Positions 1 through 64,000 of a DNA stretch of 64,000 bases are shown in pieces. How positions within the stretch are numbered: the first letter of the stretch is position 1; every line of letters begins with the position of its first letter. The DNA comes from an uncultured Synechococcales cyanobacterium. GTDB taxonomy: Bacteria > Cyanobacteriota > Cyanobacteriia > CAIUCS01. The stretch is from positions 1 to 64,000 of the forward strand of contig CAIUCS010000114.1 of assembly GCA_903897715.1 (NCBI GenBank). Reading direction: 5' to 3'. The notes under the pieces are model-generated. The model did not search any database. It was not told the DNA's origin and saw only the letters and a program-made list of their open reading frames with translations. The position numbers and the translations under genes were made by a program.

Positions 1-1953
1 GATACAATTAAGCTGGCTTTATTTCTCACCGCAGTGGATCCTCTATTGGGTGGGGTGGCGATCGCGGGTCGAAGAGGAACTGCTAAATCAGTTTTAGCCC
101 GTGCCATCCATACCCTGTTACCTCCCATTGAAGTGATTCCCCATACATTAAATTTAAGTCCAGAAGAATGGCAATTACAGCACTCTTCTACTCCTCCTGA
201 TGCTCACATTATCCCGGCTCCGTTTATTCAAATCCCTCTGGGGGTTACTGAAGACCGATTGGTAGGTTCTGTTGATGTGGAACGATCCGTTCAGGAGGGA
301 CGCACTGTATTCCAGCCAGGTTTATTAGCAGAAGCCCATCGAGGAGTGTTATATGTGGACGAGGTTAATCTACTGGATGACCAAGTGACTAACCTCCTGC
401 TCAGTGTTTTAACCGACGGATATAACCGCGTGGAACGGGAAGGGTTAAGCGTTGAGCATCCTTGTCTACCCTTATTAATTGCTACCTATAATCCTGAAGA
501 AGGGATATTACGAGAACACTTGTTGGATCGGATTGCAATTACCTTATCTGCCGATGGAGAATTGGAATTGGATGAACGGCTCCAGGCAGTGGAACAGGCA
601 CTGGCATTCTCTAATCATCCCCACCAGTTTCTGTTGCAATACACTGAAGAGATAGACAATCTGAAAACTCAGATTTTATTGGCTCGAGAATGGCTTAAGG
701 ATGTGCAAATTAGCCATGAACAGATTTTATATTTAGTGCAGGAAGCTTTGCGGGGTGGGGTTCAAGGTCATCGAGCTGAATTATTTGCCGTTCGTGTTGC
801 CAAAGCCCATGCGGCACTAGAAGGACGGTCCCAGGTTAATGCCGACGATTTGCGTCGGGCTGTGGAATTAGTCATTATTCCCCGTTCCACCACTATTCAC
901 ACCCCCCCTGAATCGGAATCCCAATCCCCTCCCCCACCGGAAGAACAAAAAACAATAGATGAAGAGTCTCCCTCAGACCCGCCAGAGGAGAATGAACAAC
1001 CAGAATCAGACTCTATGTCCATTCCAGAAGAGTTTGTCTTTGATCCAGAAGGGGTAATTCTAGATCCATCCATACTTTACTTTGCCCACACCGCTGCCCA
1101 TCGACAGGGTAAGTCAGGAACTCGTTCCCTGATTTTTTCCCAAGACCGTGGTCGGTATATCAAGCCTGTTTTACCCAAGGGAGTGGTTCGACGTATTGCC
1201 GTGGATGCCACCCTCCGAGCCGCCGCCCCGTACCAAAAAAATCGTCGTCAACGGGCGTTGCAAAAACAATGTACCCAAGACTCAGTGAGTGGGATGGCGC
1301 AACGGGTTTTTGTAGAAGCTACCGATGTCAGAGCCAAGCGACTTGCCCGCAAGGCAGGCTCCTTGGTGGTATTTGTGGTAGATGCATCCGGCTCCATGGC
1401 TCTCAATCGAATGCAATCAGCCAAGGGAGCTATCCTCCAACTCCTGACTGAGGCGTACCAGAATCGAGACCAAATCGCATTAATTCCATTTCGAGGTGAA
1501 CGGGCGGATATACTGTTACCCCCGACCCGTTCTATTACGTCTGCCTGTCGCCGATTGGAAAAACTTCCCTGTGGAGGTGGGTCACCCTTGGCTCATGGAC
1601 TGACTTTAGCGGTACGGGTAGGAATCAATGCTCGGCAATCTGGAGATATCGGACAGGTGATGATTGTTGCCATTACAGATGGACGAGGCAACATCCCCTT
1701 GGCTCGCTCCCTAGCTGAACCCATGGAAGAAGGAGAAAAACCAGATATTAAGGCTGAATTATTGGAAATCGCCGGTAAGGTTCGCCTTGCAGGGATCCAA
1801 CTACTAGTGATTGATTCTGAAAATAAATTTGTCTCCACTGGTTTCGCGAAGGAAATTGCCCACCATGCCGGCGGCAAGTACTATCACCTTCCTAAAGCGT
1901 CTGATCAGGCAATTGCAGCAATGACCCGTAATGCCCTTAAAGATGCTCGTTAA
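1..1953 (+). CDS. chlD: Magnesium chelatase subunit D, 5' end outside window
   Basis: ChlD works with ChlI and ChlH to insert Mg2+ into protoporphyrin IX, the first committed step of chlorophyll synthesis. The frame is open from base 1; the residues before the GTG at 34 ([11 protein letters not shown]) match the conserved AAA+ start of ChlD, so the true start lies upstream and about 20 residues are missing. Visible parts in order are a degenerate P-loop (GRRGTAKS), a Walker B region (LYVDEVNLL), an acidic proline-rich linker at roughly residues 295-335, and a C-terminal VWA domain with the MIDAS motif DASGSM near residue 460. About 650 residues are visible. The partner chlI is unlinked, at 26798-27922. 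The identification is secure; the GTG at 34 should not be taken as the start. Confidence 0.95.
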
Positions 1954-2112
1954 TGGGAAGTCCTTACCCAAATCATTTCCTCCTTGGTCGCCACCCGTTA
2001 AACGGATAGAGGGGTTAGGTTCTTTACCATCACCATGACGCCCATTCTGCCATATTGACCCTTCTTTCATGTAAGCATTTGCCATGTAGGGTTTACCCAG
2101 GTAGCTTAGTTA

Positions 2113-2537
2113 CCGTGAGTTCGGGGTACGGAAAAGGACAAAAAAAGGGAGAAACCGGTCAGCTGAAAATAAGAAAAAAATCAGCGAAGCAACTCCCATG
2201 ACTAATCGTTTAGAAGCCCTGTTCTGCCATGGCGGTGATTTTTGCCAACTATTTGAACCAAAATGGCATCAGCTATGACTGGGCAATGGTTTACAACAAA
2301 GACAGAGGACAAGGTGCCTGAGTATGAGTGAAATTATGACCATCCTCGACCATCCTCGTCGGCTTCCGCCAAAACCACAATTGAGACGATCACAGATTGA
2401 GCATTCTCGTCATCGCAGTCCCATCAATGCACTGATTAATATCATTTGTTGGCTTATTGCTTATTGTCACCAACCAAAGAAGCCTTCTTTGACTATGGAG
2501 TGGGCTTTGCCTTCTGTTTCTTAACCCGAACTCACGT
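2113..2537 (+). mobile_element. Internally deleted IS982-family element
   Basis: Both ends carry the same 12 bases in inverted orientation: CGTGAGTTCGGG at 2114-2125 and its reverse complement at 2525-2536. Between them, an ATG at 2198 opens a frame with the N-terminal features of IS982-type transposases (LFCHGGDFCQLFEPKWH), which stops at 2278. A second frame from 2324 begins SEIMTIL, also an N-terminal motif, then jumps to the family C-terminal signature ([12 protein letters not shown]..., [13 protein letters not shown]). The whole catalytic middle is missing. At about 425 bp it is less than half of a normal IS982 of roughly 1 kb. It cannot encode an active transposase but could be mobilised in trans if a full copy exists. 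Family assignment rests on remembered motifs. Confidence 0.75.
2198..2524 (+). pseudogene. IS982-type transposase remnant (frameshift plus deletion)
   Basis: This is the coding remnant inside the 2113-2537 element. The first segment (2198-2278) ends in TGA. The next frame (2324-2524, 66 codons) fuses a few N-terminal residues to the last part of the transposase, so the DDE catalytic region is gone. No function is expected. Confidence 0.7.
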
Positions 2538-2636
2538 TGTAGCGGTTCGTTGAGGTGAGGTAAGACTAGGAGGGTCACAAATCGTTTCAAAACAAGGCTA
2601 ACATCATCTACAGGGGCTCTCATCATCGTGAATTCG

Positions 2637-2738
2637 CTATATTTCTACATCTACTATGATTTCTGTTTCATCTGGAATATTGTTGAGTTACTCTAATATT
2701 TCTATATTATGTCCTCGTTTTATGATTGCAACTTTCAT
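2637..2738 (-). pseudogene. Antitoxin-like short frame with an internal stop
   Basis: Reading the minus strand from ATG at 2738 gives MKVAIIKRGHNIEILE, a stop codon, then LNNIPDETEIIVDVEI and a final stop. The pattern of a short basic strand followed by 'P-D/E-x-T-E-I-x-V-x-V' resembles small antitoxins of the DUF104 or AbrB-like kind. One in-frame TAA at codon 17 breaks it, and no toxin partner is visible. Similarity is by eye only, so this is a tentative relic. Confidence 0.3.
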
Positions 2739-2800
2739 TTTCAATTTCCTCTGATTAATAATGATTAGTTGACTGTTTAATTTATTGAGCTTACCTACAA

Positions 2801-4048
2801 TTAAGGGGTGGGTCTGGCACCCCCCCACTCCGATAAATTTAAATTACCGTAGGTATTGATATCGAAGGTAAATTGAATATCTATCCGTTCTTTATCATAT
2901 CCCTGGGGTAGCGGTTCAAAGGGTGAAGCCCGTTGAATGGCATCCAGAGCAGCGTGATCGGTCATTGGAAACCGAGAGGGGCTAATAACGCGAAGACCGG
3001 ATACCTGCCCATCCTTTTCAACTGTAAATTGCAACACAGTCCGAGAGGAACTATTGGTAAATCCAGGAATCCACTGCCGTTCTACCCTTCGTTTCAGTTG
3101 GTCAAGATAAGGGGCGAGATCAACCTCTTTTTGGGTATCGATACCCTGTTGCTTTTGATTTGTTTGACGATTGGAGTTGAAAATTTGACCACGACGATTA
3201 GCAGACAAGTTGTTGTTATTGAATGCCAATGTTCCGCCTAGTAAGTGGGATTCACCAATGGGGGAGTTGGAAGGACTCGGTTCACCATTTGGGGGCTTCA
3301 CTTTAAGGTTGTTGGCTAGTGGTTTGTCTAGGTTTCTAGGGGATTCCGGATTCGTAAAACTCGTGGGTGGAGTGACGGGAATACTGGTTTGAGGACGGGT
3401 GGGAATTAAGGCTGATTTAGGCAGGGCTGGGGTGGATTCCCTCTCTTTCAGTTCATTGAATGGCAATTGGGAAATGGGGATGGATTCCCCAGGGGTGGTA
3501 ACAGTGGGGATGGGTTCATTGTTCCGTGGTAAGGGAGATTGACTCGGAATGGGTGGGGGGGTAAGGGTGGTTGGATCAATGGGATTGGGTATCAAACGCC
3601 CTGCCATGGTTGTAGAGGGAAAGAGATTGACGAGGGATTCAAGGGAAGGCGAACCCTGGGGTGAAGCGGAAGAAGGATGGAGGGTAGTTTCTGGCTGAGG
3701 GGATAGGGTGTCAGGGTTAGCTTCGGTTTTAGAAGGAGATGGGAGTGGAGAATTGTCAGCAAGGGAGCGATTCCCTTCCAACGACGGCATGAAATCCGGA
3801 TTAAATTCTCCACCAGCACTAGAATTTTCCGTGGATAAGGTGGACTGCTGGGGTGGAGGGTCAGAGGGTTTGGTTGCGGAGGGTAATTCAATATACTCTA
3901 GGGGGGTTACATCCAACTGGGCTGGAGTTAACCTAAGCCCAATAGTAGCGATCGCTCCTAATCCCACATGAGCTAAGGCAGAACTTACCAGAAACCACAG
4001 GAGCGGATAGGGGCGATAAGGGGTTGACCTGAATAAAGAGTCTGTCAT
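2801..4048 (-). CDS. TonB-like C-terminal domain protein
   Basis: A 415-residue protein with the TonB plan: a short cytoplasmic N-terminus, one membrane segment at about residues 14-38, a long Pro/Ser-rich periplasmic spacer to about residue 320, and a C-terminal TonB-type domain from about 325 (DQLKRRVERQWIPGF, then VEKDGQVSGLRVISPS). Such proteins couple inner-membrane proton-motive force to outer-membrane receptors through ExbB/ExbD. Neither exbB, exbD nor a receptor lies nearby, so its energising partner is unknown. A cyanobacterial envelope role other than receptor energising is possible. The region upstream, between it and hpf, holds hairpins. Confidence 0.75.
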   Translation of the reverse strand: MTDSLFRSTPYRPYPLLWFLVSSALAHVGLGAIATIGLRLTPAQLDVTPLEYIELPSATKPSDPPPQQSTLSTENSSAGGEFNPDFMPSLEGNRSLADNSPLPSPSKTEANPDTLSPQPETTLHPSSASPQGSPSLESLVNLFPSTTMAGRLIPNPIDPTTLTPPPIPSQSPLPRNNEPIPTVTTPGESIPISQLPFNELKERESTPALPKSALIPTRPQTSIPVTPPTSFTNPESPRNLDKPLANNLKVKPPNGEPSPSNSPIGESHLLGGTLAFNNNNLSANRRGQIFNSNRQTNQKQQGIDTQKEVDLAPYLDQLKRRVERQWIPGFTNSSSRTVLQFTVEKDGQVSGLRVISPSRFPMTDHAALDAIQRASPFEPLPQGYDKERIDIQFTFDINTYGNLNLSEWGGARPTP

Positions 4049-4096
4049 AAGTAACTTAGTAAATTGAATATACCCTAAATTTACCGTACTAGAATT

Positions 4097-4125
4097 GAAA
4101 GCCCCGTCCTTTTGGTCAGCTTTTT
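4097..4125 (+). repeat. Dispersed hairpin of the GCCCCGTCC/GGTCAGC type
   Basis: The stretch GAAAGCCCCGTCCTTTTGG followed by a TCAGCTTTTT tail resembles the better-conserved copies at 44371-44400 and 55331-55360. The second arm is degraded (GGTCAGC instead of GGACGGC). It may be an old end of an IS200/IS605-type element. Confidence 0.4.
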
Positions 4126-4159
4126 ACAACAATGAGGGAGAATACTGCCACCCATGACC

Positions 4160-4191
4160 ATACTCACCGAGCTTAACGCTACGGTGAGTAT
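4160..4191. repeat. Perfect 10-bp inverted repeat
   Basis: ATACTCACCG at 4160-4169 and CGGTGAGTAT at 4182-4191 form a perfect 10-bp stem with a 12-base loop. It lies between hpf and the TonB-like gene, both on the minus strand. There is no T-run beside it, so a terminator role is unproven. Confidence 0.5.
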
Positions 4192-4214
4192 ACCGAAACA
4201 GTACGAAGAAATCA

Positions 4215-4232
4215 AACAACCCTAGGGTTGTT
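4215..4232 (-). terminator. Palindromic terminator candidate after hpf
   Basis: AACAACCCTAGGGTTGTT is a perfect 18-bp palindrome 18 bases downstream of the hpf stop. On the minus strand it is followed by a T-rich tract (TTTGATTTCTT). This fits an intrinsic terminator, although the stem has no proper loop. Confidence 0.5.
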
Positions 4233-4250
4233 GTTTAGAGATTCTGCCAA

Positions 4251-4889
4251 TCACTTGGTTAAGGATTTGACTCCACCCAACCCATCATGGGTACTTTTTC
4301 CATTTTTACCATGGTCTGATTCATTGGGGGAACGGGGTTGAATTACTCCATAACCACCATGATTTCGTTCGTAGATCACATTGATCTCTCCGGTTTCCGC
4401 ATTTTTGAACATATAGAAGTCGTGATCAACCATTTCCAGTTGTTCCAATGCAGTCTGGATGGTCATTGGCGGCATGGCAAAGTATTTTGTTCGCACAACT
4501 TCGGCGGGCAATTCAACTGCGCGATCACTCGTCAGATTAGGGGTAATAGGTTGGTGATCAAGGGATTCATCAGCTTTAACATGATTCTTATCTCTCCGTT
4601 TCTCCTTAAATTTACGCAGTTGACGGGCAATCTTGTCTGCCACCAAATCAATACTGGCATACAGGTTCTCACTACTCTCTTCAGCCCGAATCACAGTGCC
4701 GTTGGCATAGATAGTGACTTCGGCTATCTGATTGGGATTAATTCTAGGGTTGCGTGCCACAGATAAGTGAACATCAACTTCTGTAGTTAGAGCCTGAAAA
4801 TGAGTAACTGCTCGATCAATCTTATGATTGACGTACTCCCTAATAGCTTCAGTAATTTCAATGTTTTTACCTTGGATAACAAGCTTCAT
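4251..4889 (-). CDS. hpf: Long-form ribosome hibernation promoting factor (LrtA/HPF)
   Basis: Binds the 30S decoding region and pairs ribosomes into inactive 100S dimers under stress or darkness. In cyanobacteria this is the light-repressed transcript protein LrtA. The 212-residue length matches the long form. The N-terminal S30AE domain covers about residues 1-105 (starts [20 protein letters not shown]); the C-terminal dimerisation domain lies at about 130-190 ([26 protein letters not shown] is typical, split here by description only). A GGGAG ribosome site precedes the ATG. It is transcribed alone, with a palindromic terminator candidate just after the stop. Dark induction is known for the family, not seen here. 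Confidence 0.93.
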
Positions 4890-4957
4890 AAAGCTGGCTC
4901 CCTTTTCTGTTATGTGTATCTTTACCCTACCAGATTGCCATACCCTAAACAGTATTT

Positions 4958-5830
4958 CTATAAATTCTGTTGCATCCCTTGATGTTTGTTGATTTTACTA
5001 GAGTGGGACAGTAAATCAACTAAATGACTTCCATAACCCAATGGTTTAACCTGACTTAAAGCCTGACTTAATTCACTATGAATCAACCCATTTGTCGCTA
5101 AAATACGTCCTGATTGAATATCAACTCCGCTACCGTCATAGGCAGACACCACCCCCCCAGCTTCCTGAACCAAGACGATGCCTGCTACAATATCCCAGGG
5201 GCACAATCCCCGCTCCCAATACCCATCTAGCCGACCACTGGCGATGTGGGCTAAGTCGATGGCAGCAGACCCTCCCCTGCGAACACCTTGGGTAAGATGG
5301 GTTAGATAGCAAAACTCGGCATAATTATTATCAGGGGTCTCCCGTCGGTCATAGGCAAACCCCGTGACGAGCAAACTGTGTTGGAGTTGAGAGGTTGGGG
5401 ATACATGGATTGGCTGTTGATTACACATTGCCCCCCCTCCGGATACTGCTTGATACAGACGGTGTTGGCTTGGGTCTAAAATAACCCCAACCCGGGGTAT
5501 TCCATGAATCATTAAGCCAATGGATACTGAAAAGACAGGATATTGATGGGCAAAGTTGGTTGTGCCATCAAGGGGGTCGATCACCCATAGATAGGGATTA
5601 TGGCGATCGCCAAACTGACCCGATTCCTCGGTCATAATGGCATGATCCGGCAGGGATGTGCGTAAAATTTGCAGGATTTTAGCTTCAGATGCTTTATCAG
5701 CCTGAGTGACGAGATCACCTGGTCGTCCTTTCTCTTGGGCTTCACATCTACCCAAATAACTCATTAATACTTCCCCCGCAGCGATGGCGGCTTCAGTTGC
5801 CACATTTAGGAATGGTTGCAGGTTATTCAT
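4958..5830 (-). CDS. Inositol monophosphatase family protein
   Basis: A Mg2+/Li+-sensitive phosphatase of the IMPase superfamily, 290 residues. Metal-binding motifs are clear: TEESG at about 67-71, [11 protein letters not shown] at about 85-95, and WDIVAG near the C-terminus. Likely substrates are inositol-1-phosphate or, in cyanobacteria, sugar phosphates and other small phosphomonoesters; motifs alone cannot choose. It sits upstream of hpf with about 70 bp between. A soluble cytosolic enzyme is expected. Confidence 0.88.
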
Positions 5831-5941
5831 AGGGTTAAGGATTTACAAGTTAGCAATAAGCCGATGGTAGGGTAACTAAGGGGTTAGGGATGTTGATGGT
5901 TATCCCAACCCCATGGGAAGCAAACTTAAGTAATACCCCTA

Positions 5942-7372
5942 TCAAGGAAGGGGCGACCCCAAAGACAAGAGCTCCTTGGATTCGGGTATCGGTTCTTCCG
6001 GCAGCCCTAACACCCGTCGATAGATGCGATCATATTCCCGGGCTGATTTATCCCAACTAAAGTCCATCGCCATCCCCCGTTTTTGTAGTTCTGTCCATTC
6101 CCGTTTATACCGGAAACCCTCCCATGCCCTAACCAGGCAAGTATAGAGATCCAACGGTTCATATCGGTCAAATGTATAACCATTTCCAGCCTGTGCCATT
6201 GGTTCATGGTGGAATACGGTATCCACCAATCCCCCTGTACGTCGTACAATGGGTACAGATCCATACCTGAGTGCCATTAACTGACTGATTCCACAGGGCT
6301 CAAAGCGGGATGGCATTAAAAATCCATCGGTACCAGCATAAATCCGACGGGATAGACCATCATTATAAAGGAGATAAACGGCCATCCTTCCTGAAAAACG
6401 AGATGATAATTGCCAAAGTTGGGTTTCGTAGTAGCGATCGCCGGTACCCAATAGAACTAACTGGCAATCAGTATAGGACATAAACCGATCCAATACCTGA
6501 AGTAACAGATCCAACCCCTTTTGTTCCACCAATCGGGTCACCATCCCAATAAGGAATACCTGGGAGTTCACCTCCAGTCCAACTTCCTCCTGTAAAGCCA
6601 CCTTATTGGCAACCCGCAAAGAAAGGGTATCAGGGGTAAACGTTTGGGGAAGAAAGCTATCGATAGCCGGATTATATAACTCTAGATCAATTCCATTTAG
6701 AATACCACTTAACCGTCCACTGATAAAAGACATCAAGCCCTCCAGATGCTCTCCATAGGAGGGGGTCTGAATTTGTTCAGCATAGGTGGGGGATACGGTG
6801 GTAACCCAGTTGGCAAACTGAACGGCTGCCGCCATTGTATTATGTCCTTCCATATACCACGGACACCAGGTTATTTGCTCCAATCGCCCCTTGCTAGGTC
6901 CTTGATAAGCTAAATTATGGATGGTAAAAATGGTGGCAATATCAGGGGATTGATGCATCCACACCGGAATCATACCAGTATGCCAGTCATGGCAATGGAT
7001 AATGTGGGGTTTCCAATAATTCCAGGCAAATTCTGCTGCCCCATTGGCAAAAAAGGTAAAGCGCCAGTCCTCGTCATCCCCTCCATAAACCCGACGACCA
7101 TTGAAAATTGAATGTCCAAATAAATAAAGAGGGACATCAGTTTTAGGAAATACTGTTTCATAGACTTTAAAGTCTTGGAACATGGCATTTCCCATCCAAA
7201 CCGGCTCTTTGGAAACCGGAACTTTATCATCAATAAATCCGTAATAGGGTAAAAATATCCGTACATCGTGTCCCAATGTCCGCAACACCCTGGGCAGCAC
7301 CCCTACCACATCTCCCATTCCGCCCGCCTTTGCCAGGGGAGCCGCCTCAGTCGCTACAAATAAGATCCGCAT
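5942..7372 (-). CDS. glgA: Glycogen synthase, GlgA1 type
   Basis: Transfers glucose from ADP-glucose to glycogen (GT5 family), the main carbon-storage reaction in the light. The N-terminal KAGGMGD motif (Lys15) that binds ADP-glucose is intact, and the C-terminal part has the GT-B motif region ([17 protein letters not shown]) with the catalytic-type Glu. The length of 476 residues is normal. The start [15 protein letters not shown] resembles the GlgA1 branch of cyanobacteria rather than GlgA2. It follows uppS on the same strand with an 80-bp gap, so it may have its own promoter. Confidence 0.94.
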
Positions 7373-7452
7373 TGTAATTTATTGATGCATGTTAGCTTCT
7401 TGAGTTTACTAGAATCATGATATGGAAACTAGGAAAAGATAGTAATTTTAAC

Positions 7453-8223
7453 TTAACGTTTTGTTGAAGGGGATTCAAGTTTGCCAAAACGCCGATCCCG
7501 TTGTTGATAATTGACTAGGGCACGATGAAATTCATCCCGATGGAAGTCAGGCCAAAGAGTATCTGTAATGTAAATTTCTGAATAAGCAACTTGCCAAAGT
7601 AAAAAATTACTGACCCTCATTTCTCCACTACTGCGAATGAGCAAGTCTAACTCGGGGGTACCAGCGGTATATAGATGTTGTTCAAAGAGGGATTCGTCAA
7701 TTTCATCTGGTTGTAAGTTCCCCTTTTGAACTTGCAGTGCGATCGCTCGACAGGCTTGCAGAATCTCCTGTCGTCCCCCATAATTGGTAGCCACTGTAAA
7801 TTTGATTCCCTGATTAGACTGGGTCTTTCCCATAGCCCGATCAATTTCTAACCGAAGGGATTCGGGCAGTGCAGCAAGATTACCCATAAATTGAATCTGG
7901 ACATTTTCTTCTATCATTTCCTCTAATTCCTGGCGAAGTATCCTTTCAAATAAGGTCATCAAAAAGTCAACTTCCTCCAACGGACGCCCCCAATTTTCAG
8001 TGGAAAATGCATAAGCCGTTAAGGCTTCAATCCCCCAGTCCCGACAGCAACGAAGCAGGGTCTTAAGAGCATCGACTCCCTTACGGTGCCCCATAATTCG
8101 GGGTAAACCTCGTTGTTTTGCCCAACGACCATTTCCATCCATAATGACAGCCACGTGTTTGGGCATCCGGTCTATTCGAAGGTCAGCGGGAAAATCTTTG
8201 AGTAAGATGGATTTTGCGGTCAT
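7453..8223 (-). CDS. uppS: Isoprenyl transferase (undecaprenyl diphosphate synthase)
   Basis: A cis-prenyltransferase of 256 residues that makes the C55 lipid carrier for peptidoglycan and other wall polymers. The signature [13 protein letters not shown] with catalytic Asp29 is present, as are GHRKG and YAFSTENW. The C-terminal substrate-binding segment reads [18 protein letters not shown]. Its ATG overlaps the stop of cdaA as ATGA (8220-8223), so the two are translationally coupled. The same cdaA-uppS pairing is known in many cyanobacteria. Confidence 0.95.
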
Positions 8224-9137
8224 TTTTTTTCTCGAGTTTTCTCACGTACATCTAAAACGAAAAGACGGGTTAATTGGGAAACCCAGAAAGAACCCTGAAA
8301 CCAAAATGTACGTCCCAAGTGCCGTAAATCTGGGGTAATGGGCTCCCGTTCCACAAATTTAGAGAACCTTGCCTCTAGTAATTCCTTGAGTTTACTACTT
8401 GTTAGCGGTCGATTGAGAGTTCCCCTCTCAGCTAGGGAAATGGATCCAGTTTCTTCTGATACCACCACACAGACACACTTTTCCACCCGTTCAGTAATTC
8501 CCATGGCAGCTCGATGACGAGTACCCAGTTGCCGAGATGCAGTTCGTTCAGAAATTGGAAGGATGACTCCTGCTGCCATAATTCGGGAAGTACGAATTAA
8601 CAACGCACCATCATGGAGCAATGTGTTGGTTTGAAAAATTGTTTGGATGAGTTCTTTAGAAACTTCTGCATTCAAACGAACCCCCGGAACCGAAAAATAT
8701 CGCTCATCAATGGGATCAGCTGTTTCAATAATGAGTAAAGCCCCAGTCCGGTTCTGGGAGAGTTCCTTCACTGCTTCCACGATTTCATCAATTACCGTAT
8801 CAGAGGTGGAAGAAGTTCGGTTGGTAGGTTGAATCAGTTGTTTCAATTCTCCCCGACCAAGTTGTTCCAAGAATCGTTGAAATTCGGACTGAAGGATCAA
8901 CGCCATTGCTACAGCCGATCCAATAACCAAGTTGTTCAACACGAAACTAAATAAGGTTAGATTCAACCGTGAACTAATCACGGATGTTAGCATGAGTAAA
9001 ACAAAACCTCGAACCATCCAAAGGGTACGTCTTTCCCCAATAATCACCAGTACCGAATAGGTTAATATCAATACCAAACCGATGTCTAAGGTGCGGATTA
9101 GGAGGGATTGCCAGTCTGAATTTGTCAGCCAAGTCAT
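8220..9137 (-). CDS. cdaA: Diadenylate cyclase, CdaA type
   Basis: Makes cyclic di-AMP from two ATP. The protein has 305 residues: three hydrophobic segments in the first 85 residues anchor it to the membrane, a short coiled helix follows, and the DisA_N (DAC) domain covers about 105-270. Catalytic motifs are intact: DGA at 176-178 (LLHDGALLI) and RHRAA from residue 207. In cyanobacteria c-di-AMP regulates osmotic balance, carbon/glycogen metabolism and night survival. The stop overlaps the uppS start, placing the second-messenger enzyme in a cell-wall operon. No regulator such as cdaR is seen. Confidence 0.93.
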
Positions 9138-9478
9138 CCGAGTAAATACTGTGGAAACTAAGTTTCCCCCATTAAGTTATTAAAAGTATTTAGTAATAAG
9201 TGAATATAAACTAGGAACATAATACTCTTATTCTGGAGGCATATTTTCATTTCTAATTAAAATTCAGCTTAAATCCTCTTTTCTCCCTTGTTTTTTTAAT
9301 GATTCGTAAGAGGGCTCCACTAATCAATAGCCCCATGTCTAATAGTCCAAGCCTCAGTCTGCCGATCAATTGGGACAAAGAATTGAACGGAGACAAGTAA
9401 GTTTGTGGGTTTGGGAGGATAGCCCCACCTGCAAGTCGTTATTGATTAACCCCACCTTACCCTACTTGGATCAAACCA
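9138..9478. other. Intergenic gap, no gene recognised
   Basis: 341 bp between the cdaA start and the cobJ stop. I see no convincing reading frame, tRNA or strong hairpin. It must hold the promoter of the cdaA-uppS operon. A C/G-rich patch with repeated CCCCACCT near 9420-9450 is unexplained. Confidence 0.4.
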
Positions 9479-10951
9479 TCAATAGCTATAATATCGAGGT
9501 GTATATACCCAGGTTTTGCCATCCCGTTGCTGGATGACTCGGGTTTTACTTGAACCAATAATGAGGACTGTTCTCATATCCGCATCATCAATGGTTAAAT
9601 GTTCCAGTACTTTTATCGCCACCGTTTGTCCAGGTCTACCTAAATTACGGGCACAAACCACTGGTGTTTGGGGCGATCGCCAGGTCAATAAAATCTTTTG
9701 GGCTTGCTCCAACTGCCATACCCGTTGCCTAGAAACCGGATTGTAAATAGCGATTACGAAATCTGCCTGAGCCGCAGCCTTAATCCTTTGGGCGATTATG
9801 TCCCAAGGTTTAAGAATATCAGAAAGGGAAATGGCACAAAAATCATGACCAAGGGGGGCGCCAACTAAGGCAGCAGCAGACTGCATTGCTGAAATACCAG
9901 GGTAGACTTTAATATCAATAATTTTCCATTCTGGCTTAGCCTCCCGTTCCAAAACTTCAAATACTGTAGCAGCCATGGCGTAAATACCTGGATCACCTGA
10001 CGAGAGAATTGCTACCGTGCCACCTATTGCTGCCAGATCTAAGGCGAAGCAGGCACGATCCAGTTCAACCCGATTATCAGATTCATGGCGTAAGGTATGG
10101 GGATGCCGTAGGGGCTCAGCCAGATCCAGGTAGGTTTTATAGCCAACCCAATGGGTAGCGGTTCGTAAGATTGCTTCAACGTCTGGAGAAATATCGGTCA
10201 AGGAACCAGAACCTATGCCTAGGATAAAGAGGGTTGGGGGAGAGGGGGGAGAAGAAGGATCCGGATGATAACCATAAACTAAACAATTTGGATTAGGAGT
10301 CCCCATCGGAGCTGTGGGTTCCCACGGGACTATTTGAATGGTCAGGAATGGAGAGGTGGGAGTGTGGTCTTCTGGGGGGGGTTGGTGGGGTGAATAGGTT
10401 TCAACCGATTCCACAATCGGCAATTGACTATTTGTTAACCAAGGCGCTTTACCAATGAGTTTAATAGTTTGCCCCGCCAGTACATTGGAAATAAATGTCT
10501 TCCCATCTTCTGGATTGATCAAGGTGTATCCTGATGGTGGAGACAACAAAGTTGTCTGAAATCGTAACTCACCCGTTGTGGTAATTGCCGCAGGTACTTG
10601 CAGAACGGCTGCAATTTTCCCTGCTAATTGATTAACACCCTGTAGTCCCCCAAGTAAAGGGACTACAGCACTGCCATTTTCAGCGATCGCCAATACTGGT
10701 GGTTCCTGCCATTTATTGGTCAGCAGGGGGGCGATGGTACGAATCAATATACCGGCAGCACACACTCCAACGATGGGAGTACCGGATTGGAATAATGCCC
10801 GTACCGTCTCGCCAAAGTTTTCTATGGTCACATCTGCAGACTGGGTACGATTAATTAAGCCATAAATCACTGATTCAGGGCATACCCGTTGAACCAAACG
10901 GGCAACGGGTATGCTCCCCTCTCCCAAAATGATAATTGCCGGTGAATTCAT
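9479..10951 (-). CDS. cobJ: CbiG-CobJ fusion: cobalt-precorrin hydrolase and precorrin-3B C17-methyltransferase
   Basis: A 490-residue two-domain corrin-ring enzyme. Residues 1 to about 170 resemble the CbiG N-terminal part (VGVCAAGILIRTIAPLL, ENGSAVVPLLGG). A Pro-rich linker follows, then from about 245 the CobJ/CbiH methyltransferase with LFILGIGSGSLTDISP, SSGDPGIYAMA and PGISAMQSAAALVGAPLGHDF-type SAM-binding loops. It methylates C17 and contracts the ring during cobalamin (pseudocobalamin) synthesis. I chose the ATG at 10951 over an upstream TTG at 10972, since the TTG has no ribosome site and abuts the divergent gene. CbiA/CobB is unlinked at 52555. Confidence 0.9.
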   Translation of the reverse strand: MNSPAIIILGEGSIPVARLVQRVCPESVIYGLINRTQSADVTIENFGETVRALFQSGTPIVGVCAAGILIRTIAPLLTNKWQEPPVLAIAENGSAVVPLLGGLQGVNQLAGKIAAVLQVPAAITTTGELRFQTTLLSPPSGYTLINPEDGKTFISNVLAGQTIKLIGKAPWLTNSQLPIVESVETYSPHQPPPEDHTPTSPFLTIQIVPWEPTAPMGTPNPNCLVYGYHPDPSSPPSPPTLFILGIGSGSLTDISPDVEAILRTATHWVGYKTYLDLAEPLRHPHTLRHESDNRVELDRACFALDLAAIGGTVAILSSGDPGIYAMAATVFEVLEREAKPEWKIIDIKVYPGISAMQSAAALVGAPLGHDFCAISLSDILKPWDIIAQRIKAAAQADFVIAIYNPVSRQRVWQLEQAQKILLTWRSPQTPVVCARNLGRPGQTVAIKVLEHLTIDDADMRTVLIIGSSKTRVIQQRDGKTWVYTPRYYSY

Positions 10952-11017
10952 TGATTTTCGGTTAGTATACAAATGTTAATATTATTGTCAAAACGTTTGG
11001 CAAGGAAGGTGATCCCC

Positions 11018-11476
11018 ATGGCTGTCAACATTGGAGAACTGGCTCCTGATTTTACTTTACCCTCCCAAAAGGGTTCTCAAATCAGTTTAAGTGAGTACAG
11101 AGGTAAGAAGAATGTGGTTATTTACTTTTACCCCAAAGATGATACACCTGGATGTACTGCAGAGTCCTGTGGCTTCCGAGATCAGTACCACGTTTTTCAA
11201 GGGGCGGGAGCCGAGGTGATTGGAATTAGTGCCGATTCCCCGGAATCCCATCAACGGTTTGCATCCCGGTATCAACTACCGTTTACCCTCCTCAGTGATA
11301 CAGGCAACCGGGTGAGAAAGTTGTTTGGGGTACCCTCTACTTTAGGAATATTACCGGGGCGGGTTACTTATGTGATTGATAAGAATGGAGTCATCCGTCA
11401 TATTTTTAATTCTCAACTAGATTTCCAGGGACACATTAACCAGTCATTACAAATTTTACAGACATTAAATGCTTAA
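11018..11476 (+). CDS. prxQ: Thioredoxin-dependent peroxiredoxin, PrxQ/Bcp family
   Basis: Reduces hydrogen and organic peroxides using thioredoxin. The protein has 152 residues from the ATG at 11018. This start was chosen because AAGGAAGGTGAT lies just upstream and the family begins MAVNIGELAPDF; an earlier ATG at 10973 would add 15 unusual residues. Peroxidatic Cys46 (TPGCT) and resolving Cys51, five residues later, define the atypical 2-Cys PrxQ type. It is divergent from cobJ with a very short shared promoter region. Confidence 0.94.
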   Translation: MAVNIGELAPDFTLPSQKGSQISLSEYRGKKNVVIYFYPKDDTPGCTAESCGFRDQYHVFQGAGAEVIGISADSPESHQRFASRYQLPFTLLSDTGNRVRKLFGVPSTLGILPGRVTYVIDKNGVIRHIFNSQLDFQGHINQSLQILQTLNA

Positions 11477-11606
11477 ATGTTCTTTCTTATGGATGATGGG
11501 GGCTGGATCCACCCATACCATCTCCAATAGGGATTTCCTCCTTGATTTTTGGGAGAACTCAGACCCAATTTATTGATTCAAAAAAGGTTTATCTTAGGCT
11601 TAAACT

Positions 11607-12533
11607 GTGCAACTCCATCAGGTCATCATTGCATATAAGGCGAGCGATCGCGGTGCCCGTAAAATTGCTGAAACCTGTGCTCATCAGTTAGAGTCCAGGG
11701 GTTGTAATATTCTTATGGGTCCCAGTGGTCCCAAAGACAACCCCTACCCTGTATTTTTAGCCTCTGCCAATCAGTCCATTGATTTAGCCATTGTATTCGG
11801 TGGAGACGGTACCGCTCTTGCCGCTGCTCGACATCTCTCTGATGAAGGGATTCCCATTTTATCAGTCAATGTTGGTGGACACTTAGGGTTTTTAACTGAA
11901 CATGCAGAACAACTTAAAGATACAGAGTCTGTTTGGGAACGATTATTGAATGATCGCTTTGCAGTCCAAACGCGAATGATGCTCCAGGCAATGGTATTTG
12001 AAGGTAACCGTTCCAATTTGGAACCCATGAGTCATGATTATTTTGCCTTAAATGAAATGTGCGTTAAACCTGCATCAGCGGATCGTATGATTACATCGAT
12101 TTTGGAAATGGAAATTGATGGGGAAGTGATTGACCAATATCAGGGGGATGGATTGCTAGTTGCCACACCCTCTGGTTCCACCTGTTATACCCTTTCAGCC
12201 AATGGACCCATTGTTCATCCTGCCATGGCAGCAATAATCGTTACCCCCATTTGCCCCCTTAGTCTATCCAGTCGACCGATTGTACTCCCCCCCGGTTCCG
12301 TTGTTAGCATTTGGCCCTTGGCAGACCATGACCTGAATACTAAATTATGGATGGATGGGGTATTAGCCACTACCATCTGGCCTGGACAACGGGTCGATGT
12401 GAAAGTTGCCAGACGGGAAGCTCAATTTATTATTCTCAGAGAAGACTATTCCTACTACCGCACCTTGCGGGAAAAATTGCAATGGGCGGGGGCACGGATT
12501 CATTATGAAAGTAATTATCACAATGGCAACTAA
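11607..12533 (+). CDS. nadK: NAD kinase
   Basis: Phosphorylates NAD to NADP, supplying the photosynthetic electron acceptor. It has 308 residues from a GTG start. The family motif GGDGT is at residues 65-69 and the conserved GSTCYTLSANGPIVHP segment, with the nucleotide-binding Asp/Gly-rich neighbourhood, is near residue 190. SVNVGGHLGFLTE is intact. Cyanobacteria usually have two NAD kinases; this reads like the longer-N-terminus group with an N-terminal MGPSGPKDNPYP segment, but paralogue assignment is from memory. It appears to be a single-gene unit. Confidence 0.94.
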   Translation: MQLHQVIIAYKASDRGARKIAETCAHQLESRGCNILMGPSGPKDNPYPVFLASANQSIDLAIVFGGDGTALAAARHLSDEGIPILSVNVGGHLGFLTEHAEQLKDTESVWERLLNDRFAVQTRMMLQAMVFEGNRSNLEPMSHDYFALNEMCVKPASADRMITSILEMEIDGEVIDQYQGDGLLVATPSGSTCYTLSANGPIVHPAMAAIIVTPICPLSLSSRPIVLPPGSVVSIWPLADHDLNTKLWMDGVLATTIWPGQRVDVKVARREAQFIILREDYSYYRTLREKLQWAGARIHYESNYHNGN

Positions 12534-12823
12534 GTCAGTCTGTGGTTAAACCTAGATTTAGCACTTCTATCCAATGGGCAAACGACGATGACGTTTCCGT
12601 TTCGCCCTGAACCGATTGATGAACTCATCAAAGACTACCTGTTTTTCTGGACAACCGATGCCCATCCGTCCAAGAAAAAACGAGACACTATCTTTCTCTT
12701 TCAAGCCCAACTCAAACTCCACTGCTCCCAAGGTTTTTAGGCAGAAATCATCTCCCGTCAAGGGGGAAATACAGATCCCCGGATAAGTTTACAGGACTAC
12801 CCTGGTTTGGTCGAACCAAAAAA
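12534..12823. other. Intergenic gap with a possible transposase scrap
   Basis: About 290 bp between convergent nadK and pheA. A plus-strand frame near 12582 reads PEPIDELIKDY, reminiscent of the start of mutator (IS256-type) transposases, but similarity stops after about 12 residues. The 64-codon minus-strand frame here looks like chance. I regard the gap as non-coding. Confidence 0.3.
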
Positions 12824-13678
12824 TTATAGGGATGGGGGATGAATGGTACAAGTATTGTAACTACCAAAAACCTTAATTACTTCAGTATAATTGCCTAAAG
12901 CTCTAAGGGTGGACTCTACGTTCGGGTCTAAACCATTAGATTCTAAGTCAATAAAGAATAAATAATCTCCCAGGGAACGTTTGGTGGGACGAGACTCGAT
13001 CCGACTCATATTAATACCCTGTTCAGCAAAAATTTGTAACGGTTTGACTAACGCACCAGGTACATTAGCTTGTAGGCTAAAAGCTAAAGATGTGTGACTA
13101 CCACCTGGGGAGCATTGTAACCCAACGACCCAGAATTTAGTGCAATTATCCGGACTATCATTAATTGGGTATCGTAAAATGGGTACGTTATACAAATAGG
13201 ATGCCCGCTGGGAGGCAATGATTCCCACCTGGGTATCTTCATTCAGATGCTCCAATGCTTCAGTTGTGGAGTGGGTGGGAATAATTTGTACCATTGGCAA
13301 ATACGTTCCCAACCATCCCTGGCATTGCCCCAACGCCTGGGGATGGGAATAGATCCGTTGCACTTGATCAAGATTTTCGGCATGGGAAATGAGTGCATGG
13401 GTAATAGGCATGATCAAAGCGTGTTGAATCTGTAGGGAATCCAGTTGCCAAAGGGTATCTAACGTCATAGGTACACTTCCCTCTAGGGAATTCTCCACCG
13501 GAACAATGGTTAAATCTGTTTCCCCTCCATGGGTAGCATGAAGGGTGCTGGCAATGGTTGGATAGGCACAGAGCGTTATGGGGGATGACTGTTGAGCAGT
13601 TAGCTGGTTTGCCCAAGTTAATGCGGCTACTTCTGCATAGGTTCCTGCCGGTCCTAAATGAGCAATTGAGCGTATCAT
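12824..13678 (-). CDS. pheA: Prephenate dehydratase with ACT domain
   Basis: Converts prephenate to phenylpyruvate in phenylalanine synthesis. The protein has 284 residues without a chorismate mutase domain. It begins with IAHLGPAGTYAE (PDT domain, about 4-185), with catalytic-region NCTKFWVVG near 180. The C-terminal ACT domain for phenylalanine feedback covers about 200-275 and carries the ESRPTK motif that binds Phe. It is a single gene on the minus strand, facing nadK. The dehydratase TRF motif reads TKF, a conservative change. Confidence 0.93.
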   Translation of the reverse strand: MIRSIAHLGPAGTYAEVAALTWANQLTAQQSSPITLCAYPTIASTLHATHGGETDLTIVPVENSLEGSVPMTLDTLWQLDSLQIQHALIMPITHALISHAENLDQVQRIYSHPQALGQCQGWLGTYLPMVQIIPTHSTTEALEHLNEDTQVGIIASQRASYLYNVPILRYPINDSPDNCTKFWVVGLQCSPGGSHTSLAFSLQANVPGALVKPLQIFAEQGINMSRIESRPTKRSLGDYLFFIDLESNGLDPNVESTLRALGNYTEVIKVFGSYNTCTIHPPSL

Positions 13679-13836
13679 AACGTTTCCTTTTTTACATTCA
13701 TAAAATCTGCCTATTTTTAACTACTCATCCTGTTTTAGATTAGTTTCGTGATGAAACCATACATTAAAAGTAAAGAAATTGTGTCGTAACAGAGAGTGCC
13801 ACAATACAATCTCTTCAATGGGAAAAGCGTATGGGA

Positions 13837-14049
13837 TTATTTTCCAGAGAGCAATTCCAAAAGGGTTTGAGGCAAACGACTCACTTCATTCCAGAGTTGT
13901 TGAGGACCGATGCCAAAAACAACTTGTAAAATAAGAATAATGGCAGCAATCGATAGGGCTGTCATGGCTGTTGTTTTAAAGACCCTGATTAGCCAAGTAA
14001 ATACTAACCAAGAAACAATGAGGGCTCCAATAAAAAGGATTAATTCCAT
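13837..14049 (-). CDS. Small conserved two-helix membrane protein
   Basis: A 70-residue protein with two hydrophobic helices at about residues 3-23 and 29-50 and a short polar tail (QLWNEVSRLPQTLLELLSGK). It looks like a small membrane protein family found in cyanobacteria, of unknown role. It lies between pheA and dnaJ on the same strand, about 115 bp after dnaJ. The codon pattern and clean topology support a real gene. Confidence 0.6.
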   Translation of the reverse strand: MELILFIGALIVSWLVFTWLIRVFKTTAMTALSIAAIILILQVVFGIGPQQLWNEVSRLPQTLLELLSGK

Positions 14050-14163
14050 GGAATGATTCCAACTTTATAAATTCGTGGATTCGGCTAATGTGGAAAAATT
14101 TGATGATGAATGATACTTTGCCCACCCTAGGAAGACGATTAGGAAAATAATATTGATCTAAAT

Positions 14164-15189
14164 TTAGAGCTTCACTTGGGCTAGGGTCTCACGGGGATTG
14201 TAACTACGATGAATACGAATTTTTTCATAACTTTCCCGTTCAATCTGGGTTAAATTTTTGGGTGCCACAATGACGACTTGGACTAATTGATCACCCCGAT
14301 TTCCACTAGGGCTAGGCCAACCTTTACCCCTAAGTCGCAAGATTTGTCCAGAACGAATTCCAGGGGGTACATTGAGACTGACCGTACCATCGGGTGTTGG
14401 AATATCAATTTGGGCACCCAGAACGGACTCATCAGGGCTAATGGGTACTTCGCAGATCAAATTATCTCCATCAAATTGAAAAAAGGGATGAGCCTCGATT
14501 TGAACTAATAGAAACAGATCTCCTCTTTGTTGTCCATAGGGACTCAACTGCCCTTTCCCGCGAATTCGTAGTTTAGTTCCTGGTTTCGCCCCGGGTTGGA
14601 TCCGTACATCAATGACTTCATTGGCGACTGTTAATCGTTTCTTTTGAACCCCATGGTAAGCTTCAGCCATGGTCAGGCTAATATTCGCCTGACGGTCTAT
14701 GCCTGCAGTAGCATGATTACTCCTTTCAGAAAAATCAAAATCTCCAGAACCAACCCCAGCTCCGGATGAACCCCGATAATCATAGCCACGATTCCCTCCA
14801 GACCGGTTATTTGCACCAGAAGCACCGGGGCTACCAGTAGCAAACCGACCTAAAAGATCGTTAATAAATTCATCAAATGTATTAAACCGACCGAACTCGA
14901 AATCTTCGAAGTCAGAAGTGTTCCATCCACCACTGGATGGCCAAGTTTGCCCAGATCGTTTCCATTGCTGCCCAAAACGATCATACTTTTGTCGCTTATC
15001 GGGATCAGATAAAACCTCATAAGCTTCGTTTAATTCCTTAAACTTCGATTCTGCCTCTTGATTGCCAGGATTAACGTCAGGATGATATTTGCGGGCCAAT
15101 TGACGGAACGCTCTTTTGATATCATCTGCGCTGGCGGATTTATTAACTCCCAAAATTGCGTAATAGTCCTTGAACCCGGCTGTAGCCAT
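14164..15189 (-). CDS. dnaJ: J-domain co-chaperone, DnaJ type II (CbpA-like)
   Basis: Stimulates DnaK ATPase activity. The protein has 341 residues: J domain at about 6-75 with the HPD motif (KYHPDVNPG), a Gly/Phe/Ser-rich region at about 80-165, then two C-terminal beta domains from about 170 to 320 that bind client protein. No CxxCxGxG zinc fingers are present, so it is type II. I chose the ATG at 15189, which has GGAGGA a few bases upstream, rather than the in-frame start at 15216. It is divergent from the small gene at 15436. Confidence 0.92.
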
Positions 15190-15435
15190 CAGCCTTATCC
15201 TCCCTAACCGATTCAATTTGATACTATTTCCATGATACCAAACGTACTTTATAATTTTACATATAATGAATCAACTATTGGTCAATGACAGAAATAATGA
15301 AAATCAACAATGTTGATGCCTAACGACTGGCTTTTTCCCTAGTTTGTCATAGTTAAAACTATCATCTGGCTCAATTAGAGCAATGGCTTTCAAGAGTTTG
15401 TCTGCTAGTATTTAAATTTCATGGGGAGGTATTTC

Positions 15436-15708
15436 ATGGCAAATGATTCGGGAACCAATAAGGATGCTTTTCTATATCCAATCGGCTCCTATCACGGTAA
15501 ATTCACCCCAGAAAATATCGCATTTAATGCAAATTTACAGGAATTTGCTCAGCGAGTCGCTATTTTATGCGCGTTGGAATCTGGAGGGAAGCTATCCCCC
15601 GAAGACACTTATCACCAAATCAAAGATCTGTGGAAACAGTTAAAACAGTCCCGTGATAACTTATTAAATTCCCCTCCTCCCCCTCCCGTTGAGTTGCCAG
15701 AAGAGTGA
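15436..15708 (+). CDS. Small conserved cyanobacterial protein (DUF7219-like)
   Basis: A 90-residue soluble protein beginning MANDSGTNKDAFLYP. The phrase GxFTPENIAFNANLQEFAQRV and the LWKQLKQS helix resemble a small family seen only in cyanobacteria (DUF7219, from memory). The C-terminus is Pro/Glu-rich. A strong GGAGGT site six bases upstream fixes the start at 15436 instead of 15421. It is the first gene of a run with mrnC and rlmB. Function is unknown. Confidence 0.7.
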   Translation: MANDSGTNKDAFLYPIGSYHGKFTPENIAFNANLQEFAQRVAILCALESGGKLSPEDTYHQIKDLWKQLKQSRDNLLNSPPPPPVELPEE

Positions 15709-15739
15709 AAATAATTACCTTAGACCCGTTTCCGTTGCC

Positions 15740-16162
15740 ATGCCTTCATCCCCTTCCACACTCCCTCAACTGGGTTTGGTTTGTCTACCCCCTAATTTTG
15801 ATATCCTTCGCCTATCTCCCGTCAACCTTGCTTATTTAGGAGATGTAGTCTATGAACTTTATATGAGATGTCACTATCTATTTCCCCCTCAACGAATTCA
15901 TCATTATCACCAGCAGGTAGTCTCCCAAGTTCGCGCTGAAAGTCAGGCTCAACAACTGCAAGCATTGGAAGTTCATTTAACTCCTGATGAAAAAGACATG
16001 GTCAGGCGGGGTCGTAATGCATCTTCATCTGGACCTAAGCGGATAGATTCTAAAGTTTATCAACAATCTACTGGACTTGAAACTTTAGTTGGGTATCTTT
16101 ATTTAACGAACCCTGATCGGTTAAGTCAGTTATTTAGTTATTTAGAGTTGCCTCCACCATAA
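15740..16162 (+). CDS. mrnC: Mini-ribonuclease III (MrnC)
   Basis: A 140-residue RNase III catalytic domain without a dsRNA-binding domain; it matures 23S rRNA ends in Bacillus and related roles are known in cyanobacteria. The RNase III signature is LAYLGDVVYELYMR, with the acidic metal-binding residues, and a second acidic site lies near ETLVGYLYL. RRGRNASSSGPKR is the basic RNA-binding loop typical of Mini-III. It starts 31 bp after the preceding gene and is followed by rlmB, giving an rRNA-maturation operon. Confidence 0.9.
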   Translation: MPSSPSTLPQLGLVCLPPNFDILRLSPVNLAYLGDVVYELYMRCHYLFPPQRIHHYHQQVVSQVRAESQAQQLQALEVHLTPDEKDMVRRGRNASSSGPKRIDSKVYQQSTGLETLVGYLYLTNPDRLSQLFSYLELPPP

Positions 16163-16208
16163 TTTCAAGGGATCCGGTTAACTTATTAATTTTTTATTCA
16201 GGTGATCC

Positions 16209-17420
16209 ATGGCACATAACGATCAAAAACCCCGACCTAAGCTAAACCAAAGATCAGCAAAACCCGTTTCTGGTAAAGGTCGTTCAGGTAAGGGCAGGGA
16301 CAATAGAGGCACAGATAGTTATTCCCAGAGGGACTCTAAAGAATATAAAAAGCAAGTCGAAAAGAAGCAAAGGTATGGATCTGATCGCCCTTTGAGGCGT
16401 AATCAGACCAGACATGATAACTATGAACAGGATGAATCCAACCATGAACCTCATTTCCCTTTTGATGGTGGGGAAGAGAGGGATAAATCCCCGTCTATGG
16501 GAAATAAATCGACTCCTAAGCCATTAATCCTTCGTGGTCATGGTAAACCATTCCCACGACTAGTTCAGTCAATATCTCCACACCACAAGGCACAGGAAGC
16601 TGCTAACGACTCTCCGTTAGAGAAAATTGTACCCCCTTCATCCCCTATCGTTCAGGGAGATGGGGACGAGAGGGATTTAATTTATGGACGACATTCTGTT
16701 TTATCAGCCTTAGAAAGCCAACGAAGTTTGAATCGTATCTGGTTAATTGATCGGCTTCGTCATGATCCCCGCTTCCGTACATTACTCATCGCTGCCAAAG
16801 CCAATGGCACAGTGATTGATGAAGTAGACCCCCGTCGTTTAACTCAGATTACCCATGGGGCAACCCACCAAGGTATTGCTGCACAGGTTGCTCCCTACAC
16901 CTATTTAGAATTGGATGAATTGATCCAAAAGGCTTTTACTGCCCATGATAATCCCATCCTTTTGGCATTGGATGGCATCACAGATCCCCACAACCTAGGG
17001 GCAATCATTCGAACGGGTGAGGCGTTGGGAACTCAGGGGTTAATTTTGCCACAACGACGAACTGTGGGAATTACTTCCACTGTTATAAAAGTCGCATCGG
17101 GAGCTTTAGAAAATTTTAATGTGGCTCGAGTGGTCAACCTCAGTCGTAGTTTGGATCAATTAAAGGAGCGGGGGTTCTGGATCTATGGTGCTGCGGCTGA
17201 AAACGGTCAACCCCTTCATGGAGTTAAGGTCAATGCTCCCACTGTATTGGTGATTGGCTCCGAATCCAATGGTTTAAGTTTGTTAACCCAGCGTTATTGT
17301 GACCAATTGATTTCTATCCCCCTGCAAGGGAAAACTCCCAGCCTGAATGCCTCTGTTGCCACGGGGGTAGTATTATATGAAATTTGTCGTCAACGGTGGG
17401 GATCGGTGCATCACCTTTGA
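16209..17420 (+). CDS. rlmB: SpoU-family 23S rRNA 2'-O-methyltransferase (RlmB/TrmH)
   Basis: Methylates the 2'-OH of G2251 of 23S rRNA or a related site. The 403-residue protein has a long, hydrophilic Lys/Arg/Ser/Gly-rich N-terminal extension (about 1-145) that looks disordered. After it come the SpoU substrate-binding domain (from [14 protein letters not shown]) and the knotted SPOUT domain (about 245-400). The three SpoU motifs are visible: [25 protein letters not shown] and [16 protein letters not shown]. It is 46 bp downstream of mrnC, consistent with coupled rRNA processing and modification. Confidence 0.92.
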
Positions 17421-17578
17421 CTTAATGTTGGTTGGCGATGAACTGTCTACCCCTCAGGAGTCTGCTTAGTGCCAGCAGATTGGGAGTCCTCGCCATGAAG
17501 GAGAGAATCAGGGGCATCCCAAACCAAAACCAGTGAAGCGCTCAGATTTACAAGCTCATGCAGGGCGGGAATAAGTGT

Positions 17579-18559
17579 TCAGAAAGATGGAGCCGTCCCT
17601 CCATCTTTCCCCACATACTGGCATCCTTTATGGGACCACATTAAGGATCGAAGTGCCCATACTTCTGCCGACGAGAACTGTTGCCAGGGATCCACCCCAA
17701 AAACTAGCGGTTTTTCTGGCGGATAGGGTTGTTTTGCGGCGATTAATCGGCGACGCTGTTCCGAGGTGAGGTGAAACAGTACGGCGATATGGTCCTAAGG
17801 GACAGGCGTGGGTCACCACCATTCACCATCTAGGCGGGCAAGGGCGGTGAACACCCAAGCATTCCAAGAACGCTGCAGGGCAATCTCCCGGAAGTAGTCT
17901 AGACTCTGGCGATCCCCTGTTGTGACCAGTCGTTGGCAGGAGGCTACCGCTGCCCATTCTAGATCCGAAAAGGCGATAGGAACAGAGGGTTGTACCCCTA
18001 AAAACCACTCCAGTGCAGACCGAAGAATTGCGGTAATTTGATCGGGTTCTAGTTCCCCAGCCACTTTATCCAGCACCGCCCCCGTGCGAACCCGCAATTC
18101 CGGAGACACCATACAGTCCAGAATTGCCGATGCAAAGTCCTCTCGGGAAACCCTAGATTCTTGAATAGCCTGTCACACACCATCGTGATGATCCGTAAAG
18201 TCACGACTGTACCAGACATTTCCGTCTCGAAGCTGAGACCGAACCAGAGAAGAAATGTGGGATGAAGTCTGGGTAGAAGGGCGACGAACCCGCACCGGCA
18301 AATCTCCTGTCCGGATGACCCCAGGATGACCAGGCTTTAATTGGGTGGCACTCCTACAACCCTACCCAAGAGACTCTAGTACATCTACTACTGCCTCCTC
18401 CTGCCCATCATCTGATTCATCTGCCGGAATAAGAATATCGTAGGGAATCCGCAACATTTCGCCACCTACTCTCACATCAACCACCCACTGTTGTCAGTGT
18501 GTTGAACCAGCGCCCGAAAAATGGGATTCTGAATGATATGTCAGTGTCTCTTCCTTCAT
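17579..18559 (-). pseudogene. Decayed 327-codon gene with five in-frame stops, no frameshift
   Basis: From ATG at 18559 to TGA at 17579 the minus strand holds one continuous frame of 981 bases, broken only by stops after GAGSTH (TGA), LESLG (TAG), HHDGV (TGA), GEWW (TGA) and PTPVP (TAG). Between stops the sequence is protein-like: WVVDVRVGGEMLRIPYDIL, GNVWYSRDFTDHH, an alpha-helical stretch of about 100 residues (SAILDCMVSPELRV onward), and LTSEQRRRLIAAKQPYPP. Each stop is one transition from Arg, Gln or Trp. I do not recognise the family. The sequence looks richer in G+C than its neighbours. It is most likely a recently inactivated gene; recoding is a less likely alternative. Confidence 0.65.
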
Positions 18560-18640
18560 ATTCGTCTCAACCATAGTTGGGCAGGATGCAGGGAAAGTTG
18601 TTGATAACCCATAGTTGACATAGTTCAGCCCATAGGAAAA

Positions 18641-18663
18641 CCAGTACTCCTGAGGAGTACTGG
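18641..18663 (-). terminator. Intrinsic terminator after psbM
   Basis: CCAGTACTCC at 18641-18650 and GGAGTACTGG at 18654-18663 form a perfect 10-bp stem with a 3-base loop. On the minus strand the hairpin is followed by TTTT, about 40 bases after the psbM stop. Confidence 0.7.
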
Positions 18664-18702
18664 ATAAAAATAATTAAATGGAAATCTGAAAATTGAAAAA
18701 CT

Positions 18703-18810
18703 CTAGTTTTCCCCTTGGCTTGCGGTTTGAATATACAAAATTAATAGAAAAACTGCAGGAACCAAAACAAATAAAATACTAGCCACAAATCCTAAGTTAT
18801 TGACTTCCAT
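18703..18810 (-). CDS. psbM: Photosystem II reaction-centre protein M
   Basis: A 35-residue single-helix subunit at the PSII dimer interface. It reads [18 protein letters not shown] then [17 protein letters not shown], matching PsbM in length, the MEVN start and the FVLVP helix. It lies on the minus strand downstream of the ferredoxin gene, about 170 bp away, with a clear terminator after it. It was found by reading the gap, since it is very short. Confidence 0.92.
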
Positions 18811-18979
18811 GGGTGTTAGCCTCTACAACACTCGATAACCACAATTGAACTGAATATCAACTAGGGGATAAATTTAGTTTCCTCTATGGAAATTTAGTGG
18901 GAACCCCATAAAATAATACTTTATCATTCACCACTACACTATTGGCATATCAGTGTGAAATTTGTAATCAGTGAATAAT

Positions 18980-19276
18980 TTAAGGCTTGGTCTTTACGTT
19001 GACAGAACCATTCACAAGAGTTTGGCACGCTAATCGATAGCTGTCAGGTTTTCGCTTCAATTTACGAGTCTCAACTTCAGTTCGAGGGGATAGGTTTTCT
19101 AACCCATCTACTATTTCAACGATACAGGTTCCACATTGCCCGTATCCGCCGCAATTCATCATTTTCCCGGTAAAGGTGTAGAGGTCAATGTTATTTTCCA
19201 ATGCTTTCAATCGTAGGTTTGCTCCATCCGCAACGATACATTCTCGGTTTTCTTTGATAAACTTGATTACTGTCAT
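18980..19276 (-). CDS. 2Fe-2S ferredoxin
   Basis: A 98-residue soluble electron carrier. Cluster ligands are in the plant-type pattern: [10 protein letters not shown] supplies three cysteines (near residues 43, 48 and 51), and the fourth is in RLACQTL near 83. The rest of the sequence differs from the main photosynthetic PetF, and the C-terminus is basic (NVKTKP), so it is probably a specialised paralogue. Its reductase and acceptor are unknown. It is divergent from psbB, with psbM downstream on the same strand. Confidence 0.88.
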
Positions 19277-19550
19277 AATTGGTTACACTCCTAAATAGTT
19301 ATACTCCCACAACTGGCAACTTGATTTTTTATGGGGGACTGCCTTTTCTTTAAGCAATCTTGTCAGAGGCATCAGCCTGTTGGCAAAACCTAGCAAAAAG
19401 TCACATTGTAACGAAATATAACAGAATTTGGTTGATTTTAGCGATGAATTGATGGATTTTACTACGAGCCGTGACCCGAAAACGAGACCCACGCCCATGG
19501 ATTTTAGATATGGGGATAAGTCGATAGGGACTTTAGTCCCATTAGAGCGA

Positions 19551-19577
19551 TTGACTGGCTTGCTACAGTGGTATAAT
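19551..19577 (+). promoter_or_regulatory. Consensus-like promoter far upstream of psbB
   Basis: TTGACT at 19551-19556 and TATAAT at 19572-19577 are separated by 15 bases, on the psbB strand. A palindrome GGGACTTTAGTCCC lies just before it (19527-19540). It is about 400 bp from psbB, with a TnpB relic between. It could be an old psbB promoter or serve an unseen RNA. Confidence 0.35.
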
Positions 19578-19691
19578 AGTGTAACCGAGTAAGAATAACC
19601 ATCTACGTGATGATTCATCCTAGTACGGAGAAATCCCGGCAACAGACATATCCAACTTGATTGGAACAGTTAAAGGGCAAATAATGACAGG

Positions 19692-19880
19692 TTGTTGAGC
19701 GTACCTAACTGGCATTGGGATGGACTCGGAAAGCAAAAAATCAACGTAAGCGCAATTGCAACACCTTTTGTACAGGTAGTTGTTTCAAGCGCGCAGGGTG
19801 TTTTGGCAGCACCATTGAAGGTCAGTTTGTGGATTCTTCAAGAATCCCCCGCCTTTAGACGTGGGGAATGTCAACTATAC
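19692..19880 (+). mobile_element. IS200/IS605-type tnpB right-end relic
   Basis: The frame ends in QESPAFRRGECQ, a C-terminal phrase common to TnpB proteins of this group. The DNA AGAATCCCCCGCCTTTAGAC followed by GTGGGGAATGTCAAC (19841-19875) forms the sub-terminal hairpin of such elements. Only the last 60 or so codons are left and they are degenerate. It sits directly in the psbB upstream region. Similar right ends occur at 48625-48662 and 61994-62027. Confidence 0.6.
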
Positions 19881-19967
19881 AAGGGATAAAATCTATATGC
19901 AAGTTTGATAAAATCCCCATGCCTTGATGAAATGACAAAAATTTGTTAAAGCTATAGTAACGATTTT

Positions 19968-19973
19968 AGGAGG
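19968..19973 (+). promoter_or_regulatory. Strong ribosome binding site of psbB
   Basis: AGGAGG ten bases before the psbB ATG is a full Shine-Dalgarno match. It fixes the start at 19984 and fits the high expression expected of CP47. Confidence 0.8.
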
Positions 19974-19983
19974 AGCGTAGTCA

Positions 19984-21516
19984 ATGGGACTACCTTGGTA
20001 TCGTGTACATACCGTCGTTTTAAATGATCCTGGACGACTAATTTCTGTGCACCTAATGCATACTGCCCTAGTGGCTGGATGGGCGGGTTCGATGGCACTT
20101 TATGAGTTGGCCATTTTTGACCCTACTGATCCTGTTTTTAACCCCATGTGGCGGCAGGGGATGTTTGTACTTCCCTTCATGACTCGTCTGGGGATTACTG
20201 GTTCTTGGTCAGGTTGGAGCATTACAGGTGAAACCGGAGTTAACCCTGGTTTTTGGAGTTATGAAGGTGTGGCTGCCGCCCACATTGTTCTTTCTGGATT
20301 ATTGTTTTTGGCCGCCGTTTGGCATTGGGTATTTTGGGACTTGGAATTATTCAGGGATCCCCGCACTGGAGAACCTGCCCTTGATTTACCCAAGATGTTT
20401 GGAATCCATCTATTTTTGTCTGGCTTACTATGTTTTGGGTTTGGTGCATTCCACCTCTCTGGTCTTTTTGGACCGGGGATGTGGGTATCTGATCCCTATG
20501 GACTCACTGGTAGCGTCCAACCCGTAGCACCAGCATGGGGTCCGGAAGGATTTAATCCATTTAATCCTGGAGGGATTGTAGCTCACCACATTGCCGCAGG
20601 AATTGTGGGGATTATTGCGGGTTTATTCCACCTGTCTGTCCGTCCTCCCGAACGACTTTACAGGGCTCTACGGATGGGAAATATTGAAACTGTTCTATCC
20701 AGTAGTATTGCCGCTGTTTTCTTTGCTGCCTTTGTTGTGGCTGGTACCATGTGGTATGGATGTGCGGCAACTCCAATTGAACTGTTTGGTCCCACCCGTT
20801 ATCAATGGGATAGTGGGTATTTCAAGCAGGAAATTGAAAGACGGGTACAAACCCAGGTGGTCAATGGGAGTAGTTTAGCAGATGCTTGGTCCACTATTCC
20901 CGAGAAGCTAGCCTTTTACGACTACGTGGGCAATAGCCCTGCCAAGGGCGGATTATTCCGTACTGGTGCTATGAATAACGGAGATGGCATTGCTCAAGGC
21001 TGGCTGGGTCATGCGGTGTTTGCCGATGGGGAAGGTCGGGAGTTATTTGTCCGTCGTCTTCCCAACTTCTTTGAAACTTTCCCAGTTGTTTTAGTGGATC
21101 AAGATGGGGTAATTCGGGCTGATATCCCATTCCGTCGGGCTGAGTCAAAGTATAGTTTTGAACAAGCGGGTGTGACCGTCAGTCTTTATGGAGGACAATT
21201 GGCTGGAAAGACCTATTCGGATCCGGCTACGGTAAAGCAATTTGCCCGTCGTGCCCAACTGGGTGAAGTGATTGAATTTGATCGCGCCACCCTAGATTCT
21301 GATGGGGTATTTCGCACCAGTCCCCGTGGATGGTTCACCTTTGGTCATGCTGTCTTTGCGTTACTGTTCTTCTTTGGACATCTATGGCATGGTTCTCGCA
21401 CCCTGTTTCGAGATGTGTTTGCCGGGATTGACCCTGAACTTTCTGAAGAGCAAGTCGAATGGGGCTTTTATGCGAAGGTGGGTGATAAGTCTACCCGTCA
21501 AAAACAAACCGCTTAG
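19984..21516 (+). CDS. psbB: Photosystem II CP47 chlorophyll protein
   Basis: Core antenna protein of PSII that passes excitation to the reaction centre. At 510 residues it has the standard length. It begins [19 protein letters not shown], with six membrane helices and the large lumenal loop E between helices V and VI (about residues 255-450). Conserved His pairs that bind chlorophyll are visible (for example [26 protein letters not shown]). A full AGGAGG site precedes it and a strong terminator follows. psbT is downstream but separated by that terminator. Confidence 0.98.
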
Positions 21517-21612
21517 ATTGGTGTGGGTTTAATACGGTTTTTATCAATTATCTGAAGGATTCAGGGAATCTTCCGATTTCTTCGAATTTGACTGATACTG
21601 ATTTTGATTCCT

Positions 21613-21649
21613 ATTGTGGATTGTCTTTGGGCAATCCACAATTGTTTTT
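21613..21649 (+). terminator. Intrinsic terminator between psbB and psbT
   Basis: ATTGTGGATTG (21613-21623) and CAATCCACAAT (21632-21642) form a perfect 11-bp stem with an 8-base loop, followed by TGTTTTTA. This is the clearest intrinsic terminator in the window and lies about 100 bp after the psbB stop. Confidence 0.82.
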
Positions 21650-21654
21650 AATTA

Positions 21655-21682
21655 CTGACATTAAACCTTAAACTGGTACAAT
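21655..21682 (+). promoter_or_regulatory. Candidate psbT promoter
   Basis: CTGACA at 21655-21660 and TACAAT at 21677-21682 are spaced 16 bases apart, just after the psbB terminator and 33 bases before the psbT start. This suggests psbT is transcribed on its own. Confidence 0.45.
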
Positions 21683-21715
21683 ACAGTTGTTTGCTAATTT
21701 CAGGGATCTAGTGAT

Positions 21716-21811
21716 ATGGAAAGCGTTGCCTATATCTTAATTTTAGCTCTGGCATTGGGTGTTCTGTTCTTTGCCATCGCCTTTCGAGAACCTCCTCGGA
21801 TTGGTAAATAG
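21716..21811 (+). CDS. psbT: Photosystem II reaction-centre protein T
   Basis: A 31-residue single-helix subunit that lies near the PSII dimer interface and stabilises the acceptor side. The sequence [19 protein letters not shown] then [12 protein letters not shown] matches PsbT in the start, the [10 protein letters not shown] motif and the length. An AGGGA site lies upstream. psbB-psbT order is ancestral, but here a terminator and a possible separate promoter lie between. Confidence 0.93.
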
Positions 21812-21982
21812 TGATTCGGTATGAGTCAAAGTTAATTCATCTTATTTTTTTCGGATGGGGGCTCTCCAATTTTTGATGTCGGTTTTGTACCATCATCATT
21901 AATTTATGAGAGCCATGCCTTCTCGGTAGTTACCATTCAATACTTGATAGGGGTCGTTCCATTGTTTTAGGAGAGATACCAT

Positions 21983-22513
21983 ATGCGCTGTCCTTTTTGT
22001 CAGCACATTGAAAGCCGGGTTTTAGAGTCCCGTTCTGCCGATGGTGGTCAAAGTATTCGTCGAAGAAGGGAATGCTTAAAGTGTGATGGGCGATTTACCA
22101 CCTATGAACGGATTGAAGTTGCTCCTGTGACTGTGGTGAAGCGAGATGGCGATCGCCAGTTATTTGATCGAACTAAACTATTAAGAGGAGTTCTCTTGGC
22201 AAGTGAAAAAACTGGGGTTTCTCCTACCCAAATTGAAGCGATGGTGGACAAAATAGAATCCCAACTCCAGCAACGAATTCTACGGGAAGTGAATAGTTCG
22301 GAAATTGGTGAGATGGTTTTACAAAGTTTACGATCCTTGAGTGAAGTTGCTTATATTAGATTTGCTTCAGTTTATCGTCAATTCCAAAGTATTCGTGACT
22401 TTGTAGAGGCATTGGACGGGGTAGAATGTCCATCACCTTCTCTGCCCAGGCAGTATCATGCCCATGAAGACAGCGAGTTGTCTTTAAAGTATGGAAGTGC
22501 TGTGGAAGTTTAA
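21983..22513 (+). CDS. nrdR: Transcriptional repressor NrdR
   Basis: A 176-residue repressor of ribonucleotide reductase genes that senses the dATP/ATP ratio. The N-terminal zinc ribbon uses Cys3, Cys6, Cys31 and Cys34 ([13 protein letters not shown]). The ATP-cone domain spans about 47-137 ([19 protein letters not shown], typical). The 20-residue C-terminal tail is variable. A GGAGAG site precedes the ATG. No nrd genes are in the window, so its targets are elsewhere. Confidence 0.95.
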
Positions 22514-22662
22514 CCCAACCCCCCATATTTTCATCTTTGACCTTAGAAACCAAGACAGGGCATCCACTCCATTGCCCAGTCAAGTTTTCTAATCCCGACT
22601 CCATTCCCTATTGAATCCAACTAAAATTGTCCGGTCAACCAGATTATTTTAGCCAAATAGTC

Positions 22663-22668
22663 TATAAT
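22663..22668 (+). promoter_or_regulatory. Possible -10 element upstream of cysR
   Basis: TATAAT in an A/T-rich stretch 60-85 bp upstream of the cysR start. No good -35 partner is evident, which would fit an activated promoter, but this is only suggestive. Confidence 0.3.
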
Positions 22669-22746
22669 TTTGCTATTATAAAGTACGGTAAGTCTATCGA
22701 AAAACCGTTTCCTGTCCCACAAATTTAAGTGGCTTTAAGTCTGAGC

Positions 22747-23337
22747 ATGGCTGTGAACCGTTCCCCACAAACTAAACCCGATTACTTTGCAGTGTACGAC
22801 TACAAAGCCAATGATCGGTTACCCCTGAAATCTGATTACATTTGGCGAGTTGAGTCTGGCGTTGTACGCACCTTAACTTGGCTGGATAATGGAAATATCG
22901 TTACTTTAGGGTTTTGGGGATTGGGAGAAGTGCTAGGCAAAGGGTTATCTCCGGCAGAACCATTGGAAGCAGTTTGCCTGACGGCGGTAAAGGTTACCTT
23001 TCTGCCCTCAGACCAATTATCCCAAATCCATCCAACTTTAATTCAGCAACTTCATCAATTTCAAGTTCTGCTGCAGATTCTCCATCGTCGCCCCGTCGAG
23101 GTTGCTCTGTGGGAGTTATTGGTGTGGTTATCTCAAAAATTTGGACAGGCTGTGGAACAAGGACAGATGATTGGGTTTCATCTTACCCATCAGGAAATTG
23201 CTGAAACCATTGGCACGACTAGGGTCACTGTTACCCGATTACTGAGGGATTTTGAACAACAAAACTTAATCCAGCGGTTACCATCTCATCAGATTCTCAT
23301 CCAAGATAAGGAACCCCTTTGGCATTACGAAATTTAA
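22747..23337 (+). CDS. cysR: Crp/Fnr-family regulator, CysR-like
   Basis: A 196-residue regulator with an N-terminal cyclic-nucleotide-type beta domain (about 20-100) and a C-terminal Crp helix-turn-helix (about 140-175; LTHQEIAETIGTTRVTVTRLL). It stands 25 bp before cysT in the same direction. In Synechococcus a regulator of this family, CysR, lies in the sulphate permease cluster and acts in sulphur stress, so the context supports CysR. Typical cAMP-contact residues are not recognisable. A GTG at 22729 would add six residues; neither start has a clear ribosome site. Confidence 0.78.
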   Translation: MAVNRSPQTKPDYFAVYDYKANDRLPLKSDYIWRVESGVVRTLTWLDNGNIVTLGFWGLGEVLGKGLSPAEPLEAVCLTAVKVTFLPSDQLSQIHPTLIQQLHQFQVLLQILHRRPVEVALWELLVWLSQKFGQAVEQGQMIGFHLTHQEIAETIGTTRVTVTRLLRDFEQQNLIQRLPSHQILIQDKEPLWHYEI

Positions 23338-23362
23338 TCCTCGTATTTTACAACTTGATGTT

Positions 23363-24235
23363 ATGACTCCATCAACTTTATCCAAACCGTCATCACAGTG
23401 GCGAATTCCATCCCTATCATGGCCCTGGCGGATTACCATCACCTATTTGTCACTGATGTTATTCATCCCCGTAACAGCCATGTTACTCAAGTCTAGCACC
23501 TTAGGTTGGGATGTCTTTTGGCAGGAAGCCACCAATGAAGTCGCGTTAGCAGCTTACGATGTAACCTTTATCACATCCTTGATTGCAGCATTAATCAATG
23601 GGGTATTTGGCACTTTAGTTGCCTGGGTTTTAGTCCGTTACAACTTTCCCCTCAAACGGTTTTTAGACGCCGTGGTTGACTTACCCTTTGCATTACCCAC
23701 ATCAGTGGCAGGGCTGACGTTAGCCAGTGTTTACAGTGATAATGGTTGGGTGGGACACTTCTTTGCTGCCAATACCCCTCTTGGGTCTCTCTTTGGTTCA
23801 GAGGGCTTGCCTATTTCTTTTACTCGTTTGGGAGTTGGAGTAGCAATGGTCTTTATCTCTTTCCCATTCGTGGTACGGACTGTTCAACCTGTATTAACTG
23901 AAGCCGATGTGGACGTAGAGGAAGCGGCTTGGTGTTTAGGAGCCTCCCAGTGGCAAACATTTTGGCGAGTTATTTTCCCTCCACTGTTGCCTTCAATCCT
24001 AACGGGTATTGCCCTTGGGTTTTCCAGAGCCGTGGGAGAATATGGATCAACGGTCATTATTGCTTCTAACCTTCCATTTAAAGATTTGATTGCTCCGGTA
24101 TTAATCATCCAGCAACTAGAACAATATAATTACACCGGTGCCACCGTAATTGGCACTGTGATGTTATTCATTTCTCTGATTTTGTTATTTCTGATTAACC
24201 TGTTACAAGCATGGGGAAGGCGATATGACCAGTAA
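23363..24235 (+). CDS. cysT: Sulphate ABC transporter permease CysT
   Basis: A 290-residue inner-membrane permease with six predicted helices, one half of the sulphate/thiosulphate import channel. The cytoplasmic EAA loop, which docks the ATPase, is visible at about 183-203 (EEAAWCLGASQWQTFWRVIFP region). Its stop overlaps the cysW start by 11 bp, so the two subunits are translationally coupled. The ATPase CysA and binding protein SbpA are not adjacent. Confidence 0.93.
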   Translation: MTPSTLSKPSSQWRIPSLSWPWRITITYLSLMLFIPVTAMLLKSSTLGWDVFWQEATNEVALAAYDVTFITSLIAALINGVFGTLVAWVLVRYNFPLKRFLDAVVDLPFALPTSVAGLTLASVYSDNGWVGHFFAANTPLGSLFGSEGLPISFTRLGVGVAMVFISFPFVVRTVQPVLTEADVDVEEAAWCLGASQWQTFWRVIFPPLLPSILTGIALGFSRAVGEYGSTVIIASNLPFKDLIAPVLIIQQLEQYNYTGATVIGTVMLFISLILLFLINLLQAWGRRYDQ

Positions 24236-25070
24236 ACCAACTTCTGTCCGTTCTCCCCATCAGTCTTCGTGGATGAAAGGGCTCTTAATTGCAGTGGCTG
24301 CGGCTTATTTATTCTTAATTTTGTTACTACCAGCGGCAAATGTTTTTGTTCAAGCATTTATTAAGGGAATGGAACCCTTTCTGTCTAATTTTAATGATGC
24401 TGCCTTCATTCATGCCGTATTACTAACATTATTCATGGCTGGTATTTCCGTGCCTTTGAATACGGTGTTTGGTTTATGTGCTGCTTGGGTCATTGCTCGT
24501 CATCAATTCCGTGGTCGCGCCCTATTAATCAGTATCTTAGATATTCCCTTTTCCGTATCTCCAGTCGTCGCCGGCTTAATGATTATGCTGCTCTATGGTC
24601 GTCAGGGATGGTTAGGTCCCCTGTTTGCCCAATGGGATATCCAAATCATTTTTTCTCCCCCCAGTATGATTTTAGCCACTGCTTTCGTTACTATGCCCTT
24701 TGTGGCACGGGAAGTGATTCCGGTACTAGAAGAAGTTGGAGCGGATCAGGAGGAGGCAGCCCGTACCCTGGGAGCAAATGACTGGCAAGTTTTCTGGCGA
24801 GTTACGTTACCCAGTATTCGTTGGGGTTTACTGTATGGATTAATTTTAACCAACGCTAGGGCTATGGGGGAATTTGGGGCAGTTTCAGTGGTTTCCGGAA
24901 ACATTGCTCTTAAAACCCAAACTCTCCCCCTCTATGTGGAGGATGCTTATAAGCAATACAATACAGAAGCTTCCTACGCAGCGGCGGTGGTTTTAGCAGC
25001 CTTGGCAGTCATTACCCTAATCGCCAAAGAAGTATTAGAACGGAAAACCGAGATCAAAGATGTTGAATAA
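24225..25070 (+). CDS. cysW: Sulphate ABC transporter permease CysW
   Basis: A 281-residue six-helix permease pairing with CysT. The EAA loop reads EEAARTLGANDWQVFWRV near residue 180. It ends the cysR-cysT-cysW run; a tnpB relic directly follows the gene, where cysA might be expected. The missing ATPase and solute-binding subunits must be encoded elsewhere. Confidence 0.93.
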   Translation: MTSKPTSVRSPHQSSWMKGLLIAVAAAYLFLILLLPAANVFVQAFIKGMEPFLSNFNDAAFIHAVLLTLFMAGISVPLNTVFGLCAAWVIARHQFRGRALLISILDIPFSVSPVVAGLMIMLLYGRQGWLGPLFAQWDIQIIFSPPSMILATAFVTMPFVAREVIPVLEEVGADQEEAARTLGANDWQVFWRVTLPSIRWGLLYGLILTNARAMGEFGAVSVVSGNIALKTQTLPLYVEDAYKQYNTEASYAAAVVLAALAVITLIAKEVLERKTEIKDVE

Positions 25071-25560
25071 GGATAGTCCTAAACAAGAAAGGATGTGTCG
25101 AGGTTGGCACGATGTATCCACTAAGCCTCCACCAGCAGCAAACGGTTGTCCTACTGTCCGTTTCAGTAGGTTCAAACTTGCGTTTAATCCCTGTCTAAAC
25201 TGACTCCACCATTAGGGCATCATGAACTCCAACTGACAAGTCTTTAACCACTCTTTCCTCACAACACTGGATGCTCGTGCTTCTGGCATCAACTTCTTGA
25301 GGGTGCTTGCTGCGTTTTACCGCTACCACTTGCACTAGGTTCAACTATGGTACGACGTAACCAGTCTAATCTCTGCCCTAGAGCATAATTCCAGTGACGA
25401 CGCAACAATTCTCCCCAGTGGCTCAAGGTCATTGATGCAATACTAGATCCAACCAGGGGGTTAGAACAGTTTAATCTCAGGATCCTGAATAAAAGCTCGA
25501 GCATGGATGTGTGGTGAATAGCCATGCTAATCAAAATAGGAGTGAAAATCCTCTAAAACC
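25071..25560 (-). pseudogene. tnpB (IS200/IS605-type) 3' relic
   Basis: The minus strand holds scattered TnpB C-terminal pieces in different frames. A segment at about 25290-25530 reads SHWGELLRRHWNYALG, like the WGELLRxLEYK motif before the zinc finger. Near 25195 the phrase GVSLDRD appears in one frame, and near 25110-25190 NASLNLLKRTVGQPFAAGGG in another, which is the TnpB end after the zinc finger. Frameshifts and stops separate them. The relic begins right after the cysW stop. The 81-codon open frame within it is not a gene in its own right. Confidence 0.65.
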
Positions 25561-25641
25561 AGTGATGTTGCTCCCCAGAAATTGTTCAATTGGATGTCAA
25601 AAAGATAAACTATTAACAATAGTAAGAACAGGAGGTTATTG

Positions 25642-26781
25642 GTGAATAAAATTCCTCTGTTGGATTTGGTATCCCAATATAAAACAATTCAACTGGAAAT
25701 AGAAAGAGCAGTGTTGGCAGTACTAGCTTCGGGTGCTTACATTGGGGGAGAAACGGTTCGTTCATTTGAACGGATGTTTGCCGATTATGTGGGTGTTTCA
25801 GAATGTGTAGCCTGCAATTCAGGTACTGATGCCCTTTATTTAGCCCTGAGAGCGCTACAAATTGGTCCTGGGGATGAGGTAATCACCACCCCTTTCACAT
25901 TTTTTGCCACTGCTGAGGTTATTAGCGCCGTGGGGGCAACCCCGGTTTTTGTCGATATTAATCCCCACACCTTCAATATGGATGTTACCAAAATTGAAGA
26001 TGCCATTACTGACCGTACCCGGGCAGTGTTACCAGTGCATTTATTTGGTCAACCTGTAGATATGTCTGCTTTAATGCAAACTGCCAGAAGCCATAATCTT
26101 TATGTAGTTGAAGACTGCGCCCAGTCTGCAGGGGCAGTTTGGGCAAATCAATCTGTGGGAAGTATAGGACATATCGGTTGCTTCAGTTTTTACCCCACTA
26201 AGAACTTAGGAGGCTGTGGCGATGGAGGTGCCATTACAACCAATGACCCCCACCTTGCGGCTAAAGTTAGAATGTTACAGGAACATGGTAGTAAGACTCG
26301 GTATTACCACGAGGAAATTGGGGTCAATAGCCGGTTAGATGCGTTACAGGCAGCTATTTTACAGATTAAATTAAAATACTTACCTGATTGGAACTATCAT
26401 CGAACCGTAGCTGCCAATCGGTATCAGCAACAACTTGAGCATATATCAGGGATAGTTCTACCAGAGGTTCTCAAGAAAGGGCAGAGCGTCTGGAATCAGT
26501 ATACTATTCGGGTCACAGAATCAATGGTCACAGGGCAGGGTAACCATCGGGATCATGTGCGTCAGTTCCTGCTAAATCACGGTGTTGGTTCAATGATTTA
26601 TTACCCTTTACCCTTACATCTACAGTCTGTTTACCAATCTTTAGGCTATGGCGCTGGTCATTTTCCAATTGCCGAACAAGTGTGTCGCGAGGTCATTTCG
26701 TTACCCATGTTTCCAGAATTGACGGAGGAACAACAGCAAAAGGTGGCGTTTTACCTGAATGAAGCTTTGGTGTCCAGTTAA
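25642..26781 (+). CDS. DegT/DnrJ/EryC1/StrS-family sugar aminotransferase
   Basis: A PLP enzyme (about 379 residues) that aminates a nucleotide-linked keto-sugar, for lipopolysaccharide, exopolysaccharide or glycan synthesis. The PLP lysine lies in SFYPTKNLGGCGDGG (about residue 187), and the cofactor aspartate in VEDCAQSAGA. The C-terminal INxRxxx-like substrate loop reads VNSRLDALQAAIL. GGAGG at 25631 suits the GTG at 25642 better than the TTG at 25639. No other sugar genes are adjacent, so the sugar cannot be named. Confidence 0.9.
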   Translation: MNKIPLLDLVSQYKTIQLEIERAVLAVLASGAYIGGETVRSFERMFADYVGVSECVACNSGTDALYLALRALQIGPGDEVITTPFTFFATAEVISAVGATPVFVDINPHTFNMDVTKIEDAITDRTRAVLPVHLFGQPVDMSALMQTARSHNLYVVEDCAQSAGAVWANQSVGSIGHIGCFSFYPTKNLGGCGDGGAITTNDPHLAAKVRMLQEHGSKTRYYHEEIGVNSRLDALQAAILQIKLKYLPDWNYHRTVAANRYQQQLEHISGIVLPEVLKKGQSVWNQYTIRVTESMVTGQGNHRDHVRQFLLNHGVGSMIYYPLPLHLQSVYQSLGYGAGHFPIAEQVCREVISLPMFPELTEEQQQKVAFYLNEALVSS

Positions 26782-26797
26782 ATTAACCAAATGAAGA

Positions 26798-27922
26798 CTA
26801 TTTCTTTTTAATACTGCCGTTGTGGGTAACCGACCCAATGGAGTCTTCCAGTCCAAAGACCCGGTAAAATGTTTTCAACACTTTTTGCCCAGAATCGATG
26901 GACTCAAGGGGATCCTTTCGTAACCGATGGCGTAAACAAAGGGTGATGACCCGTTGAATGTCATCCGTGGTCACTTCACGTCTCCCTTCAAATGCCGTTA
27001 ATGCTTTAGCAGCACGGTTAGTCACAATATCCCCTCTTAATCCGTCCACATCCAATTCAGAACAAACACGGGAGATGAGCACCCGCAGGTCATACTCTAA
27101 CGTGATGGCAGACAAATGGGATTGGGCATTCAGGATCTGTTGCTGTAGGGTGTTTTGTTCTGTTTGATAATGGGAAAGGAACTGAACCGGATTGTGATCA
27201 AATTCAGTCCGCTGTTCAACAATTTGTACTCTTAGTTCGGGCTCCTTAACGGTTCGAATTTCAGCGTGCATCCCAAACCGGTCTAAAAGCTGGGGACGTA
27301 ACTCTCCCTCTTCTGGATTTCCTGAACCGACTAGTACAAAGCGGGCAGGATGACGGATGGAAATTCCTTCCCGTTCCACGGTGTTCCAGCCCGATGCCGC
27401 TGCATCTAAGAGGACATCCACCAGGTGGTCGTCCAATAGGTTCACTTCGTCCACATACAAAATACCGCGATTAGCGCGAGCCAGTAATCCCGGTTCAAAC
27501 GCTTTAACTCCCTCAGAAAGGGCTTTTTCAATATCAATGGTGCCACACACCCTGTCTTCAGTAGCTCCTAGGGGGAGATCCACCATGGTGACTTTTTTAC
27601 GAGTAATGGTAGGAGAGTGCCCGTTTTCGATTTGCTGCCTGACAGCATCCCCCATTAATTCAGGATCGTGGGGATGACTATTAAATGGATCTTCAGCTAC
27701 TACGTCAATTTCTGGCAGCAAATCGGCAAGGGCACGGATAGTAGTTGATTTTCCAGTACCGCGATCGCCCATAATCATCACACCTCCAATTTTGGGGTCA
27801 ATGATATTTAGTATCAATGCTAATTTCATTTCCTCTTGTCCAACGATGGCAGTAAAAGGAAACACAACCCGACGACGAATATTAGGGGTAACAGAACTCA
27901 GAATAGAAGATTGGCTGGACAT
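26798..27922 (-). CDS. chlI: Magnesium chelatase ATPase subunit I
   Basis: The AAA+ motor of magnesium chelatase, 374 residues. Walker A is GDRGTGKST at 52-60, and Walker B is [13 protein letters not shown] near 150. Sensor motifs follow ([19 protein letters not shown]). It forms hexamers with ChlD, whose gene starts outside the left edge. It is transcribed toward the sugar aminotransferase gene with a 16-bp convergent gap, and lies downstream of psaE after a strong hairpin. Confidence 0.97.
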
Positions 27923-28073
27923 TCCGGCTAAACATGATTGGGGGCAAAGGTTTTTTTTATTGTAACATTCTCCTAACCCTCACTTAGACGGTGGAGTATG
28001 GGCTTCCCATTTTTACAGCTGATTGTTTCGGCTTCCATGGGTCTTATAGACCCTGCAAAACCCTTATTCATAA

Positions 28074-28119
28074 AATTTCAGACTAAAACTTGGTTTTCAT
28101 GAAGTTTTAGCCTGAAATT
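28074..28119 (-). terminator. Terminator after psaE
   Basis: Arms at 28074-28091 and 28101-28119 form an 18-bp stem with one G-U type mismatch and a 9-base loop. T-runs flank both sides, so it may work in both directions. It lies 25 bp after the psaE stop and separates psaE from chlI. Confidence 0.75.
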
Positions 28120-28143
28120 AAAAAGCAACGGTACCCTTGGGAT

Positions 28144-28374
28144 TTATTTTTTCTTCGCTGGAGGTGGTGCAACTTCCACTAGTTCAGTAGTAGCAAAGTT
28201 GTTGGTATTAACTCCCCCGGCACTACCACTGAATCCGTTGTAGTTGACCGTATCAAAACGGACAATTACTGGATATTTGATTCCGCTTTGGTCTACGGAT
28301 GCAACAGTGCCCACTTCGTTATACCAGTAGGATTCTTTGCGAAGAATACGGACTTTAGAACCGCGTTGAATCAT
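28144..28374 (-). CDS. psaE: Photosystem I subunit IV (PsaE)
   Basis: A 76-residue stromal-side subunit of PSI that helps dock ferredoxin and supports cyclic electron flow. It has the SH3-like PsaE fold signature: [22 protein letters not shown] at the start (20 or fewer conserved residues considered), YPVIVRF and NYNGFSG in the middle, and a Lys-rich tail (PPPAKKK). Its own terminator follows. A typical single-gene unit. Confidence 0.97.
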
Positions 28375-28660
28375 AGGTTTTTACCTTTTACTAAATTAGG
28401 AATTGATGGATGGAATTGTTCACATTATCCCCCATAGAAAGGGACGCGGACTACACCTGCCAACTCCATTTCCAGGGGAAGTGAACGGTTGCGATGAAAA
28501 AGTAGTTTTTAGACCCAAGAATGGGAAAGCGTTAGTGGTTACTAAGAACTTCTCCTTGATTTTATATGATTTTGACATACTCACTGCCCTAGAAGTGGGG
28601 TGATTCTTAACAGTTTATCCAAATCTGCAGATGGCTTATTCTCTTCCTGTACTGTCAAAG

Positions 28661-28791
28661 AGAGTATCCCAATTCTGCAAGTTTGCCCTCATCCCCTAAT
28701 CCCTTCTCCCTTTCTGGGAGAAGGGGAAGCAGATTCCAAGTCCCTCTCGAGAGGGACTTGGGGAGAGGACTGCAAAATTGGGATGTACTCC
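28661..28791. repeat. Palindromic MITE-like repeat, copy A
   Basis: The outer inverted repeats are AGTATCCCAATTCTGCA (28663-28679) and TGCAAAATTGGGATGTACT (28771-28789). Inside are two hairpins, CCCTTCTCCC/GGGAGAAGGGG and AAGTCCCTCTC/GAGAGGGACTT, next to the CCCTCATCCCCTAA box common in cyanobacterial repeats. It lies in the psaE-hydrolase gap and has relatives at 32823-32959 and 59631-59669. Confidence 0.7.
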
Positions 28792-28920
28792 TTCCAATCT
28801 CCTCCTTGTGGGAGAGACAATGGAATCAACGGGAAGATTGCACCACCTGGACTGAAAACCATAAATTATGTATAATAAATTCATAAATCTTAATAATTCT
28901 AGTCATATTGGAAATTTGCC

Positions 28921-29832
28921 GTGATATTAGAAGTGCCCAGTACTTTAGATCAATTAGAAAAGCATTTTTGGTGGTGGGAAGGTCATCAAATTGTGTATTC
29001 GGTAACGGGAAGTGGTATCCCCCTGTTATTGATCCATGGTTTTGGAGCCTGCATCGGTCACTGGCGAAAAAATATTCCAGTGTTGTCCGCAGCAGGTTAT
29101 AAAGTATTTGCCATTGACCTGCTAGGTTTTGGTGATTCTGATAAGGCTCCAGTAGATTACAGTCTGCAGCTTTGGGAACGTTTAATCATTGATTTTTGGC
29201 AAGACCACATTGGCTCTCCTACGGTTTTTGTGGGGAATTCAATTGGGGCACTCCTCAGCCTTATGGTTGTTAGTCGCCATCCCCGGGTATCCTTGGGGGC
29301 AGTGTTAATTAACAGTGCCGGTGGGTTGAGTCACCGTCCCGGTGAATTCAATCCCATAATGAGGTGGGTAATGCAGTGTTTTGCTCAGTTAGTCAAATCC
29401 CCTTTGACAGGACCTCTACTCTTTAATTTTATTCGACAAAGGGGTCGGATTCGTGAGACATTGTTACAGGTATATTGTGACCATGAAGCGGTAACTGATG
29501 AATTGGTGGATATGCTCTATGAACCATCTTGTCATCCTGGAGCCCAGAAGGTATTCGCATCAATTGTCACTGCTCCCCCTGGACCTAGTCCTAATGACTT
29601 GTTGCCCATGATCCATCGCCCGTTGTTAGTGCTATGGGGTGACTCTGACCCATGGACTCCCATTACTAGTAGCAATATTTATCAGGAATATGCCCAAGCC
29701 AAGGCAATTCAATTTATTCCCATCCCTAATGCCGGTCATTGCCCCCATGATGAATGTCCCCAGATTGTAAATCAATTGATCTTGGACTGGTTGCCAACAT
29801 TAACTCAGCTTGAACCATCCACTATCTCATAG
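28921..29832 (+). CDS. Alpha/beta-fold hydrolase
   Basis: A 303-residue hydrolase with a GTG start. The nucleophile elbow GNSIGA places Ser107; the acid is probably Asp in LWGDSDPWTP, and the base is His in NAGHCPHDE, completing a catalytic triad. LLIHGFGACIGHW forms the oxyanion region. Such cyanobacterial proteins may act on esters, including chlorophyll- or lipid-related ones, but no substrate can be read from the sequence. It stands alone in orientation with the hypothetical and hisA genes downstream. Confidence 0.87.
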   Translation: MILEVPSTLDQLEKHFWWWEGHQIVYSVTGSGIPLLLIHGFGACIGHWRKNIPVLSAAGYKVFAIDLLGFGDSDKAPVDYSLQLWERLIIDFWQDHIGSPTVFVGNSIGALLSLMVVSRHPRVSLGAVLINSAGGLSHRPGEFNPIMRWVMQCFAQLVKSPLTGPLLFNFIRQRGRIRETLLQVYCDHEAVTDELVDMLYEPSCHPGAQKVFASIVTAPPGPSPNDLLPMIHRPLLVLWGDSDPWTPITSSNIYQEYAQAKAIQFIPIPNAGHCPHDECPQIVNQLILDWLPTLTQLEPSTIS

Positions 29833-30034
29833 GGTGTTAAAGCCAATGACGGTATACAATACGATGGGTATCGGTTCATTCCCCCCTAGGGGAGGAGCCA
29901 GCGGGCTGAGCCACCAACCCATTTACTGGAGGAGTGTCAATAGTGACTACCATAGACTAGAATTTAACCTGTCCGCTGTTGATACCATTGACATACCCTT
30001 AACCTGAATCATAAAACCCCAACCGAGTCAACCA

Positions 30035-30412
30035 ATGAACCCCGAAACACTACCCCAACTTGCCCAAAAAGGTGTGCGCGTTGCTTTAGGAGCAACTTCT
30101 TCCCTCATTGAAAGTCTTCAGGATTCCCAAAAACGGGATGAAAACTTTACCAAACTGTTTCAAAATCCCACTGAATTTACAGAGGAATTGGCAGTGAAGG
30201 GTGAATTAACGGAACAAGAGGCTCGTAATTTTGTGGATCATATCTTGGCTCAATCTGGTCTTGTTCAAGGATCCCAGCCAACGACAGTAAATGCCACCGC
30301 CACTCCCGTTGCTGACACGGATACACAGTCGGATTTACAAGAATTAACTGCACAGTTGGCAGCCCTCAGAAAAGAATTAGAACAATTACAAAATCATCAG
30401 TCTGATGGCTGA
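30035..30412 (+). CDS. Small phasin-like conserved protein
   Basis: A 125-residue soluble protein. Residues 1-75 are helical (LPQLAQKGVRVALGATSSLIES), a Thr/Ala-rich linker follows at about 80-100, and the last 25 residues form a heptad-like coiled coil (LQELTAQLAALRKELEQLQNH). This resembles cyanobacterial proteins loosely annotated as phasin-like, which could bind granules or act as adaptors. It is 18 bp before hisA and may be co-transcribed. Function unknown. Confidence 0.65.
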   Translation: MNPETLPQLAQKGVRVALGATSSLIESLQDSQKRDENFTKLFQNPTEFTEELAVKGELTEQEARNFVDHILAQSGLVQGSQPTTVNATATPVADTDTQSDLQELTAQLAALRKELEQLQNHQSDG

Positions 30413-30430
30413 CCCTCTAATTTCATCATT

Positions 30431-31219
30431 ATGGATATTATTCCCGCAATTGATTTACTGAATGGTAGTTGTGTCCGGCTCTATCAGGGAAATTATGAAC
30501 AGGTGGAAACCTTTAGTTGTGATCCTGTGATAGTTGCCCAACGATGGGTACATGAAGGTGCTCAACGTTTACACATCGTTGATTTGGATGGTGCTAAGGC
30601 TGGATACCCAGTTAATTTATCTGTCATTGGATCCATTGTAAAGACACTAAAGTCCCAATCTGGGTCAGTTGAAATTCAAGTGGGGGGCGGTTTACGCGAT
30701 CGCGCTTCCGTTGCCGCCCTCTTTGATCTAGGGGTGCATCAGGTAATTATTGGGACTGCCGCTGTAGAAAACCCAGATTTTGTCCGTCAGCTATGTGGGG
30801 AATTTCCAGGAAAAATTTTAGTTGGAATTGATGCCCGTGACGGGAAGGTAGCAACTCGAGGATGGGTGAAAACATCTGCTGTTTTCGCCTCTGATTTAGC
30901 TGAAGCAATGGCACAAATAGGGGTGTCAGGTATTATTTATACCGATATTCAACGGGATGGCACCTTGGAGGGGGTTAATCAGGATGCCCTTAGAAAACTG
31001 GTTCACGTCCTATCAATCCCTGTCATTGCCTCTGGAGGAGTGGGTTCCACCAGTGATCTCCTAAGCCTTTTAACGTTGGAACCCTTAGGGGTTACCGGAG
31101 TGATAGTAGGACGAGCCCTATACACTGGTGATGTAATCTTTCAAGAAGCATTACGAGCCATTGGATCAGGGCGTTGGCAGGATGTCCCCCCAGAGATGGT
31201 ATCTTCTTCATTTGCTTAA
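30431..31219 (+). CDS. hisA: ProFAR isomerase, histidine synthesis step 4
   Basis: A 262-residue (beta-alpha)8 barrel enzyme that isomerises ProFAR to PRFAR. Catalytic Asp8 in [15 protein letters not shown] and the second Asp in [12 protein letters not shown] are present; phosphate-binding loops are VQVGGGLR-like and IASGGVGS. It follows the phasin-like gene closely. Another histidine gene, hisZ, is 270 bp away on the opposite strand. Confidence 0.96.
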
Positions 31220-31345
31220 TTAAACAACAGGTTCCCTACTTGGGGAAGATATTGGGTGTCCTCTCCATAATTTAAGGGGATTTATGGAAATTCCTATCAA
31301 ACTCAGTATGATTAAACTATAACCTTAGAAACTGATGGGTGAAAA

Positions 31346-31486
31346 ATGGAGTTTTCAAAGATTGTTGCTATCACCACAGGCGGAATTTCTGTATTTTTAG
31401 CATTTCTATATTTAATGTTGGTGCAATTCTTAGATTCCCGGGGAGAAATGATTCCGGCGCCCATTGGTTTATGGTGGATAAATTAA
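31346..31486 (+). CDS. 46-residue membrane peptide
   Basis: A very short frame, MEFSKIVAITTGGISVFLAF then LYLMLVQFLDSRGEMIPAPIGLWWIN. It has one hydrophobic helix at about 6-29 and a polar tail. The tail SRGEMIPAP reads as a conserved motif and not random translation; a TATAAT-like stretch (TAAACTATAA) lies upstream. It ends 4 bp before the hisZ stop. It may be a conserved small cyanobacterial membrane protein of unknown role. Confidence 0.55.
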   Translation: MEFSKIVAITTGGISVFLAFLYLMLVQFLDSRGEMIPAPIGLWWIN

Positions 31487-31489
31487 TTC

Positions 31490-32764
31490 CTATCTATCGT
31501 TGATAATCTCCACGAATGGCTGGCTGCGATTCTCAAGGGTACCTGACGGTCCATCTTCCACCCAAGCAATGCGTTTTATGTTACGTCGGTGGGCATAGTC
31601 CCGCACTGAAGCAGGTTCAAGATCTTCCTCCAAATAAACCTCCACCCTCAGTGGATGAGGGTTCTTCCTTAAGTCCTGGGCATAGGCGAAAGCCGCACTT
31701 CGGGACTGGTTGGTGGTAGGAACTACCAACCAGTCAATGGGAGGGATTTCCTGGGGGAGTTGATTTAGTTTTAGTAAAGCCTGTTGTAACTCTTCCACAT
31801 TTAAACAAAATCCAATCCCTGAACAGTCTTTACCTTGGGGATGATAATGCCCTAATAGCTGGTCATACCGCCCCCCCTGTCCTAATATCCGTTGACCTGT
31901 TTCAATATCACTGATCACCTCAAAAACAATACCTGTATAGTAATCAAAGGTCTGAATTAAGCTAAGGTCTAGAATTAAGGTGGTCGTAGGAGAGGAAACC
32001 GTCTCATATTGGAGGAGGGTCGTATTTTCTGTGAATAGTTCAGCTAAAGCTTTTAAGCGGTTAACCAATCTCCGTTGGTTTGGATTTAAGTCCAGTCCAT
32101 TTAACGTTTGAATAACCTTCGTTGGCTCCCCCCGCAGGTCTAACAGTATTAAGGCTCTTTTTCTTAATTCCTCAGCCATGGGCATTGTTTCTAAGCATAC
32201 CCGATCTAAATGGGCGATCGCCCGACGCACCCCATTTCTCAAATTATCAGGAAAGGGCATGAGCAAGGATCGGGTTAGTTCAGCTTCTCCTAACACGATG
32301 CACCAATGACGTAAACCCAGCGTGCTTAAACAGTCCAACAACACCAAGAGAATTTCGCTATCTGCCGACAGACCATTCCCTCCTAAAAGTTCTACCCCTG
32401 CTTGGAATAATTCCTGACTACCGTTAATGCCCTCCCCCCTCAAACGCCGAAACACATTGGCAATATAGTAGAGTCGTTGAGGAAGGGGAGCACCTGCCAT
32501 GCGAGTGACTGCGGTACGAGCGATGGAAGCAGTCAACTCAGGACGTAGTCCTAAAGCTTCTCCTTCAGTTTGAATTTGTAATACTGATTCAGGGCGTACT
32601 GCCCCTCCTGCCCTAAGGGTATCCAATCGTTCAAGAGTTGATGTAATTATGCGCTGATAACCCCAGCGATGGAAGACCATTTGTACTCGATCTTCCATCC
32701 AGCCTTTTTGAGCCACTTCCAGAGGTAATAAATCTTTCGTTCCTATGGGGGGTTGATATACCAT
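31490..32764 (-). CDS. hisZ: ATP phosphoribosyltransferase regulatory subunit
   Basis: A 424-residue paralogue of histidyl-tRNA synthetase without tRNA-charging activity. It joins short-form HisG to make the first enzyme of histidine synthesis and to mediate feedback inhibition. It starts MVYQPPIGTKDLLPLEVAQK and keeps the class II fold (GLRPELTASIARTAV, DYYTGIVFEV, LGQGGRYDQLLG), but diverges from HisS in the C-terminal part. I chose ATG 32764; an upstream ATG would start in a repeat-proximal region and add 20 atypical residues. Confidence 0.92.
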   Translation of the reverse strand: MVYQPPIGTKDLLPLEVAQKGWMEDRVQMVFHRWGYQRIITSTLERLDTLRAGGAVRPESVLQIQTEGEALGLRPELTASIARTAVTRMAGAPLPQRLYYIANVFRRLRGEGINGSQELFQAGVELLGGNGLSADSEILLVLLDCLSTLGLRHWCIVLGEAELTRSLLMPFPDNLRNGVRRAIAHLDRVCLETMPMAEELRKRALILLDLRGEPTKVIQTLNGLDLNPNQRRLVNRLKALAELFTENTTLLQYETVSSPTTTLILDLSLIQTFDYYTGIVFEVISDIETGQRILGQGGRYDQLLGHYHPQGKDCSGIGFCLNVEELQQALLKLNQLPQEIPPIDWLVVPTTNQSRSAAFAYAQDLRKNPHPLRVEVYLEEDLEPASVRDYAHRRNIKRIAWVEDGPSGTLENRSQPFVEIINDR

Positions 32765-32822
32765 GCTGCTTTCATGTAATTGGACATTCAGTCTGTGGAG
32801 ACTTAGGGTTAAGGTTAAAAAC

Positions 32823-32959
32823 ATATTCTAATTTTGCACGTTTGCCTTCATCCCCTAACCTCGTCTCCCAAAAAGGGAGAAGAGGAACCGGATTCAAAAT
32901 CCCTCTCCCTTTCTGGGAGAGGGATTTAGGGTGAGGGCTGCAAAATTGGGATGCACCCT
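32823..32959. repeat. Palindromic MITE-like repeat, copy B
   Basis: This has the same architecture as the repeat at 28661-28791. The outer ends are TAATTTTGCA at about 32829 and TGCAAAATTGGGATGCACC at 32939-32957. The core has CTTCATCCCCTAACC, CGTCTCCC/GGGAGA and CCCTCTCCC/GGGAGAGGG hairpins. It fills the space between hisZ and the DUF3181 gene and touches the latter's stop codon. Confidence 0.7.
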
Positions 32960-33273
32960 TAGAAGCGATTATTTTTTTGAAACTCTTCAAGGATGTTCAT
33001 TAAATCAACTTGACAATGGATGGGCAGTAACTCCAACAATGGGAGTTCATGTCGCCCTCCTCCCAATTGAATTGGAATTGAACGTAAAACCTCCAATACA
33101 TTGGATTCATTCCACGATCCGTCCACCATTAATGGATATAGACGTTCAGCTAAGATAGTGTGTAAACGGGCGTTGGATAAATATAAACGCCATTTCGCAA
33201 TATCTAAATAAATCCCATCTCCAATTTCTGCCGCCAGAGACTCTATAAGGCGGGTTGAGTTTAAGTTAGCCAC
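32959..33273 (-). CDS. DUF3181 family protein
   Basis: A 104-residue soluble protein. The start MANLNSTRLIESLAAEIG and the core IYLDIAKWRLYLSNARLHT, AERLYP and IPIQLGGGRHELPLLELLP match my memory of DUF3181, a family limited to cyanobacteria and of unknown function. Its stop codon abuts repeat copy B. It is 35 bp downstream of the two-helix protein gene and probably co-transcribed with it. Confidence 0.82.
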   Translation of the reverse strand: MANLNSTRLIESLAAEIGDGIYLDIAKWRLYLSNARLHTILAERLYPLMVDGSWNESNVLEVLRSIPIQLGGGRHELPLLELLPIHCQVDLMNILEEFQKNNRF

Positions 33274-33308
33274 TAAATACCAACATTATTATGGGAGATT
33301 ATGAATAA

Positions 33309-33662
33309 TTATTTACCTCGGGATGAACCCTTAGAAGATAGGCCTTTGGATACATTTAAGCGGATGTCACTAGCTTTGGTCTGCCCAAAACCCTTACTAG
33401 TTGATGACGGGCTGGAGAAATCTAATGGGGCATAGTTGGCGATGGCAAATACATAAGTTCCATGGATGGAAAGAATGCCCATCCACCCTAGGGTAATCCA
33501 CAAAACCCACTGCCAATCAGCCATTTGTAACTCTCGAACGAACCATAAACCTGAATTCATGGCTGCAAAAAAAGCGACATGGACAACAAAATTAAGCCGA
33601 TCTCCAAGACGACGATAGTCTGGTTCTTTGGGATCGGGTTTATGGGACCAACGGAGGGGCAT
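33309..33662 (-). CDS. 2TM-domain membrane protein
   Basis: A 117-residue protein. A polar N-terminus (RWSHKPDPKEPDYRRLGDRL) precedes two membrane helices at about 23-42 and 52-75, then a Ser/Lys/Gly-rich tail. The layout resembles the 2TM domain (PF13239-like) family of cyanobacteria. It lies between the DUF3769 and DUF3181 genes on the same strand. Function is unknown. Confidence 0.65.
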   Translation of the reverse strand: MPLRWSHKPDPKEPDYRRLGDRLNFVVHVAFFAAMNSGLWFVRELQMADWQWVLWITLGWMGILSIHGTYVFAIANYAPLDFSSPSSTSKGFGQTKASDIRLNVSKGLSSKGSSRGK

Positions 33663-33721
33663 AACTGTCTAAGGATAGATTGATAGGAAAGGATAAGGTA
33701 AAGCCATGATAATTTATTATT

Positions 33722-36526
33722 CTATCGACGGAGTCCATCGTCAACCAATTTTACACCACTGCCTTCAAACAACTCTGAGTTGCCAAACCAGTTAAAGTCA
33801 CTCACCCGAAATGTAAGAGCACCAATTTGTTGAACAGGGTTGTAACGAATCGTAACGCTATAGCTGCGTCGTTGGTATTCCAGGATATAGTCGGGGCTGA
33901 TTTCCTGCATATTTTCCAAATTAATAGATGTCTGAAAACCAATGCGAATAGGACCAAAGACTTGTTGAATAATCCCCGCTGATAACACATAGGGATCAAC
34001 AGCACGGTCAAAGAGAAAGGGAGACTGACCAGTCTGAATGCTACGGGAAAGGCTGACATTAAAGCCAGTAAAATCAAATGCTGATCGAGAGAAATGTCCA
34101 AATTGCCCCTGCAACCCAACCGTACCCCTGAGGGTAAACTGATGATCTCCTTGGCTATAAATACTCCCAGTTCCGGTAACACTACCAAATAATTGCACAT
34201 AGGGAACAACAGGGCGTGGAGAAAACCGTAGCCCTTCCTCAGGAGTTGGGGGTAAAGCAGAGCCCTGCCAAAGAATATAACTACGACTGATGGTGGAACT
34301 ACCTTGATACCGGGTTAATTCAATCCGGTTATTAATCCGACCGGTGGATAATAATTCTGGACGATCCGTATCCGCTTCAATGAGTTGAGCACCAATTTGG
34401 TATGAGACATTAAAGCCATCATTGTTGACCGTGCTAGATGGGTTGAATATGGAGGTATAGCGGAACACATCCATTTTCCATAGATTTGCTCCTGCATTAG
34501 CAGAGAAGTTGTGTTGATAAGGAAATAATACAGTCCGATGCCGAGACCCCAATCCCAATAAATTCTCCATTGGTCTTAATCTGTCAGCATTCCATTGTTG
34601 AGGGAAATTAATGCTGAGGCTATGATGTATTGTATAGATTGGAAGGTTAACACCAACGGTAAATGTTGGAGAAGTTACAATTAACCCAAGGCTACTTTGG
34701 ACATCTTGAAATCCTAAGGAACCATTATAAAGTCGATCACGATAGCTATAATCCAGTGCCAACACATGGTTTCCCACCAACTGTCGGGCTTGTATATTTG
34801 CTCGAAATTGATTTTCAACGTCATCCAGATTAAGACTGGACAAACTAAAGTTTGAATCTATGGACAATTGTGGATTGAAGGAATAGTTAAAACGACTAAC
34901 AACTCCATAAACTGAAGGGTCAGCAATATCAAAATTACGCTCCGCGATCGCCCGTTGGATGAAAAATTGAGGCGTTAAACTAAATCGCCCATTTTCACCA
35001 ACCCGGAATGGATCCAGTGCCCATTCCACATAAAAACCACCCCGATCCCGTTCATCTATTCCAATACCAAGGGGGATGGGATTTCGTCTTTCCCGGTCAA
35101 GTAATAGTCGGGCACGGGGTAAGGGTATGACTTGGTTTTGGTCAAATACAATTTTGGGGGCAAATGCTGTTAATTCGTCTTGGGTTCGACTGAATCTTAC
35201 CAACTTAGCCCGGTCCGAGCGTAATTCAAATTCTGGGGGAGAAAACGGATCATTGGTTACCCTCACATTCATAGCATCCCAACCATCGGCATTAAAATCA
35301 ACCTGTTCAGCTTCGTACCTAAGCCGATTAATCCCCCCGCCATCGCCGCTAGTATCAGCATAATTGCTGCCCAGCCCTGCGGTAAAGCTCAAGTCTCCCG
35401 AACTGGTAATCGCTTGAGGTCGTGTAGAGGCTTGATTCGTTGGAGTCGTAGTAGTGCCAGGCTTGGAACTAGAGTCAACAACCAACGAACTTGACCCAGC
35501 GAATGGTTGATTCCTGGTTAAGCGGCTACTCAATGCTAAATCAGGGAAGACACCAGTTTGACTACCCCTAGGTTGATTGGAACTAAAATCCGAGTTAGCA
35601 GTTTGCAGGTTAATGGAACCCCGACCGTTTAAAACCCGACCACGGTCTTGCAAGTAGTTATACTCAAGGCGTTTTCCTTGTAAAATCTGATCCTGTCGAG
35701 TCAGGGTAACTTTTCCAGTGGCTACAGCTAATTGCTCATTAAAATTGATCTGCAGGTAATCACTCACTAAAACTGAGTCACCAAACTTCATAGTTACTGC
35801 ACCTGCAGCAGTAACCACTTGTCGTTCAGCATCATAGTCTTGCCGGTCAGCAATGAGTTCAATGACTCGTTGTGGAGTGGGTGTAATAGTGTTTGAAGGG
35901 GAAGAGGGTGAAACGTCTAAATCAGGATTAGATTGAACGGGAAGTTGGGTAGGAATGGTTGGGGAACCAGAGAGTCCGGCAGGATTGACAGAATGGTTTA
36001 GGGTTGGAGAGAGGGGAGTATTAACCAGATGGGATGGTGCTACGAACCCTTCTTTAGGGTTGACAAAGTGGGAAGGGGGATTAGAACCATTGACCGCAAT
36101 GGGCTCACTGTTACTTGAAATAGTAAACTGACCCGGCAGCAACACTGAACTAGAAGGCGTGTTGGATGCAAGTGATGAAACAGGCTTTATGGAAACCTTA
36201 GACGGTTTAATTTTATTAAAACTTGCTCCAACAGAATGGGCAGAGAATTCAGGTTTTGGTTCTTGGGATAGGGTGATGGGATTACTATTCCAGTGGCACT
36301 TTAGGGAAGAATTAACTGGTTTGGTGGACTTAGGAGATGTTGTGACATCAGTTAAAACTTCACCCTTACCAATTGTTTGACTTGATTTGGTGAACCGAAT
36401 CGGTCGGGGGGAACCCTGCCAAACAGTGATTGGGCGATCGTTTTTACTAAGAGTACATTCAACCGTTTCAGTTGGCAAAGCTGAAATAGGAGGAGGGGGG
36501 GCAGGTGATGGAATTGGTAATGGCAT
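33722..36526 (-). CDS. DUF3769 LptD-like outer-membrane protein
   Basis: A large 934-residue protein. The first 230 residues are Ser/Pro-rich and low in complexity. Residues about 235-305 form an OstA/LptA-like beta domain (IELIADRQDYDAERQVVTAAG, then VTLTRQDQILQGKRLEYNY). The C-terminal 500 residues (DUF3769) have alternating beta-strand patterning, as in a barrel (FSLTPQFFIQRAIAERNF, LALDYSYRDRLYNG). This is the cyanobacterial equivalent of LptD, thought to insert lipopolysaccharide into the outer membrane. There is no classical signal peptide at the chosen ATG, so the real start may be elsewhere. Confidence 0.82.
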   Translation of the reverse strand: MPLPIPSPAPPPPISALPTETVECTLSKNDRPITVWQGSPRPIRFTKSSQTIGKGEVLTDVTTSPKSTKPVNSSLKCHWNSNPITLSQEPKPEFSAHSVGASFNKIKPSKVSIKPVSSLASNTPSSSVLLPGQFTISSNSEPIAVNGSNPPSHFVNPKEGFVAPSHLVNTPLSPTLNHSVNPAGLSGSPTIPTQLPVQSNPDLDVSPSSPSNTITPTPQRVIELIADRQDYDAERQVVTAAGAVTMKFGDSVLVSDYLQINFNEQLAVATGKVTLTRQDQILQGKRLEYNYLQDRGRVLNGRGSINLQTANSDFSSNQPRGSQTGVFPDLALSSRLTRNQPFAGSSSLVVDSSSKPGTTTTPTNQASTRPQAITSSGDLSFTAGLGSNYADTSGDGGGINRLRYEAEQVDFNADGWDAMNVRVTNDPFSPPEFELRSDRAKLVRFSRTQDELTAFAPKIVFDQNQVIPLPRARLLLDRERRNPIPLGIGIDERDRGGFYVEWALDPFRVGENGRFSLTPQFFIQRAIAERNFDIADPSVYGVVSRFNYSFNPQLSIDSNFSLSSLNLDDVENQFRANIQARQLVGNHVLALDYSYRDRLYNGSLGFQDVQSSLGLIVTSPTFTVGVNLPIYTIHHSLSINFPQQWNADRLRPMENLLGLGSRHRTVLFPYQHNFSANAGANLWKMDVFRYTSIFNPSSTVNNDGFNVSYQIGAQLIEADTDRPELLSTGRINNRIELTRYQGSSTISRSYILWQGSALPPTPEEGLRFSPRPVVPYVQLFGSVTGTGSIYSQGDHQFTLRGTVGLQGQFGHFSRSAFDFTGFNVSLSRSIQTGQSPFLFDRAVDPYVLSAGIIQQVFGPIRIGFQTSINLENMQEISPDYILEYQRRSYSVTIRYNPVQQIGALTFRVSDFNWFGNSELFEGSGVKLVDDGLRR

Positions 36527-36908
36527 AATTCTAAATAACTAGCAAAAGTAGGGCAATTTGCCCATAACTGTCTTAGCAGTATGCCAGATATCCCATTTAT
36601 TTTCTACTGAAATGATTAGTAACAATAAAATGATCAGGGAATAACGTGCAATTACAACTTATTCATGACATCCATCCAGAAATCACGAACCTTAGATCCA
36701 TAGCCATAAGCCCCAATTGAATACAATCGGGTTTTTGGAATTGAACTGTACTTAGTATTAATTTACCAGTTAAGTAATGAATACTAGAGTATTCACTGAT
36801 TCAGTGTTGTGTTCAGCTAGGTGGATAAGACATTAATCTAACTATCTGAACTTGCTCACCCGTCAATGAATAAGTTATAACTACACTGTAACAGTTGGAA
36901 AATCCTAA
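36527..36908. other. Gap between psbI and the DUF3769 gene
   Basis: 382 bp, A/T-rich. The only clear structure is TGAATACT/AGTATTCA, an 8-bp hairpin at 36778-36795 with a 2-base loop, which might end psbI transcription although no T-run follows. No reading frame is convincing. Confidence 0.4.
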
Positions 36909-37025
36909 TTATTCTGAATCCCTTCCTTTTGGATTTCGAGCCGGATCATTGGATAGGAATCCAAAAATGAATAAGGACACAAAAAAAGTTACCACCAAGT
37001 AAACTGCAATTTTAAGGGTTTCCAT
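36909..37025 (-). CDS. psbI: Photosystem II reaction-centre protein I
   Basis: A 38-residue single-helix subunit next to D1 and CP43. It reads [19 protein letters not shown] then [19 protein letters not shown], matching PsbI in the METLKI start, the FFVxLFxFGFLS helix and the DPARNP tail. Monocistronic, on the minus strand; found by reading the gap. Confidence 0.94.
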
Positions 37026-37283
37026 TACTTAATTACCTTTCAACCAAAATGAACTAGATAAAGCCTAGAAAAAAGATATTCCACCTTAATATAATAGAAC
37101 ATCTTGTTTCCTTTCTGGAGATAAAGATACTAAGGCACCAGGGCAAACGCACCCAAAACCTAATATATCAACAAGAGCCAATTTCCAGTGACTTATTGCA
37201 AAAATTCTCATTAGTTAAGGCTTATTGAGCATAAAAATCTTCTAACCTAGTGTTTTTAATAGTGAGGTACACCAAATAATGCG

Positions 37284-38069
37284 TTAAGAAACGTGTGCGG
37301 TTGCCCTGACTAAGGTACCTTCTCGAAAGACTACCAACTCACCAGGAAGGATTGCTGTCCACATTTCGTTATCTGTTAATGGAGAAGTGGCTATGATTGC
37401 GACCCGGTCATGGGGAGAGGTAAGGGAACTAAAATCAATGGTTAGGTCTTCATCAATTAAATGGGCAGAGGTAAATGGGGATTGTCGGATTAGATAGTAA
37501 AGACGGGTTGAACAGGACGCAAAAAAATACTGACCATCAGAGAGAAGATAATTGAAAATACCATGGTTGGCGATTGTTTGGGTAATCTGGAGCAAGGTTG
37601 AATAAAGAACATCAATGGGGGGTTGAGTATTGGGGAAGGCAGCTCTTAGTTGATTAAGGATATGACAAAAAGCCCGCTCACTATCCGTTTGACCAACAGG
37701 ACGATAAAAACCAGTTTTATCATCTACCAGGGTAGGCAGATCCCCATTGTGAGCAAATACCCAATAATGTCCCCACAGTTCCCGCTGGAAAGGATGACAA
37801 TTTTCCAGCCCGACTGGACCGATGGTAGCCTTACGAATGTGAGCAATCACATTCATTGACCGAATTGGATATTGACGAATGAATTGAGCAATGGCAGAAC
37901 TTACCGATGGCTGATCATCGAGAAATATCCGGCAGCCTAATCCCTCAAAAAATGCAATCCCCCAACCATCCTTGTGGATATCAGTTTTGCCACCCCTAGC
38001 GCAAAATCCTTCAAACGAAAAGCAAATATCAGTAGGTACATTACAATTCATTCCAAGTAATTGACACAT
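37284..38069 (-). CDS. Class II glutamine amidotransferase
   Basis: A 261-residue N-terminal nucleophile amidohydrolase. After removal of Met1, Cys2 (MCQLLGMN) would be the nucleophile. Supporting motifs are KDGWGIAFFEG, the glutamine-binding RKATIG and the oxyanion HNGDLP. It is a stand-alone YafJ/EgtC-like protein with no synthase domain; the ammonia acceptor is unknown. It is divergent from the Eis-like gene, with an 86-bp shared promoter region. Confidence 0.88.
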   Translation of the reverse strand: MCQLLGMNCNVPTDICFSFEGFCARGGKTDIHKDGWGIAFFEGLGCRIFLDDQPSVSSAIAQFIRQYPIRSMNVIAHIRKATIGPVGLENCHPFQRELWGHYWVFAHNGDLPTLVDDKTGFYRPVGQTDSERAFCHILNQLRAAFPNTQPPIDVLYSTLLQITQTIANHGIFNYLLSDGQYFFASCSTRLYYLIRQSPFTSAHLIDEDLTIDFSSLTSPHDRVAIIATSPLTDNEMWTAILPGELVVFREGTLVRATAHVS

Positions 38070-38155
38070 AGTGGTTTTGAGGATTTTTGTTTTTTTGCAT
38101 CAACTTGATTGATTTTAGTAAATCATGGTTAAAATAACACAATTCACACTGATCT

Positions 38156-39427
38156 ATGCCCATTCATTTGAACATCCGCCTGGCAACTCAGGATGACTTA
38201 ACTGAACTTGCTAACTTAAATCGGTTGGCATTTTCTCCCCAACAAACCGTAGAGCAAATTAAAGCTCATTGGTTTCATAATCAACTAGACCAGCCAGGGC
38301 GACGACGATACCTAGCTATTGATCTGCAAACCAATTTGGCAGTAGGTGCCTATACCATCCTTGATTTAAGGGTTTGGTTTATGGGGCAAACCATTCCTGC
38401 TACCGGGGTTGCCGGGATATGTGTAGCTCCCCACAAACGGGGGCAGGGAATTTCAAAACAATTGATAGAGCATGGTTTGAATATTGGACACGCCGAACAC
38501 ATCCCTTTAACCATGCTTTATCCATTTCACCATGGATTTTATCGACAATTTGGATGGGCATGGGTGGGGCAATCCCATCAATACCGAATTTCCAGTCACC
38601 ACCTTCCCCTCTATGCTCAACGGAACAATATTTATCCCTATAACCCCCTATATCGAGAATCCCTAACAACGACTTACGAAGAGGCTGCCGTCTCCCACAA
38701 TGGTTGGCTTCATCGTCAGGATTGGCAATGGAATGACTGTCTTCGCTGCATTCCTGGACGGGAAATTTATATTTATCGAGGTAACCCATCTCATTATTCC
38801 ATTGAGGGTTATGTTATCTATCAATTTTTAGCCCAATCCAATTGGAGTGTCCCAACTGTGATTGTCCAAGAATGGGTTGCTCTTAATATGGATGCCTACA
38901 AAGGAATTCTTGGTTTTTTTGCTGCCCTTAGGGATCAGGTTTCCACCATTATTTGGAATACCTATCCCGATGATCTTTTTCCAAATTTATTGATGGAACA
39001 ACGACAGAATCCCCAGTTACAGTCATCTCCCTTTCATTTTGGTCTGACCCATCCTTTGGGGAAAATTGGGGCTGGGTTCATGTGGCGACTGGTGGATATT
39101 TTTGCAGCAATGAATTATCGTCCGATTTCTCAGGGGAAAGCATTTCAAATAACGTTTAGAGTAATTGCTCCAAAGTCCAGTCAGGTTCCTTATGACCCAT
39201 TTACGGTTCATTTCAGTGAAGGTCGAATGCATCGGGTCGAAACGTCCTTCGACTCTCCCCAAATCACCTTATCCCTAGAACATCTGACCCAATTATTTTT
39301 TGGTTTCCGTCGGGTTGCACAACTGAAGTGGACCGGTGAGCTTCAGGTTGAAGGAAACGAGAATTGTTTGTCCCAATTAGATCGGGCGTGGACAACTTCC
39401 CCGCCTTTCTGCTGGGATTTCTTTTGA
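38156..39427 (+). CDS. Eis-like GNAT acetyltransferase with SCP2 tail
   Basis: A 423-residue protein of the mycobacterial Eis type. The N-terminal GNAT domain (about 1-150) contains the acetyl-CoA loop VAPHKRGQGISKQLIEHG. A second, degenerate GNAT region follows (about 160-300), then a C-terminal sterol-carrier (SCP2) fold from about 315 (FRVIAPKSSQVPYDPFTVHF, split by description). Eis proteins acetylate amines, including aminoglycosides; the substrate here is unknown. The C-terminal free carboxylate (DFF) fits the family's catalytic mode. Confidence 0.85.
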   Translation: MPIHLNIRLATQDDLTELANLNRLAFSPQQTVEQIKAHWFHNQLDQPGRRRYLAIDLQTNLAVGAYTILDLRVWFMGQTIPATGVAGICVAPHKRGQGISKQLIEHGLNIGHAEHIPLTMLYPFHHGFYRQFGWAWVGQSHQYRISSHHLPLYAQRNNIYPYNPLYRESLTTTYEEAAVSHNGWLHRQDWQWNDCLRCIPGREIYIYRGNPSHYSIEGYVIYQFLAQSNWSVPTVIVQEWVALNMDAYKGILGFFAALRDQVSTIIWNTYPDDLFPNLLMEQRQNPQLQSSPFHFGLTHPLGKIGAGFMWRLVDIFAAMNYRPISQGKAFQITFRVIAPKSSQVPYDPFTVHFSEGRMHRVETSFDSPQITLSLEHLTQLFFGFRRVAQLKWTGELQVEGNENCLSQLDRAWTTSPPFCWDFF

Positions 39428-39573
39428 AAGCTTGAAACTTTCAACGACAATAAAACTAAAGACCATTGAAAAGTGGCTGATTCCGATAGTTTTTGAGTAG
39501 GATTTCTTGCTTTCTACTGTCGCTGAGGCAAGCCCCTGCATATATCTAATTGTAGGACTATTAGACCATCTAA

Positions 39574-39647
39574 CGAGCATGGAGGGACTCGAACCCCCGA
39601 CCCTCAGAACCGGAATCTGATGCTCTATCCAACTGAGCTACATGCCC
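39574..39647 (-). tRNA. tRNA-Arg (anticodon CCG)
   Basis: On the minus strand, GGGCATG at the 5' end pairs with CATGCTC at the 3' end, with discriminator G. The D arm is AGCTCAGTTGGATAGAGC, the anticodon stem TCAGA/TCTGA encloses loop TTCCGGT with anticodon CCG, and the T arm holds GTTCGAGTC. The length is 74 nt. CCA is not encoded. It reads CGG arginine codons. Confidence 0.95.
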
Positions 39648-39940
39648 TGAAAACCATCTTATTAACTTTCTTAGTATTCAGACGTGTTTTACATTAAGCC
39701 ACTATTGTAGCATCACATCAGTAAATTATTCTGAGACTCTCTTGATTTTTACTTCCTTCAGTACTCCTTTAAAGACTCATCGAGCGGCATATGAATAGAA
39801 TTTTATCGTATCCCATGAGGAAATGCTTGTTTTGATGGCAGCCACCCTTTGACAATCAATTCCTATTCATGGCAACGGTGGACACTTGGAAGCAAGCTGC
39901 TTAACAGTTAAACCCTACTGCCTAAATTATGTTATGTCCT
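39648..39940. other. Gap between tRNA-Arg and the glycosyltransferase
   Basis: About 290 bp with no supported gene or strong hairpin. It holds the promoter for the tRNA and the 3' region of the glycosyltransferase gene. Confidence 0.4.
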
Positions 39941-41146
39941 TTATGGATGAGGCAAGTGATCAAATAAAACGTTTTCATACTCTCTGATGGCTCGGTCTAC
40001 TTGATAGCGTTCTTTATAAAGCTGATGAGCATTGTCACCCAAGGTGGCAACTCGTTCCAGATTCGTGGAGAGGGATTGAATACAACTGGCTAGGTTCATA
40101 GGGTCTTGGGGAGGAAGGTTAACCCCGCAATTATACTGGGATAGCAATTGTTCTAAGTAGGATCCCGAACTAGACAGACTGACGATACCTCTCCCTGCGG
40201 CAAGCATACCGTAGAGTTTGCATGGGGCAATAATGTGTTCAGCACCAGGAATAACACCCATGAGGGAAAGGTCACAGGCAGTAAGGGTATGGGATAGTTG
40301 GGGGCGGGGTTGGAAAGGGAGTAGCAAGAGGTTGGTGAGTTGATACTTACTTAAGTAATTCATCAAAATATATTGCTTGGGTCCGTCTCCAATAAATACA
40401 AATTGTATGGGTTCATGACGAAGTAAGTAAATCGATTCAGCAATGGTTTCAATATCATGGAGACGACCGATATTGCCAGAGTAGAGAACGGTAAAGATTT
40501 TATCGAGCTTATGTTTTCGGGCAAATGGGTTAGATGCCTTTGGTTGTGGAATGATGGGTTCCACTGCCCAGTTTTCTATTACGTGCACATCTGTGTGGTA
40601 AGAAAGATGGGGATATTTTTGAGATAAGTAAGCTTGCATTGCTGTCGTTAGCACAATCGTATGCTGAGAGTTTTGACAAATAAGATTCATCAGACGATCG
40701 AGAACCCTAAACAGGATGTTTTGTGACTTAAGAACTCCACTTAAGTTGGCAGACTCGGGGAAAATATCTTGGAAAAGGAAGGTATAGTTTCCCCGTTTAA
40801 AATACCGAAAGCTTAATCCTAAGATTCCGGCGTAGGGGGGGTTACTAACAATTAGAAGGGGGGTGGATGGGGATAGGGAAAGTATATAGAGGAACCCCCT
40901 GCAAAGAAAAGCAAAAGAACTTAAAACTTTACTGACAATCGAATATTTTTGTTGTCGGGAAGAACGAGGACGGAGGACTTTAATTTCAGGTGAAATTGAT
41001 AAATCTAAAGAAGAGGAGGTTGAACCTGTAAAGACTTCAACAGAATAACCAGTGCGGGCAAGGTTGAGTGTAAGGTCGGTGAGAAGTTGAGCAGTGGAAC
41101 TCTCACTGGGATAAAAGTATTGGGAAATGATCGCAAGTGATTTCAT
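39941..41146 (-). CDS. Glycosyltransferase family 4 (GT-B fold)
   Basis: A 401-residue enzyme. It starts MKSLAIISQYFYPSE, the WbuB-like type of GT4 with a FYPSE motif, and has VLYSGNIGRLHD, FIGDGPKQ and the C-terminal GT4 motif region (APCKLYGMLAAGRGIVSLS) with a conserved Lys/Glu set. It transfers an activated sugar to a growing glycan, probably surface polysaccharide. The ATG at 41146 avoids a 20-residue overlap with the upstream gene. The GT2 gene lies 22 bp upstream, so the two form an operon. Confidence 0.88.
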   Translation of the reverse strand: MKSLAIISQYFYPSESSTAQLLTDLTLNLARTGYSVEVFTGSTSSSLDLSISPEIKVLRPRSSRQQKYSIVSKVLSSFAFLCRGFLYILSLSPSTPLLIVSNPPYAGILGLSFRYFKRGNYTFLFQDIFPESANLSGVLKSQNILFRVLDRLMNLICQNSQHTIVLTTAMQAYLSQKYPHLSYHTDVHVIENWAVEPIIPQPKASNPFARKHKLDKIFTVLYSGNIGRLHDIETIAESIYLLRHEPIQFVFIGDGPKQYILMNYLSKYQLTNLLLLPFQPRPQLSHTLTACDLSLMGVIPGAEHIIAPCKLYGMLAAGRGIVSLSSSGSYLEQLLSQYNCGVNLPPQDPMNLASCIQSLSTNLERVATLGDNAHQLYKERYQVDRAIREYENVLFDHLPHP

Positions 41147-41168
41147 TATCAGCCCAAAAGAACGACTA

Positions 41169-41996
41169 TTAAAGGGGAAGCCCAGACTTTTTACGCTGAA
41201 GCTCAATGATTTTAATAACAGTTATCAATTCATACATTGCATAAATTAAACAAAATAGGAGAGATTTCCATCCTTCAAGAAACCCAAGCCGCAAAAAATA
41301 CATTTGGATAAATCTAGCCAGAGGTCTTAACGGCCATAATTTAGCAGCCCAAAGTCGAAGGGTTCGTTTACGAATTGTGCCCAGGTCTTTAGTATCACCA
41401 GATTCCAGAAATGCGACAACTTTTTCGGCATCCCAAGTGGAATAGCGGTCATGTCGATGGAGCCAATCTGAACACCCTTTAGAATTAGCATAATGGTCAT
41501 AGGGTGTGAGTAATCTACCTACCCTGACACCATGGGCAAAGTGTTCCCACACTCCTCCTTCAAAGTGGGTTGAACCTTTTCGGAGTAGGCGAGGATGCCA
41601 ATTGGGGTAACCTTGGGTTCGTTTTAGCCATTTCCCCCAAAAAAGATATCGGGCTGTGAGTTCATAGGCATCATAGGTGGAATTTACTTCATTGCAGATT
41701 GATTGAATTTCCTTTGCTAAGTCTGGGGGGACAACTTCGTCAGCGTCAACAAATAAAACCCAGTCAGACATAATACTAGAATGCTTTAGTGCCCAATTAC
41801 GTTGCTCTGAAATAATAAATGGGGGTGGCTGAATGTTAATAAAAATCTTTGCACCTAAGAATTCAGCAATTTTTACGGTTTCATCAGTACTACCTGAATC
41901 AATTACTAAAATTTCCTGGCACCAATCCAGTGAATTCATACACCGATTTAAATTCACCGCTTCATTTTTTGTGAGAATAATTGCACTACAAGACAT
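41169..41996 (-). CDS. Glycosyltransferase family 2 (WaaE/KdtX-like)
   Basis: A 275-residue GT-A enzyme. The nucleotide-sugar site is visible in SAIILTKNEAVNLNRCM, IDSGSTDETV and the metal-binding FVDADEVV. Its C-terminus has a hydrophobic stretch (LFCLIYAMYELITVIKI) for membrane association. The order of motifs and length resemble the LPS-core glucosyltransferase WaaE/KdtX group. I chose ATG 41996; the upstream in-frame start adds 18 unconvincing residues. It pairs with the GT4 gene downstream. Confidence 0.88.
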   Translation of the reverse strand: MSCSAIILTKNEAVNLNRCMNSLDWCQEILVIDSGSTDETVKIAEFLGAKIFINIQPPPFIISEQRNWALKHSSIMSDWVLFVDADEVVPPDLAKEIQSICNEVNSTYDAYELTARYLFWGKWLKRTQGYPNWHPRLLRKGSTHFEGGVWEHFAHGVRVGRLLTPYDHYANSKGCSDWLHRHDRYSTWDAEKVVAFLESGDTKDLGTIRKRTLRLWAAKLWPLRPLARFIQMYFLRLGFLEGWKSLLFCLIYAMYELITVIKIIELQRKKSGLPL

Positions 41997-42313
41997 GGTG
42001 GTGGTAAAAAAGTAAGGTTTTAAGAGGGGTGGTAGGGGCATTGCCCCCAAACCCTAACCAATTCCTATTCTTGCTTGTTTAGGACTACCCAAGACATTTT
42101 AATAATTAGTAAGCCCGCTATAAATTAATTGATAGATCGTCCTTACAGTTCAGGAGAAGCATTGAGGGTAAGTGGTGCCAGACTAGGAAGCAATTTTATC
42201 ATTGATGGGGTTACAAGTTGTCCTAACTCTAATCATGGTATTGATAAATTGATTGTTTTCTTCTAAGTTGACTTCTCAATACTCTTGATAAGATCTGCAT
42301 AGATAATAGTAAT
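41997..42313. other. Gap before the glycosyltransferase operon
   Basis: About 317 bp between the GT2 start and the DUF3352 stop, all on the minus strand. It should contain the glycosyltransferase promoter. No reading frame or notable repeat is supported. Confidence 0.4.
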
Positions 42314-44179
42314 TCACCGTAATTGAATTAACATTACCCCCTTGTGGGTTTCAGAATTTCCCCCATCGCCGCCGACTGTAATCGATCGCAAATGATTAAA
42401 TAAGGGATAGCCTACCAGTTCTACAAATTGGAAGAGAGGAAACTGTTCAATGAGGAGAGGCTTAAATTTTTGCCAATCAATGAATGCATAGCCATTATTC
42501 AAGGGATGAAGCCTAGTAAAATTTTGGGGTAATTTTCCACCCATGGTTGCCGTGGTATTTGGAGTAAGGAATTGGCTGATTTGGTCAATCCCTGGAATGG
42601 AGGTGGCAAATGCTTCATACTCCCCCACGGTACCATGTACCCCTTGAAGATGGGCAGTTAATATAGAATTACTAAGGCGACCTTTCCCATCTAAGTTAGA
42701 TGATTCTGGGCTCAACGGGTTAAGTTTTGCCCAAACAGTTCGTTCGCTTACCCCAGTTTTTATCTTACCGACACTATATCCTTTTTGGGTGGCTAGTTGG
42801 TCTAACTGGGCGATCGCCGAGATCGCTTTGGGAGTTCGTTCTACCAGAAATACCCAATTCGCGATGGAAAAGGGACCTGCCGAGGAAGAATTCCCCTGTT
42901 CATTCGGTAGGAGAACCAACCCAAAGGTATCCCCCATCCAACTAACAATATCTTTACTTAAATCCACATCCCATTGTCGAGATAAGGATGTCACTGAATT
43001 GGAAATCCCCTGCAACCAAGATGGATAGACTAAGATTTCCTGGTTAAAAGCAGCCCAAATGGAGTTCAAATCTTTGCTGGTAATTATCAATGGAAAACTC
43101 CCTGCCAGATAAGACACCCCATTGGATAAATGGGAGAGTTGGGTCGGTGGGGGGTTAACAACTAAGCCGGATCCAGTTTGCCAGACACCATTGGCTAAAA
43201 GCCCCTCCCGACTGACGGATAAACCCACAATTAGGTCATCGGGATGAGAACCAACCTTGAATACCCGATCCATAGATTGTTGTTGCGCCATTACCCTATT
43301 AGGGCTATGTTTTCCCACGTCCTTAGACGTTTTCCCATGGATGGACGAATTGATTGAGGGGGAATAGTCTCCAAGCCATGAATAAAGTTCCCCTAGATTC
43401 ACATAGCCGAGGACGATAGGATTAGTATTGAGGTGATTCAGGGCTTGTTGATACTGAGGGGAATTGCTAAGATTCAGGTTAGAAACCTGTACATTATTGA
43501 TGGCATCCCGTAGCACCTTCGGGGAGTTAGCCAACAGGATGAAACGGTCGGTAACGGCGGCAGTAGCGAGGGAAAGGGAAGTCAGATCTTGATTATTCTG
43601 ATGTATACTGACCGCACCTTTTAGGGGAGGGTTTGATGGCAGACCATAAATTAACTGAACACCTTGATAAGACTGATACTGAAGATGTAAGCCAGCAATA
43701 GTCTGCCTTTGCCAATAAAATTCTAAAAACTGCCTAGCACGTTCCCCATTTCTAGCTTCTACAACCATTAAGTAGCCAGGTTGTTGACCATTACTTGGAT
43801 TATAGTCCAAGTCCGGGGTTGTGACTGCTATGGTGATTTCATTTCCAATCCAAGGTTGAATATCCCGTTCGTACTCTAACCCAGTTGAAGTTAATAAACC
43901 TTGTTTAATTTGTTGGGTTTCCAGCCTTGCTTGTGGTCGATCTCCCGGATTTGCAAGTAGTTGACGCAGTGCCGCCAGTCGGTCAGGATTAACCAATAAT
44001 GATACAACTAAGGGAGCTTTATTGGGAATAAACATGGATGCGACCAGACTGGTGGTGTTACCGCCAACCAGTAACCTTAACGGATTGTTAATCCATAGCC
44101 AATACCCCCCCCCACCCGCAAGTGAGAGAAAAACAATTACGAAGGTAAGTAAACTTAAAAAAAATGTACGACGGGTCAT
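42314..44179 (-). CDS. DUF3352 family envelope protein
   Basis: A 621-residue protein with one N-terminal membrane anchor at about 7-30 (FFLSLLTFVIVFLSLAGGG) and a large exported part. The segment around IPNKAPLVVSLLVNPDRLAAL and LEYERDIQPWIGNEITIAV is the hallmark of DUF3352, found across cyanobacteria with no known role. FIDWQKF and GRDGGN-like Gly-rich tails end the protein. It is a single gene upstream of the glycosyltransferase pair. Confidence 0.82.
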   Translation of the reverse strand: MTRRTFFLSLLTFVIVFLSLAGGGGYWLWINNPLRLLVGGNTTSLVASMFIPNKAPLVVSLLVNPDRLAALRQLLANPGDRPQARLETQQIKQGLLTSTGLEYERDIQPWIGNEITIAVTTPDLDYNPSNGQQPGYLMVVEARNGERARQFLEFYWQRQTIAGLHLQYQSYQGVQLIYGLPSNPPLKGAVSIHQNNQDLTSLSLATAAVTDRFILLANSPKVLRDAINNVQVSNLNLSNSPQYQQALNHLNTNPIVLGYVNLGELYSWLGDYSPSINSSIHGKTSKDVGKHSPNRVMAQQQSMDRVFKVGSHPDDLIVGLSVSREGLLANGVWQTGSGLVVNPPPTQLSHLSNGVSYLAGSFPLIITSKDLNSIWAAFNQEILVYPSWLQGISNSVTSLSRQWDVDLSKDIVSWMGDTFGLVLLPNEQGNSSSAGPFSIANWVFLVERTPKAISAIAQLDQLATQKGYSVGKIKTGVSERTVWAKLNPLSPESSNLDGKGRLSNSILTAHLQGVHGTVGEYEAFATSIPGIDQISQFLTPNTTATMGGKLPQNFTRLHPLNNGYAFIDWQKFKPLLIEQFPLFQFVELVGYPLFNHLRSITVGGDGGNSETHKGVMLIQLR

Positions 44180-44370
44180 GGCAGCTCGACTTTGCTGGAG
44201 ATCGGTGCTAAAGTTCGGGAACTAGATAATGTGGGATGGCTGTCCCGGGTGACAACTCAAGAAACATACATGACCCGCAAGAATTACAGCTTAAAAGATC
44301 CACGTTCCTGAACAGTTTACCAAACAGTTTCATAATAACCTGAATCCTATCTCTTATCGGAAGAATGGGT

Positions 44371-44400
44371 CTAAAACCCCGTCCTTCTTGGACGGCTTTT
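44371..44400 (+). repeat. Dispersed hairpin, CCCCGTCC/GGACGGC type
   Basis: CTAAAACCCCGTCCTTCTTG with GACGGCTTTT forms a CCGTCC/GGACGG hairpin followed by T's. It is nearly identical over about 38 bp to the copy at 55325-55360, including the preceding AATGGGT. It lies in the 44180-44693 gap, which otherwise contains no supported gene. Confidence 0.6.
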
Positions 44401-44693
44401 CTTGCTCCTTTTTGTGTAAGGCTAAATCTAAAATAATTAAATGGAGCAGAATTAAACTTTCTTAAAGCAAGCCATAGAAGCAATAAAATTTATTTAGATT
44501 TATTTCAGATGTACGGTTGACGACTATGGCTTACCCCCCTTAAACCGTCTTAGGGTGAGCCTTACAAGTATCTAAAAAAGTTTGTATCAAAGGATTAAAA
44601 GAAGTTGAAATTTAAAAATTTAATCGATATACTTTCAATGGTTTCTGTAACTAGGGTTACATAAATTCGGTCGAAAATTGGGAGGTTGTAAGA

Positions 44694-45014
44694 TTGGCAA
44701 GAAGACGTAAACGAAAAAGTCGTAGGCGTTTAGAAGGTCGGCGGATCCTTGAACAAGTTCCCCAGTTTAGCATTGAGAGTGGTGAGGATAAGCCGGTCAC
44801 GGCAGCTCGTAAGTTCATCCACTCGGAAGGGATAGTTCCACCGGCTTTACTGTTGGTAAGACGCAACGAGCATACCACTGACCGCTACTTTTGGGCTGAG
44901 AAGGGGTTGTTTGGTGCCCAGTATGTGGAGGAGAATCATTTTCTTTTCCCTAGCTTAAGATGTATGATAGAGCACCCTGATAAAACGGCGAAAGTCGCTA
45001 TTAGTAGCCACTAA
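44694..45014 (+). CDS. DUF3155 family protein
   Basis: A 106-residue basic protein. It begins MARRRKRKSRRRLEGRRILE and continues VPQFSIESGEDKPVTAARKF and RYFWAEKGLFGAQYVEENHF, which match DUF3155, a small cyanobacterial family of unknown function. The Arg/Lys-rich N-terminus suggests nucleic-acid binding. It uses TTG as start: GGAGG at 44681-44685 is placed eight bases upstream, and the family start aligns there. A terminator hairpin follows. Confidence 0.85.
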   Translation: MARRRKRKSRRRLEGRRILEQVPQFSIESGEDKPVTAARKFIHSEGIVPPALLLVRRNEHTTDRYFWAEKGLFGAQYVEENHFLFPSLRCMIEHPDKTAKVAISSH

Positions 45015-45054
45015 CATCCATGATCCGAGTATCATTTCGGAATATTAACTATTG

Positions 45055-45089
45055 AAGTGGCTTTAGGAAATAATCTCCCCAAGCCACTT
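45055..45089 (+). terminator. Hairpin after the DUF3155 gene
   Basis: AAGTGGCTT (45055-45063) and AAGCCACTT (45081-45089) form a 9-bp stem with a 17-base loop, in the convergent gap between the DUF3155 gene and the CruP-like gene. The T-run beyond it is imperfect (TTCGGTCTGGCTTTT). Confidence 0.45.
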
Positions 45090-45109
45090 TTCGGTCTGGC
45101 TTTTATCTT

Positions 45110-46675
45110 TCAAGTTTTTTTGTCATAGTCCTGACCACTTCCATATTGCACCGCATCTCGCCATCGATGATAGAGATACCGGGTTTTAGGAGAAAGTTTG
45201 GTAGTAATAGGGCTCAGTTTTTGAAGGATTGGGCTAAGGATGCTGTATAACCCAAGGATGCCATAGTGACGACTCCAGTCTAAGAGGTTAGGGATACCCA
45301 CCTGGGGAATAATTCGAGCTATTACCCTAGGGTTATTCAAACCCGTGGACTGTAAACTCCGGTAAAGTGCTGGAAATTGAATTACATCTTGTAAAAATGG
45401 TCGCATCACTTCATCCCCCAATTCATCCATTGCTTGAAAGACGGTGGAGAGCAATTCATTAATTTGATTGGGGGGTAAAGTTTGGTCAATACTAACGCTC
45501 ATGGTTTTTTGAAATAACCAGGTTACTGCTAAATTGGGTTGATAGGGTTGGAGTAAATTTAAGGAGTTGCGGTCTAGTACATCAGCAGTCAAAGCTTCAT
45601 GAATCCCCTCGCTAAGCCGACTTAAATGACGAATCATGGCTCCAAATCCACCGAAGCTCAGGGGTGACTGATTGCCGCTACTATCACCAATCGGTAAAAT
45701 ACGGTTCCAAGGAGAATGTAATGGGCTTTGACGATAACAGGGAAAACATCCAAATAAAGCTCGTTGGAACTGGAGTTGGCTCAGTTCTACCCCTTGATAT
45801 TCAGGCAGCAGACGGCAATACTCTTCAAATAAAAATTCCAGGCTGATGGGATGAAGATGGTTATCTAAATAGGTAAATAAGTAAGTAGTTCGACCTTCTC
45901 GGGCTGGGAATGCTTCCCAAAAATATTGACACTGGTGCTGAATGGGGGTGAATGAAACGAGTAAATCCCCAGTTTGGTTATGGGTATATCCCTGGGCACA
46001 GGTTCCTACTACTAAACATACACCATCGGGGGATTGAAAATTACGGGCTTGTCTGGCAATGGGGGAGAAATGCCCCATCATGTCTAAAACCAACCTTGTC
46101 TTTAAGGTTAAGGCTTGGGGCTGTAATACCTGGATGGCGACCCCTTCCGGGTGAACTATCAGGTTTTGAAAGGCTGTGTGTTCATAGATACACCCCCCAA
46201 ATTGCAAAAAACGCTGCTTGAGTCGGGATAATAAATAGAATGGATCTACTCCCACATTGAGTACATCTCGAATCCAGAAATCCGGTCCCCCCAAAAAAGA
46301 AATACGGGCAGGGTTATAGCTAGATGCGATCGCCTGTTCTAATTCCCCATCGGTTAATAAACCCAGTTCAATTAAAACCTGTAGCTCGGTTCGGGAAATA
46401 TTCCATTCTTGCTTTCGTCCCTGCAAAAGGGTTTGTTCGATAATTGCTACTTTCCAACCCCGTTGCACAAGGACAGTAGCGATTAAAATACCTAGGGTTC
46501 CCCCACAGACAATCATATCCCAATCAATGTCAGTGAGAGGGGTGGCGCTTACTTCAACAACTGAAGTTTCATGGCGGGGGGGTTGGCGTAACCGTGACCA
46601 TCGGCTATCAGCATACCGTAACCCGTCCAAAGGGTTGCCAGGGATTGTGTTGAGGATGGTGGAGGTAATAGTCAT
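45110..46675 (-). CDS. FAD-dependent oxidoreductase, CruP-like (lycopene cyclase paralogue)
   Basis: A 521-residue flavoprotein. The N-terminal Rossmann region (DMIVCGGTLGILIATVLVQ, then IIEQ at the strand end) binds FAD; LPIGDSSGNQSPLSFGGFG near residue 340 is the second FAD motif. The overall plan, PLDGLRYAD at the start and the length agree with CruA/CruP proteins of cyanobacteria. The size favours CruP, which limits beta-carotene epoxide accumulation, over the true cyclase CruA; this is from memory and cannot be proven here. It is convergent with the DUF3155 gene. Confidence 0.65.
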   Translation of the reverse strand: MTITSTILNTIPGNPLDGLRYADSRWSRLRQPPRHETSVVEVSATPLTDIDWDMIVCGGTLGILIATVLVQRGWKVAIIEQTLLQGRKQEWNISRTELQVLIELGLLTDGELEQAIASSYNPARISFLGGPDFWIRDVLNVGVDPFYLLSRLKQRFLQFGGCIYEHTAFQNLIVHPEGVAIQVLQPQALTLKTRLVLDMMGHFSPIARQARNFQSPDGVCLVVGTCAQGYTHNQTGDLLVSFTPIQHQCQYFWEAFPAREGRTTYLFTYLDNHLHPISLEFLFEEYCRLLPEYQGVELSQLQFQRALFGCFPCYRQSPLHSPWNRILPIGDSSGNQSPLSFGGFGAMIRHLSRLSEGIHEALTADVLDRNSLNLLQPYQPNLAVTWLFQKTMSVSIDQTLPPNQINELLSTVFQAMDELGDEVMRPFLQDVIQFPALYRSLQSTGLNNPRVIARIIPQVGIPNLLDWSRHYGILGLYSILSPILQKLSPITTKLSPKTRYLYHRWRDAVQYGSGQDYDKKT

Positions 46676-47029
46676 ATTCTGTAAAGGAAAAGGAATTCAC
46701 GCTAATCTAGCTATAGTCAACGTCTTCAGGGCAATCATCTCCTTCCTTTCATTACCCCATTTGGTATACTGAAAGAAGATTAAAACATAAACATAAAGTT
46801 GGAATACCTGATAATTCCCATAATGAGACTCCCATGTAGCATATTACCAAGATTTGCGTTTATGGGCGTTCTTAGTCTTATTTCAAAAGGGTAGCCATAG
46901 TAGGTTATTCCTGTGGAATATTCCTCAGTTGCTCTAGTTTAGTCTTCACGCTTGATTGGGGGGTTGCCCCTAGGACTCCTCTTACATCCTTACCTTTTTA
47001 CCACCACCAACTAAATTTACCTGGGAATA
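46676..47029. other. Divergent promoter region, no gene
   Basis: 354 bp between the CruP-like gene (minus) and the DUF6761 gene (plus). It must hold both promoters. I see no strong terminator, repeat or convincing reading frame. Confidence 0.4.
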
Positions 47030-47278
47030 ATGCTCCAAGACACTCAAACCATTCGGTGCTATCAAAAGCTTACCGATGCTCTAACCGAATTATGGAATCG
47101 GGGTTATCGATTTGATGACCTCCGTTTTTACTTAGACGGCTATTTGGCAGCTCTACGTCATACTCATGTGATGGAGCCCTATCTAATCCATCGACTAGAG
47201 GAAGAATCTATCCGTTATCTTTCGGATCAATCTAATTTTGAATTACCTGCACCTCAACGAGAAACCGATTATCGCTGA
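47030..47278 (+). CDS. DUF6761 family protein
   Basis: An 82-residue soluble helical protein. The phrases TIRCYQKLTDALTELWNRGYR, FYLDGYLAALRHT and PYLIHRLEEESIRYL match a small cyanobacterial family (DUF6761, from memory) of unknown function. It is 15 bp upstream of the solute-binding protein gene, so the two are probably co-transcribed. Confidence 0.8.
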   Translation: MLQDTQTIRCYQKLTDALTELWNRGYRFDDLRFYLDGYLAALRHTHVMEPYLIHRLEEESIRYLSDQSNFELPAPQRETDYR

Positions 47279-47293
47279 TCCATAGTAACCTTC

Positions 47294-48466
47294 ATGTTCC
47301 TACCTCGTCGAACTTTTTTAACTGGAACCGGCATATTGGCTCTGGACTATCTATTAACTGCATGTGATTCCAGTGCCTCCCATCACTTCCAAGTGAGATT
47401 GCTGAAGGATTCTATTCCATCAAATTTATTTCAGGAGTTTCGGAAACAACTGCCCCAATCCGTTAAGTTGGATATTAGTAGTGAAAAACAACTCAGTAGT
47501 TTATATGAACAATTGGAGAACTGGCATCGCCCTCCCCGCCGTCAGAAAAACAATACTGGTTTCTCCCCATTCTGGACTAATTCCTCCATAAGCCCCACAG
47601 TCCCCGATTTAATCACAATTGGCGATTATTGGTTATCGTTAGCAATCCAACACCAAGTCATCCGCCCCCTCAATTTTACGGATTTTCCAGCTTGGTCTCA
47701 ACTCCCCCAATTTTGGCGATCGCTGGTACATCGAGATTCCCAAGGACGACCATCCCCCACTGGATCCGTATGGGGGGCTCCTTATCGATGGGGAGCTACG
47801 GTTTTAATTTATCGGCAAGACGTATTTGAACGACTGGGTTGGGTTCCATCAGACTGGGGTGATCTCTGGCGACCCGAATTAAAAGGTCGAATTTCGTTAT
47901 TAAATCAACCCCGAGAAATCATTGGACTAACCCTAAAACGATTGGGACATTCCTATAATACCCCGGTGATTGAGTCTATCCCCAATCTGAAAGCCTATCT
48001 GACTGCCCTCCATCATCAAGCAAAGTTTTACAGCAATGACACATATCTACAACCACTATTATTAGAAGATACTTGGCTGGCAGTGGGTTGGTCTAGTGAT
48101 GTGATCCCCCTACTGGCACAGGGTAGATTAGCAGCAGTTATTCCCGCTTCTGGTAGTGCATTATGGGCTGACCTATGGGTAAAGCCAGTTAGGGCAAGTC
48201 AACCCACTGATTTTCCAGATCTTACCCAACGATGGATTAACTATTGTTGGCAATTACCACAAGCCGTCCAATTATCCTTACTTACCAGTGCTGCATCCCC
48301 AATGCTGGCAACTTTCCCCCCATCCAGGTTACCCCCATCCCTTAGACAAAATTCCATCTTCAACCCTACTCCCCAATTGTTCAATCGGTGTGAATGGCTT
48401 TCCCCAATGACGGAGAACAGTCAACAGCAGTATGCCCGTCTGTGGCAGTCTATCCGTTCCCAATGA
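47294..48466 (+). CDS. Extracellular solute-binding lipoprotein, PotD-like
   Basis: A 390-residue periplasmic binding protein. The N-terminus has a twin-arginine (RRTFLTGTG) and lipobox (LTAC) signal, so it is exported, possibly by Tat, and lipid-anchored. The body resembles polyamine-type class II binding proteins (VPDLITIGDYWLSLAIQH, WGAPYRWGATVLIYRQDVF, WLAVGWSSDVIPLL). No permease or ATPase genes are beside it. The ligand could be a polyamine or something else. It shares an operon with the DUF6761 gene. Confidence 0.82.
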   Translation: MFLPRRTFLTGTGILALDYLLTACDSSASHHFQVRLLKDSIPSNLFQEFRKQLPQSVKLDISSEKQLSSLYEQLENWHRPPRRQKNNTGFSPFWTNSSISPTVPDLITIGDYWLSLAIQHQVIRPLNFTDFPAWSQLPQFWRSLVHRDSQGRPSPTGSVWGAPYRWGATVLIYRQDVFERLGWVPSDWGDLWRPELKGRISLLNQPREIIGLTLKRLGHSYNTPVIESIPNLKAYLTALHHQAKFYSNDTYLQPLLLEDTWLAVGWSSDVIPLLAQGRLAAVIPASGSALWADLWVKPVRASQPTDFPDLTQRWINYCWQLPQAVQLSLLTSAASPMLATFPPSRLPPSLRQNSIFNPTPQLFNRCEWLSPMTENSQQQYARLWQSIRSQ

Positions 48467-48479
48467 AGTTGGGAGGATG

Positions 48480-48662
48480 GGGTGCATCCCACTATGGAAC
48501 AAACACCACAGTACTTCAGGGCATGAGGGATCTGTACCGGAAGGTAGAAAGGCTGGGGAGACGAACACTGCTACTGCTGATGAGAAATTTGATGCAGCAA
48601 GTGAACCTCTATGAACCAACCATTAGAATACCTGCACCGTTTAGATCGGGGGGTATGTCAAC
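48480..48662 (+). mobile_element. IS200/IS605-type tnpB right-end relic
   Basis: A degenerate frame containing EGRKAGETNTATADEKFDAAS, like the variable TnpB tail, is followed by AGAATACCTGCACCGTTTAG and ATCGGGGGGTATGTCAAC (48625-48662). That matches the right-end hairpin signature at 19841 and 61994. Only the last 60 or so codons remain. It reaches into the final codons of the convergent nuclease gene. Confidence 0.5.
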
Positions 48663-49515
48663 GCTGATCAATTCTTTTTTCCAAGACGTCCTGTAGTTTA
48701 GAGGGTAGATTTGATAAAAAATCAACACCCAGGGCATCCTCTAGGGCATCCACGGAAATACGAAAGTCCCGCCAATCAGCATTTGCAATTCCCATCCGAT
48801 TGGGAATTACTACCGCAATCACCCGCGTATCAGGGTTTATCGCTCCCAATCCAGCAGTTCTAGGTGATGATTCCATTACAACTACTATTTTCCACAGTCT
48901 GGCTGGAACTAATACTTTTCCCCGACCTAGGCGGGTTTTACGACCCCGTGACCCTGTTCCACCCTCTCCATCACCACCAGCGATAATGTATAACTCCTTA
49001 CCCTGATTCACCAAACGTCGGCTATAACTCTCCAGCTTTTCCCATGGACCCCGATTATTATCCGGGGACATGGGGATAATGTTAGTCATCACAAAGGTGG
49101 AAGAGTTATCACTGATGCTATCTCCCCGGTCTTCAGATGGTACCAAATGCCCCCGATCAAATCCACTTCCTCCATAGTCCCTCCCCGTAACCACAGACCA
49201 GGCATCGGGCAAGTCGGGATCAGGACGAAAATCATTTTGTCGGGGAGCTTCTCCTAGCCAATCCTTATTTAACTGCCAACTAACCCAGTTGGGAATTCCG
49301 TTAGTTCGGTTGTAGGATAGGGCAAATTGTTTTTTTTCAATTAAATAATTATCGGGTTGTCCCAAGTCCCTTTGGGAGTGGGTGGGATTTCCAAATAATA
49401 GGTGGGGATAGGAAGAAGAAGTCCATATCCATTTGGTTAGGGGTTCTTTCGTTTGAAAAATGGTTGCCAACGCCACCAAGAAGAATCCAACCACCAATAA
49501 TCGTCGAAATTTCAT
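48658..49515 (-). CDS. nucA: DNA/RNA non-specific endonuclease, NucA type
   Basis: A 285-residue secreted or membrane-tethered nuclease. One N-terminal hydrophobic segment at about 6-20 acts as signal or anchor. The catalytic motif DRGHLVPSEDR has His123 as general base, with Asn in TNIIPMSPDNNRG coordinating Mg2+. This is the Anabaena NucA / Serratia nuclease family that cuts DNA and RNA without sequence preference. No NuiA-like inhibitor gene is adjacent. The stop lies inside an IS relic, so the last residues may be altered. Confidence 0.93.
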   Translation of the reverse strand: MKFRRLLVVGFFLVALATIFQTKEPLTKWIWTSSSYPHLLFGNPTHSQRDLGQPDNYLIEKKQFALSYNRTNGIPNWVSWQLNKDWLGEAPRQNDFRPDPDLPDAWSVVTGRDYGGSGFDRGHLVPSEDRGDSISDNSSTFVMTNIIPMSPDNNRGPWEKLESYSRRLVNQGKELYIIAGGDGEGGTGSRGRKTRLGRGKVLVPARLWKIVVVMESSPRTAGLGAINPDTRVIAVVIPNRMGIANADWRDFRISVDALEDALGVDFLSNLPSKLQDVLEKRIDQR

Positions 49516-49557
49516 ATTCTTTCTTAAACGTAGTGTACGTCCACAGTTTTAATCTGA

Positions 49558-50919
49558 TTAATTTTGATTAGGAATAGTTTTCAATGCCTGGACTTCCTTT
49601 ACCGGCATCCCATCCCGCAGTCCATCCCCACCCCGTAGAACAACAGCCTGACCTTCCTTCAATCCAGACTGATAAATGGCCATCTGTTCATCCATATCTG
49701 CAATTAATTCCACAGGAATTTGTTTTGCTTTGCCATTCATAATCGTAAAGACAAACCACTGTCCATTGCGAAAAGTAAGAGCATCCCGGGAAACTACAAA
49801 GTTTGGACGATCGCCCGCCAAAGTCACCATACCTGTCACTGCCATGCCGGCAATTAATCCATCCGGCACCGGATTGAGTTCCACCCGCACCCGTTGGCGA
49901 CGGGAAATGGGATCAGCGATGGGAAGAATTGCTGTAATCTGGGTACGACTTTGCCAGTTCGGTAAAGCTCTGGCAGTTAAGAGAATGGGGATTCCAGGCT
50001 TTAATTGGGTACTCATTTCTTCGGGAATATCCAAGAAAATATCCAGTTTGTCTGCTGCAACTAAGGTGAACATGGGGGAGTTAGGCTGCACCAAGTCACC
50101 CTGGCTGACAAAACGAGTGTGAACCACTCCGGCAGTGGTAGCGATAATTCGAGTCCGCTCAACTATGAGTTTAGCTTGGTTGAATGCTGCTCTAGCCGCC
50201 TTTACTTTCCCATGCTGAACTTGGATTTCCATTGGGGTAGGACCCGATTCTGCTTCAGCTAATGATGCTTCTGCCCCGAGTCGTTGTCCTCTTAAATTAT
50301 CTAAATTTGACCGAGCTCCAATTAATAATTGCTGAGATAAGGCTCCTTCTTTCACTAATTCAGAAGTTCGTTGCCAACTGTCACGGGCTTCTTGTTCCCG
50401 GGCGATCGCCGAAATAACAGCAGCCCTGCGTTGAGTAATCACCTCTGGACGAGTTCCTTGTTCTAAGCGGATCAGGTTAGTTGTTTCCTGAGTCAGTCGG
50501 GCTTGCAATTCATCCAAGTTAAACGACTGATCTCGATCATCCAACACTGCCATAAGCTGGCGGCTAGCCACGGAATCACCCACCTTAACCATGATTGTTT
50601 TCACCACTCCCCCCGTCTGGGCACGGACTACAGATTGTTGAACAGACTCCACCTGCCCCAGTAACCGCAAACTATTGAGACTTGTCCCCTGTTGGAGGGT
50701 TACAGTCTCCACTGGGCGGGGTGGAGGTCCGCCAGAGGGAGACTCTTTGGTCACAGGTGCAGGGGAGAAACCCAATCGCCAAAAGGTTAGCCCGCCATTA
50801 ATGATCGTCACCCCAACTAAGAATCCAATCCACCACTTGGTTGTAGACGATCGGGAAACGACCCCCAACGAATTATGTTCAATCCGTGGCAACGAGGAAT
50901 TTGGCTTCATAGTTCCCAA
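49558..50919 (-). CDS. RND/ABC efflux periplasmic adaptor (HlyD/AcrA family)
   Basis: A 453-residue adaptor. A membrane anchor lies at about 30-48, then a barrel-sandwich start (VVRAQTGGVVKTIMVKVGDSV), a helical hairpin at about 140-245 (coiled-coil with EQGTRPEVITQRRA), the second half of the lipoyl-like domain and beta-barrel domains. Such proteins link an inner-membrane pump with TolC. No pump gene is adjacent, since the upstream neighbour encodes a YdcF-like protein. Substrate unknown. Confidence 0.87.
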   Translation of the reverse strand: MGTMKPNSSLPRIEHNSLGVVSRSSTTKWWIGFLVGVTIINGGLTFWRLGFSPAPVTKESPSGGPPPRPVETVTLQQGTSLNSLRLLGQVESVQQSVVRAQTGGVVKTIMVKVGDSVASRQLMAVLDDRDQSFNLDELQARLTQETTNLIRLEQGTRPEVITQRRAAVISAIAREQEARDSWQRTSELVKEGALSQQLLIGARSNLDNLRGQRLGAEASLAEAESGPTPMEIQVQHGKVKAARAAFNQAKLIVERTRIIATTAGVVHTRFVSQGDLVQPNSPMFTLVAADKLDIFLDIPEEMSTQLKPGIPILLTARALPNWQSRTQITAILPIADPISRRQRVRVELNPVPDGLIAGMAVTGMVTLAGDRPNFVVSRDALTFRNGQWFVFTIMNGKAKQIPVELIADMDEQMAIYQSGLKEGQAVVLRGGDGLRDGMPVKEVQALKTIPNQN

Positions 50920-50921
50920 CC

Positions 50922-51521
50922 TTAAATAGATTTCAATCGTGGATTAAAGTCAGCGCCAGTGTACCCTGTAGCCATCCACATCAATGCTCGTAACCCATCC
51001 CGCACTATTTTATCAATCGGTTCAGGGGGGCGATTAGAAGGGGATATGACCGGCTTAAAGCCAATACCACGACTACCTAAGACAATGGTTGCAATGACTA
51101 GGGCACGAGGCATATGTTCATCAGAGGTAATCAAGTAAATGTTAGAAATCCCTAGGGATTGGAAGGTATCCACGAGGGTGGTGAAATTGGTAACTGTATC
51201 CACCGCTCTGTAGTCCAGATGTACCCGACCCAAATCAACACCGGCTTCGGTAAATACCCATTCTGAGTATTCTCGGTTGCTACCCCCAGAAACCCAAATT
51301 GGTAACTGGGGATGCTGCAGGGCAAATTTTGCCGAAAAATGTTCTCGATCCAACCAACCACCTAATACTAATAATGCCTGCGGTGCCTGGAAGTGATGAT
51401 AAATATGGTTGTAACCCATCCAAAGACCTAAAGTAATAACAACTAGTAAGAAACATCGGCGGGGTCGGAGGAAATGAACATTTTTCTGAGAACGCCGAGA
51501 GGTATCGGGTAAACGCACCAT
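50922..51521 (-). CDS. YdcF-like DUF218 membrane protein
   Basis: A 199-residue protein with one membrane helix at about 24-41 (FLLVVITLGLWMGYNHI). The DUF218 domain follows: ALLVLGG, LPIWVSGGSNREYSEW and TNFTTLVDTFQ, with SDEHMPRALVIA as the final motif. The family may act in envelope polysaccharide or vancomycin-resistance-like functions, none certain. Its stop is 2 bp before the efflux adaptor start, so they form an operon. Confidence 0.85.
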   Translation of the reverse strand: MVRLPDTSRRSQKNVHFLRPRRCFLLVVITLGLWMGYNHIYHHFQAPQALLVLGGWLDREHFSAKFALQHPQLPIWVSGGSNREYSEWVFTEAGVDLGRVHLDYRAVDTVTNFTTLVDTFQSLGISNIYLITSDEHMPRALVIATIVLGSRGIGFKPVISPSNRPPEPIDKIVRDGLRALMWMATGYTGADFNPRLKSI

Positions 51522-51855
51522 TTAATCAGAAACGATACTATAAAATATAATTTTGTTAAAGTGGAACATCACTCAAGTCAGGCTTTACTTTCCTAAAAAT
51601 AAAACCCAAGTTCCTTTTTACCCTAGTGGGGGTATCCAGAGGAGTAACTTAGACTTGTTGTCATCACCATAGTGCCTTAGGCACTCGTTTTAAAATTAAG
51701 CGTTACCAAAGCGCTAGGGGAAAAAGTGAAGTGACTTTATTATTACATGGTCACAATTATTACATGGTCAACAATGCTGTTTTCTTGTTATGGATGTTGA
51801 AAAAAATAGATTCAACCAGATTTAGATATTAGGCTACTCCCATCTAGGATTTACC
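51522..51855. other. Divergent promoter region with a short tandem duplication
   Basis: 334 bp between YdcF-like (minus) and GNAT (plus) genes. It contains a near-perfect 16-bp tandem repeat, ATTATTACATGGTCAC followed by AATTATTACATGGTCAAC, at about 51739-51772, and a short hairpin AGTGCCTTAGGCACT near 51670. No gene is supported. Confidence 0.45.
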
Positions 51856-52545
51856 GTGGTTCCATTTACAATTCGTACTGCTCAACTGGCAGATTTAAAC
51901 CCGTTGACCAATATCCTTGCCGATAGTTTTCATCAGCATGACAGCATAGGACAGTGGATGTATCCATTATGGCGATTGGGAATTTATGAAGATCTGCGCC
52001 ATCGGTTGCGGGAATCCTCTAGTCGATATACCTGTTTGGTGGCGGTAAGCCCTGACAGGGCTGAACCGGAAAAGTCATGGACAAAAAAACAAATGAATAA
52101 CCATGGTGCTGGTTGTTCTCCATTGAATATGGATTCTGGCAATCACCGTTCAATCACTACCCCCCATCAGGAGGGTCTTTCCCATTCCTCCATGGATTCT
52201 TTCCTGATTGGAACTGTTGAATTATCAATGTATACCGGGAATTGGTGGGACTGGTTCACCCCCGGTCGCCCCTACCTGGCAAACCTTGCTGTTCATCACC
52301 ATTATCGACGGCAAGGCGTAGCTGTCCAATTGTTAACCAGTTGTGAACAAATTGCCCTCGGTTGGGGATTCCAGGAAATTAGTCTCCACGTTGCTCAAAA
52401 TAATCGTTCAGCTCGACTTCTCTATCGTAAACTAGGGTATCGGTTGGTAGGAGCAGATCCACCTTGGTTCACCCAATTATGGGGTTCTCCCAGGCGGTTG
52501 TTTTTCAGAAAGTTGCTGACTCTCCCAACCCAACACCTTACTTAG
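51856..52545 (+). CDS. GNAT-family N-acetyltransferase, RimI-like
   Basis: A 229-residue enzyme from a GTG start. The acetyl-CoA site is VHHHYRRQGVAVQLLTSCEQ, followed by VAQNNRSARLLYRKLGY, typical of GNAT/RimI enzymes. Between the first beta strands and the core is an insert of about 45 hydrophilic residues (about 75-118; KSWTKKQMNNHGAG...), which makes it longer than usual. It is 9 bp upstream of cobB and likely co-transcribed. The protein or small-molecule substrate is unknown. Confidence 0.85.
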   Translation: MVPFTIRTAQLADLNPLTNILADSFHQHDSIGQWMYPLWRLGIYEDLRHRLRESSSRYTCLVAVSPDRAEPEKSWTKKQMNNHGAGCSPLNMDSGNHRSITTPHQEGLSHSSMDSFLIGTVELSMYTGNWWDWFTPGRPYLANLAVHHHYRRQGVAVQLLTSCEQIALGWGFQEISLHVAQNNRSARLLYRKLGYRLVGADPPWFTQLWGSPRRLFFRKLLTLPTQHLT

Positions 52546-52554
52546 AAGACTAAA

Positions 52555-54018
52555 ATGACGATTGTAATTGCTGGGGAACGCAGTGGAGTAGGTAAAACCA
52601 CTGTGACATTAGCTATTTTGGCAGCTTTACTCCGTTACTCAAATCGGGTGCAATCATTTAAGGTGGGACCGGATTATATCGATCCGATGTTTCATCGTGC
52701 CGTAACTGGTCTGAATTCCTACAATCTTGACCCCGTGCTGACCTCTGAAAAGTATGTGCAAGATTGTTTTGCCACCCACACCCAAGGCATGGAATATGCC
52801 CTTATTGAAGGGGTTATGGGGTTATTTGACGGGGTTGAGCCGACATGGAATAATCCTATGAACCATTCCTTTATTGAACAGGATGGATTTCAGCCCACAA
52901 ACGAACCATCAGATGGGAAGGAAAGGGAGACTGTCTATGATTATTTTGCCAGTACAGCCCACATTGCCCGTTTACTGGACTTACCAGTGGTTATGGTTCT
53001 AGACTGTAGTAGGTTGTCAGGGTCCATTGCTGCTGTTGTCCACGGATACACCAGTCTGGATTCGAGCCTGAAGTTTGGTGGACTAATACTCAACCAAGTG
53101 GGAAGCGATCGCCATCTGGAATTACTTCAAACTGCCTTAGAGCCACTCCATATCCCCATCCTGGGGGTAATTCGTCGACAATCATCCATTACCATCCCTG
53201 ACCGACATTTGGGGTTGATTCCCACAGCAGAACTTTCCAATCTGCCTGTCCTCATCGATCATCTGGGGGAGTTAGGTCAAACTTGTTTCGACTGGTCCCT
53301 GCTCCTCCCCCTGTTATCTCAATCCTTCCCTTCTCCGCCACCTTCACACCAAATCACTCCCCCTTACCGGTTTCCCACCACTTCCATTGCCATTGCCCAC
53401 GATCCTGCGTTTAGTTTTTATTACGCTGATAATTTGGAGACACTGACAACAATGGGGGCAGAACTAATCCCATGGAGTCCCATGGATGATCCTGGTTTAC
53501 CGTCTGGCATCCAAGGGATTTACTTGGGAGGGGGGTTTCCAGAGGTATTTGCTAGAGAATTATCTGAAAATTTACTGGGCAGACAGACTTTATTCAGCTT
53601 AATTCACCAAGGTGTCCCCACCTATGCAGAATGTGGAGGATTAATGTATCTGACGGAACAAATTATAGATTTTAATGATCAACCATGGTCAATGGTGGGA
53701 ATACTGCCTACCCAGACCCGAATGAAAAAGGGTTTAACCTTGGGCTACCGTCAGGCGATCGCCCAATTGAATACCCCTATGATCACCCATGGATCCCTTA
53801 TCCAAGGTCATGAATTCCATCGTTCCCAAACAGATGCCATCCCCAGTCAACCAATTTTTCAATTTCAAAACCCTAATACTGGACAATTGACAAGGGGAGA
53901 GGGATGGTCTATGGCAAACCTCCATGCTTCTTACTTACATCTGCATTGGGGTGCAAGCCCCAGCATACCCCATCGTTTTCTTCAACAATGTCAGACATCC
54001 AAAAATCAACTAAAATAA
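52555..54018 (+). CDS. cobB: Cobyrinate a,c-diamide synthase (CbiA/CobB)
   Basis: A 487-residue glutamine-dependent enzyme that amidates the a and c carboxylates of cobyrinate in cobalamin synthesis. The N-terminal P-loop GERSGVGKTT at 7-16 and KVGPDYIDPMFH are the ATP and substrate region; the C-terminal class I GATase domain has nucleophile Cys360 in YAECGGLMYL. It follows the GNAT gene closely and converges with ureA, 28 bp apart. Confidence 0.95.
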   Translation: MTIVIAGERSGVGKTTVTLAILAALLRYSNRVQSFKVGPDYIDPMFHRAVTGLNSYNLDPVLTSEKYVQDCFATHTQGMEYALIEGVMGLFDGVEPTWNNPMNHSFIEQDGFQPTNEPSDGKERETVYDYFASTAHIARLLDLPVVMVLDCSRLSGSIAAVVHGYTSLDSSLKFGGLILNQVGSDRHLELLQTALEPLHIPILGVIRRQSSITIPDRHLGLIPTAELSNLPVLIDHLGELGQTCFDWSLLLPLLSQSFPSPPPSHQITPPYRFPTTSIAIAHDPAFSFYYADNLETLTTMGAELIPWSPMDDPGLPSGIQGIYLGGGFPEVFARELSENLLGRQTLFSLIHQGVPTYAECGGLMYLTEQIIDFNDQPWSMVGILPTQTRMKKGLTLGYRQAIAQLNTPMITHGSLIQGHEFHRSQTDAIPSQPIFQFQNPNTGQLTRGEGWSMANLHASYLHLHWGASPSIPHRFLQQCQTSKNQLK

Positions 54019-54046
54019 TTTTCCAACTCTGGCTTAGATTTCAAGT

Positions 54047-54349
54047 TCAGTTGATAGGGTTATGTACCGTCACCAACTTTGTTCCGTCGGGAAACGTTGC
54101 CTCAACCTGCACTTCATGGATCATTTGGGCAATCCCCTCCATAACATCATTGTGGGTCAACAATGTGGTACCATAACTCATCAACTCTGCCACGGTACGC
54201 CCATCTCTTGCACCTTCTAAAATTGCAGCCGAAATATAAGCCACTGCCTCTGGATGATTCAGCTTCAACCCTCTATTTTTTCTCCTTTCTGCAACCATTG
54301 CAGCAGTAAAGATTAATAATTTATCTTTTTCCTGGGGAGTTAAATTCAT
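54047..54349 (-). CDS. ureA: Urease subunit gamma
   Basis: A 100-residue structural subunit of urease, which splits urea to ammonia and CO2. It begins [20 protein letters not shown] and keeps the conserved EGARDGRTV and LMSYG..LL segments. ureD lies 116 bp upstream on the same strand. The beta and alpha subunits (ureB, ureC) are absent from the window. Confidence 0.97.
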
Positions 54350-54465
54350 TAATTCGTCCTACACTACTACGAGAGGCTGAAGTTATCCTAATATAAAACC
54401 TATTATAAAAAAAGTATGACTCGGGGGATAGAAAAAAATTAAAGAACGAAGTTATACAGGTTCGG

Positions 54466-55317
54466 TCATAGTTGCCAAACCCGAGGGATAGCTTGAGTTT
54501 TAATTATGTCATAACTCAAGTAATTTGAACGTAAAATTTTCCAGACATTCATAAACCATTGTTTAACTTCTGAGGTGGAGTGACCTCGGAACCTACATAA
54601 TAATCCCTGCTCTAACCGAGTCACTCCGGAAGATGGGTGTGAAGTGATGAGGGATCGGGCTTGACTGACCAAGTCGGAATCCACTGGCATACCCACAAAT
54701 ACTAAGGTGCCAACAACGGGACAACCGCTTAAGCCATGAGCACTATGAAATATATCTTCATTGCCGGGGACATATTGTCGGTCTATCCATAGGGGAACTT
54801 TATCCTGCCATAGTTCTGTTTGAGACCGCATTTCCCCTTGAATAAATTTCTCGCCCCTGGCTGTCCGTCCAAATCTATAAATTTCCCATCCGATGAATGT
54901 AGAACCAGTTCCGAGTTCAACTCGTAACGTTTGTTGATAATTGGCACCGTTAAAGATAATTGTTTCCTGGGGCAAATATTCTAAAGTTGCCCCTTCGTCC
55001 ATTTTAATATGGACATGATGGGCTGATAATGGACCATTGCTGCGATAGATTCTATTTGCTGTGGCTGTTGTTGTTAAGACTTGGGAATGGGGATGAAGGT
55101 GAATGTCAGTTGTAAGGCGATCGCCTCCCACCATACCTCCAGCGGTGTGTAATATGATGTTATGACAGATACTTTTCCCTTCAGGGTAAAAGGAACGTTG
55201 TATCTTAAACGGTGCATGGTGGTAGGCATGGGTTAAGTAGGTTGAGTCAGATTTCTTAGCATAAACCAACCTAAGTTGACCCTGCCACCCTCTATCCCAC
55301 TGAAAGGATTGGTTCAT
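54466..55317 (-). CDS. ureD: Urease accessory protein UreD
   Basis: A 283-residue chaperone that, with UreF and UreG, loads nickel into the urease apo-enzyme. The start WQGQLRLVYAK, the HTAGGMVGGDRL motif and RPGRTARGE-like FGRTARGEKF are family hallmarks. ureA follows it. The 55331-55360 hairpin ends only about 15 bp upstream of the ATG, so it must lie in the leader RNA, and no ribosome site is clear. Confidence 0.93.
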   Translation of the reverse strand: MNQSFQWDRGWQGQLRLVYAKKSDSTYLTHAYHHAPFKIQRSFYPEGKSICHNIILHTAGGMVGGDRLTTDIHLHPHSQVLTTTATANRIYRSNGPLSAHHVHIKMDEGATLEYLPQETIIFNGANYQQTLRVELGTGSTFIGWEIYRFGRTARGEKFIQGEMRSQTELWQDKVPLWIDRQYVPGNEDIFHSAHGLSGCPVVGTLVFVGMPVDSDLVSQARSLITSHPSSGVTRLEQGLLCRFRGHSTSEVKQWFMNVWKILRSNYLSYDIIKTQAIPRVWQL

Positions 55318-55324
55318 CAGAAAA

Positions 55325-55360
55325 ATGGGTAGAAACTCCGTCTTTTTAGGACGGCTTTAT
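55325..55360 (+). repeat. Dispersed hairpin, CTCCGTC/GACGGC type, at the ureD leader
   Basis: AATGGGTAGAAACTCCGTCT followed by TTTTAGGACGGCTTTAT matches the copy at 44365-44400 almost base for base. It lies just before the ureD start codon. It may be the trace of an IS200/IS605-type element end. Confidence 0.6.
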
Positions 55361-55866
55361 AGTAATTGACTGCCTTCACAGAATAGATATTCCAATGAGA
55401 GCCTTTCATAAAAAGCTTTCAAGTACCGAATCTGTATGCTACTCCTCAATATCAAGACAGCAAGAATACATGTAAGCAGTAATCTCACTGAGTAGACCAT
55501 TAGTCCTTGATGTTACATTCATTACATCCCCCCCTTGGAGGGTATTAGCGGTTTGACTCGACAGAAGACAGGAAACTGCCATGGCTCCAAGTAGTCGGAT
55601 TACTCAACTGTTAGATTGTGGAACAGGCTTCCAGCCTGTTCACAGCTAGAACAACCGCCCCACATCGTATATTCAATTATACACCGCTACTTGCTTCTAT
55701 CATTTTCGCTGCATGGCTTGCAATATCCTCCGTATAGTTTCTTAGTCTATTAGCAGCGAGACTCTCTTATTAGCCTGTCCGAAATATAGGGAGTATTATA
55801 ACTGGGAATTAGCTTTTATTGATATATAAAAGTCTTGGGTGCGGTTGCCCTAGAGTTCAGGGAACC
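55361..55866. other. Gap between the ureD leader and the AmpG-like gene
   Basis: About 500 bp without a supported gene. It contains a short hairpin GAACAGGCT/AGCCTGTTC near 55621-55641, a CCCCCCTTGGAGGG palindrome near 55528, and A/T-rich DNA. It could carry further IS debris, but no family motif is readable. Confidence 0.4.
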
Positions 55867-57123
55867 TCAGTCCTTCGATAATATCTTCATTGTATCCACA
55901 GGGGATGCCCAACGAGTAACCAAGGGTAACAACAATAAACCGGGTATAGCTGTTACAACCGTAATCAGAAAAAATGAAGACCATCCAGTCTGTTTGGCTA
56001 ATTCACCAGCAGGAGATGCCAAAACAATGCCCCCCACAGCTATCAAACTGGACAGCAGGGCGTACTGGGTTGCTGAAAACCGTTGATCACATAAACTCAT
56101 CAAAAATGCTGCGAACACAGCCGTAACTAAGCCAGCACAAAAATTCTCAATATTGATTGCAGCAGTCAAAGCGAAGGCACTCGTTGATTGGATGGAAAGA
56201 ACATAGTAAGCCAGATTACTCAGTGCCTGTAACAACCCAAAAGTCCACAGTGAAATGGAAAGCCCTAGTTTGGTATAAAACAATCCACCCCCCAACACCC
56301 CCAGGGTGGTAGCTAGAAACCCGGTTGTTCCCCGTACTGCTCCAATTTCAGTCTTGCTATAGCCTATATCTAGCAAGAAAGGAGTTGCCATATTACTAAC
56401 TAAAGAGTCTCCCAAACGGTAAAGAAGAATAAAAACCAACAGGACGAAGGCGGGTGTAAGTCCGAACTTGGTAAAAAAGTTAATAAAGGGTAACTTCACT
56501 GCTTCTATGACTGAATCCGGAGGTTGGACAGCAGAAGCGGGTTCTGGTGCCCAAAGGGTGGTGACAATCCCGACTCCCATTAAAAGTGCCATTAATCCAT
56601 AAACCACAGACCAAGGAAGGTAATCTGCTAAAACCAGAGCAAGGGAACTAGAGATTAAAATGGCAATGCGATAACCTAATACCCAGGTAGAGGCGCCAAA
56701 TCCAAGTTCATGGGGGCTGAGGATATCAGTGCGATAGGCATCCCCGGCAATATCCTGGGTTGCACTTAAAAAAGAGATGAGTATGGCATTTAGGGCAATT
56801 AATTGCAGGGCTTGAGCAGGATTATGCCATCCGAATGGGGCGATAGAGACCAATAGTAATATTTGGGTGATGATTAACCAGCCCCGACGACGACCTAAAA
56901 CTGGAGGGACAAATCGGTCTAACAAGGGTGACCAGAAAAACTTTAAGGTGTAGGGTAAACCTGCTAAACTAAACCAGCCAATGGTTCCCAAGTCCACATT
57001 GGCATCTTTCATCCAGGCTTGTAACGTACTACTTGTGAGAAACAGGGGTAGCCCAGAGGAAAACCCCAAAAGCAATAGGGCTGCCATTTTAGGGGTTTGG
57101 ATAATTTTTAGGAGGGGGGGCAT
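55867..57123 (-). CDS. AmpG-like MFS transporter
   Basis: A 418-residue inner-membrane protein with about 12 hydrophobic helices. The early motif LGFSSGLPLFLTSSTLQAWMKD (a conserved first-helix phrase) and FFWSPLLDRFVPP, then GRRRGWLIITQ, are typical of AmpG, which imports anhydro-muropeptides for peptidoglycan recycling. Cyanobacterial relatives may import other sugars or peptides. It is divergent from the 57182 gene with a short common promoter region. Confidence 0.88.
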   Translation of the reverse strand: MPPLLKIIQTPKMAALLLLGFSSGLPLFLTSSTLQAWMKDANVDLGTIGWFSLAGLPYTLKFFWSPLLDRFVPPVLGRRRGWLIITQILLLVSIAPFGWHNPAQALQLIALNAILISFLSATQDIAGDAYRTDILSPHELGFGASTWVLGYRIAILISSSLALVLADYLPWSVVYGLMALLMGVGIVTTLWAPEPASAVQPPDSVIEAVKLPFINFFTKFGLTPAFVLLVFILLYRLGDSLVSNMATPFLLDIGYSKTEIGAVRGTTGFLATTLGVLGGGLFYTKLGLSISLWTFGLLQALSNLAYYVLSIQSTSAFALTAAINIENFCAGLVTAVFAAFLMSLCDQRFSATQYALLSSLIAVGGIVLASPAGELAKQTGWSSFFLITVVTAIPGLLLLPLVTRWASPVDTMKILSKD

Positions 57124-57181
57124 GGGCGAAACTGGAGAGAAATAAGAGTTATTTTATACCATAATAACTGGGATACCCCCG

Positions 57182-58186
57182 ATGAATACTTATTATGAAG
57201 CAGTGCTGAAAAATCCACAGGAAGACCGAATACGATGGGAGTGGTTGGAGCAAGCCCCCAATGCTTTGATGGAATTGCAATTAAATCGGGCTCGCCGCGA
57301 TCGCAGGGGAGATGGGAGCAGGAGGGGGCTTGACTTATATGAAGAAAAGATTCTTTTGGAACAGTATCCTCAGCTAGATGCCCCTTCATCATTCTTTCAG
57401 TTGACTTACGAAAGAGGATTGATTCAGCATGTCCGGGGTTCCTATGAGTTAATACGGCGCCATGGAGCAGAGATTCTGGCAAGCTACCCAATACTTCAGC
57501 TATCGTTCTACGAAATTCCTGATTGCGCTTTGATGCCAATTGAAATGAATCAGCTTCAAAATATTGTAGCTCTTGATTTATATTCATCCCAATCTTCAGA
57601 CCAATTGATTGATCAATTGATTGATTGGGATCCTCCGGCACTGCGGTGGTTGGACATAAGACGTAATTCCCTATCACCTAGGGTGTTGGATAGATTATTC
57701 AAAAGCAACCTTTCACAAAGACTGTTATGGCTTGCTTCCCCCCACTCCAGGTTGCACGATGAGGTGGTAGCTGAAGACAACCGAATCATTGACTGGATTC
57801 CCACTTCTTTTGGGAAAAACTTAGAAGAATCAATTGGTAAAAAACTATCTTGGCTCCATTATCGAGTTAAAGATTTTCTTTTCTTCCCTCCGCCCATGTC
57901 TCTTTTTGCAGGGTATGAAACATGGACTGTATCGGAAGGAATTATAGACTGGTGGGGGGCAAGAACCCCAGTTCCAATGACGGTAACATGGGTGTGGTAT
58001 CATCCTCAGACACGACAACCAGAGGCTTTATTGAGTCTGTTAGAGGAAGACAGGGATATTAAAGTCATCCTTGGCAGTCAATTTTACATCGAAAGTCAAC
58101 AGTATACAGTAGTTGGGATTACGGTCAGTTCAAAGGGGGGAACGGTCAAGTTTCGGGATAGTGGAGAATTTTGGATACACACGTAA
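57182..58186 (+). CDS. TIGR02996-like, leucine-rich-type protein, function unknown
   Basis: A 334-residue protein I do not fully recognise. The first 60 residues (YYEAVLKNPQEDRIRWEWLEQ ... ALMELQLNRAR) resemble the TIGR02996 repeat-companion domain, otherwise frequent in Planctomycetes and Myxobacteria next to leucine-rich or helical repeats. The middle has LRR-like steps (LQNIVALDLYSSQSS, PALRWLDIRRNSLSPRVLDRLF). The last 100 residues are beta-rich (WTVSEGIIDWWG, IKVILGSQFYIESQQYTVVG). No partner gene is adjacent. The similarity is by eye. Confidence 0.5.
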   Translation: MNTYYEAVLKNPQEDRIRWEWLEQAPNALMELQLNRARRDRRGDGSRRGLDLYEEKILLEQYPQLDAPSSFFQLTYERGLIQHVRGSYELIRRHGAEILASYPILQLSFYEIPDCALMPIEMNQLQNIVALDLYSSQSSDQLIDQLIDWDPPALRWLDIRRNSLSPRVLDRLFKSNLSQRLLWLASPHSRLHDEVVAEDNRIIDWIPTSFGKNLEESIGKKLSWLHYRVKDFLFFPPPMSLFAGYETWTVSEGIIDWWGARTPVPMTVTWVWYHPQTRQPEALLSLLEEDRDIKVILGSQFYIESQQYTVVGITVSSKGGTVKFRDSGEFWIHT

Positions 58187-58198
58187 CCACCTAGAAAT

Positions 58199-59503
58199 TC
58201 ATACTTTCTTGATGGTCAATTGGTTCAAGTAATCAGATGGGTTAGTAGGATCAAAATTAAGCCCATCAAAAAAAGTCTCCACTCCACGAGATAGGGTATC
58301 GGGTGGAATCAGTCCTTCTTCCCCAAGAGCCTTGGCGGCTTCAATCCACACATCAGACCGATTCACTTGATCAATTAATTTCAGATCTGCCTCGACCAAA
58401 TTTCCCCAGCGGATATTTTCAGCAATAAACCAGGAATCATGGCTCTTGAAGGGGAAGGAAGAGAAACCATCCCAAAATTTTATTCGTAGTTCTTCATTTT
58501 TGAAGGAACGGTTGTTAGCAAAATTAAATTGACCTTGCAACTGATGGAGAATCCCCTCCCCTGATGGAACCCTGTAGGGTGCACTGGTGATTATTTTTTC
58601 TAGTTCCGGTTGATTCTCTGGTTTGTCACACCACATCTGCGCCTCCATTACCGCCATCAACAGGGATTGGGTTGCCTTGGGATGCCGATTGATCCAATCA
58701 GCACGCATAGTAAATGCTTTTTCAGGATGGTTCTTCCATAGTTCGCCAGTTGTGGCAATGGTTGACCCTACGTCCTGACTCATAAGTTGAGTTAGAAAAG
58801 GTTCATCGACACAACAGACATCCACGGTTTTATCTTTCATAGCAGTGATGATTTGCTGGGATGGGAGAACCATGATACTAACATCACTGATAGGATTGAT
58901 TGCATTTGCTGCCAGCCAGTACCGTAACCATAAATCGTGAGTGCCTCCCAAAGATGTCACTGCACACCTGAATTTTTTACCTGTCCCTCTCATTTCCGTT
59001 ATTCTAGGCTGTAACAGTTGGGCATTGAGCTCGGAACTCAGGGATTGATAGTCCTTTGCCAAGCATATTCCTGGTCCGTTAGTATTTAACCTGGCTAGGA
59101 TGCCCATGGGAACAGGTGCTTTCCCTTTAGAGATTTTGCCGGCAGATAGTAAATAGGGAATAGGGGTAGGGACATGGGCTCCATCCACTCCACCCTTTTC
59201 TCCCCCCAGTTCCAAATCATCTCGAATAATAGACCAGGAATCCTGTTGTTGTAATTTCACATTGGTCATGCCATGTTTAGCAAAAAAGCCTTTCTCGAAG
59301 GCGATTACTAGGGGGGCACAGTCTAGGGAGGCAATAAAGCCAAGGGTGGCAGTATTGATTTCAGGAGAGTTACCCGTTGCCTTTACCAGAGATGGGCTAG
59401 GGGTGCTTATTGGGCTTTTTGTTCCACACCCATGGAACAAAAAGGAAGAGACTGAGGTGGCACCAGCAGTTAGAATGAATTTACGTCTGGAAACAATCTG
59501 CAT
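58199..59503 (-). CDS. NrtA/CmpA-family solute-binding lipoprotein, orphan
   Basis: A 434-residue binding protein of the nitrate/bicarbonate (NrtA/CmpA/SsuA-like) group. The signal has twin arginines (SRRKFILTAG) and a lipobox (FHGCG). The body matches NrtA in plan: APLVIAFEKGFFAKHGMTNV, LWLRYWLAANAIN, HPEKAFTMRADWI, the C-terminal SRGVETFFDGLNFDP. Ligand residues cannot be assigned by eye, so nitrate, bicarbonate or a sulphonate are possible. nrtB, nrtC and nrtD are not adjacent. I chose ATG 59503 over a GTG 17 codons upstream. Confidence 0.83.
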   Translation of the reverse strand: MQIVSRRKFILTAGATSVSSFLFHGCGTKSPISTPSPSLVKATGNSPEINTATLGFIASLDCAPLVIAFEKGFFAKHGMTNVKLQQQDSWSIIRDDLELGGEKGGVDGAHVPTPIPYLLSAGKISKGKAPVPMGILARLNTNGPGICLAKDYQSLSSELNAQLLQPRITEMRGTGKKFRCAVTSLGGTHDLWLRYWLAANAINPISDVSIMVLPSQQIITAMKDKTVDVCCVDEPFLTQLMSQDVGSTIATTGELWKNHPEKAFTMRADWINRHPKATQSLLMAVMEAQMWCDKPENQPELEKIITSAPYRVPSGEGILHQLQGQFNFANNRSFKNEELRIKFWDGFSSFPFKSHDSWFIAENIRWGNLVEADLKLIDQVNRSDVWIEAAKALGEEGLIPPDTLSRGVETFFDGLNFDPTNPSDYLNQLTIKKV

Positions 59504-59630
59504 TTTTTCGTTACTCACTGGGTTACTGGGATAGTCTACTGCTGTACCCTCCACACAAGTAAGGGTTACTTCCCCGTTGAAGAAGACGGAGCCAACCTTT
59601 TTTAAGTGCTTCTCTATCTAGAGAAGGTTC

Positions 59631-59669
59631 ATGAGGGTGCATCCCAATTTTGCACAAAATTGGATACTC
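59631..59669. repeat. Palindromic MITE-like repeat, ends-only copy C
   Basis: GGGTGCATCCCAATTTTGC at 59633-59651 is directly joined to ACAAAATTGGATACTCTC. These are the two outer ends of copies A and B brought together with the internal G/C-rich hairpins missing. It sits between the NrtA-like and crr7-like genes. Confidence 0.65.
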
Positions 59670-59737
59670 TCGTTTATGAAGGTCTTTTATATCCTCACAT
59701 ATCCTAGTTATAATTCAGTCGAATTATCTTAACCCCC

Positions 59738-59998
59738 ATGCCCCATCCACTAATGTATAACGAAGACCATTTTCTGGTCTTACAATCGGGAGAATCTGAG
59801 CAAATCTTAACCCTGCCTGAATTGTGGGATAAACTGAGGGGGGTCTTGACTGCTGCCAATCCAACCCAAATTCCTCAAGACTTACAGCGTTTTAAAACTG
59901 TAGAAGAGCAAGTACAATACTTAATCAACACCTCCTGTGAATTGAATATTGTTCCCGGTGATTTTCTCCAATGGTATGCGGTACGGTTAGAAAAATAA
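59738..59998 (+). CDS. Chlororespiratory reduction 7 (Crr7)-like protein
   Basis: An 86-residue soluble protein. The start (MYNEDHFLVLQSG) and particularly the C-terminus (INTSCELNIVPGDFLQWYAV, then RLEK) match what I recall of the Crr7 family, whose plant members are needed for chloroplast NDH complex activity. A link to NDH-1 in cyanobacteria is plausible and not shown here. It lies 33 bp upstream of the flavodiiron gene, on the same strand, so both may be co-transcribed. Confidence 0.75.
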   Translation: MPHPLMYNEDHFLVLQSGESEQILTLPELWDKLRGVLTAANPTQIPQDLQRFKTVEEQVQYLINTSCELNIVPGDFLQWYAVRLEK

Positions 59999-60031
59999 AC
60001 TTCCTTTTTTATAACTCTCTTTCCATAACCT

Positions 60032-61753
60032 ATGACAGACCAAAGAATTCGTGATGTTCAGTTTGGTGAAATTGGTACTCAAATTCAAGTTTTGCGATCG
60101 CGTTCTTGGAACCGACTACGGTTCGAAAAAGAATATTCCCGTCAGCGGGGGACTACGGCTAATTCCTATTTAATCCAAGCGAATCAATCTGCCCTGATTG
60201 ACCCGCCTGGGGAGTCTTTTACAGAAATTTTTCTGCAAGAGCTTTCACAACATTTATATTTACAAAAACTGAATTACATTATCCTGGGTCATGTCAATTC
60301 TAATCGGTGCTTCACGTTACGTTCATTAATTGCATTAGCACCCCGGTCCATAATTGTCTGCACCCGTGCCGCAGAATTAATCCTAAGAGGAACCATTGGC
60401 AATTGTGAATTAAACATTCGGGTTGTCCGAGGAGAAGAAACCATTGATTTGGGAGAGGGACATCAGTTACAGTTCATCCCCATCCCCACCCCCCGTTGGC
60501 CTGATGCCATGGCTACCTATGATCCAGTCAATCGCATCCTTTTCACGGATAAATTATTTGGTGTTCATGTTTGTGACCAACCCATACTGGATGAAAACTG
60601 GCGGGATCTTGACGACGATCGCCGGTTTTACTTTGATTGTCTCCATGCAGCCCAAACCAAACAAGTGGAAGCTGCAATTACCAAACTAGCTGATTTTTCC
60701 ACCAAGATCTATGCTCCCAGCCATGGACCAATGGTGCGCTATAGTCTGAGTCGCTTAAATTATGATTATCGAACCTGGTGTCAGGAACAAAAAAATCAAG
60801 AAGTCAGGGTCGCCTTATTATATGCTTCTGCCTATGGCAATACCACAAAAATGGCTCACGCGATCGCCCAAGGGATTACTGAAAGCGGGGTTCAGGTAGA
60901 GTCTATTAATTGTGAGTTCGCTGATTCCACTGACATTACCGAAACCATTGAACGGTGTGACGGCTTTATCATTGGTTCTCCTACCCTGGCAGGACACGCT
61001 CCAGTTCAAATCCAAACCGCATTGGGATTAGTTTTGTCCAGTGCTGTCAAGAGTAAACTGGGCGGGGTTTTTGGTTCATATGGATGGAGTGGAGAAGCAA
61101 TTGATTTAATCGAAGGTCGGTTGCAGGATGCCGGGTATCGCCTAGGGTTCTCCACCTTGCGGATTAAATTTACCCCCACTCCTTTAGTGTTAGAACAATG
61201 TCGGGAAGCAGGGGTTGAATTTGCCCAATCATTGAGAAAAGCCAAAAAAAGTCAGGCTCCTCGTCAGACATTAACGGAAGTTCAGTCTGATCGAACGGAA
61301 CAAGCAGTTGGACGGATTATTGGCTCCCTTTGTGTGGTCACTGCGAAGCGTGGAGATGAAGCCAGTGCACTACTTACATCATGGGTGTCTCAGGCTACCT
61401 TTAACCCACCAGGGATTACTATCGCTATTTCCCATGAACGGGCTATCAATGCTTTTTTGGAGGAGGGAGACCCATTGGTATTAAATGTACTTGCTGAAGG
61501 TAGGGATGTACGTAGACATTTTACTAAACCCATCACTCCGGGAGAAGGTTTATGGAGTGGGGTTTCCACCCAAACAGCCCTGAACGGATGTCCAATCTTG
61601 GATCAGGTTTTATCCTATATGGAATGTACTGTTCACAGCAGAATGCAATGTGGCGACCATTGGTTGATTTATGCGATCGTCAACCATGGTAAGGTATTGG
61701 ATGCAAAGGAAATGACCGCTATTCACCATCGTACATCGGCTGTTCCCTATTGA
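60032..61753 (+). CDS. Flavodiiron (diflavin) protein, Flv1/Flv4 type
   Basis: A 573-residue class C flavodiiron protein: a metallo-beta-lactamase-like domain (about 35-260), a flavodoxin domain (about 265-405; YASAYGNTTKMA is the FMN loop), and an NAD(P)H:flavin-reductase-like C-terminus (about 425-573). The Flv1/3 and Flv2/4 heterodimers reduce O2 to water to protect photosystems. The first ligand set is non-canonical: His87 is kept, but the usual Glu, Asp and His are Asn89, Asn91 and Arg92. This pattern is typical of Flv1/Flv4. No partner Flv3/Flv2 gene is adjacent. Confidence 0.9.
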   Translation: MTDQRIRDVQFGEIGTQIQVLRSRSWNRLRFEKEYSRQRGTTANSYLIQANQSALIDPPGESFTEIFLQELSQHLYLQKLNYIILGHVNSNRCFTLRSLIALAPRSIIVCTRAAELILRGTIGNCELNIRVVRGEETIDLGEGHQLQFIPIPTPRWPDAMATYDPVNRILFTDKLFGVHVCDQPILDENWRDLDDDRRFYFDCLHAAQTKQVEAAITKLADFSTKIYAPSHGPMVRYSLSRLNYDYRTWCQEQKNQEVRVALLYASAYGNTTKMAHAIAQGITESGVQVESINCEFADSTDITETIERCDGFIIGSPTLAGHAPVQIQTALGLVLSSAVKSKLGGVFGSYGWSGEAIDLIEGRLQDAGYRLGFSTLRIKFTPTPLVLEQCREAGVEFAQSLRKAKKSQAPRQTLTEVQSDRTEQAVGRIIGSLCVVTAKRGDEASALLTSWVSQATFNPPGITIAISHERAINAFLEEGDPLVLNVLAEGRDVRRHFTKPITPGEGLWSGVSTQTALNGCPILDQVLSYMECTVHSRMQCGDHWLIYAIVNHGKVLDAKEMTAIHHRTSAVPY

Positions 61754-62224
61754 CGACCAACTTCTCCACAGCTACCTAGTCCAAGTTGAGTGCCTCCGTG
61801 CTTCAGCCAGAGGGTGAAAACCAACGACTGTCTCTCAGTTCTTTAGAAGGGTTCTCCTGTAATGGGTTTACTTGTTCTGAGAGATGTGGTGCATGACACT
61901 CCGCAAAATCTCGATTTTCTTGGATCGTTAGCAATAGCCGGCTGAGTAACTAGAAATCGTCTCGAAGGACGGCTTGCCTCCGAGACAACCTCTAGAATCC
62001 CTCGTTTTTTAAGCGCGGGAATGTCAACTAATACTTTGCGGCGTAAACTCAACTACTGTTCTAATACCCCATCATTCCGTCATTCCTACTCCCTGTAATA
62101 GACTGTGAACTTACGCCGTAGTCTACAACTGTGACTTAGTAAAATCCCTTGAATTTAGCCAACTCAACTTAAAAGTCTCTGAAGTATTTAATCAAATGAA
62201 ACCTTATGATTACCGTCCAACCGG
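61754..62224. other. Gap after the flavodiiron gene, contains IS debris
   Basis: 471 bp between convergent genes. The middle part (about 61900-62030) holds the tnpB right-end relic listed separately. No intact gene is present; the 69-codon minus-strand frame overlaps the relic's hairpin and looks fortuitous. Confidence 0.45.
61900..62030 (+). mobile_element. IS200/IS605-type right-end relic
   Basis: AGAATCCCTCGTTTTTTAAG continuing as CGCGGGAATGTCAACTA at 61994-62030 aligns base for base with most of the right end at 19841-19876. A short degraded frame (ETTSRIPRFLSAGMST) precedes it, matching the TnpB tail pattern. An AAGGACGGCTT sequence lies 35 bp earlier. Confidence 0.5.
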
Positions 62225-63685
62225 TTAATGAATTGCCCCAGTTGATTCATAATGGCGTTCGTTCGCCTTAGCAGAAGCAAATAAATCCACAATTGGTTTG
62301 GGGTAATGGAGTCCTATCCGCACACCATACCGAAGTTGTTGCTCTTGGGTTAGCTTTGATGGTTCATGAATATAAGCAGCAGGCAACGATGCTAATTCGG
62401 GCAGCCAGTATCTGAGGTAATCCCCTTGGGGGTCGTAGTCTTTTGATTGTTTTGTAATATTAAACCAACGGAATCCCCGTCCATCATTCCCTACCCCTGC
62501 TGTGTAGTTCCAGTTACCCCAATTACTACACACATCGTAATCTATGAGTACAGATTCAAACCACTCTGCCCCCATACGCCAATCAATTCCTAAATTTTTA
62601 GTGAGGAAACTAGCTACATTTTGTCGCCCGCGGTTAGATATCCATCCAGTGACCCGTAGTTCACGCATGGCGGCATCAACTAATGGAAACCCCGTATATC
62701 CCTGACACCACTGTTCAAATCGTTGCCAATCCTGTTTCCAAGGCAGCCTAAGTTGTTGTAATCCTCCTAGTTTGAATAGGTTATTGCCATGTTTAACACT
62801 CATAAACCGAAAATAATCCCGCCACCATAACTCAAAGATTAGCCAGTAGGTTGAGTCATTTTTGACACGCTCTTGTTCATAGGTGGTAACTTCAGCGGCT
62901 ATGTAACGGGGTGAGAGACATCCGTAGGAGAGCCAAGGGGAAAACTTGGTTGAGTCGTCAGGATTTAACATATTATTTCGCGTTTCTTTGTAGGAACGCA
63001 GGCGATCGCCCCGCCAAATATAGTCATTCAACCGCTGTAAACCTGTCGTTTCTCCACCGCAAAAGGGCAGAACCCGACGGGAATCGGGTTGAGGGATTGG
63101 CAAACCCCAATCCTCTAAAGTTGGTAATTCTCCCCCAACCCTGTCAACCAAAGATGGAAGTTGAGAAGGTGTTGGCCAGCACGGACGAACCATGCCATCC
63201 CGTTGAATTCGCTTACGAAAATGGGTAAATAATTCAGGCGTGCTATCCAACGTAAATGATAAATCCTCAGGATGGAGGAGAGTAGTATCCCAATAGGTTT
63301 GGATTTTCCTATGAAGGGGGAGCAGGGCTTGTTTTACTGCATTTTCCACCGCTAATTCCTCGGCTGTAGTTGCCACAGACCAAGTGATGGTTTCAATATG
63401 TAATTCTTGGACAATTTTGGGAATCATTACCTCCGGCAAGCCTGATTCCACAATTAAATCACTGCCCCGTTGGCGTAGGGAATGGCGGAGATCAGTAATA
63501 CTTTCTAACAAAAATTGGGCTCGAAAGGATCCTGTCTTAGGAAACCCAAACGAAGTAGAACCAAAATGACGGGGGTCAACGCAATAATAGGGAATGGGTA
63601 GGGAATGGGACAGGAGTGCCCGGTGGAGTGCTTCATGATCATGGATGCGGAGATCGGTACGATACCAAAGGAGTGTCCGAGACAT
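62225..63685 (-). CDS. Cryptochrome DASH / photolyase-family protein
   Basis: A 486-residue FAD protein of the CRY-DASH clade. The N-terminal antenna domain begins LLWYRTDLRIHDHEAL (about 1-135); the FAD-binding helical domain covers about 195-430, with WWRDYFRFM, TGFPLVDAAMREL and the very conserved NWGNWNYTAGVGNDGR. DASH proteins repair cyclobutane dimers in single-stranded DNA and may signal blue light. An (Fe-S) photolyase gene lies 42 bp upstream on the same strand, suggesting a light-repair operon. Confidence 0.93.
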   Translation of the reverse strand: MSRTLLWYRTDLRIHDHEALHRALLSHSLPIPYYCVDPRHFGSTSFGFPKTGSFRAQFLLESITDLRHSLRQRGSDLIVESGLPEVMIPKIVQELHIETITWSVATTAEELAVENAVKQALLPLHRKIQTYWDTTLLHPEDLSFTLDSTPELFTHFRKRIQRDGMVRPCWPTPSQLPSLVDRVGGELPTLEDWGLPIPQPDSRRVLPFCGGETTGLQRLNDYIWRGDRLRSYKETRNNMLNPDDSTKFSPWLSYGCLSPRYIAAEVTTYEQERVKNDSTYWLIFELWWRDYFRFMSVKHGNNLFKLGGLQQLRLPWKQDWQRFEQWCQGYTGFPLVDAAMRELRVTGWISNRGRQNVASFLTKNLGIDWRMGAEWFESVLIDYDVCSNWGNWNYTAGVGNDGRGFRWFNITKQSKDYDPQGDYLRYWLPELASLPAAYIHEPSKLTQEQQLRYGVRIGLHYPKPIVDLFASAKANERHYESTGAIH

Positions 63686-63727
63686 GGTGGAGGATAGTTT
63701 AATGAAGGGCTAAAAAGAGTGAATGGA

Positions 63728-64000
63728 TTATGCCATGGTGGATGGATGACTATTGTACCTTTGATGCCAGCGAATAGCCTGCTGACGAATTCCATTGAGT
63801 TCTGCCTCATCCATTTGATCCAGATTTTTGAGTATGAAACCCATCCGCCCTTGATGACTGAGTTTTTGGCGATGACGATGGAGAAAATCCCAGTAAAAGA
63901 AATTAAAGGGACAGGCAGTTTCCCCAATACGGGACTTGGGATCATAGGGACAGGCTTTACAATAATCACTCATTTTGTTGATGTAATTGGCAGAAGCGGC
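63728..64000 (-). CDS. Fe-S photolyase/cryptochrome (PhrB-like), C-terminal end; 5' end outside window
   Basis: The frame is open to the right edge. The visible 90 residues include AASANYINKMSDYCKACPYDP and ETACPFNFFYWDFLHRH, then GFILKNLDQMDEAEL. Cysteines in YCKACPYDPKSRIGETACPF form part of the [4Fe-4S] site of prokaryotic (6-4) photolyases (PhrB/CryB group). The ATG at 63973 is internal and not the start. The gene precedes CRY-DASH by 42 bp on the same strand; the two probably share a transcript. Confidence 0.85.
   Translation of the reverse strand, partial: AASANYINKMSDYCKACPYDPKSRIGETACPFNFFYWDFLHRHRQKLSHQGRMGFILKNLDQMDEAELNGIRQQAIRWHQRYNSHPSTMA

What the first reader, a model, noticed from the sequence alone, without database searches (positions are those of the whole stretch)
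17579..18559. 981-bp reading frame broken by five stop codons but no frameshift
The minus-strand frame from ATG 18559 to TGA 17579 is exactly 327 codons long. It is interrupted by TGA, TAG, TGA, TGA and TAG and by no indel. Translation between the stops is protein-like and each stop is one transition from Arg, Gln or Trp. Decaying genes usually collect indels too, so the frame was lost recently or by a point-mutation process, or the stops are tolerated. The family is not one I recognise. No TAA occurs among the five stops.
Basis: seen in the sequence. Interest (0 to 1): 0.55.

Follow-up and report, generated by a model that had tools for sequence, protein, structure and literature searches.

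The report
Dead duplicate of a rare gene
A stretch of cyanobacterial DNA that looked like a gene interrupted only by stop signals is an ordinary dead gene copy, with small insertions or deletions hidden among the stops, and is of modest interest only because it belongs to a rare, unnamed gene family.

Summary
The frame and its five internal stops are real. It is a gene relic: coding score fits this frame, and intact relatives exist (best tblastn E 4.85e-23).

(1) It is not free of indels. A partial second copy in the same genome (87% over 352 bp) shows a 1-bp and a 5-bp gap 14 bases apart that cancel; the fourth stop lies between them. (2) The 327 codons are not one ancestral gene. Relatives cover about codons 89/104 to 310; the frame then runs through a terminator-like hairpin to a chance stop.

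The second copy has its own stops at other codons and none of the window's, and relatives have ordinary residues there. That speaks against tolerated or recoded stops.

Best account: the gene, with the 28-codon tail of a neighbouring DEAD-box helicase gene, was duplicated; both copies then decayed independently. The family is rare (5 of 388 class genomes). In 3 of 5 relatives it follows a SUKH-3-like immunity gene, so an immunity-like role is possible but unproven. Ordinary pseudogene; low interest.

The parts
17579..18559 (-). Frame of the finding: composite of upstream DNA without relatives, the decayed gene body and read-out through a terminator-like hairpin
17627..18298 (-). Decayed gene proper (codons 88 to 311; start inferred: GTG codon with AGGAG 8 bases before it; end inferred from the second copy and relative L034)
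   Evidence: tblastn with the G495 relative covers 18256-17636, 33% identity, E 4.85e-23; alignments; limits are inference
18494..18496 (-). Stop 1, TGA, codon 22, outside the family region
18362..18364 (-). Stop 2, TAG, codon 66, outside the family region; may be the native stop of another small relic (inference)
18173..18175 (-). Stop 3, TGA, codon 129; relatives have Ser, Ser, Glu, Ile here
17807..17820 (-). Frameshifted stretch between a 1-bp and a 5-bp gap relative to copy C201; holds stop 4 (TGA, 17815-17813)
17795..17797 (-). Stop 5, TAG, codon 255; His in the second copy and in 3 of 4 relatives
17581..17610 (-). Hairpin read as the last codons of the frame: probable intrinsic terminator shared by the convergent genes; nearly unchanged between the copies (1 difference in 36)
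   Evidence: not among the hits of the consensus scan
17490..17574 (+). Duplicated 3' tail (about 28 codons) of a DEAD-box RNA helicase gene whose full copy lies on contig C201
17431..17492 (.). Piece of a dispersed repeat abutting the duplicated segment

Best explanation
An ordinary pseudogene. A gene of a rare, unnamed, probably alpha-helical family stood convergent to a DEAD-box helicase gene (inferred). It was duplicated together with the helicase's last 28 codons (shared segment shown; direction of copying inferred). The window copy, between rlmB and psbM, gained premature stops, two cancelling indels and read-out past its old end; the C201 copy kept only its 3' part and gained different stops. 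No product of the frame is expected. The living family may be an orphan immunity-protein type (inference from gene neighbours only).
For: Frame is coding-like and shows homology. Second copy at C201, 87% over 352 bp running into the helicase tail. Two cancelling gaps around stop 4. No intact copy among the matches in the own genome, 99.99% complete. Neither of the 2 window stops in the overlap is in C201, and none of C201's 3 is in the window. Ordinary, variable residues in relatives at the stops. The gene part differs between the copies at 15.2% of 223 sites against 5.9% of 85 in the helicase tail, which is constrained in one copy. Simulated neutral change of 8 to 12% per site gives a mean of 3.3 to 4.9 stops in the frame.
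Against: Differences between the copies lean to third codon positions (11, 5, 18; p=0.024), so part of the divergence arose under constraint. Only about 86 codons can be compared with a close copy; indels elsewhere are untestable, and a neutral 1:10 indel rate (an assumption of the script) would predict more (7.8 to 11.7 at 8 to 12%). Codons 1-87 have no relative although they score as coding (0.153 over codons 1-65).
Confidence: 0.94

Rival explanations
1. The stops are tolerated: read through or recoded, and a full-length protein is made.
For: No TAA among the five; protein-like translation between the stops; differences between the copies lean to third positions.
Against: No stop position shared with the second copy, which also has a TAA; relatives have Ser/Glu/Ile and mostly His at the two testable in-frame stops; stop 4 results from a frameshift; the 39 ORFs of 200 aa or more in the window end in TAA 18, TGA 14, TAG 7, so all three are in use as ends; only a tRNA-Arg was found in the window, no suppressor (window only).
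Confidence: 0.02
2. Chance open run without homologues.
For: No match in Pfam, NCBIfam or PHROGs.
Against: E 5.5e-17, 6.5e-6 and 4.85e-23 to relatives; coding score and low stop count.
Confidence: 0.01
3. A shortened piece of the gene is still expressed, for example the 99-aa ORF 18112-17813 (-).
For: It is open from ATG and lies in a part with a good coding score (0.242 over codons 130-248).
Against: It lacks the family's N-terminal part and its end lies in the frameshifted stretch; no promoter-like site found in 17350-18900 (sigma-70 consensus only).
Confidence: 0.03

Closest known systems
Bacterial pseudogenes (for example the Salmonella set of Kuo and Ochman, PMC2916853; abstract, outline and one results section read)
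   Same: Premature stops and small indels in a once-coding frame; that section reports a premature-stop point mutation in 131 of 346 singly disrupted cases, so stops without indels are not unusual there.
   Different: Several lesions in one gene, where 346 of 378 there had only one; so this relic is probably older than most of those.
Immunity proteins of polymorphic toxin systems, SUKH neighbours and HEAT-repeat type (PMC3482391, passages read)
   Same: In G604, G618 and G495 the family member directly follows a SUKH-3-like gene; the paper lists HEAT repeats among immunity domains, cyanobacteria included.
   Different: No toxin gene recognised nearby; no HEAT model reaches its cut-off (14.0 and 13.8 bits against 27.7 and 23.5); 2 of 5 relatives lack the SUKH-3 neighbour.

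Membership tests
Pseudogene | Homologous to intact genes elsewhere | tested here: met
   Intact frames in G495, G618 (runs off the contig), G044, G053
Pseudogene | Frame disrupted by stops or frameshifts absent from intact relatives | tested here: met
Pseudogene | No product | not testable with these tools
   needs RNA-seq or proteomics
HEAT-repeat proteins | Match to Pfam HEAT models at the curated cut-off | tested here: not met
   L034 protein 14.0 and 13.8 bits, below cut-off; no match for G495 and G618 proteins
HEAT-repeat proteins | Alpha-solenoid fold | tested here: inconclusive
   All-helical model of the L034 protein, pLDDT 64; best Foldseek matches are mostly HEAT/ARM proteins but none at E<=0.001
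Polymorphic-toxin immunity proteins | Next to a toxin gene or in an immunity locus | tested here: inconclusive
   SUKH-3 neighbour over the cut-off in G604 (25.8 against 23), below it in G618 (20.9), by eye only in G495 (split ORF); no such gene seen in the G044 list; G053 lies beside a 1904-aa ORF without a recognised toxin domain
Polymorphic-toxin immunity proteins | Neutralises a cognate toxin | not testable with these tools
   needs an experiment

The most novel reading that the evidence does not exclude
The relic's living relatives are an undescribed family of immunity proteins that travels with SUKH-3 genes in cyanobacteria; the window holds a discarded orphan copy, so the turnover of orphan immunity genes by duplication and decay is seen here in a phototroph.
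Probability: 0.3. Interest if true: 0.3.

Novelty: new member of a known kind. Interest (0 to 1): 0.1.

Why it matters
Mainly as a caution: a frame 'broken by stops but no indel' can hide indels that cancel each other, and a second decayed copy in the same genome shows it at once. The rare family and its SUKH-3 neighbour would deserve a look by those who study immunity proteins.

Tried and rejected
Pfam, NCBIfam and PHROG scans of the frame: nothing. First look among 39 relatives' genomes: only the own genome. Two genome-contig scans: none and one relative, a Sericytochromatia MAG, the same locus as G053. Plasmids and viral contigs: none. N-terminal 103 codons alone in 338 class genomes: 12 with E<=0.05, own copy 3.2e-65, best other 0.008; taken as chance and dropped. 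From, 16 of 386 genomes matched at E<=0.1; only own, G053 and G044 were kept, the other 13 (E 0.009 to 0.088) dropped as chance. PDB profile search: one match at E 0.84, dropped. Rfam: only a tRNA. A ~25-bp deletion further up in the C201 copy was considered; the alignment there was no better than shuffles (score 40 against a shuffle maximum of 41), so not claimed. A SUKH-3 remnant upstream in the window was looked for: none (E 3.3). The dispersed repeat at 17431-17492 was suspected from memory to be an IS200/IS605 end; of the 15 TnpB loci of the genome only one matched, by another part of one repeat copy, so dropped. A frame change near the start (another frame scores better over 18560-18622) rests on 20 codons and is not claimed. 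Paper searches gave background only (listings seen; PMC8935012 abstract and outline).

Full report
What was checked. The minus-strand frame 18559-17579 has 327 codons with five internal stops, TGA 22, TAG 66, TGA 129, TGA 249, TAG 255, and ends in TGA. Five stops compare with 17, 9, 14, 12 and 11 in the other five frames, and with a mean of 12.3 (sd 3.5) in first-order Markov simulations, P(<=5)=0.014. The codon log-odds, trained on 39 ORFs of at least 200 aa in the window, is 0.178 per codon for this frame and at most 0.096 for any other; genuine genes average 0.239 in 100-codon windows and wrong frames -0.012. The frame was therefore coding.

Relatives. Protein search of 386 phylum genomes gave G053 (E 5.5e-17) and G044 (E 6.5e-6) besides the own genome; a three-row profile found 3 of 386, 5 of 388 class genomes, 1 of 10 in the family of G044 and 1 of 18 in the class of G053. 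A five-row profile found 2 of 63 and 1 of 36 in the families of G604 and G495. These counts include the query genomes themselves and the samples overlap. Intact frames: G495 338 aa, G618 at least 295 aa (runs off the contig), G044 250 aa, G053 219 aa; in G604 the gene is split over two frames. G053 is a Candidatus Sericytochromatia MAG. The G495 protein matches window 18256-17636 at 33% identity, E 4.85e-23. No Pfam, NCBIfam or PHROG model matched the frame, and no Pfam model reached its cut-off for the four relatives scanned; NCBIfam gave nothing over its cut-off for the G495 protein.

The second copy and the hidden indels. The own genome holds one further match to the gene, on contig C201. 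The alignable segment is 352 bp at 87% and runs from the 3' part of the gene into the last 85 bases of an intact 487-aa DEAD-box helicase gene that converges on it. Thus the window carries a duplicated segment: gene plus helicase tail (17490-17574). In the alignment the window lacks one base and, 14 bases on, five bases relative to C201. The 14 bases between are out of frame in the window and contain stop 4; in C201 they read in a frame that resembles the relative of G053. Which copy changed is inferred from that resemblance.

The ends of the frame. All four intact relatives begin opposite codons 89 to about 100 of the frame, and codons 1-103 alone have no convincing relative. A GTG at codon 88 preceded by AGGAG is a plausible start (sequence; inference). 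At the other end the G053 protein stops opposite codons 310-311 and C201 has a stop at codon 312 where the window has a sense codon; the G495 and G618 proteins run on past this point with a C-terminal part that the window and G053 lack. The frame then runs through a hairpin with a 12-bp stem, 17610-17581, the 56-nt stretch folding at -22.2 kcal/mol, z -3.94, nearly unchanged between the copies (1 of 36 sites), probably the terminator shared by the two convergent genes. So '327 codons exactly' is not a gene length.

Are the stops tolerated? Neither of the two window stops within the overlap is present in C201, and C201's stops are elsewhere, one of them TAA. Opposite codon 129 the relatives have Ser, Ser, Glu and Ile; opposite 255 they have His in three of four. 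Large ORFs of the window end in TAA 18, TGA 14, TAG 7. Nothing suggests recoding. A mutator that makes only C-to-T changes is also not seen: 16 transitions and 15 transversions in the 188 bases after the indels, of eleven kinds.

Course of decay (inference). The gene part differs at 34 of 223 sites (15.2%), the helicase tail at 5 of 85 (5.9%), as expected if the gene drifts in both copies and the helicase tail in one. The lean of differences to third positions (11, 5, 18, p=0.024; for the part after the indels 10, 5, 16, p=0.053) says that constraint lasted for part of the time. Simulated neutral change of 8 to 12% gives a mean of 3.3 to 4.9 stops.

Possible function of the living family (inference, about 0.3). 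In G604, G618 and G495 the gene directly follows a SUKH-3-like gene: 25.8 bits (cut-off 23) in G604, 20.9 in G618, and by eye in the split ORF of G495. No toxin gene was recognised by eye among the ORFs within about 6 kb in G495 and G604. HEAT repeats are listed as an immunity type in PMC3482391 (passages), and the fold model of the G053 protein is all-helical with HEAT/ARM proteins on top of weak matches, but no HEAT model reaches its cut-off. The role is a lead, not a result.

Verdict.

Noticed in passing
window 17431-17492: Piece of a dispersed repeat with 73-89% copies at five other places of the genome (contigs C17, C79, C108, C54, C179), four of which share about 190 bp; it abuts the duplicated segment. 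Nature unknown; not tied to TnpB genes.
   Followed up: partly
own genome, loci L048-L062: 15 matches to the TnpB zinc-ribbon model, 8 of them with a stop inside the match: the genome seems to hold many transposon relics (some stops may be natural ends).
   Followed up: no
L065 1465-2486: In G604 the same family's gene is split over two overlapping frames, so it is broken there too.
   Followed up: partly
L063 2165-2835: In G495 the SUKH-3-like gene before the family member is split into two ORFs.
   Followed up: no
L034 197-5911: Giant 1904-aa ORF with a nearly duplicated C-terminal unit directly before the family member in a Sericytochromatia MAG; no confident domain.
   Followed up: partly
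window 18980-19276 and 18703-18810 (-), 16209-17420 (+): A 2Fe-2S ferredoxin-type gene and psbM stand upstream on the same strand; a SpoU-type (rlmB-like) methylase gene lies downstream on the other.
   Followed up: yes
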